Assembly: GCF_017104565.1 (NCBI RefSeq)
Contig: NZ_JAAGPD010000078.1
Span: 1 to 33,060 of the forward strand
Reading direction: 5' to 3'
Origin: Paraburkholderia sp. Tr-20389
GTDB lineage: Bacteria > Pseudomonadota > Gammaproteobacteria > Burkholderiales > Burkholderiaceae
Length of the DNA: 33,060 nt
Shown: positions 1-33,060 of the stretch, piece by piece
Numbering within the stretch: position 1 is the first letter of the stretch
Layout: each line of letters starts with the position of its first letter
Made by a program: the position numbers and the translations under genes
The notes under the pieces: generated by a model
Seen by the model: only the letters and a program-made list of their open reading frames with translations
Told to the model about the DNA's origin: nothing
Databases searched by the model: none

Positions 1-1639
1 GGGGGTTCCGACGTGGCCTCTTCCGATCGACGGGGGCCGCGGGCGCCGCCCCTGCTGCCGCAGGCGCGGACGTAGCAGAACGGCTACCGCGATCCGTCGA
101 CACCTTCATGCCCGCGTTTCGCAGCACGTCGAGCGCCGCGCTGGCACCACCTGCACGGCGCGGCGCAGCGGCGGGAGCCGGTGTGTCGTCTTGCGGCGCG
201 GCGTTCTGTTCGGTCTCGTTCGAAGCGACGGACGTTTCGATGCTCGTGTCCGATTCGGCTGCCGACACTGACAGCGGTGTTGCATCAGCATCGACAGGGG
301 CTGCTTCGATTTCCGGCGCAACGGAATCCATGGACGCCGATGGCGCCGGCACAACAGCCGGCGGCTGAGCGGCTGCCGGTTCAATCGTCGCGACGGGCAC
401 CACGCTCGGCGCGGCGGTCGCCGTGACGGGCGCTGCCGAAGCCGTCGCGCGAGCTTGCGGAGCGGCGGCAACGGGTGCCCCGGAGCGCTTCGCGCCCGCT
501 GCGGGCACCGACGAACGTCCGGCGGGCGCCACGCCACCGCCTCCGCCGCCATTCGGCGCCGGTTCGAATGCGAGCATGCGCAGCAGCGTCATCGTGAAGC
601 CGGCGTATTCGTCGGGCGCGAGACCCAGCTCGCTTCGGCCGATCGTCGCGATCTGATAGAACAACTGCACCTGCTCGGGACTCAGCGCGTCCGCAAAACG
701 ACGCAGATCGTCAGCTTCCGGCCATTCTTCGAGCACCGACGACGGCGAGAATTGCGCCCATGCGATCTTGTGCAACAGGCTCGCCAGATCCTGCAGCGCC
801 GTCGAAAACGACAGACTGCGCAGCGCCATTTCGTCGGCAACGGACAGCACCGCTGTGCCGTCGCCGGCAACGAGCGCATCGAGCAGACGGATCAGATAGC
901 TTTGATCGAGCGCGCCGAGCATGCCGCGCACGGCTTCCTCGGTGACCTGGTTCGCGGAGTACGCGATAGCCTGATCGGTCAGCGACAGCGCGTCACGCAT
1001 CGAGCCGTCCGCGGCGCGCGCGAGCAGGCGCAGCGCTTGCGCTTCGTGCGGAATGCTTTCTTCGCCGAGAATGCGCTCGAGATGCGACACGATATGCCCT
1101 GCCGGCATCTGCTTCAGGTTGAACTGAAGACAGCGCGAGAGCACCGTGACGGGAATCTTTTGCGGATCGGTCGTGGCCAGAATGAACTTGACGTGCGGCG
1201 GCGGCTCTTCCAGCGTCTTCAACATTGCGTTGAACGCGTGGTTCGTCAGCATGTGCACTTCGTCGATCATGTAGACCTTGAAGCGCGCATCGACCGGCGC
1301 ATACACGGCGCGTTCCAGCAGCGCAGCCATTTCGTCGACGCCGCGATTGCTCGCCGCATCCATCTCGACGTAATCGACGAAGCGCCCTTCATCGATCTCG
1401 CGACACGCGCGACAGACACCGCAAGGCGTGGACGTGACGCCCGTCTCGCAGTTGAGCGCCTTCGCGAAGATACGCGACAGCGTCGTCTTGCCGACGCCTC
1501 GCGTGCCGGTAAACAAATAGGCGTGGTGCAGACGGCCACCGTCGAGCGCGTGCGTGAGCGCGCGCACCACGTGCTCCTGTCCGACGAGCGAAGCGAAATC
1601 CTTCGGCCGCCATTTGCGTGCGAGAACTTGATAGGTCAT
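1..1639 (-). CDS. dnaX: DNA polymerase III subunit gamma/tau, N-terminal part (runs off window)
   Basis: Clamp-loader ATPase of the replicative polymerase, which opens the beta sliding clamp and loads it on DNA. About 546 codons are present from the ATG at 1639; the C-terminus lies beyond base 1. Visible: Walker A GTRGVGKT (residues 45-52), four zinc-binding cysteines (64, 73, 76, 79), Walker B/DEVH box (126-129) and the SRC motif (168-170). From about residue 370 the chain becomes a Pro/Ala/Ser/Thr-rich linker typical of the region before the tau-specific polymerase-binding domain. No A-rich slippage heptamer like the E. coli gamma frameshift site is seen in the portion available, so production of a short gamma form is not evident. 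It lies 180 nt downstream of the 4.5S RNA gene on the same strand. Identification is secure. Confidence 0.96.
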   Translation of the reverse strand, partial: MTYQVLARKWRPKDFASLVGQEHVVRALTHALDGGRLHHAYLFTGTRGVGKTTLSRIFAKALNCETGVTSTPCGVCRACREIDEGRFVDYVEMDAASNRGVDEMAALLERAVYAPVDARFKVYMIDEVHMLTNHAFNAMLKTLEEPPPHVKFILATTDPQKIPVTVLSRCLQFNLKQMPAGHIVSHLERILGEESIPHEAQALRLLARAADGSMRDALSLTDQAIAYSANQVTEEAVRGMLGALDQSYLIRLLDALVAGDGTAVLSVADEMALRSLSFSTALQDLASLLHKIAWAQFSPSSVLEEWPEADDLRRFADALSPEQVQLFYQIATIGRSELGLAPDEYAGFTMTLLRMLAFEPAPNGGGGGGVAPAGRSSVPAAGAKRSGAPVAAAPQARATASAAPVTATAAPSVVPVATIEPAAAQPPAVVPAPSASMDSVAPEIEAAPVDADATPLSVSAAESDTSIETSVASNETEQNAAPQDDTPAPAAAPRRAGGASAALDVLRNAGMKVSTDRGSRSATSAPAAAGAAPAAPVDRKRPRRNP

Positions 1640-1820
1640 CCGGAAATTGTATCAGCAACGCTGACGCGAAAAGACGAAACGATTGCGCGCTCGCACGAGG
1701 CGTGACAACGCTTTGACGGCTCATTGAATTTCGCTAAGGAAGCGATAGAGACAGCCGCGTTTTTGAACGACGCGAGCAGATAGAAACAACGTGGGGGGAA
1801 CAACAGATAGAAAAAGGAAG

Positions 1821-1920
1821 GTGACGAGCCCGACCCTCGGCACTGGCGGAAAACGGCTGTGGCTGCTTCGTTCCCGACCTGACCAGGTTGACCGCCCCTC
1901 CATGCGAGGAGGCCCGTCAC
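1821..1920 (-). ncRNA. ffs: 4.5S RNA of the signal recognition particle (small bacterial type)
   Basis: Read on the minus strand the stretch starts GTGACGGGCC and ends GGGCTCGTCAC, so the two ends pair to close a long hairpin. The conserved apical part is present: CAGGTCGGGAACGAAGCAGC, with the GGAA tetraloop and the asymmetric AGCAGCC internal loop that binds Ffh. Compared with E. coli 4.5S the pair closing the tetraloop is G-C instead of C-G, which keeps the fold. About 100 nt, close to the E. coli 114 nt. A T-rich run follows at 1811-1820 on the minus strand and probably ends transcription. Exact ends are inferred from pairing. Confidence 0.93.
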
Positions 1921-1925
1921 GAGTT

Positions 1926-1931
1926 ATTCTA
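1926..1931 (-). promoter_or_regulatory. Probable -10 box of the 4.5S RNA promoter
   Basis: TAGAAT on the minus strand sits about 6 nt before the predicted RNA 5' end at 1920, the expected distance from -10 to start site. No convincing -35 is seen at 16-18 nt, so this is a partial promoter call. Confidence 0.45.
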
Positions 1932-2351
1932 ACATCGGTCGATGCGCCACGCGAGGGGCTCACTGAGAAAAGCTGAAGAAACTCGCCCGACGCTGCGTGA
2001 TCGCCCTCTTGTGTTCACGCACACCAACTCCAGATAGGTATCGTCACGAGGGAGCTGCCGGGCCCCCCGCAGGAACGCAGACATCATGTCGGTCATGCAC
2101 GCGCGGCGCGAAACCCTACTGTCGGAATGCGTACTATCACGACGGGCAACGCATAGCAATTTAGGCTAAACTGACGTTCAAGTGATCCGCGAAGCCAAGC
2201 CAGCCCGCCCTCCCGAAGGTGTCCCCACGATACTTCCCGCGTCGGCTTTCATGGTTTGTCTTGTGGCAAAGCGAACGGAAAGTTTTCTGAGTTTGTTGTA
2301 TCGTGGCGGGCATTCAAAGCAGGCCTCGAACCGAAAGAGGTATTCACACAA
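1932..2351. other. Non-coding gap between ffs and trxA
   Basis: Divergent intergenic region of about 420 nt. ORFs here have no recognisable product. It must carry the trxA promoter; the best candidate -10 is TAAACT at 2167-2172 but I find no good -35. A ribosome-binding AAGAGG at 2335-2340 precedes trxA. Nothing else is recognised. Confidence 0.5.
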
Positions 2352-2678
2352 ATGAGCGAACACATCAAGCATATTAGCGACGCGTCGTTTGAACAGGACG
2401 TCGTCAAATCCGACAAACCCGTGCTGCTCGACTTCTGGGCAGAATGGTGCGGCCCGTGCAAGATGATCGCGCCGATCCTCGACGAAGTTGCGAAGGACTA
2501 CGCCGATCGCCTGCAGATCGCCAAGATCAACGTCGACGAACATCAGTCCACGCCCGTGAAGTTCGGCGTACGCGGCATCCCCACGCTGATCCTCTTCAAG
2601 AACGGCGCGGTCGCGGCCCAGAAGGTCGGCGCGTTGTCGAAGTCGCAGCTCACCGCATTCCTCGACGGCAACCTTTAA
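2352..2678 (+). CDS. trxA: Thioredoxin 1
   Basis: Small cytoplasmic dithiol oxidoreductase of 108 residues, the usual length of Trx1. The active site WCGPC occupies residues 32-36, and the cis-proline motif GIPT lies about 40 residues later. It reduces protein disulfides, including in ribonucleotide reductase and PAPS reductase, and is itself recycled by thioredoxin reductase. The reading frame is open upstream to 2256, but the ATG at 2352 gives the canonical MSEHI start and has AAGAGG 11 nt upstream. The next gene is rho, the same neighbourhood as in E. coli (trxA-rho). An 18-bp inverted repeat follows 88 nt after the stop. Confidence 0.97.
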
Positions 2679-2766
2679 TCCGCATACGCGGCTGGCGCGC
2701 ACTCTCTGCGCGCCACCCGGCTCGCCGCAGTGCTTGACGTGTCGTAAAGTCGTGCATCGAGCGAGC

Positions 2767-2815
2767 CGCATGATTCTTGTTGTCGCCGGACAACATTGAC
2801 AACAAGAATCATGCG
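2767..2815. repeat. Perfect 18-bp inverted repeat with an alternative nested hairpin (trxA-rho gap)
   Basis: Left arm 2767-2784 (CGCATGATTCTTGTTGTC) is exactly complementary to right arm 2798-2815, with a 13-nt loop. Inside, TGTTGTC at 2778-2784 can instead pair with GACAACA at 2789-2795 across a 4-nt loop; GACAACA occurs twice (2789 and 2798). The two folds exclude each other. There is no T-run after it, so it is not a standard intrinsic terminator. It lies downstream of trxA and upstream of the candidate rho promoter. Confidence 0.85.
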
Positions 2816-2857
2816 CCGACGCGAACCGGCCGCGCAGGCTGGTTTTGGCGTGTGCTA

Positions 2858-2866
2858 TGCTAGAAT
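2858..2866 (+). promoter_or_regulatory. Candidate extended -10 promoter of rho
   Basis: TGCTAGAAT is an extended -10 (TGn plus TAGAAT). A weak -35, CTGGTT at 2839-2844, lies 16 nt upstream. Initiation near 2873 would give rho a leader of about 90 nt. Confidence 0.5.
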
Positions 2867-2965
2867 CCATAAAACGTCTACAAGACGAGTAAGTCCTTGA
2901 GCGGTTCCGCTCACTTCTCCTCCCAGATTTCATTTCAGGTCGCACCTTCTCTGCGGGTTCTCCGT

Positions 2966-4228
2966 ATGCATTTATCCGAGCTTAAGACTCTGCACGTGTC
3001 CCAATTGATCGAGATGGCCAATGGTCTCGAGATCGAAAGTGCGAACCGCCTGCGCAAGCAGGAGTTGATGTTCGCCATTCTAAAAAAGCGCGCCAAAACG
3101 GGCGAAACGATCTTCGGTGACGGCACGCTCGAAGTGCTGCCGGACGGCTTCGGTTTCCTGCGCTCGCCGGAAACCTCCTATCTCGCCAGCACGGACGACA
3201 TCTACATCAGTCCGTCGCAGATCCGCCGCTTCAACCTGCATACGGGCGACACCATCGAAGGCGAAGTCCGCACGCCGAAGGACGGCGAGCGCTACTTCGC
3301 GCTGGTGAAGGTCGACAAGGTCAACGGCCAGCCGCCCGAGGCCTCGAAGCACAAGATCATGTTCGAGAACCTGACGCCGCTGCACCCGAACAAGGTGCTG
3401 CTGCTCGAACGTGAAATGCGTGGCGAGGAAAACGTCACGGGCCGCATCATCGACATGATCGCGCCCATCGGCAAGGGCCAGCGCGGTCTGCTCGTCGCGT
3501 CGCCGAAGTCCGGCAAGACCGTCATGCTTCAGCACATCGCGCATGCCATCAAGCAGAACCATCCGGACGTGATCCTGTTCGTGCTGCTGATCGACGAGCG
3601 TCCTGAAGAAGTGACGGAAATGCAGCGCTCGGTGGCGGGCGAAGTGATCGCGTCGACCTTCGACGAACCGGCCGCGCGTCACGTGCAGGTCGCCGAAATG
3701 GTGATCGAAAAGGCGAAGCGCCTCGTCGAAATGAAGAACGACGTCGTGATTCTGCTCGACTCGATCACGCGTCTCGCGCGTGCGTACAACACGGTCGTGC
3801 CGGCATCGGGCAAGGTGCTGACGGGCGGTGTCGATGCGAACGCGCTGCAGCGTCCGAAGCGCTTCTTCGGCGCGGCGCGCAACATCGAGGAAGGCGGTTC
3901 GCTGACCATCATCGGCACGGCGCTGATCGAAACCGGCAGCCGCATGGACGACGTGATCTACGAAGAGTTCAAGGGCACGGGCAACATGGAAGTGCACCTC
4001 GAGCGCCGTCTCGCGGAAAAGCGCGTTTATCCGTCGATCAACCTGAACAAGTCCGGCACGCGTCGCGAAGAACTGCTGATCAAGCCCGAGATCCTGCAAA
4101 AGATCTGGGTGCTGCGCAAGTTCATCCACGACATGGACGAAGTCGAAGCCATGGAATTCCTGCTCGACAAGATCCGCCAGACGAAGAACAACGCCGAGTT
4201 CTTCGACATGATGCGTCGCGGCGGCTAA
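2966..4228 (+). CDS. rho: Transcription termination factor Rho
   Basis: Hexameric RNA-dependent ATPase and helicase that ends transcription at rut sites. 420 residues from the ATG at 2966, giving the [11 protein letters not shown] start and the standard Rho length; the frame extends upstream to 2897 but that extension is not Rho-like. Visible: N-terminal Rho_N helix bundle (about 1-45), cold-shock-like RNA-binding domain with DGFGFLR (about residues 60-66), P-loop SPKSGKT (179-185), the Q-loop region VTEMQRS, the R-loop GKVLTGGVD, and the GTGNMEVHL block. All catalytic elements appear intact. An intrinsic terminator follows directly. Confidence 0.98.
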
Positions 4229-4251
4229 ACGCCCCACAACCTCGCCTCCGC

Positions 4252-4280
4252 AAAACGCCTGCTCTCGTGCAGGCGTTTTT
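4252..4280 (+). terminator. Intrinsic terminator after rho
   Basis: AAAACGCCTGC pairs with GCAGGCGTTTT across a 6-nt loop and is followed by a T-run, 24 nt after the rho stop. Confidence 0.9.
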
Positions 4281-4366
4281 CTTTGCGCGCTGCGTGCCTG
4301 CGCGGGCGCGAATGCGAACTGACACGTTTATCTATAATGCTTCACGCCGATCAGCGAAGCATCGAC

Positions 4367-4876
4367 ATGCCGAACGCCGACTCTCCCACCCTGCTCACCG
4401 TGCGCGACGCCGCCGAGCGTCTGAACGTCACGCCGCGTACGCTCAAGTATTACGAGGAGCGCGGCCTCGTGACGCCCAGCCGCAGCGAAGGCCGCTATCG
4501 TCTTTACGACGAGGACGACCTCGAACGCTTCTCGCGCATCCTGCGTCTGCGCGCGCTCGGTTTTTCGCTCGCGGGCATCACCGAAATGCTGAAGCGACCG
4601 CTCGAAAATACGGAAAGCGGACGGCGTGGCTACTCGATGGAATCGCTGCAGCAGATTCGCGACGGTCTCGCGCAGCAGGTCGAGTCGCTCGACGCGCGGA
4701 TCGAATCCGTGCAGCGCGAACTGAAGGAAGCACAGAAGCTGAAAGCCGAACTGAGCGACGACCTGGATTACGTGCAGCGTCGCCTCGCGGGAGAAAGCGC
4801 CGACGATCTGATCCAGAAGCGGCGCGCCGCAGCGGCGGCATTGAAGCGCGGCACGGGCAAAGGCGCGAAGGCTTGA
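4367..4876 (+). CDS. MerR-family transcriptional regulator
   Basis: DNA-binding regulator of 169 residues. The winged helix-turn-helix is clear: LLTVRDAAERLNVTPRTLKYYEERGL near residues 8-30, then the RYRLYDEDDLERF wing. The C-terminal half is a predicted coiled coil (about 80-140), the usual MerR dimer helix, and no conserved metal-binding cysteines are seen, so it is not a metal sensor of the MerR/CueR kind. The frame is open from 4283, but a perfect TATAAT at 4333-4338 covers the upstream ATG at 4337, so I chose the ATG at 4367. The zinc peptidase gene follows after 84 nt. The effector is unknown. Confidence 0.88.
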   Translation: MPNADSPTLLTVRDAAERLNVTPRTLKYYEERGLVTPSRSEGRYRLYDEDDLERFSRILRLRALGFSLAGITEMLKRPLENTESGRRGYSMESLQQIRDGLAQQVESLDARIESVQRELKEAQKLKAELSDDLDYVQRRLAGESADDLIQKRRAAAAALKRGTGKGAKA

Positions 4877-4960
4877 GCGGCGTGATGCAGTCTGTCACGT
4901 CACGCGTTTAGAATCGTCCCGTACCGCACGATCACACAAGCGAAGAGCGACCACCGCGCG

Positions 4961-5797
4961 ATGTTTTCGAAACTCACCCAATGGCTCGACACGCGCCGCC
5001 GCGACCGCGCGCTGCGCACCTACGCAATCGACGACGCGCTCTGGCAAGCGACGCTCGACGGCTTGCCGTTTCTTTCCTGGCTCCCGCCCGCCGATCTTCA
5101 GCGGTTGCGCGACATGACGAGCCTCTTCATCGCGCAGAAGGAGTTCTCGACCGCGCACGAACTCGAACTCACCGATCAAATCACCGTCGCGATTGCCGTC
5201 CAGGCCTGCTTGCCCGTACTCCATCTCGGACTGGAACTGTATCGCGGCTGGGTCGGGGTGATCGTCTACCCGGGCGAGTTCGTGATCCGCAAGACGGTCG
5301 AAGACGAGGATGGCGTCGTGCACGAAGTGGAGCACGACGCGAGCGGCGAAGCGTGGGAAGGCGGCCCCGTGATCCTCTCGTGGGAAGACGCGCAGATGAC
5401 GGACGGCGCGGACGCGTACAACGTGGTGATCCACGAATTCGCGCACAAGATCGACATGGTGACGGGCGAAGCCGATGGCCACCCGCCGCTTTTTCGCAGG
5501 CTGCACGCGCCGCTCGATGCCGCGCAGTGGGCCGACGTGTTCGACCACGCGTACGACCAGTTCTGCGCCAAAGTCGATGCCGTGCCGGACCGGCGCTGGG
5601 CCCGCTTCGAGCGCGACTCGCTGATCGATCCCTACGCGAGCGACCATCCTTCGGAATTTTTTGCCGTGTGCAGCGAAGCGCTATTCGTGAAGCCGCGCGA
5701 GTTCGAAGCGGAGTACCCCGAGTTGTACCGGCTGCTCGCGCGCTACTACCGGCAGGATCCCGCGCGCACGGGCGCGCTCGACGGCACGAGTCCGTAA
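4961..5797 (+). CDS. MtfA-like zinc-dependent peptidase (M90 family)
   Basis: Protein of 278 residues with the gluzincin motif HEFAH at 158-162, in the context [11 protein letters not shown], and acidic residues in [13 protein letters not shown] (E232, E239), one of which should be the third zinc ligand. It matches the Mlc titration factor A family (E. coli MtfA, 265 aa), a cytoplasmic aminopeptidase that in E. coli binds and inactivates the glucose repressor Mlc. No Mlc partner is seen here, so the substrate is unknown. A TAGAAT at 4909-4914 could be its own -10; a weak GAAGAG ribosome site precedes the ATG. It may also be read through from the MerR gene upstream. Confidence 0.9.
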
Positions 5798-5851
5798 GCG
5801 TCCGAGCCCGGCCCGCGGGCCTTGCGGCGCGTGAAAAAACCTCCGCAAACC

Positions 5852-5880
5852 TCGTCAACCGTCTGATTTTCTGGCATAAT
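5852..5880 (+). promoter_or_regulatory. Candidate sigma-70 promoter of rpmE2
   Basis: TCGTCA (-35, 4 of 6 consensus) and CATAAT (-10, 5 of 6) are spaced by 17 nt. The start near 5887 gives a leader of about 80 nt. Confidence 0.55.
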
Positions 5881-5967
5881 CGCCGTTTTTCGACCTTAGG
5901 CAAGTGGCTCGCGGTTGCGGAATTCTCCGGCTCCCGGGTTGGCTACCGCCAGACTAAAGGAAAGACC

Positions 5968-6231
5968 ATGAAAGAAGGCATTCACCCGAATTACCGCGAA
6001 GTCCTGTTCATCGATATGTCGAACGACTTCAAGTTCGTGACGCGCTCGACCATCCAGACGCGTGAAACGGCAGAATTCAACGGCAAGACGTACCCGCTGG
6101 CCAAGATCGAAGTCTCGTCGGAATCGCACCCGTTCTACACGGGCCAGCAAAAGATCATGGACACGGCAGGCCGCGTCGAGAAGTTCAACAAGAAGTTCGG
6201 CGCCCGCGCTTCGGGCAAGGCGACGAAGTAA
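5968..6231 (+). CDS. rpmE2: 50S ribosomal protein L31, type B
   Basis: 87-residue ribosomal protein beginning [18 protein letters not shown], with the [21 protein letters not shown]-type C-terminus (here YTGQQ) of L31. It lacks the CxxC zinc-ribbon cysteines of the type A protein, so it is the zinc-independent form that in other bacteria replaces the zinc form under zinc shortage; in Burkholderiales it is commonly the only L31. A strong AAAGGAAAG ribosome site precedes the ATG at 5968. The much longer open frame upstream (from 4981) is a shadow. The gene is monocistronic, with its own promoter and terminator. Confidence 0.96.
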
Positions 6232-6273
6232 TACCCGTGCTGGCCCCGACTTCCGTCCGGGCCGTTACGATGC

Positions 6274-6302
6274 AAAAAGGGCAGCGCGAGCTGCCCTTTT
6301 TT
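6274..6302 (+). terminator. Intrinsic terminator after rpmE2
   Basis: AAAAAGGGCAGC and GCTGCCCTTTTTT form a 12-bp stem with loop GCGA followed by a T-run, 42 nt after the stop. Confidence 0.93.
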
Positions 6303-6393
6303 GTCGGCGGAAGGTTTGTGAAGAAGACCGCGCGATCCGCTCCCGGGCGCGCTCCCGAATGTCCGTCTGTAAGGCTATCCACGAGCCTCCTTG

Positions 6394-6422
6394 TGACGCG
6401 CACCGCGTCGCCCGTCTACAAT
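6394..6422 (+). promoter_or_regulatory. Candidate promoter of the glycosyltransferase-MATE operon
   Basis: TACAAT at 6417-6422 (5 of 6 consensus) with a weak -35 TGACGC at 6394-6399, 17-nt spacer; TTGTGA at 6391 would be a better hexamer but 20 nt away. The leader to the ATG at 6506 is about 77 nt. Nothing else is recognised between 6303 and 6505. Confidence 0.4.
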
Positions 6423-6505
6423 GCCGCATGCCTGAATATGCGACGCCTCCCGCGCTGCGCCAATAAATCACGGCTGCCGTCCGCGCAGCCCCATACGAAC
6501 ACCGC

Positions 6506-8263
6506 ATGAGATCTGTCGTTCGCCTGACTGCCTCCGCCACCAGCGCGCTGCCGCGCTGGATGCTGCTTACCATCTGCGTCGTGTACGCGTCGTTCGGCCT
6601 GTTCGGACGCGACCCGTGGAAAAACGAGGACGCAGCCGGCTTCGGCGTCATGTGGACGATGGCCAACGGCTCGCTTCACGACTGGCTGCTGCCGAATCTG
6701 GTCGGCAAATACATGACGTCCGACGCGCCGCTCGGCTACTGGCTTGGCGCCAGCGCGATCCGCGTGCTCGACCCGCTTGTGGACGCAAGCAATGCGTCGC
6801 GCGTATTCACGGGCCTGCTGTTCTGCGCGGCGTGCGCGTTCGTCTGGTATGCGGCGTATCTGCTCGGTCGCCGGCCGGAAGTGCAGCCGTTCAAGTATGC
6901 ATTCGGCGGCGAGCCCGAACCGCGCGACTACGGTCGCACGCTCGGTGACGGCGCGCTGCTGATCCTGCTGGCCACCTTCGGTCTCGCCGAGCGCGGCCAC
7001 GAAACCACGCCGCAGATCGCTCAGTTCGTCTGCATCGCGATGCTCGTGTACGGCCTCGTGCGGATGATCGACAAGCCCGTCCAGGGGGCACTGATCTGGG
7101 GCTGCGCGATCGGCCTCGTGACGCTGACGAGCAGTCCCGTGCTGGTAGGCGCCCTGCTGATCGGCACCTTCGCGATGATGCTGATCGTGCACGACACGCA
7201 CTGGCGCACCTTGATGCTCGCGGGTTTGCCCGTCGCGCTGGCGCTGTCGGTGGTGTGGCCGCTCGCCGCGATCGCCCTGTTCCCCGACGATGCCGTCTGG
7301 TTCCTGCATCAGTGGATGCGCGGCAGCCTGCACACGTTCCAGGGCCCGTACGGCTCGACGCTGCGCTACGCGGTCAAGAATCTGCCCCTCTTCACCTGGC
7401 CCGCATGGCCGCTCGCGATCTGGGCGTGGTTCAGTTGGGCCGGCCTGCGCCGCGCGCCGCATGTCGCGATACCGCTGTCGGTGATCGCGCCGCTGCTGAT
7501 TCTCGTGGTGCTGCAAAGCCAGGGGACGAACCGTCTCTACATGCTGCTGACGCCCGCGCTCGCCGTGATCGCCGCGTTCGCGCTGCCGACGCTCAAGCGC
7601 GGTGCGATCAACGCGATCGACTGGTTCGCGGTGCTGAGTTTCACCGTGCTCGGCACGTTCGTGTGGCTGGTGTGGCTCGCGGGCATGACGGGCTATCCGC
7701 AACAGCTTGCACGCAATCTCTCGCGTCTCGCGCCTGGCTTCACACCGCAGTTCAAGATCCTGTCGTTCGTCTGCGCGGTCGCGGTGACCGTGTGCTGGTT
7801 CGCGCTCGTGCAATGGCGTGTGGCGCGGCATCCGAAGGTGCTATGGCGCAGCGTCGTGCTGTCGAGCGCGGGCACGACCCTGATGTGGGTGCTGCTGATG
7901 ACGCTGTGGCTGCCCGTCGTCAACTACAGCCGGACGTACAAGGACGTGGCGCAGCAGATTGCCGCGCACCTGCCGTCCGACTACAACTGCATCTCGCCCG
8001 TGCGTCTCGGCGACGCGCAGATCGCAACCTTCGCCTATTTCGGCGACATGCATTTTTCGTTCGAGGACGACTGCGACGTGATCCTGCGTCAGGACACGCA
8101 AGACTTCGGCGAACCGAGCGCGATGTCGAACTTCGTCTGGAAGCTCGTCTGGGAAGGCCGCCGCGTCGCTGACCGCGACGAGCGCTTCCGCCTGTACGTG
8201 CGCATCGACCGTCCGCAGCCGCCCGTCAAGCGCCGTCCGTGGCGTCCGAAGAAAAGCGGCTGA
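6506..8263 (+). CDS. Integral-membrane glycosyltransferase of the ArnT/PMT (GT-C) type
   Basis: 585-residue polytopic inner-membrane protein with roughly ten or more hydrophobic segments. The first periplasmic loop carries an acidic KNEDAAG motif followed by conserved-looking aromatic and Asp residues (SDAPLGYWLG), the layout of GT-C enzymes that take sugar from an undecaprenyl- or dolichyl-phosphate donor (PMT_2 family: ArnT and relatives). The acceptor, whether lipid A, protein or polysaccharide, cannot be told from sequence. A soluble C-terminal domain of about 90 residues with two Cys (NCISPV, DDCDV) is probably periplasmic. No good ribosome site is seen before the ATG at 6506. Its stop is 2 nt before the MATE start, so the two are probably translationally linked. 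Confidence 0.8.
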   Translation: MRSVVRLTASATSALPRWMLLTICVVYASFGLFGRDPWKNEDAAGFGVMWTMANGSLHDWLLPNLVGKYMTSDAPLGYWLGASAIRVLDPLVDASNASRVFTGLLFCAACAFVWYAAYLLGRRPEVQPFKYAFGGEPEPRDYGRTLGDGALLILLATFGLAERGHETTPQIAQFVCIAMLVYGLVRMIDKPVQGALIWGCAIGLVTLTSSPVLVGALLIGTFAMMLIVHDTHWRTLMLAGLPVALALSVVWPLAAIALFPDDAVWFLHQWMRGSLHTFQGPYGSTLRYAVKNLPLFTWPAWPLAIWAWFSWAGLRRAPHVAIPLSVIAPLLILVVLQSQGTNRLYMLLTPALAVIAAFALPTLKRGAINAIDWFAVLSFTVLGTFVWLVWLAGMTGYPQQLARNLSRLAPGFTPQFKILSFVCAVAVTVCWFALVQWRVARHPKVLWRSVVLSSAGTTLMWVLLMTLWLPVVNYSRTYKDVAQQIAAHLPSDYNCISPVRLGDAQIATFAYFGDMHFSFEDDCDVILRQDTQDFGEPSAMSNFVWKLVWEGRRVADRDERFRLYVRIDRPQPPVKRRPWRPKKSG

Positions 8264-8265
8264 GC

Positions 8266-9627
8266 ATGTTCGCCGATGTGCGGAAAATCGCCGGGCTCGC
8301 GTGGCCCGTGCTGATCGGCCAGCTGGCGATCATTGCGTTCGGCGTGATCGATACGGCGATGGTGGGCCGCTTCTCGGCGACCGACCTTGCAGCGCTCGGT
8401 CTCGGCTCGTCGATTTATATCTCCGTGTACATCGGTCTGACGGGCATTCTGACCGCGCTGCAGCCGATTGCCGGCCAGCTCTACGGCGCCGCGCGCTACG
8501 AGGAGATCGGCGAGGAAGTGCGCCAGGCGTTGTGGCTCGCGCTGGCGCTCGCCACGCTCGGCTTTCTGATTCTCTACTTCCCTCACCCGCTGCTGCAGGT
8601 GGCACGTGCGCCCGAGGCGCTGCGAGAGCGCACCGTCTCCTATCTGCAGATTCTCGCGTTCGGCCTGCCGGCGAGTCTCGCGTTTCGCGTCTATAGCTCG
8701 CTGACGAATGCCGTCGGGCAGCCGCGGCTCGTGATGATTCTGCAGATCGGCGCATTGATGCTGAAGGTGCCGCTCAACCTGCTGCTGATTTTCGGCAAGC
8801 TCGGCATGCCGGCGCTCGGCGGTCCGGGGGCGGCGCTCGCCAGCATTCTGATCAACTGGACGCTCGCCGTCGTCGGCATGCTGGTGATGACGAAGCTCGA
8901 CGTGTTCAGGCCGTTCGCGATCTTCCGGCATTTCTGCTGGCCCGTGTGGCGGCGTCAGGCAGCCCAGTTGAAACTGGGCGTACCGATGGGGCTGTCGTAT
9001 CTGATCGAGGTGACGTCGTACACGTTCATGGCGCTTTTCATCGCGCGTTTCGGTACGACGACGCTCGCCGGTCATCAGATCGCGGGCAACATCGGCGCGG
9101 TGCTCTACATGACGCCGCTGTCGATCGGCATCGCCACGTCGACCCTCGTCGCGCAGGCGCTCGGCGCGCAGCGCTACGAAGCGGCGCGCACGCTCGCGCG
9201 GCACGGCATCGCGATGGCCGTCGCGCTCGCGTGCTGTTATGGCGTGATCGTGCTCGCGCTGCGGCCCGTCATCATTGCGGGCTACACGCCGAACGCGCAG
9301 GTCGTGCAGGCGGCGATGCCGCTCGTGCTGATTGTCGTGTTCTACCATCTGTGCGACGCGTTGCAGATCACGTCGGCGTTCGTGCTGCGCGCGTATCGCG
9401 TGGCCGTCGTGCCGACCGTGATCTATGCCGTCGCGTTGTGGGGCGTCGGGCTCGGCGGCGGCTATGCGCTCGGGTTCGATGTGGGCGGGTGGGTACCCCA
9501 GCCGTTCACTGGCGCACGCGGGTTCTGGCTCGCGAATACCGCGAGTTTGATGATTGCTGGGGTTGGGCTTGCTTTGTATTTGCGCTGGGTCAGCGCGCGG
9601 ATGAGTTCCAGGCAGCAGCGCGGATAG
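8266..9627 (+). CDS. MATE-family multidrug/metabolite efflux transporter
   Basis: 453-residue inner-membrane antiporter with twelve predicted transmembrane helices in two related halves. The N-terminus (WPVLIGQLAIIAFGVIDTAMVGRFSATDLAALGLGSS, residues about 10-46) is typical of the NorM/DinF branch; such proteins expel cationic drugs or metabolites using Na+ or H+ gradients. I chose the ATG at 8266, 2 nt after the preceding stop, over a GTG at 8239 that would overlap the glycosyltransferase; the shorter form has the family's usual length. The overlapping arrangement suggests co-expression with the glycosyltransferase. Whether it exports a drug or a glycosylation-related lipid is not shown by the sequence. 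Palindromic repeat A starts about 90 nt downstream. Confidence 0.93.
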   Translation: MFADVRKIAGLAWPVLIGQLAIIAFGVIDTAMVGRFSATDLAALGLGSSIYISVYIGLTGILTALQPIAGQLYGAARYEEIGEEVRQALWLALALATLGFLILYFPHPLLQVARAPEALRERTVSYLQILAFGLPASLAFRVYSSLTNAVGQPRLVMILQIGALMLKVPLNLLLIFGKLGMPALGGPGAALASILINWTLAVVGMLVMTKLDVFRPFAIFRHFCWPVWRRQAAQLKLGVPMGLSYLIEVTSYTFMALFIARFGTTTLAGHQIAGNIGAVLYMTPLSIGIATSTLVAQALGAQRYEAARTLARHGIAMAVALACCYGVIVLALRPVIIAGYTPNAQVVQAAMPLVLIVVFYHLCDALQITSAFVLRAYRVAVVPTVIYAVALWGVGLGGGYALGFDVGGWVPQPFTGARGFWLANTASLMIAGVGLALYLRWVSARMSSRQQRG

Positions 9628-9670
9628 CTCTCGGCGTGGTTTTTTGCTGGCATTCGCCGGTTTCTAGCGG

Positions 9671-9746
9671 TGGCATCCGCGTTGTGCTTCTGGTTTGCTG
9701 GCGCGGTTTCTTCGCTGGCATCCGCGTTGTGATTCTGGTTTGCTGG
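9671..9746. repeat. Two tandem 31-nt repeats, 45-nt period, at the left edge of element A
   Basis: 9671-9701 and 9716-9746 are identical except for one base (C versus A); both read TGGCATCCGCGTTGTG, then TTCTGGTTTGCTGG after the variable base. A third, degenerate unit starts at about 9648 (GCTGGCATTCGC). The second unit is the outer flank of element A. Confidence 0.9.
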
Positions 9747-10366
9747 TGTTGCCCCTGTGCGGGGCGGCACTTACTTTCTTTGCCGCCGCAAAGAAAGTAA
9801 GCAAAGAAAGCGGGCTAACCCCGCCAGTCCTTGTTTTTGCCTGCGGGCCCCCGACAGTTCTTACACTTCACGCGGCAACGCACTTGTTTGCGCCCGTTGC
9901 CAGCGTACTACCTGCACGCATCACCCACTTCACACTTCCGCGTCGCCGACTGCGTTACCAGACGTCTACCGCCGCCCAGGTGGCAAACGGTGTGTAGGCC
10001 GTCGCGATCGAAGTGCACCACTCCGGACTGAAAAGCGGGATCGGTGTCGTAGGAGCGCGAATGTGTCCGGTGCGACAACCTACACACAGTTTGCCACCTG
10101 GGCGGCGCAAACCGTTCGCTGCCGCTGGCTGCGCTACGGGTGACTGGAGTGGGTGATGTGCCAGTTCGAGGCGCTGGCAACGGGCGCAAAACGATGTGTT
10201 GCCGTGTGGAGTGCGGGACCCGTCGGGGGCCCGCAGGCAAGTACAAAAGCTAGCGGTGTGAGCGGCTTTCTTTTGCCTACTTTTCTTTGCCGCTGCAAAG
10301 AAAAGTAGGTGCCGCCCCGCACAGGGGCAACGCATGAAGAACCACTACGAAATCGCGGATGCCAGC
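9714..10366. repeat. Large palindromic repeat element, copy A (653 bp)
   Basis: Non-coding element built as nested inverted repeats. Outermost: GCTGGCATCCGCG (9714-9726) against its complement (10354-10366). Next: a perfect 23-bp inverted repeat starting GTTGCCCCTGTGCGGGG (9748-9770 and 10309-10331). Inside each, a hairpin: CTTACTTTCTTTGC with its complement (9770-9801) on the left, and CCTACTTTTCTTTGC with its complement (10276-10309) on the right. The arms then resemble each other inverted, with interruptions, to a 24-bp inner pair CCCAGGTGGCAAAC... (9975-9998 and 10079-10102, one mismatch) around an 80-nt centre (9999-10078). ORFs on both strands through it are mutual mirror images and not believable genes. 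It lies between two convergent genes. A second copy is at 28007-28657. Confidence 0.92.
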
Positions 10367-10567
10367 AAAAAAACACAAACCACTGCCGCAGCCAGCGAAA
10401 ACACGAAACGAAAGACCGCCGCGCGAGCGGAAAATTGAACTGCGAGGCTCCCTTTCTAAAGGCTGCTTTTGAAAGCAGCACCACACCCGCCACCCGGCAA
10501 GGATGAAGAAAGGCAGACCGTTAGTTGCATCAACAGAATTCTCCACACCTCACGCGGAGCAGTGCAC
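10367..10567. other. Non-coding gap with a short perfect palindrome
   Basis: About 200 nt between element A and the 3' end of the decarboxylase-family gene. It holds a perfect palindrome GCTGCTTTTGAAAGCAGC (10462-10479, 8-bp arms) without a T-run. No gene is seen. Confidence 0.6.
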
Positions 10568-10966
10568 TCAAACCGCGGCGCCAGCCGCCCCCTCCTCGAA
10601 TACCTCCCGCGCCGCGAACAACGCATTCAACGCCGCCGGAAAGCCTGCATAAACAGCCATCTGCATAAACACCTCGACGATCTCCTCCCGCGTGCAGCCG
10701 ACATTCAGCGCCGCTTCGATATGCACCTTGAGTTGCGGCTGCGCATTGCCGAGCGCGGCCAACGCAGCGATCGTCGCGATCTCGCGAGCGCGCAAATCCA
10801 GCTGCGGGCGGCTATACACATCGCCGAACGGAAACTCGATCAGCATCCGCGCGAAATCGGGCGCAATCGGTGCAAGCGCCGCAATCACCTTCTCCCCTGC
10901 CGTTCCGTCGATTTCCTTCAACCTGGCCCAGCCGCGTGCATAGCGATCGTCGTGTGCATGATTCAT
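10568..10966 (-). CDS. Carboxymuconolactone decarboxylase (CMD) family protein
   Basis: 132-residue all-helical protein. The CMD core is visible at about 50-115: LDLRAREIATIAALAALGNAQPQ, then HIEAALNVGCTREEIVEVFMQMAVYAGFPAALNAL. It has a single Cys in the GCTREEI segment and no CxxC, so it belongs with the PcaC-like branch and not with the AhpD peroxidase-reducing branch; the true substrate is unknown, since many such proteins are not decarboxylases. No other aromatic-degradation genes are nearby. Its ATG (10966) overlaps the stop of the MerR gene by 4 nt (ATGA), so the two are translationally coupled and it is the likely output of that regulator. Confidence 0.9.
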   Translation of the reverse strand: MNHAHDDRYARGWARLKEIDGTAGEKVIAALAPIAPDFARMLIEFPFGDVYSRPQLDLRAREIATIAALAALGNAQPQLKVHIEAALNVGCTREEIVEVFMQMAVYAGFPAALNALFAAREVFEEGAAGAAV

Positions 10967-11379
10967 CGAGAGTCCTTTACGAATGAGTTGTCGATATGCC
11001 CTGTCGATGCCACCTCACACTCGGCCGTCTCGTAGTACGCGATCTTGTCGGTGATCGCGGCGAGGCTGGTCTCCAACTCCGCGATGCGCGCGAGCACGGC
11101 ATCGCGATGCTCGATCAGCATCGTCCGCCGCGCGCCGAACGTCGCGTCGCCCTCAGCCCGCAGCGCAGCGAACGCCTGCATACCCGCGATGGGCATCCCC
11201 GTCGCTTTCAGGCGCATCACGAACTGCAGCCAGTCGAGATCGGCGGGCGAATACAGCCGGTGCCCCGCGTCCGTGCGGCCGACGGGCCGCAACAAGCCCG
11301 CCTGCTCGTAGTAACGCAGCGTATGCGTGGACACGCCGCTCGACGCGGCGACCTGACCGATGGTGAGTGCTTTCGACAT
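10963..11379 (-). CDS. MerR-family regulator (AdhR/NmlR-like subgroup), autoregulatory
   Basis: 138-residue one-component regulator. N-terminal helix-turn-helix LTIGQVAASSGVSTHTLRYYEQAGLL (5-30), wing GHRLYSPADLDWLQFVMRLK, then a coiled-coil dimerisation helix (about 85-118). The only Cys, in ETAECEV near the C-terminus, is not in the position used by NmlR/AdhR aldehyde sensors, so the signal is unclear. It is first in a two-gene operon with the CMD protein and sits behind a MerR-type promoter with an operator in the spacer, so it most likely controls its own transcription. The -10 box ends only 10 nt before the ATG, implying a very short or absent leader. It is divergent from the macroglobulin gene. 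Confidence 0.9.
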   Translation of the reverse strand: MSKALTIGQVAASSGVSTHTLRYYEQAGLLRPVGRTDAGHRLYSPADLDWLQFVMRLKATGMPIAGMQAFAALRAEGDATFGARRTMLIEHRDAVLARIAELETSLAAITDKIAYYETAECEVASTGHIDNSFVKDSR

Positions 11380-11389
11380 GACGGAACTC

Positions 11390-11420
11390 AGGTTAGGACT
11401 TCGAGTGAACTCTAAGTCAA
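11390..11420 (-). promoter_or_regulatory. MerR-type promoter with 19-bp spacer and operator dyad
   Basis: On the minus strand TTGACT (11420-11415) and TAACCT (11395-11390) are separated by exactly 19 nt, the overlong spacer that MerR proteins correct by twisting DNA. Centred in it is the dyad ACTTAGAGT-TC-ACTCGAAGT (11417-11398), one mismatch in nine. This resembles operators of the AdhR/NmlR subgroup as I remember them. Confidence 0.88.
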
Positions 11421-11482
11421 GTGCTTTCTGACGATCTGCAGACGATGCGCAGATGTCGGCATGATCCTACCTGTGAAGCAAG

Positions 11483-11511
11483 TTGGGAACGTCAAAAGCG
11501 TCGGTTAGAAT
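11483..11511 (+). promoter_or_regulatory. Sigma-70 promoter of the macroglobulin-pbpC operon
   Basis: TTGGGA (11483-11488) and TAGAAT (11506-11511) with a 17-nt spacer. The predicted start near 11518 is 36 nt before the chosen ATG. Confidence 0.65.
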
Positions 11512-11553
11512 CGGCTGCCATCCGAAAGAAAAATGAAACCGGGAGCGCAGTCG

Positions 11554-14500
11554 ATGCAAAGCGGCACCATCAAACGTCAAACGATATGGGCGGCCGCAGC
11601 GGCTGCGATGCTCGGCCTTTTCATCACGCTCGCGTGGCGCGCCGATGCAGCGCGCATCACGCAGGTGTCGCCGCAAGGCAAGGTCGCGCAAGTCCGGCAG
11701 GTCGTCATCAAGTTCGATGAATCGATGGTCGCGTTCGGCGCGCCAGACCTGCCCGCGCCCGCGCGCATCAAGTGCAACGACGCGTCGGCGAGTGCCGGCC
11801 AGCCGCGCTGGATCGACGACAAGACCTGGGCCTGGGACTTCAACGCGGATCTGCCACCAGGTGTCGCCTGTTCCGTCGATCTGAACGACGCACTGAAATC
11901 GTCGGCGGGTCATACGCTGACGGGTCCGCATCACTATGCGTTCGAAACGGGTGGCCCGTTCGTGCTGAACGTGCAACCCTACGGCGGCGAAATCGAGGAA
12001 AACCAGGCGTTCGTCGTCCGGCTGAACGGCCCCGCGACCGACACGTCGGTCATGCAGCACGTGTGGTGCGAATCGAGCGGCCTCGGCAACCGCATTCCCG
12101 TGAAGAACGTCGATGCCGCAACGCGCACCGAACTGCTCAAGCGTCTCCGTCTGCAAAAGGAAGCGGCCCGCGTGCTGACGCTGCAATGTCAGCAGGCCTT
12201 GCCTTCGGGCGCGAAGGCGCAGCTCGTGTATGGAAAAGGTGTCGCGAGCCCGAGCGGCATCGCGAACGACGTCGAGCGGCGCTTCGACTTCACCGTGCGC
12301 GAACCGTTCGCGGCAAGCTTCAGCTGCGAGCGCGAAAACGCGAAGGCACCCTGCACGCCGTTGCGTCCGCTGCGCGTACAGTTCAACGCACCCATCCTGC
12401 GCACCGATGCCGAACAGGTCCGCATCAAGGGGCCGAACGGCGAGATCAAGCCGGCTTTTTCCGCCGATGACAAGGATCCGCAAACCACGGCCATCGAGTT
12501 CGCCGCGCCGCTGCCCGAGCGCGCCGACCTGAGCATCGAACTGCCTGCCAATCTCAAGGACGTCAGCGGCCGCGCGCTGACCAACGCCGACCTGTTCCCG
12601 CTCAAGACGACGACGGCGCCGCTGCCGCCGCTCGCGAAGTTTTCGTCAGGCACGTTCGGCATCGTCGAGCGCTTCGCGGAACCTGACATGCCCGCGCTCG
12701 TGCCCGTCACGCTGCGCAACGTGGAAGCCGATCTGCATATCGCAGGACTCAATGCAGGCAACGCACAGTTCACAAAGCTGCGCATCGACGCCGACAGCGA
12801 CATCCGCCGCTGGATGCGCAACGTCGACCGCTTCGACGGCTTCATGATGGATCGCCAGTCGATCAATCAGCAGATGCCGCAACTGCTCGCGCACAATCCG
12901 CATCCCGTGATCGTGCCGCGCAAGAGCGAGGACTCAGATCCGGCCGAAGACCGCAAGAATCCGTTGATCGACGTGCGTTCGCTGTCGCTGCTCGCGGGTC
13001 AGTCGAACGTCGAAACGCTGGCGCTGCCGAAGGCCGATCCGAAGGCGTTGCGGCCGTTCGAAGTGGTCGGCGTGCCCGTGACGAAGCCCGGCTTCTATGT
13101 GATCGAACTCGCGTCGCCCGCGCTCGGCGCATCGCTGCTCGGCAAGCAGGCGCCGATGTACGTGCGCACGGCCGTGCTCGTCACGAACCTCGGCGTGCAT
13201 TTCAAGCAGGGACGCGAGAACAGCGTCGTGTGGGTCACGACGCTCGACAAGGGCCAGCCCGTGCCGAACGCCGACGTCCACGTGAGCGATTGCAACGGCG
13301 ATGAACTCGCAGCGGGCAAGACGGACGCGCACGGCGTGCTGACCGTCAACCAGCCGCTGACGTCCCGCCACGAATGCAAGGACGACAGCTTCGAGAGCTT
13401 CTTCGTGTCGGCGCGCATTGACGATCCGAAGACGGGCCACGACATGGCGTTCGTCCGCTCCGACTGGAATCGCGGCATCGAAGCCTGGCGCTTCAATGTG
13501 CCGACGGACACCAGCATCGAGCAGAGCGTGCGCGCGCATACCGTGTTCGACCGCACGCTGCTGCGCGCGGGCGAAACGGTGTCGATGAAGCACATGATCC
13601 GCGTCGAGACGATGCACGGCCTCGCGTTTCCGAAAACGTACCCGACGCGCTTGACCATCCGTCATCTCGGCAGCGGACAGACGTGGCACATGCCGCTCAA
13701 ATGGGCCGCCGATCACACGTCGGATTCGACCTTCGCGATTCCGGCCGCGGCGAAGCTCGGCGAATACAGCGTGTCTCTGGATGACGGCGATGCCAGCGCG
13801 AACTCGAACGACGCGTCGAATGACGACAACGAAGACGACAACACCGCCGACTCCGCCCGTCACAGCTATTCGTCCGGCAGCTTCCGCGTCGAGGAATTCC
13901 GCCTGCCCGTGTTCAAAGGCACGATCGCGGTGCGCGACGAAAAGAATCATCCCCTCGTCGCCGCGAATGAAGCGCCCGTCACGCTGCAGATCGACTATAT
14001 GTCGGGCGGCGGCGCGTCCGGTCTGCCCGTGCAGGTTTCGGCGCTGATGAAGAGCACGACGCCCGCTTTCGCCGGCACGTATCCGGAATTCAGCTTCGCG
14101 CCGTACAGGAAGCGCAACGAAGCCAATGCGTCGTCCGGCGACGACGAAGAAAGCGAGCAGGCAGCCGACGACGACACATCGAAGCTGATCGCCGACAAGG
14201 AGCCCGTCACCCTCGACCGCAACGGCGCGGGCAGCCTCACCTTGAAGAGCATGCCACCCGTCGATGCGCCGAAGCGTCTCGCGCTCGAAGCCACCTTTGC
14301 CGATCCAAACGGCGAAGTGCAGACGATCGGCGGCAACGCGACGCTCTGGCCAGCCGCCGTCGTCGCGGGCGTGAAGTCGGGGCAATGGGTGTCGGTGGGC
14401 AACACGGTGCCCGTGAAAGCGCTCGCCGTCGATCTGCAGGGCAAGCCGCGCGCGGGTGTGCCGATCGAAGTACGCGGCATCGCGCGCATCACGATCACGT

Positions 14501-17500
14501 CGCGAAAGCGCATGGTCGGCGGCTTCTATGCGTACGACAACCACACGGAAACCAAAGACCTCGGCACCCTGTGCAGCGGCAAGAGCGACGACCACGGCCT
14601 GCTGAACTGCGACGCGAAACTCAAGGAAGCCGGCAACGTCGATCTCGTCGTCACCGCGAAGGACGGCGACGGCCATGCGTCGACGGCCGCGACCTCCGTC
14701 TGGGTCACACGCGAAGAAGACCTGTGGTTCGGCGGCGAAAACACCGACCGCATCGACGTGCTGCCCGAAAAGAGCGCGTACGAGCCGGGCGAAACGGCCC
14801 GCTTCCAGGTGCGCATGCCCTTCCGTTTCGCGACGGCGCTCGTCGCCGTCGAACGCGAAGGCATCGTCGAGACGCATGTCGTGAAGCTCGACGGCAAGGA
14901 TCCGACCGTCGAGCTGAAAGTGAACGAGGCGTGGGGGCCGAACGTGTACGTGTCGATGCTCGCGCTGCGTGGCCGCATTCGCGAAGTGCCGTGGTACTCG
15001 TTCTTCACGTGGGGCTGGAAGGCGCCGCTCGAATGGGCGCGTGCGTTCTGGTATGAAGGCCGCTACTACGAAGCGCCGACGCCCCTCGTCGATCTGTCGA
15101 AACCCGCCTTCCGCTACGGTCTCGCCGAGATCAAGGTCGGCACGGCAGCGCATAGGCTGGCCGTGACGGTGACGCCTGACGCGAAGTCGTACACCGTGCG
15201 CGGCAAGGCGCACGTGAAGCTGCGGGTACAGATGCCAGGCGGCAAGCCCGCGCCCGCGGGCACGCAGATCGCCGTCGCTGCCGTCGACGAAGCGCTGCTC
15301 GAACTGATGCCGAACGCGAGCTGGGACGTGCTCGACGCGATGCTGCAGCGGCGTGCGTATGGCGTCGAAACCGCGACTGCACAAATGGAAATCGTCGGAC
15401 GCCGCCACTTCGGACGCAAGGCTGTGCCTGCGGGCGGCGGCGGCGGACACAGTTCGACGCGCGAGCTGTTCAACACGCTCTTGCTGTGGAATCCGCGCGT
15501 GACGCTCGACGCCAATGGCGAAGCCTCCGTCGACGTGCCGCTCAACGATGCGCTGACCAGCTTCCGCATCGTCGCGATCGCGGCGGTCGGCGACGGCACG
15601 TTCGGCACGGGCAGCACGTCGATTCGCAGCACGCAGGATCTGCAGCTGATCTCCGGCCTGCCGCCGCTCGTGCGCGAAGGCGACCAGTTCCGCGCGCAGT
15701 TCACGGTGCGCAACACGACGACGCGGGCGATGAAAGTGGTCGTCACGCCGAACGTGCCGGGGCTGTCACTGCCGGCGCAAACGGTCGATGTCGCGGCCGA
15801 TTCGGCGCGTGAAGTCGCATGGAATGTGTCACCGCCCGATGGCCTTTCCGAGGCCACGCCCGCGGCGCTGAGCTGGAACATCAGCGCGGCGGAACAAGGC
15901 GCGTCGCACGCGAGCGACGCGCTCAAGGTCACGCAGCGCGTGACGGCCGCCATCCCCATCACCGTGCAGCAGGCGACGCTCACGCAGGTCGACGGCTCGT
16001 TCTCGCTGCCCGTCGCCGCGCCGCCGAATGCGACCGCGACGCAAGCCGGCGCGCTGCGCGGCGGCATCGCCGTGTCGCTGCAATCGAAACTGTCGGACGG
16101 CATGCCGGGCGTGCGCCGCTGGTTCGAGCGCTATCCGTATAGCTGCCTCGAACAGCAGACCTCGGTGGCGCTCGGCCTGCGCGATGCCACGCGCTGGCAA
16201 GGCGTGCTCGCGCGCATGCCCGTCTATCTCGACAAGGACGGCCTCGCGAACTACTTCCCGCCCGGCGACGACAGCGGCAACACGGGCAGCACGGCCCTGA
16301 CGGCCTATCTGCTTTCCGTCACCGACGAAGCCGCGAAACTCGACCCTCGCTTCGCGCTGCCCGACGATCTGCGCGCGAAGCTCGAAGGCGGCCTGATCAA
16401 CTTCGTCGAAGGACGGCTCGAACGCAATGTCTGGGCGCCGCGCAAGGATCTCGATCTGCGCAAGCTCGCCGCGCTCGAAGCGCTGTCGCGGCATGGCGCC
16501 GCGCGCGCCAGCATGCTGGGTTCGATCGAGATCGCGCCGAACCAGTGGCCGACTTCTGCGGTGCTCGACTACTACGCGGTGCTGTCGCGTGTGAAGGACG
16601 TCCCGCAACGCGACGACAAGCTGGCTCAGGTCGAGCAGATCATCCGCTCGCGGCTCACGTATCAGGGCACGCGCCTCACGTTCTCGACGGCCGACAACGA
16701 CGATCTGTGGTGGCTGATGTCAGGCACGGAAACGAACGCGGCGCGCACCGCGCTCACGTTCGTCGAAACGCCGGGCTGGAAGGACGAAATGCCGCGCGTC
16801 GTCGCCGGGCTGCTCGCGTTGCAGAAGAACGGCGCATGGCAGACGACGACCGCGAACCTGTGGGGGTCGATCGCCGTGCAGCGCTTCTCGCAGGTGTTCG
16901 AGAACGCACCTGTGACGGGGCAGACGAAGCTGCAGCTCGGCTCGACCGACAAGACCATTTCGTGGAGCCAGCCGGCTTCCGCTGCCGCGAACTATGCGTC
17001 CGCGACGGCCATCACGAAGACGTCCGATACACGCAGCCAGTTGCTGCCGTGGCCGCCCGAAACGCGCAGCGCGCCTGTGTCGCTGACGCTGACCCACGAC
17101 GGCACGGGCAAGCCGTGGGCGACCATCGAAAGCCTCGCGGCCGTCGCGCTGAAAGCGCCGTTCGCCGCCGGCTACCGGATCACGAAAACAGTCACGCCCG
17201 TCGATCCCGCCGTGAAAGGAGTGAACACGCGCGGCGACGTCGTGCGCGTGCATCTGGACATCGTCGCGCAAACCGACATGACCTGGGTCGTCGTCAACGA
17301 TCCCGTGCCGGCAGGCGCGACGATCCTCGGCTCGGGCCTCGGCCGCGACTCGGAAGCGGCGACGAAAGGCGAGAAATCGAAGGGCGAAGCGTGGCCGGCA
17401 TTCGTCGAGCGTGGCTTCGACGGGTATCGCGCGTATTACGATTACGTGCCGAAGGGCACCTTCTCGATCGAGTACACGGCGCGGCTGAACAACGTCGGCA

Positions 17501-17610
17501 CGTTCGGTTTGCCGCCGACGCGCGTCGAAGCGCTCTACGCCCCGTCGACGTTCGGCGTGCTGCCGAATGCGCCCGTCGTCGTGAAACCGGCGGCGGCTGC
17601 GGCGAAATAA
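11554..17610 (+). CDS. Bacterial alpha-2-macroglobulin family protein (YfhM/ECAM-like) with thioester
   Basis: Very large envelope protein, 2018 residues from the ATG at 11554, chosen because GGGAG lies 8 nt upstream; an ATG at 11533 would add 7 residues. Bacterial macroglobulins are thought to trap attacking proteases covalently. Residues about 10-30 form a signal peptide or anchor ending ADA-ARI; there is no lipobox Cys, unlike E. coli YfhM. The thioester motif CLEQ is at about 1531-1534, in YPYSCLEQQTS, followed by the alpha/alpha-toroid thioester domain; macroglobulin and bait-like regions precede it. Two acidic low-complexity inserts (about 746-771, SNDASNDDNEDDNTADS; about 859-879, DDEESEQAADDD) help explain the length beyond E. 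coli's 1653. pbpC follows after 13 nt, the classic partner. Confidence 0.95.
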   Translation: MQSGTIKRQTIWAAAAAAMLGLFITLAWRADAARITQVSPQGKVAQVRQVVIKFDESMVAFGAPDLPAPARIKCNDASASAGQPRWIDDKTWAWDFNADLPPGVACSVDLNDALKSSAGHTLTGPHHYAFETGGPFVLNVQPYGGEIEENQAFVVRLNGPATDTSVMQHVWCESSGLGNRIPVKNVDAATRTELLKRLRLQKEAARVLTLQCQQALPSGAKAQLVYGKGVASPSGIANDVERRFDFTVREPFAASFSCERENAKAPCTPLRPLRVQFNAPILRTDAEQVRIKGPNGEIKPAFSADDKDPQTTAIEFAAPLPERADLSIELPANLKDVSGRALTNADLFPLKTTTAPLPPLAKFSSGTFGIVERFAEPDMPALVPVTLRNVEADLHIAGLNAGNAQFTKLRIDADSDIRRWMRNVDRFDGFMMDRQSINQQMPQLLAHNPHPVIVPRKSEDSDPAEDRKNPLIDVRSLSLLAGQSNVETLALPKADPKALRPFEVVGVPVTKPGFYVIELASPALGASLLGKQAPMYVRTAVLVTNLGVHFKQGRENSVVWVTTLDKGQPVPNADVHVSDCNGDELAAGKTDAHGVLTVNQPLTSRHECKDDSFESFFVSARIDDPKTGHDMAFVRSDWNRGIEAWRFNVPTDTSIEQSVRAHTVFDRTLLRAGETVSMKHMIRVETMHGLAFPKTYPTRLTIRHLGSGQTWHMPLKWAADHTSDSTFAIPAAAKLGEYSVSLDDGDASANSNDASNDDNEDDNTADSARHSYSSGSFRVEEFRLPVFKGTIAVRDEKNHPLVAANEAPVTLQIDYMSGGGASGLPVQVSALMKSTTPAFAGTYPEFSFAPYRKRNEANASSGDDEESEQAADDDTSKLIADKEPVTLDRNGAGSLTLKSMPPVDAPKRLALEATFADPNGEVQTIGGNATLWPAAVVAGVKSGQWVSVGNTVPVKALAVDLQGKPRAGVPIEVRGIARITITSRKRMVGGFYAYDNHTETKDLGTLCSGKSDDHGLLNCDAKLKEAGNVDLVVTAKDGDGHASTAATSVWVTREEDLWFGGENTDRIDVLPEKSAYEPGETARFQVRMPFRFATALVAVEREGIVETHVVKLDGKDPTVELKVNEAWGPNVYVSMLALRGRIREVPWYSFFTWGWKAPLEWARAFWYEGRYYEAPTPLVDLSKPAFRYGLAEIKVGTAAHRLAVTVTPDAKSYTVRGKAHVKLRVQMPGGKPAPAGTQIAVAAVDEALLELMPNASWDVLDAMLQRRAYGVETATAQMEIVGRRHFGRKAVPAGGGGGHSSTRELFNTLLLWNPRVTLDANGEASVDVPLNDALTSFRIVAIAAVGDGTFGTGSTSIRSTQDLQLISGLPPLVREGDQFRAQFTVRNTTTRAMKVVVTPNVPGLSLPAQTVDVAADSAREVAWNVSPPDGLSEATPAALSWNISAAEQGASHASDALKVTQRVTAAIPITVQQATLTQVDGSFSLPVAAPPNATATQAGALRGGIAVSLQSKLSDGMPGVRRWFERYPYSCLEQQTSVALGLRDATRWQGVLARMPVYLDKDGLANYFPPGDDSGNTGSTALTAYLLSVTDEAAKLDPRFALPDDLRAKLEGGLINFVEGRLERNVWAPRKDLDLRKLAALEALSRHGAARASMLGSIEIAPNQWPTSAVLDYYAVLSRVKDVPQRDDKLAQVEQIIRSRLTYQGTRLTFSTADNDDLWWLMSGTETNAARTALTFVETPGWKDEMPRVVAGLLALQKNGAWQTTTANLWGSIAVQRFSQVFENAPVTGQTKLQLGSTDKTISWSQPASAAANYASATAITKTSDTRSQLLPWPPETRSAPVSLTLTHDGTGKPWATIESLAAVALKAPFAAGYRITKTVTPVDPAVKGVNTRGDVVRVHLDIVAQTDMTWVVVNDPVPAGATILGSGLGRDSEAATKGEKSKGEAWPAFVERGFDGYRAYYDYVPKGTFSIEYTARLNNVGTFGLPPTRVEALYAPSTFGVLPNAPVVVKPAAAAAK

Positions 17611-17623
17611 CCGGGGGCACGCG

Positions 17624-20035
17624 ATGCGGGTGGGCACGAATGCGACAAACGCGGAAGCGACGCTCGGGCGGCGCGGGTTCATCGCGTTCGTGCGTATCGT
17701 GCTATGTGTTTTACTGATCGGCGAGCCGCTCGCCGCGCACGCGCTGCCCACCTTCGACGACGTCCGCACGCAATGGCGCAGCTCCGACTGGCTGCTGCTG
17801 TCGCGCGACGGCGTGCCCCTGCAACGCACCCGCGTCGACCGCTCCGAGCGTCGCGGCGACTGGATCGCACTCGCCGATGTGTCGCCCGCGCTGCGCGAAG
17901 CGATCGTTGTGTCGGAGGACAAGCGCTTCTACGACCATAGCGGCGTTGACTGGCGAGGCGCCGCGGCGGCTGCGTGGGCGAATCTGTGGAACACGCGTAC
18001 GCGCGGCGCGTCGACCGTCACGATGCAACTCACGGGCCTGCTCAACGAAGACCACGAACGTTCCGGACAGCGTTCGATCGCGCAAAAGGCCAATCAGGCC
18101 GTGAGCGCACTGTGGCTCGAACGCACGTGGCGCAAGGATCAGATTCTCGAAGCGTATCTGAACCTCGTGCCGTTTCGCGGCGAGACGATCGGGCTGTCCG
18201 CGCTGTCGATCACGCTGTTCGGCAAGGCGCCATCCGGTCTCGACGAGCGCGAGGCCGCCGTCGCCGCCGCGTTGATCCGCGCGCCGAACGCGCCCTACGC
18301 GAAGGTCGGCGAGCGGGCGTGCCGGATTCTGCGCGACATGCAGGCACCCGAACGCTGCACGAATCTCACCGCCTTCGTGCAACTCGCGTTCGCGCGCCCT
18401 GCTCCCGCGCTGCTGTCCGTGTCGCCCGATGCGCCAATGCTTGCACCGCACCTCGCGCGCCGCATCGCGAGCGAAACGCATCCCTTGGCGGGCGCCCGTG
18501 TGACCAGCACGCTCGATGCAAAGCTGCAGCGTTTCGCCGGCGACACGCTCACGCGCACGCTCGTCGAACTCAATGCGCCCGCGCATCCGCGCAATGTGCA
18601 CGACGGCGCCGTCGTCGTGCTCGATAACGCGACCGGCGAGGTGCTTGCATGGGTCGGCTCGTCCGGCGGGCTGTCCGGCGCGCGCGATGTCGATGCCGTG
18701 CTCGCACGCCGCCAGGCCGGCTCGACGCTCAAGCCGTTCCTGTATGCGCAGGCCATCGACGAACGGCGGCTCACCACCGCCTCACTGCTCGACGACGCGC
18801 CGCTCGATCTTGCGGCGGGCGGCGGCCTCTATATTCCGCAGAACTATGACAAGGACTTCAAGGGCTGGGTGAGCGTGCGCACGGCGCTCGGCTCGTCGCT
18901 GAACGTGCCCGCCGTGCGCACGCTGGTGATGGTCACGCCGCACCGCTTTGCGAAGACGTTGACCGCGCTTGGTCTGCCGCTCGATCAGAGCGGCGACTAC
19001 TACGGCTATTCGCTTGCGCTCGGCAGCGCGGATGTGACGTTGCTGTCGCTGACCAACGCGTATCGCGCGCTGGCCAACGGAGGCGTTGCCGCGCCGACCG
19101 TCGATGTCGTGCGACGTCCGCTCCCGCCTGCGGCGCAGCAACGCGTCTTCAGCACCGACGCGAGCTACATCATCACCACTGTGCTTTCGGACAACAACGC
19201 GCGCACCCGCACGTTCGGCTTCGACAGCCCGCTCGCGACGCGTTTTTTCTCGGCCGTGAAGACGGGCACCAGCAAGGATATGCGGGACAACTGGACGGTC
19301 GGCTACACGTCGCGTTACACGGTCGGCGTGTGGGTCGGCAACGCGGACGGCCAGCCGATGTGGGACGTGTCGGGCGTCACGGGCGCCGCGCCCATCTGGG
19401 CAGCCGTCGTCGGCTATCTGCACCGGCGCGTGTCGAGCGTCGCACCGCGTGCGCCTGCGGGTGTCGTGCAAACGCGCGTGACCTTCGACGGCAATATCGA
19501 GCCCGCACGCAACGAGTGGTTCGTCAGCGGCACGCAAACGCCTACTGTCGGGCTCGCCGCGAATGCCGCTCCGGCGGATCGCGCGACGACGGTGTCCCGC
19601 GTGGCGACCGCGCAACGCGGGACACCGTCGGCGAACGGCGCGCCGCGTATCAGCTCGCCCACCGACGGCACGCTGTTCGCGCTCGACCCCGACATACCCG
19701 CCGCGCGCCAGCGTATCGTGTTCGAGCGCGCAAGCGGCTCGTCCGGGCATAGCGGCTGGCGTCTCGACGGCAAACCGCTCGGCCGCGACGAACGCGTGCT
19801 GTGGCTGCCATGGCCGGGGCGGCACGTGCTCGAACTCGTCAATGCGGATGGCTCAAGCGCCGATTCGGTGCATTTCGAAGTGCGCGGTGCCACGGCGCGT
19901 CAATCCGGATCGCCGCGCGGATCGCCGCGCGGGTCGAAGCCCGACACGATGCATGGCAGCACCACACCGCCCGGGCCTCCAAGTCCTCTGACAGCCATCC
20001 AGCAGGACCGCGCAGCGAACGGGCAAAAGCTTTAA
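17624..20035 (+). CDS. pbpC: Penicillin-binding protein 1C (bifunctional class A PBP)
   Basis: 803-residue periplasmic enzyme anchored by one N-terminal helix (about 20-38, FVRIVLCVLLIGEPLAAHA). Glycosyltransferase GT51 domain: EDKRFYDHSGVDWRG with catalytic Glu98, then GASTVTMQLT. Transpeptidase domain: SxxK as STLK (Ser367, Lys370), SxN as SLN (425-427), KTGTS (546-550). A C-terminal PBP1C domain (about 690-770) has the GWRLDGKPLG...WLPWPGRHVLELVNADG pattern. The last 40 residues are a Gly/Ser/Pro/Arg-rich tail with a short GSPRGSPRGS repeat. Preceded by GGGGG 9 nt before the ATG at 17624 and co-transcribed with the macroglobulin; in E. coli the same pair is proposed to repair cell wall where proteases have breached the envelope. 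Confidence 0.96.
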   Translation: MRVGTNATNAEATLGRRGFIAFVRIVLCVLLIGEPLAAHALPTFDDVRTQWRSSDWLLLSRDGVPLQRTRVDRSERRGDWIALADVSPALREAIVVSEDKRFYDHSGVDWRGAAAAAWANLWNTRTRGASTVTMQLTGLLNEDHERSGQRSIAQKANQAVSALWLERTWRKDQILEAYLNLVPFRGETIGLSALSITLFGKAPSGLDEREAAVAAALIRAPNAPYAKVGERACRILRDMQAPERCTNLTAFVQLAFARPAPALLSVSPDAPMLAPHLARRIASETHPLAGARVTSTLDAKLQRFAGDTLTRTLVELNAPAHPRNVHDGAVVVLDNATGEVLAWVGSSGGLSGARDVDAVLARRQAGSTLKPFLYAQAIDERRLTTASLLDDAPLDLAAGGGLYIPQNYDKDFKGWVSVRTALGSSLNVPAVRTLVMVTPHRFAKTLTALGLPLDQSGDYYGYSLALGSADVTLLSLTNAYRALANGGVAAPTVDVVRRPLPPAAQQRVFSTDASYIITTVLSDNNARTRTFGFDSPLATRFFSAVKTGTSKDMRDNWTVGYTSRYTVGVWVGNADGQPMWDVSGVTGAAPIWAAVVGYLHRRVSSVAPRAPAGVVQTRVTFDGNIEPARNEWFVSGTQTPTVGLAANAAPADRATTVSRVATAQRGTPSANGAPRISSPTDGTLFALDPDIPAARQRIVFERASGSSGHSGWRLDGKPLGRDERVLWLPWPGRHVLELVNADGSSADSVHFEVRGATARQSGSPRGSPRGSKPDTMHGSTTPPGPPSPLTAIQQDRAANGQKL

Positions 20036-20051
20036 ATTTGGTTAGCCTGCA

Positions 20052-20080
20052 TTGTGTTGTCACGATTCGAACGGTATAAA
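20052..20080 (+). promoter_or_regulatory. Candidate promoter of the ComEA-like gene
   Basis: TTGTGT (20052-20057) and TATAAA (20075-20080) with a 17-nt spacer. Downstream are two small dyads, CCGGTT-A-AACCGG (20109-20121) and GGACA-N6-TGTCC (20120-20135), that could lie in the leader. Confidence 0.5.
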
Positions 20081-20216
20081 TCGGCCGATTCGCGCAACGT
20101 CGCGCGCCGCCCGGTTAAACCGGACAGTAAATTGTCCTATGCTTGAACGCAGTGCTTGCTCAAATGAAAGCGTCGTCCGTTCCGGCTACCTGTTTGCCCT
20201 CAATGGAGTGATTGCC

Positions 20217-20792
20217 ATGTTGAAAAAGCTGTTGATGCTGTGCGTTGCGCTCGTGCTGTCGCTGTCGGCGGGATTGGCGGCCGCCGTGGAAGTCAATACG
20301 GCCGACCAGGCCGCACTCGAATCGGTCAAGGGCATCGGCCCCGTCCATGCGAAAGCGATCATCGACGAACGTACGAAGAACGGACCGTTCAAGGACGCCG
20401 ACGATCTTGCCACTCGGGTCAAGGGTATCGGCCAGAAGTCCGTGAAGAATCTCGAAGCGGCGGGCCTCACGATCAACGGCTCGTCCGCGCCGCCGTCGGG
20501 TGCACCGGCGGCTAAGTCGACAGCGGCGACGACGTCGAAACCCGCACCTGCGCCTGCCGCAACCACGACGCAGAATCCGATGCAAACGACGACGCAAGCC
20601 ACCGCGCCCGCCGACGCCGCATCGGGTGCAAAGGCATCGAAGTCCAAGAAGAAGAGCAAGGCCGACGTGGCTGCCGCATCGGCGCCCGCTGCGACGGCGG
20701 CATCCGCACCCGCGATGGCGTCGGACACGACTGCTTCGAAGTCGAAGAAAGCGAAGAAGAGCAAGGCTGCGTCCGCTGCATCGGGCGCATAA
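20217..20792 (+). CDS. Secreted ComEA-like helix-hairpin-helix protein with Lys/Ala-rich tail
   Basis: 191 residues from the ATG at 20217, which begins a clean signal peptide (MLKKLLMLCVALVLSLSAGLAAA) behind a GGAG ribosome site; the frame is open further upstream but without a better start. Residues 24-85 are a tandem HhH DNA-binding domain: VNTADQAALESVKGIGPVHAKAI and VKGIGQKSVKNLEAAGL, as in the periplasmic DNA receptor ComEA. After a Pro/Ala/Thr linker the tail (about 140-190) is rich in Ala, Ser and Lys with repeated KSKKKSK and KSKKAKKSK clusters, much like histone H1 tails. It therefore probably binds DNA outside the cytoplasm; a role in transformation is inferred, as no other competence gene is in view. 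Confidence 0.87.
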   Translation: MLKKLLMLCVALVLSLSAGLAAAVEVNTADQAALESVKGIGPVHAKAIIDERTKNGPFKDADDLATRVKGIGQKSVKNLEAAGLTINGSSAPPSGAPAAKSTAATTSKPAPAPAATTTQNPMQTTTQATAPADAASGAKASKSKKKSKADVAAASAPAATAASAPAMASDTTASKSKKAKKSKAASAASGA

Positions 20793-20923
20793 GGACGCGC
20801 AGTCTGTCAGCGTCCACTGGCCGCACTGCCTCACGACCATTGGTGCCGCGCTTTGCGCGGCGTTTCGTTCCCTGCCGGCGCACGCTTGATAGACGACGCG
20901 CCGGCTTCTCAAGAGAGATTGCC

Positions 20924-21367
20924 ATGAGCCTACTCGACTCCCTCGGTTCCATGCTGGGCGGCGGCCAATCGCCGCAAGGCGGCGGCCAGGCCGCGCTGAT
21001 CGGCGCCGCACTCGAATTCATCAACAACCAGCCGGGCGGCCTGAACGGCCTGATCCAGCGCTTCCAGCAGAACGGCGCGGGCGACGTCATCGGCTCGTGG
21101 GTCGGAACAGGCGAAAACCAGCCGATCGCCGCCGACACGCTGCATAACGTGCTCGGCTCGGAAGCCGTGTCGAACATCGCGGCGAAGGTCGGCGTCGAAC
21201 CGTCGATGGTGACGGGCCTGCTGTCGCAAGTGCTGCCGCACGTCGTCAACGCAGCAACGCCGAACGGCGAAGTGCCCGCCAACGGCCAGGTCGACGCAGG
21301 CGGCCTGTCCGGCGCGCTGGGCGCGCTCGGGCAGATCGCGGGCATGTTCGGCAACAAGAACGCCTGA
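20924..21367 (+). CDS. YidB-family (DUF937) protein
   Basis: 147-residue small protein, rich in Gly, Ala and Gln, beginning MSLLDSLGSMLGGGQ. It matches the YidB/DUF937 family, seen by the helical repeat FINNQPGGLNGLIQRFQQNGAGDVIGSWVGTGENQPI and the later VSNIAAKVGVEPSMVTGLLSQVLPHVV. No signal peptide and no catalytic motif. Function is not established. The ATG at 20924 has AGAGAG 7 nt upstream and is the natural start, although the frame is open from 20840. It shares a bidirectional terminator with clpB. Confidence 0.9.
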   Translation: MSLLDSLGSMLGGGQSPQGGGQAALIGAALEFINNQPGGLNGLIQRFQQNGAGDVIGSWVGTGENQPIAADTLHNVLGSEAVSNIAAKVGVEPSMVTGLLSQVLPHVVNAATPNGEVPANGQVDAGGLSGALGALGQIAGMFGNKNA

Positions 21368-21420
21368 GCGTCTCCGTTCTACGTGCACGTGACGCACGGC
21401 GGCTGACACGCCGTGCATAA

Positions 21421-21452
21421 AAAAGGGCAACGAATCGCTTCGTTGCCCTTTT
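21421..21452. terminator. Bidirectional intrinsic terminator between yidB-like gene and clpB
   Basis: AAAAGGGCAACGAA and TTCGTTGCCCTTTT form a perfect 14-bp stem with loop TCGC; A and T runs on both sides let it work for both convergent genes. Confidence 0.93.
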
Positions 21453-21505
21453 GCTTTTCATCCGGAACGAAGCGTCCGTTTTCGACGCTCCGCTCCGGTG
21501 AAGGA

Positions 21506-24103
<2,598 letters not shown>

Positions 24104-24132
24104 CAAGCGACCTCCAATTTCGATTACCACCA

Positions 24133-24160
24133 AAATGAGGCGTTTTATTTGGGTTTCAAG
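24133..24160 (-). promoter_or_regulatory. Sigma-32 (RpoH) heat-shock promoter of clpB
   Basis: On the minus strand CTTGAAA (24160-24154) is followed after 13 nt by CCTCATTT (24140-24133), close to the RpoH consensus CTTGAAA-N11-16-CCCCATnT. It fits ClpB being a heat-shock protein. Confidence 0.88.
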
Positions 24161-24337
24161 CGCTTTTTTGCACGAAGGAGAGAGAATTTGCACGCGGGCC
24201 GCACGATCGCGGGGATCGTGAAGGCGGTGCACAGGTACAGGTCAGTGTAGCCCGGCGCCTGGCCGGGCGGAAGGAAGACGAAGCCGGAGACGAACAGCGG
24301 GACAGTGCGACGGGATGGACCCGCGCGGATGCTTCCA

Positions 24338-24366
24338 GGGCGTCCCGACTGTGTGCCGGAACGCCC
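24338..24366 (-). terminator. Strong hairpin just after nsrR, without T-run
   Basis: On the minus strand GGGCGTTCCGGC pairs with GTCGGGACGCCC across loop ACACA (12 pairs including two G-U), 14 nt after the nsrR stop. No T-run follows, so it is either a weak terminator or an RNA-protecting hairpin. The rest of 24161-24380 holds no gene; a second small hairpin is at 24251-24267. Confidence 0.45.
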
Positions 24367-24380
24367 GCTCCGTACGAAGC

Positions 24381-24878
24381 CTAGGTTCCCGTCGACACAA
24401 CAGGAACGATCGGCACGACGACGGCAGACGGCTTGAGTCCGAGCAGCGACATCAACGGCGATGCGGGCTCGGCGATATCGCGGATCGTATAGTTGTCGAG
24501 TTCGCGGAAAAAGGCGTCGCGCGCCGATTCGAGAATGCTCTTCAGGCGGCATTGCGACTGAATGACGCAATCTCGATGCACGCCGTTCGGATCGACGCCG
24601 TTCATACAGCTGACCAGCGCGAAGTCGCTTTCGGCCGCCCGTACCACTTCGCCGACCGTCAACGACGACGAATGCTCGTACAGCCGCAAGCCGCCGTTGC
24701 GCCCACGCACGGTCTCGACCCACCCAAGTTCGGCGAGCCGCTGGACCACTTTCATCAGATGGTTCTTGGATATGCCGTAAGCATCAGAGATGTCTTGTAT
24801 CGTTGCTAGTCCTTCGGATCGAACTGCGAGGTAAAGCAACACGCGCAGCGAGTAATCGGTATAGTCTGTGAGTCTCAT
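24381..24878 (-). CDS. nsrR: Rrf2-family [Fe-S] regulator, NsrR-like nitric oxide sensor
   Basis: 165 residues from the ATG at 24878 (MRLTDYTDYSLRVLLYLA); the frame extends upstream to 24908 but this start matches the family. Winged helix DNA-binding domain 1-70 with ISKNHLMKVVQRLAELGWVETVRGRNGGLRL, typical of NsrR. Cluster ligands: Asp8 (used as a ligand in Streptomyces NsrR) and Cys91, Cys104, Cys110. The gap between the first two cysteines is 12 residues, longer than the 4 of E. coli NsrR (C91, C96, C102). Such repressors release DNA when NO attacks the cluster. It faces a truncated haemoglobin gene, a natural NO-detoxification target, with a candidate operator between. IscR is less likely because no isc genes are near. 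Confidence 0.88.
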   Translation of the reverse strand: MRLTDYTDYSLRVLLYLAVRSEGLATIQDISDAYGISKNHLMKVVQRLAELGWVETVRGRNGGLRLYEHSSSLTVGEVVRAAESDFALVSCMNGVDPNGVHRDCVIQSQCRLKSILESARDAFFRELDNYTIRDIAEPASPLMSLLGLKPSAVVVPIVPVVSTGT

Positions 24879-24957
24879 TGAAAGGCAAAATCGCGACGGA
24901 GACGGCATGCGGAATGTTCACGCCAGCTCCACTAACGCCTGTACTGCAGCGCGCAAT

Positions 24958-24980
24958 AACATGCTTTCAAAACACATCTT
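24958..24980. promoter_or_regulatory. Candidate NsrR operator between nsrR and the globin gene
   Basis: On the minus strand AAGATGTGTTT-T-GAAAGCATGTT matches the 11-1-11 NsrR consensus as I remember it from enterics (AAGATGCATTT-N-AAATGCATCTT) at 17 of 22 positions. It is 80 nt from nsrR and about 140 nt from the globin start. I could not place a convincing -35/-10 pair against it; an AT-rich stretch at 25050-25062 may hold the globin -10. Confidence 0.55.
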
Positions 24981-25117
24981 ATTGCCGCATTTATCTCGTT
25001 ATTTCGCGTAACTATAAACGGTAACTTTCGTTTGAAGCGCATTTTTTTCTGAATTAATTAATCACCCTTCCAATGTTTGCGTCTGCGCATTAGGCGCGAC
25101 TCACTTTTGTTCCAGGT

Positions 25118-25678
25118 ATGAAGTCAGAAATTCCCGCCGATATTCCCGCCGTCGAACGTCTTGCCGAGCGGTATGCGGAACCCACCGACGACAATATCCG
25201 CGAGCTCGTCTACGCGTTCTACGACCGCGTGCGCGCCGACACGCTGATCGGCCCCGTCTTCGAGCAGAAGCTCGCGGGACGCTGGGACGAGCACCTGCCG
25301 AAAATGTGCGTGTTCTGGGGGTCACTGGTGCTGGGCGCGAAGCAGTATCGCGGCAACGTGCAGCAGGCGCACATGCCGCTCGAGGGCCTCGAGCCGCGCC
25401 ATTTCAGCCGCTGGCTGTATCTTTTCCTGGACACGGTCGAATCGCGTTACGAGCCCGCCGCCGCGGTCCGGTTCATGGAACCCGCCCTGCGCATCGCACA
25501 GAGCCTGCAGTTGAGCAAGTTTGGCTGGGACTACCAGATTCCCGCCGAGCAGCAGGCGCTGCTGGAGCGCATCGCGCCGCGCCGCCGTTCCCGCGACGAC
25601 CATGCGGCGGAGCATGCGCGACCGCGTGGCGAGCCGTTTCCGGCAAAAATTATCGGTAAGTCACGGGATGACGATTGA
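25118..25678 (+). CDS. Group III truncated haemoglobin
   Basis: 186-residue haem protein. Family marks: AFYDRV with Tyr35 (B10), DEHLPKMCVFWGSLVLG with His59 (E7) and Trp67, AHMPLEGLEPRHFSRWLYLF with His85 as the likely proximal haem ligand and Trp99 (G8). Group III globins (such as Campylobacter Ctb) bind O2 and NO, and some are under NO-responsive control, which fits the divergent nsrR. It is longer than the usual 130-140 residues, with about 20 extra at the N-terminus and a basic and acidic C-terminal tail (about 150-186, RRRSRDDHAAEHARPRGE) of unknown use. The ATG at 25118 is the only reasonable start; the ribosome site CCAGG is weak. Confidence 0.9.
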   Translation: MKSEIPADIPAVERLAERYAEPTDDNIRELVYAFYDRVRADTLIGPVFEQKLAGRWDEHLPKMCVFWGSLVLGAKQYRGNVQQAHMPLEGLEPRHFSRWLYLFLDTVESRYEPAAAVRFMEPALRIAQSLQLSKFGWDYQIPAEQQALLERIAPRRRSRDDHAAEHARPRGEPFPAKIIGKSRDDD

Positions 25679-25685
25679 GTGGAAC

Positions 25686-25760
25686 TAACGCCGGCGATTT
25701 AACAATTGCCATTCGGCAATCGCGATTTGACATTTGAAGCCGATAATCGGGCCGGCGTTA
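25686..25760. repeat. Nested inverted repeats between convergent globin and moaE
   Basis: TAACGCCGGC (25686-25695) is exactly complementary to GCCGGCGTTA (25751-25760); inside is the hairpin ATTGCC-ATTC-GGCAAT (25705-25720). The structure fills the short gap between two convergent 3' ends, so a bidirectional termination role is plausible, though no T-run is present. Confidence 0.6.
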
Positions 25761-25787
25761 ATTGTTGAAGCGTTCAACGAATAACGT

Positions 25788-26264
25788 TTAATCCGCTTTC
25801 GAATTGAGCGATTCAAGTCCCCAGCGCGCGAGTGCTTCGTCGTCCGTGATGCGCGCGTCGACCCAGCGCTCGCCGCTTTCGGTTTTCTCTTTCTTCCAGA
25901 ACGGCGCCTGGGTTTTCAGGTAGTCCATCACGAATTCGCACGACGCGAATGCGTTCCCCCGATGCTTCGACGTCGTCGCGACCAGCACGATCTGGTCGAG
26001 CGGCAGCAACTTCCCGACGCGATGCACGATCAGCACTTCCGTCCCCGGCCAGCGCTCGCGCGCCGCGTCGACGATCGCTTCCAGCGACTTCTCGGTCATG
26101 CCCGGATAGTGCTCGAGCTCCATCGTCTCGACGGTTTCGCCTTCGTTGATGTCGCGCACCGTGCCGACGAAGCACGCGACGGCGCCCACCTTCGGATTCT
26201 GTGCGCGCAACGCGGCCACTTCCGTCGACAGGTCGAAATCTTCAGTCTGAACGCGCACGGTCAT
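25788..26264 (-). CDS. moaE: Molybdopterin synthase catalytic subunit
   Basis: 158 residues. MoaE, with MoaD, inserts two sulfurs into precursor Z (cPMP) to make molybdopterin. Family signatures: GAVACFVGTVRDINEGETV (27-45), ELEHYPGMTEKSLEAI, IVHRVGKLLPLDQIVLVATTSKHRGNAFASCEFVMDYLKT (79-118) and the catalytic lysines in PFWKKEKTESGERWVDAR (120-137). Last gene of the moeA-moaD-moaE block, 45 nt after moaD. Convergent with the globin gene. Confidence 0.97.
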   Translation of the reverse strand: MTVRVQTEDFDLSTEVAALRAQNPKVGAVACFVGTVRDINEGETVETMELEHYPGMTEKSLEAIVDAARERWPGTEVLIVHRVGKLLPLDQIVLVATTSKHRGNAFASCEFVMDYLKTQAPFWKKEKTESGERWVDARITDDEALARWGLESLNSKAD

Positions 26265-26309
26265 CGTTCGATCCTCGCGGCCTTGGTCGGCCGTTTTGTC
26301 AGCTCTTTA

Positions 26310-26567
26310 TCAGCCGCCGGTGACAGGCGGGAAGAACGCGACTTCGCAGCCGTCGGTGAGACGCGTGCCCGCGTCCGTCATCACATGATTGCAGGCCATG
26401 CGCAGCGCGCGGCCGTCCGCGAGCGTCTCGGCCCACACGCCGCCTCGCACGCGCAGCCACGCGCGCACGTCGCCGACGGTGGCGATGCCTTCGGGTACGT
26501 CCACGGCTTCATCGGAGCGGCCGAGCGCTTCACGGACGCTCGCAAAATATTTCAGCTGGATTTTCAT
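26310..26567 (-). CDS. moaD: Molybdopterin synthase sulfur-carrier subunit
   Basis: 85-residue ubiquitin-fold protein ending in the required Gly-Gly (PPVTGG), whose C-terminus becomes a thiocarboxylate that donates sulfur to MoaE. The N-terminus MKIQLKYFASVREALGRSDEAVDVP is typical. It lies between moeA (61-nt gap) and moaE (45-nt gap). No ThiF/MoeB-type activating enzyme is in the window. Confidence 0.95.
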   Translation of the reverse strand: MKIQLKYFASVREALGRSDEAVDVPEGIATVGDVRAWLRVRGGVWAETLADGRALRMACNHVMTDAGTRLTDGCEVAFFPPVTGG

Positions 26568-26628
26568 CGTCGGTAACGGCCCTAAATCGGCTCTGATCGG
26601 CTCAAGCGCGGCTCGACAACGGCCGCCG

Positions 26629-27912
26629 TCAGTTGAGCAACTCGGAAAACGGGATGAAGCGCACGGTCTCGCCGGCGCTGATCGTATGATTCGGCGGATT
26701 GTCGATCAGCCCGTCGCCCCAGACGGTCGAGGTCAGCACGGCCGAACTCTGGTTCGGGAACAGATCGAGGCCGCCTGCGGCGTTCACGCGCGCGCGCAGG
26801 AATTCGTTGCGGCGATCGCCCTTCTGCTGCGTGAAATCGGCGCGCAGCGACAGTGCGCGCGGCGTGACGGTGCGCACGCCCGCGAGCCGCAGCAAAAACG
26901 GCCGCACGAACAGCAGGAACGTGACGAAAGTCGACACGGGGTTGCCCGGCAGACCGATGAAGAACGTTTCACCCGTCTTGCCCGCCTCGCCCTCCGTGCC
27001 GGCGCGGCGAATCGCGCCGAACGCGAGCGGCTTGCCCGGTTTCATCGCGATCTGCCACATTGAAAGCCGCCCTTCCGCCTCGACGGCGGGTTTCACGTGA
27101 TCTTCCTCGCCGACCGACACACCGCCGCACGTCAGGATCAGATCGTGTGCCTGCGCAGCTTCGCGCAGCGTATCGCGCGTAGCGTCGAGCTTGTCGGGCA
27201 CGATGCCGTAGTCGGTCACTTCACAGCCGAGCTTGTGCAGCAGACCCGTCAGCGTGAAGCGGTTCGAGTTGTAGATGGCGCCCGGTTTGAGCGGCGCGCC
27301 GGGCATCGTCAATTCGTCGCCTGTGAAAAACACGGCGACTTTCACGCGCCGCACCACCTCGAGATCCGCACAGCCAACGGACGCCGCCAGCCCGAGCGCC
27401 TGCGGCGAGAGCCGCGTGCCGGCGGGCAGGATCGTCGCGCCTTTGCGGATGTCCGCGCCCTGCTGCGTGATCCACTCGCCCGCCTTCGGCGTATGCAGGA
27501 TGGTCACTTCATCGCCGGTCGCTTCCGTCTGTTCCTGCATCACGATGGCATCGGCGCCGGACGGTACCGTCGCGCCCGTGAAGATGCGTGCTGCGGTGCC
27601 CTCGGCGAGCGGCTGCGGCGCGTGGCCCGCCGGAATCCGCTGGGAAATGGGCAGCCGCCGCTCGCCCTGCGACAGCTCGGCGACCCGCACCGCGTAGCCA
27701 TCCATCGAACTCGTGTTCATCGGCGGGACGTCGAGCGGCGAGACGACGTCCGCGGCCAGAACGCGGTTGGTCGCGTCGAGGGTCGGCAGCCTTTCGGTGC
27801 CGTCGATCTGTACGGCGGCGCCGAGCAGTGTCGCGAGGGCATCGGCCGTCGAGAGCATGGGCGCGCGGGGCGCTGCCTGTCCCGGAGGCGTCGGAGGCGT
27901 GGGTGTGGACAT
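26629..27912 (-). CDS. moeA: Molybdopterin molybdenumtransferase
   Basis: 427 residues from the ATG at 27912 (MSTPTPPTPPGQ). The frame stays open to 28176, but that part runs into palindromic element B and is not protein-like. MoeA inserts molybdate into adenylated molybdopterin. Visible: PPMNTSSMDGYAVR (about 55-68), GATVPSGADAIVMQE, the MoCF-fold motif VFFTGDEL followed by IYNSNRFTL, LTCGGVSVGEEDHVK, and FIGLPGNPVSTFVTF near residue 330. First gene of the moeA-moaD-moaE block and separated from thrC by 822 nt that contain element B, so its promoter may lie in or near that element. Confidence 0.96.
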   Translation of the reverse strand: MSTPTPPTPPGQAAPRAPMLSTADALATLLGAAVQIDGTERLPTLDATNRVLAADVVSPLDVPPMNTSSMDGYAVRVAELSQGERRLPISQRIPAGHAPQPLAEGTAARIFTGATVPSGADAIVMQEQTEATGDEVTILHTPKAGEWITQQGADIRKGATILPAGTRLSPQALGLAASVGCADLEVVRRVKVAVFFTGDELTMPGAPLKPGAIYNSNRFTLTGLLHKLGCEVTDYGIVPDKLDATRDTLREAAQAHDLILTCGGVSVGEEDHVKPAVEAEGRLSMWQIAMKPGKPLAFGAIRRAGTEGEAGKTGETFFIGLPGNPVSTFVTFLLFVRPFLLRLAGVRTVTPRALSLRADFTQQKGDRRNEFLRARVNAAGGLDLFPNQSSAVLTSTVWGDGLIDNPPNHTISAGETVRFIPFSELLN

Positions 27913-28006
27913 CGTTCGGTTTCGGAGCGATTCGGAAAGAATCATTGTAACGGGAGGGGCGCCCTTTGGCGGGGGGCGCGGTTTTGGTTTTGGGGTTGCG
28001 TTTTTT

Positions 28007-28657
28007 GTTGGCATCCGCGTTATGCCTTCGTTGTTCATGCGTTGCCCCTGTGCGGGGCGGCACTTACTTTCTTTGCCGCCGCAAAGAAAGTAAGCAAAGA
28101 AAGCGGGCTCACACCGCCAGTCCTTGTTTTTGCCTGCGGGCCCCCGACGGTTCTTACGCTTCACGCGGCAACGCACTTGTTTGCGCCCATTGCCAGCGTG
28201 CTACCTGCACGCATCACCCGCTTCACACTCCCCGCGTCACGAACAGCGTTACCAGCCGTCCACGGCCGCCCAGGTGGCAAACTGTGTGTAGGCGGTCGCG
28301 AGGTCAATGCACCACTCCGGACTGAAAAGCAGGATCGGTGTCGTAGGAGCGCGAACGCATATGGTGCGACAACCTACACACAGTTTGCCACCTGGGCGGC
28401 GCAAACCGTTCGCTGCCGCTGGCTGCGCTGCGGGTGACTGGAGCGGGTGATGCGCCTGTTCAAGGCGCTGGCAACGGGTGCAAACAAGTGCGTTGCCGTG
28501 TGAAGTGCGGGACCCGTTGAGGGCCCGCAGGCAAGAACAAGGATTGGCGGTGTGAGCCCGCTTTCTTTGCTTACTTTCTTTGCGGCGGCAAAGAAAGTAA
28601 GTGCCGCCCCGCACAGGGGCAACACTAGCAAACCAGAGACATCAAACGAATGCCAGC
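28007..28657. repeat. Large palindromic repeat element, copy B (651 bp)
   Basis: Second copy of the element at 9714-10366. Outer motif GTTGGCATCCGCG (28007-28019) against CGAATGCCAGC (28647-28657); identical 23-bp inverted repeats at 28041-28063 and 28601-28623; hairpins at 28063-28094 (loop CGCC) and 28570-28601 (loop GGCG); inner perfect 24-bp pair at 28269-28292 and 28373-28396 around an 80-nt centre (28293-28372) closely like that of copy A. The centre and arms have the same orientation in the window as copy A, but the outer flanks are exchanged: the flank ending TTCATGC is left here and right in A. The element lies between thrC and moeA, both on the minus strand. It has no credible coding content. 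Confidence 0.92.
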
Positions 28658-28734
28658 GAAACCGCAGAGCAGAAACAAAAAGGCGAAGCCCGCGCCGAGA
28701 AGGCAAGAATGACGACTACGTCGCAGACAAAAAC

Positions 28735-30183
28735 TCAACGAGTGTGCGCAGCAACGAACCCCTTCACGCACTCAGCATCATTCGCCAGAACTTCAAACCG
28801 CTGCGGCAGATCTTCGATTCCACTGAACGCCGCCGGACGCTCCGGCTCGCGCTCCAGCGCCTCGCGAATCGTCTCGCCGAACTTGATCGGCTGCGCAGTC
28901 TCCAGCACCACCATCGGAACGCCCGCCTGCAAATGCTCACGCGCGACCTTCACGCCATCGGCCGTATGCGTATCGATCATCGTGTCGTAACGCTGGAACA
29001 CGTCGCGGATCGTATCGACGCGGTCGTCGTGGCTGCTACGCCCCGACACGAAGCCGAACTCCTTCACGCGCGCAAAATCCCCGCTAGCCTGCAAATCGAA
29101 GCCGCCCTTCTCTTCGACATCGCGGAACAGTTGCAGCACGCGCTTCGGATCGCGGCCGAGCAGATCGAACACGAAGCGCTCGAAATTCGACGCCTTCGAA
29201 ATGTCCATGCTCGGGCTGCTGGTGTGATACGTCTCCGACGACTTGCGCACACGGTAAATGCCCGTGCGGAAAAACTCGTCCAGCACGTCGTTCTCGTTGG
29301 TCGCAACCACGAGCTTCTCGATCGGCAAACCCATCATGCGCGCTATGTGACCCGCACACACATTGCCGAAGTTGCCCGACGGCACAGTGAACGACACACG
29401 CTCGTCGTTGCTCTTCGTGGCCGCGAAATAGCCCTTGAAGTAATACACGACCTGCGCGACGACGCGCGCCCAGTTGATCGAGTTGACGGTGCCGATCTTC
29501 TGCTGCGCCTTGAACGCGTGATCGTTCGACACGGCCTTGACGATGTCCTGGCAATCGTCGAACACGCCTTCGACCGCGATGTTGAAAATGTTCGGGTCCT
29601 GCAGGCTGTACATCTGCGCCGTCTGGAACGCGCTCATCTTCTTGTGCGGCGACAGCATGAACACGCGAATGCCCTTCTTGCCGCGCATCGCGTATTCGGC
29701 CGCGCTGCCCGTATCGCCCGAAGTCGCGCCGAGAATGTTCAGCGTTTCGCCGTGCTTCGCGAGCGTGTACTCGAACAGGTTGCCGAGCAACTGCATCGCC
29801 ATGTCCTTGAACGCGAGCGTCGGACCATTCGACAGTTCGAGCAGCGACAGCGGCGCGCCGTTTTCGACACCGAGCGTCTTGAGCGGCGTGATCTGCGCGG
29901 CGTTTTCCTCCTCGCGCACGTTGCAGTACACCTGCGCCGTGTACGTGCGGCGCGTCAGCTCGCGCAGGTCGTCGGCGGGAATGTCGTCGCTGAACTTGCG
30001 CAGGATCTCGAACGCGAGATCCGCATACGGCAGCGGGCGCCAGCGCGCGAGTTCATCCGCCGACACCTGCGGATATTCGTTCGGCAGATACAGACCGCCA
30101 TCCTTCGCGAGACCGCCGAGCAGGATGTCGGAGAACGTATGGCGCTCGCCGATGCCGGCGCCGCGCGTGGAAATGTAATTCAT
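28735..30183 (-). CDS. thrC: Threonine synthase
   Basis: 482-residue PLP enzyme converting O-phosphohomoserine to threonine. Start MNYISTRGAGIGERHTFSDILLGGLAKDGGLYLP; PLP-lysine motif GPTLAFKDMAMQLLG (about 105-119); glycine-rich phosphate loop ILGATSGDTGSAAEYA (about 150-165); FTVPSGNFGNVCAG further on. The length fits the longer class of threonine synthase found in many proteobacteria and fungi, as opposed to the short plant-like class. It follows hom by 30 nt, so the two are co-transcribed. Element B begins 78 nt after its stop. Confidence 0.97.
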   Translation of the reverse strand: MNYISTRGAGIGERHTFSDILLGGLAKDGGLYLPNEYPQVSADELARWRPLPYADLAFEILRKFSDDIPADDLRELTRRTYTAQVYCNVREEENAAQITPLKTLGVENGAPLSLLELSNGPTLAFKDMAMQLLGNLFEYTLAKHGETLNILGATSGDTGSAAEYAMRGKKGIRVFMLSPHKKMSAFQTAQMYSLQDPNIFNIAVEGVFDDCQDIVKAVSNDHAFKAQQKIGTVNSINWARVVAQVVYYFKGYFAATKSNDERVSFTVPSGNFGNVCAGHIARMMGLPIEKLVVATNENDVLDEFFRTGIYRVRKSSETYHTSSPSMDISKASNFERFVFDLLGRDPKRVLQLFRDVEEKGGFDLQASGDFARVKEFGFVSGRSSHDDRVDTIRDVFQRYDTMIDTHTADGVKVAREHLQAGVPMVVLETAQPIKFGETIREALEREPERPAAFSGIEDLPQRFEVLANDAECVKGFVAAHTR

Positions 30184-30213
30184 GAGCTTGCCTCTTTACG
30201 TGTGTGCGGTGCG

Positions 30214-31545
30214 TCAGTCCAGCGCTTCCATGCGCAGCTTCGTCACTTTCGACACGACCGTCTTCAGCGCCTCGATGTTCGCGATCGCCGCGTTCACGTT
30301 CTTTTCGACCGTCTCGTGCGTGATCAGGATGATGTCCGTCTCGCCCTTCTTCGACGCGTCGACATGCTCCGATTCCTTCTGCAGCAGCGCGTCGATCGAG
30401 ATGCCCGTGTCGGCGAGAATACGCGTGATGTCGGCCAGCACGCCCGTCACGTCGGCGACGCGCAGACGCAGGTAGTAGCCGCTCGTCACTTCGTCGATCG
30501 GCAGGATCGGCGTGTTCGACAGACGGTCCGGCTGGAACGCCAGATGCGGTACGCGATGCTCCGGATCGGCCGTATGCAGGCGCGTCACGTCGACCAGGTC
30601 GGCGACCACGGCGGAAGCCGTCGGCTCCGCGCCCGCGCCCTTGCCGTAATACAACGTCGTGCCGACGGCGTCGCCGTGCACCACCACCGCATTCATCGCG
30701 CCTTCCACGTTGGCGAGCAGACGCTTGGCCGGGATCAGCGTGGGATGCACGCGCAGTTCGATGCCCTTGCCCGCGCGGCGAGCGATGCCGAGCAGCTTGA
30801 TGCGATACCCAAGCTCTTCCGCGTACTTGATGTCGATCGCGGCGAGCTTGCTGATGCCTTCGACGTACGCCTTGTCGAACTGCACGGGCACGCCGAACGC
30901 GATCGCGCTCATGATGGTCGCCTTGTGCGCGGCGTCGACACCTTCGATGTCGAAGGTCGGGTCCGCTTCCGCGTAGCCGAGTTCCTGCGCGGCCTTCAGA
31001 GCCGTCGCGAAATCGAGGCCGCGGTCGCGCATCTCCGACAGGATGTAGTTCGTCGTGCCGTTGATGATGCCCGCGATGTACTGGATGCGGTTCGCCGTCA
31101 AGCCTTCGCGCAGCGCCTTGATGATCGGGATGCCGCCCGCGACTGCCGCCTCGAACGCGACCATCACGCCCTTCGCGCGGGCCGCTTCGAAGATTTCCGT
31201 GCCGTGCACGGCGAGCAGCGCCTTGTTGGCCGTCACGACATGCTTGCCGTTGCTGATCGCGCGCAGCACGAGTTCGCGCGCAATGCCCGTGCCGCCGATC
31301 ATTTCGGCAATGATGTCGATCGACGGATCGTCGACGACCGAACCGAAGTCATCGGTGATCGCCACCGTGCCCGCTTCTTTGCCGAGCGCCGCTGTCGCCT
31401 TGGCGGGATTGCGCACGGCAATGCGCGCAATCTCGATGCCGCGGCCCGCGCGTCGGTTGATTTCTTCCTGGTTGCGGCGCAGTACCGTGAAGGTGCCACT
31501 GCCTACCGTGCCGAAGCCCAGCAGTCCAACTTTGATCGGTTCCAT
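30214..31545 (-). CDS. hom: Homoserine dehydrogenase
   Basis: 443-residue monofunctional enzyme reducing aspartate semialdehyde to homoserine, the branch point to threonine and methionine. Rossmann motif GFGTVG (10-15), the NADP-binding segment, catalytic block AEADPTFDIEGVDAAHK (about 198-214), and a C-terminal ACT domain (about 350-430, LRLRVADVTGVLADITRILADTGISIDALLQ) for threonine feedback. No fused aspartokinase. 58 nt after alaA and 30 nt before thrC, all minus strand. Confidence 0.97.
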   Translation of the reverse strand: MEPIKVGLLGFGTVGSGTFTVLRRNQEEINRRAGRGIEIARIAVRNPAKATAALGKEAGTVAITDDFGSVVDDPSIDIIAEMIGGTGIARELVLRAISNGKHVVTANKALLAVHGTEIFEAARAKGVMVAFEAAVAGGIPIIKALREGLTANRIQYIAGIINGTTNYILSEMRDRGLDFATALKAAQELGYAEADPTFDIEGVDAAHKATIMSAIAFGVPVQFDKAYVEGISKLAAIDIKYAEELGYRIKLLGIARRAGKGIELRVHPTLIPAKRLLANVEGAMNAVVVHGDAVGTTLYYGKGAGAEPTASAVVADLVDVTRLHTADPEHRVPHLAFQPDRLSNTPILPIDEVTSGYYLRLRVADVTGVLADITRILADTGISIDALLQKESEHVDASKKGETDIILITHETVEKNVNAAIANIEALKTVVSKVTKLRMEALD

Positions 31546-31603
31546 GCAGCGTGTGTTTCGAGTGAGAGATTGGTAAATCGGTTCGGGCGCGGATGCAGTG
31601 CGC

Positions 31604-32842
31604 TCAGGCCGCGTGGCGTTTGCGATAGCCGTCGAGGAAACGCGCGATCCGGTTGATCGAATCGGCGAGATCGTCGATGTTCGGCAGGAACACGACGCGG
31701 AAGTGATCCGGCGTCTTCCAGTTGAAGCCGCTGCCCTGCACGAGCAGCACGCGCTCTTCCAGCAGCAGATCGAGAATGAACTGCTGGTCGTTCTCGATCG
31801 GGTACATCTTCGGATCGAGACGCGGGAACATGTACAGCGCCGCCTCGGGCTTCACGCAGGTCACGCCGGGAATCGCCGTCAGCATGTCGTACGCGAGTTC
31901 GCGCTGCTTGTGCAGGCGCCCGCCCGGCATGATCAGTTCGTTGATGCTCTGATAGCCGCCGAGCGCCGTCTGGATCGCGTACTGGCCGGGCACGTTCGGG
32001 CACAGGCGCATCGACGCCAGAATGCCGAGGCCTTCGAAGTAGTCTTTCGCGCGGCGGCGGTTCTCGCCCGTCAGGCCGGAAACCCACATCCAGCCCGCGC
32101 GATAGCCGCACGAACGGTAGCTCTTCGACAGACTGTTGAACGTGACGGTGAGCACGTCCTCCGACAGCGCAGCCATCGACGTGTGCGCCTTGCCGTCGTA
32201 GACGATCTTGTCGTAGACCTCATCCGCGAAGATCACGAGGCCGTGCTGACGCGCGATCTCGATCAGGCCGAGCAGCAGCTCGTCCGAGTACAGCGCGCCC
32301 GTCGGATTGTTCGGGTTGATCACGACGAGCGCCTTCGTGTTCGGCGTGATCTTGGCGCGGATGTCGTCGAGGTCGGGCATCCACGCGTTCGACTCGTCGC
32401 AGACGTAATGCACGGGCGTACCGCCCGACAGGCTCACGCCCGCCGTCCACAGCGGATAGTCGGGCGCGGGCAGCAGCACTTCGTCGCCGTCGTTCAGCAG
32501 CGCCTGCAACGCCATCACGATCAGCTCGGACGCGCCGTTGCCGATGTAGATGTCGTCCAGCTCGACGCCGACGACGCCCTTCTGCTGCGCGTAATGCATG
32601 ATCGCCTTGCGCGCGGCGAACACGCCCTTCGAATCCGAATAGCCCGACGAAACGGGCAGATTGCGGATCATGTCCTGGATGATCTCGTCCGGCGCCTCGA
32701 AGCCGAACGGCGCCAGATTGCCGATGTTCAGCTTGATGATGCGGTGGCCTTCCTCTTCGAGGCGCTTCGCATGTTCGAGAACGGGCCCGCGAATGTCGTA
32801 GCAGACGTTCAACAGCTTGTTGGATTTGAGTATCGGTTTCAC
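31604..32842 (-). CDS. alaA: PLP-dependent aminotransferase, AlaA-like (alanine transaminase)
   Basis: 412-residue class I aminotransferase. It matches E. coli AlaA over most of its length as I recall it (NVCYDIRGPVLEHAKRLEEEG, IIKLNIGNLAPFGF, DSKGVFAARKAIM, VINPNNPTGALYS). PLP lysine in SLSKSYRSCGYRAGW (about residue 240) and the carboxylate-binding Arg in PDHFRVVFLP near the C-terminus are present. It makes alanine from pyruvate and glutamate. I chose the GTG at 32842 (VKPILKSNKLLN) because family members start there with MKPI; the open frame to 33052 adds Arg/Pro-rich non-family sequence. A GTG 9 nt earlier is an alternative. First gene of the alaA-hom-thrC group. Confidence 0.92.
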   Translation of the reverse strand: MKPILKSNKLLNVCYDIRGPVLEHAKRLEEEGHRIIKLNIGNLAPFGFEAPDEIIQDMIRNLPVSSGYSDSKGVFAARKAIMHYAQQKGVVGVELDDIYIGNGASELIVMALQALLNDGDEVLLPAPDYPLWTAGVSLSGGTPVHYVCDESNAWMPDLDDIRAKITPNTKALVVINPNNPTGALYSDELLLGLIEIARQHGLVIFADEVYDKIVYDGKAHTSMAALSEDVLTVTFNSLSKSYRSCGYRAGWMWVSGLTGENRRRAKDYFEGLGILASMRLCPNVPGQYAIQTALGGYQSINELIMPGGRLHKQRELAYDMLTAIPGVTCVKPEAALYMFPRLDPKMYPIENDQQFILDLLLEERVLLVQGSGFNWKTPDHFRVVFLPNIDDLADSINRIARFLDGYRKRHAA

Positions 32843-33060
32843 GACGGGCACTTCATCCTGGAGTAATGAGCGGAACCACGGAGCTTTCGCCCCACGCAGC
32901 GGGCAAGCCATAAGAACGGGAACTGCGACAGCCGCGCGGCGCGGGCAGGCGCAGTGCATGGTGCGGGACGTCGGCGGAACGCGGCCGTCAGTGGGCCGGG
33001 CAGGCGTATGGGTGGCGCCTCTGCCGACGCGCTCCGGGCACCCCACTGGCAACGGCGGGC
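32843..33060. other. Upstream region of alaA
   Basis: No recognisable gene in the last 218 nt on either strand. AGGA at 32859-32862 may serve as ribosome site. A six-codon mini-frame ATG...TGA (32859-32842 region, minus strand, MKCPS) overlaps the alaA GTG at its stop. No leader peptide rich in Thr or Ile, hence no sign of classical thr attenuation. Confidence 0.5.

Follow-up and report, generated by a model that had tools for sequence, protein, structure and literature searches.

The element at positions 9714 to 10366 of the window (the whole stretch of 33,060 nucleotides that was analysed) belongs to a family of palindromes in Paraburkholderia and Caballeronia, the members of which are best read as giant REPIN/BIME-like repeats that probably recombine as one via their conserved ends. 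The surprise is not the palindrome as such; it is that more than a hundred non-coding copies act as one recombining, flipping family. The element is best read as new as a whole and as following the plan of already known REPIN/BIME-like repeats.

Structure of the two copies in the window

The two nested-palindrome copies described in an earlier note, copy A at 9714-10366 and copy B at 28007-28657, were both confirmed by the sequence and an inverted-repeat scan. Copy A is bounded by an outer 13-bp pair, GCTGGCATCCGCG, exact on both sides. In copy B the left module carries 1 mismatch and the right one is degenerate, so the described outer ends apply in full to copy A and only in part to copy B. 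The same module is also found by itself, forming a small hairpin, and repeated in tandem arrays (L130 1354-1460; L054 2099-2340; window 9646-9726). Both copies contain, as had been noted, an identical 23-bp inverted pair (9748-9770/10309-10331 in A, 28041-28063/28601-28623 in B) and on each side a small hairpin, which is perfect over 14-15 bp. These features form part of conserved ends of 82 bp. The left end of copy A (9748-9829, plus strand) consists of the 23-bp repeat, a hairpin at 9770-9801 and an A-rich tail, and the right end (10250-10331, minus strand) of a hairpin at 10276-10309 and the 23-bp repeat; the ends of copy B are located at 28041-28122 (plus strand) and 28542-28623 (minus strand).

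Between the inverted ends lies a core of about 420 bp. In copy A it is an imperfect palindrome (9830-10249), exchanged and inverted among copies, with inner conserved arms at 9971-9998 (plus strand) and 10079-10106 (minus strand). The 80-nt centre that had been described was found inside this inner pair of copy A, and measures 66 nt between the longer arms given by the scan. In copy B, the inner pair and centre occupy 28265-28400 (pair 28265-28299/28366-28400, 94% complementary). According to the scan, arm complementarity is 74-76% in copy A and 86% in copy B. The lengths of 584 and 583 bp given previously are correct provided that the 23-bp repeats are counted in. No credible gene is present inside, as the note had stated: full-length copies differ in length, and a multiple of three is not kept.

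Size and distribution of the family

The description of an element present twice in the window was accurate and an understatement. In the 9.0-Mb genome, 129 forward and 125 reverse sites of the 23-bp repeat were found with up to 2 mismatches, compared with 0 and 0 for a reversed-pattern control. Among the first 100 sites, 92 form 46 inverted pairs, of which 44 span 577-585 bp, one 508 bp, and one 1,765 bp with an insertion sequence inside; the other 8 are unpaired at the 2-mismatch stringency, three of them at contig ends. Scoring of 40 among the 156 candidates showed each of them to be full length, with 88-100% identity. Given this copy number and dispersal, a local duplication as the origin of the two copies is out, and the sequence does not occur only here.

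The strict end pattern was detected in 21 of 40 genomes, all of one genus among the 17 genera represented, with forward counts from 2 to 185. Copy number ranges from none to about 190 per congener genome, and the pattern is missing from the congeners G009, G010 and G011. A looser DNA search matched 22 of the 40 genomes, the match in G027, of another family, being a 57-bp hairpin only. The similar hairpin in a genome of another family (CTTACTTTCTTT...AAAGAAAGTAAGTGCCGC, L051 1501-1557) suggests that the end hairpin may predate the element. Among the matches listed from the genome collection, those with names come from Paraburkholderia, Caballeronia and records given as Burkholderia sp. Additionally, 21 plasmid records match, 9 from Paraburkholderia, 7 from Burkholderia (short end matches) and 5 from Caballeronia. 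G001 agrees in its coordinates with P. largidicola PGU16. A phage origin was rejected, with no match in the phage collection and 2 matching stretches in viral contigs. Among the literature matches listed, from a coverage that lacks most subscription journals, the whole element is undescribed, and two exact strings of its end had no match in literature text.

Conserved ends and variable cores

Many congeners with non-matching cores share the terminal 82 bp or so at 98-100% identity. The 23-bp repeat is followed immediately by a perfect stem of at least 10 bp in 463 of the 552 ends, and eight different stem sequences occur. Between species the ends differ by 2-6%, in part as a result of there being two end alleles. 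Across 61 elements from the loci on hand, unit lengths range from 433 to 768 bp and core lengths from 269 to 604 bp. The 61 cores fall into two groups of 39 and 22 that are unlinked at the blastn threshold used. Even so, in 60 of the 61 cores palindromy exceeds that of every one of six mononucleotide shuffles (mean 0.68 vs 0.56); unrelated cores elsewhere are likewise palindromic. In 66 flank stretches, T-rich modules make up a mosaic between the stop codon and the element, with similar sequence on the two sides. It can be seen that the element separates features that are kept (ends, hairpin, palindromy) from features that are scrambled (core sequence, orientation).

Concerted evolution and copying between sites

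Between species, elements at orthologous sites are no more alike than elements at non-orthologous ones. Identities were 0.755-0.761 for 3 orthologous pairs of G000 and G001 vs 0.754 for non-orthologous elements, 0.824-0.875 for 8 pairs of G000 and G020 vs 0.844, and 0.599 and 0.653 for G000 and G005 vs 0.633. Within-genome means are 0.85-0.90, except in G005, where the one pair stands at 0.69. When 130 cores were placed in a tree, 5 species changes were required vs at least 48 in shuffles; orthologs were sisters in 6 of the 16 same-species pairs and in none of the 14 interspecies pairs. Within species, similarity is on average still higher for orthologs than for paralogs (0.885-0.990 vs a mean of 0.880 for non-orthologs), indicating that exchange is incomplete.

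The comparison of closely related strains reveals the copied tracts themselves. In 16 pairs from P. caribensis W02 and W03, the cores differ at 535 of 6793 positions (7.9%) and the ends at 9 of 2624 (0.34%), and flank identity is 97.3-99.4%, mostly with about 1% divergence. The case for constraint on the ends draws on this comparison together with the conservation across species, and such constraint appears probable. Of the 535 core differences, 474 are alleles that at least two other sites also carry. The same holds for 1626 of 1994 differences when 35 pairs from three strains are taken together, compared with 2572 of 9513 in a random-substitution control. Hypermutation of the core is unlikely, since most strain differences are alleles that already exist at other sites. 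Clustering of the differences is significant (p below 0.05) in 13 of the 16 pairs. One pair contains 149 bp identical to a paralog of the same record and 82.6% identical to the ortholog, and several others changed mainly in one half of the core.

Similar observations were made in three P. largidicola-type strains, with differences of 4.3-7.8% in cores, 0.61-0.66% in flanks and 0.38-0.61% in ends, the ends thus changing hardly more slowly than the flanks in this set. Of its 41 rows, 15 show at most 2 core differences, 10 show 40-105, and 16 lie between. One replaced tract of 96 bp with 40 differing sites has an exact match in a copy about 6 kb away and 58% identity to the ortholog. For most of the seven replaced-core pairs tested, no convincing donor was seen among the sample of copies compared.

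Inversion, arm-to-arm copying and the proposed mechanism

Whole cores are also inverted. Relative to its own flanks, the core scores better inverted in 21 of 56 ortholog rows, which are not independent and include several weak cross-species calls. Clear core inversions were found in 4 of the 8 G000-G020 pairs and at one site of the P. largidicola-type set, and in one same-species pair the core differs by 40 substitutions when flipped vs 124 when compared directly. Within a single element, copy L012 contains a 68-bp exact match between its own arms, the median among 24 copies being 18. Arm-to-arm matching and inversion together imply that palindromy could be kept up by recombination itself.

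According to the explanation that we favour, the 82-bp inverted ends and the inner pair would give homologous recombination, with machinery of the RecA type as the likely agent, a match between any two copies in either orientation. One site would thereby pass core tracts to another, or now and then one arm to its partner, and whole cores would be flipped; the copied tracts, the inversions and one arm-to-arm tract are themselves observed. Exchange would homogenise the cores of each genome and leave those of different species to diverge. Copying between arms would help the core to stay palindromic, and copying of this kind, not structural selection, presumably keeps the palindrome. The ends would be kept by selection, as a putative binding site, as a hairpin, or for the ability to recombine or move. 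As for the way in which the copies first spread, we infer it rather than observe it. The family makes recombination between dispersed repeats naturally countable in a bacterial genome, since sister strains already differ in the rewritten sites, and it offers a test of whether recombination alone can maintain palindromy.

Placement at gene 3' ends

The gene calls for this analysis were obtained with a home-made codon-model gene caller. In this genome, 35 copies lie between convergent genes, 30 between tandem genes and 2 between divergent genes (n=67). The corresponding counts are 8, 6 and 0 in G020 (n=14), 8, 7 and 2 in P. largidicola F2 (n=19, 2 unresolved), and 10, 5 and 3 in P. caribensis W02 (n=22, 4 unresolved). 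By comparison, the remaining adjacent gene pairs in the G000 stretches are convergent in 5 of 63 cases. Median distance to the nearest gene 3' end is 91-110 nt across the four sets, and the single annotated place that was examined shows the same 3'-end placement. In the window, a MATE-family transporter gene (8239-9627, plus strand) has its 3' end toward copy A, a carboxymuconolactone decarboxylase-family gene (10568-10966, minus strand) is convergent on it, and copy B begins 112 nt beyond the 3' end of the threonine synthase gene thrC (28735-30183, minus strand). This pattern could be explained by selective tolerance alone; tolerance or a role at transcript ends would each fit the placement.

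Between the MATE-type and decarboxylase-family genes, CAGACCGTTAGTTGC (window 10514-10528; L101-L104) is conserved in five species although the remainder of the intergenic stretch is not; it was found in 6 of 445 loci, all at the same place.

RNA structure and the Rfam family RF02421

The placement is one of several features that agree with a structured RNA, a possible but doubtful explanation in which flanking or dedicated transcripts would enter the element, and the rod or the end hairpins would protect or terminate them or act as an sRNA. As single RNA strands both copies fold to an extreme degree, at -437.8 kcal/mol (z -26.0) for copy A and -499.0 kcal/mol (z -36.6) for copy B, with 0 of 20 shuffles as good in either case. 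The end hairpin, which is kept in most ends as described above, points in the same direction; however, a local hairpin could equally act in single-stranded DNA. Against this explanation stand the wholesale replacement of cores between strains and the mismatches between arms, where G-U to A-C counts were 1026 to 838 in G000, 318 to 370 in W02, 278 to 301 in W03 and 177 to 192 in G020. With no consistent G-U over A-C excess, no one transcribed strand is favoured, and a directional RNA pairing constraint was rejected.

Covariation gave a mixed result. Two measures were not significant, namely pairs with changes on both sides, 13 vs 10.9 in shuffles (a value reached in 82 of 500), and further pair types, 61 vs 60.0 (reached in 179 of 500). 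The cells with both-side change (63 vs 33.8), the percentage paired (97.8 vs 97.0) and the score (0.091 vs 0.077) were above all 500 shuffles, in a structure drawn from the same alignment and with a signal that arm-to-arm copying would also yield.

No RNA family was over threshold at the element within the window. A Bacterial small SRP RNA was found elsewhere in it (1820-1918, minus strand, 76.8 bits) and is ordinary. In a permissive Rfam search, RF02421 (Bp1_684) matched both ends of copy A facing outward, at 10299-10385 on the plus strand with 33.9 bits and at 9692-9780 on the minus strand with 24.9 bits, both below the gathering score of 44. The earlier view that no named family has this layout is to be revised for the ends, which overlap RF02421. 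In 15 further loci, 7 matches were found in 5 loci, two of them over the gathering score, at ends from two other species (48.7 and 48.6 bits). Among 31 genomes, 16 match, all of the element's genus, and 11 of the 31 are over the score; controls gave 0 of 14. RF02421 is multicopy in the genus, often as outward-facing pairs, and this paired occurrence implies that RF02421 is the edge of a repeat.

In the accessible part of the founding paper, Bp1_Cand684_SIPHT appears among the B. pseudomallei candidates, another species, on an RT-PCR gel, with pdhB and lpdA as flanking genes, and a possible trans-acting role is suggested (PMC3521395). The 113-nt model covers the outward face of each element end; unlike the single sRNA gene described in that part of the paper (PMC3521395), the match here is a piece of a much larger element. 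If a family entered in Rfam as an 'sRNA' is in fact a repeat edge, as these findings suggest, the annotation of sRNAs in Burkholderia-type genomes is affected.

Age and movement of the sites

Bacterial MITEs are short, non-coding, dispersed elements with terminal inverted repeats. The element resembles them in being non-coding and dispersed with terminal inverted repeats, and differs in that no parent transposon was found, the whole body is palindromic, and concerted evolution occurs in place. A non-autonomous element of this type, with whole units freshly inserted or replaced by a transposase that reads the 82-bp ends in trans, is an improbable explanation. In its favour are the inverted ends, the more than a hundred dispersed copies, the conservation of the ends across the genus, and the orthologous place of copy A, which is empty in G001, G005, G020 and G021. 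On the other hand, G001 and G020 both have an element at the place orthologous to that of copy B, in G020 with an insertion sequence inside; at this place G021 has nothing more than small outer hairpins (L130), and G017 one unpaired 23-bp-type site (L136). In the sampled set, matching on both flanks gave 40 ortholog pairs, and the two P. caribensis strains have 19 matched sites in common out of 22 and 21 elements. The shared sites and the empty places of copy A indicate that many sites are old and that new ones arise; the copies are best read as now mostly static in position. The suggestion of a mobile element made in the earlier note thus holds insofar as copies are dispersed and can arise at new sites, and is weakened by the many sites common to strains or species and by the lack of an autonomous partner or intact RAYT among what was found. 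Moreover, strain differences are often partial core tracts and not whole units, and no target-site duplication was resolvable at copy A, where the flanks do not permit a base-by-base alignment with the empty places.

The only transposases seen between paired ends belong to insertion sequences that landed inside. No autonomous parent with the same ends was present among the pairs of the first 100 sites or the copies fetched, and the enlarged copies contain insertion sequences. Such insertions were observed in several strains at differing positions (L060 2013-3190; L129 from about 3625; L210, L211, L213, L226, L228, L238). The L060 insertion is of the IS5 family, with a CTTA repeat on both sides, and the first replicon of G020 contains at least 8 end pairs 1.7-1.9 kb apart.

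A more far-reaching idea, to which we attach little weight, is that the 82-bp ends would be the recombination signal of a putative factor, giving programmed cassette-shuffling and inversion at more than a hundred intergenic sites per genome, with the constantly re-made but always palindromic sequences at gene ends marking the boundaries of transcripts or of chromosome domains.

A role in chromosome architecture, for example as a putative binding site for a nucleoid or segregation protein, is very unlikely. The strongly conserved ends and the average of one copy per about 70 kb in this genome are consistent with it, but it would be strange for an essential site to vary among congeners from none to about 190 copies.

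Comparison with REPINs and the recombination machinery

Neisserial intergenic mosaic elements with dRS3 have conserved short inverted repeats around variable intergenic modules, a similar plan, and differ in sequence and size. The closest likeness is to REPIN, REP and BIME repeats. In the accessible parts of the sources, these are intergenic and, like the element, lie mostly between convergent and co-directional genes, with many copies per genome, inverted conserved ends and a less conserved hairpin-forming middle with compensatory changes (PMC3116915, PMC3733652); REPs are known insertion-sequence targets (PMC1525189, in part). REPINs of SBW25, as far as that source extends, have 16-mer ends overlapping REPs and a unit of about 71-110 bp (PMC3116915). 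In contrast, the element is about 584-650 bp long, larger than REP/BIME as had been claimed, with 82-bp ends and extra outer shells; it is without an intact RAYT, and its middle is exchanged and inverted between copies. Inverted conserved ends around a less conserved spacer able to form a hairpin are present, and neither the short ends and unit length nor a RAYT with an intact motif were found. Therefore, the element is REPIN-like in plan, and REPIN membership is not claimed, on account of its end type and RAYT.

A classical REPIN population moved by a RAYT is accordingly a highly improbable explanation, although inverted conserved ends around a variable hairpin-forming middle are the REPIN plan (PMC3116915, in part) and there is one RAYT-like gene per genome in the genus. 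The sole Y1-family gene found in this genome (L059 1459-2163) encodes a 235-aa RAYT-like protein that scored 52.1 bits against the RAYT-model cut-off of 80. MPGAVQ stands at what we take to be the position of the HUH motif. No element ends are beside the gene, no solved-structure match to the protein was found, and of the 24 genomes of the genus searched, all of which have a Y1-family gene, three (G009-G011) are without the element. Going by its sequence, the gene is possibly a domesticated former transposase.

SbcCD cleavage as the driver of conversion, an idea taken from the available part of PMC3315005, is unsupported, as SbcD is mostly absent over cut-off (none in this genome, 3 of 25 genomes).

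An assembly artefact, in which swapped or blended repeat copies mimic gene conversion, is extremely unlikely: the window's genome is split into 129 contigs, and the element lies at the end of some of them, but the effect is seen in two independent sets of records whose titles call them complete, and at several sites the third P. largidicola-type strain agrees exactly or nearly so with one of the two strains that differ.
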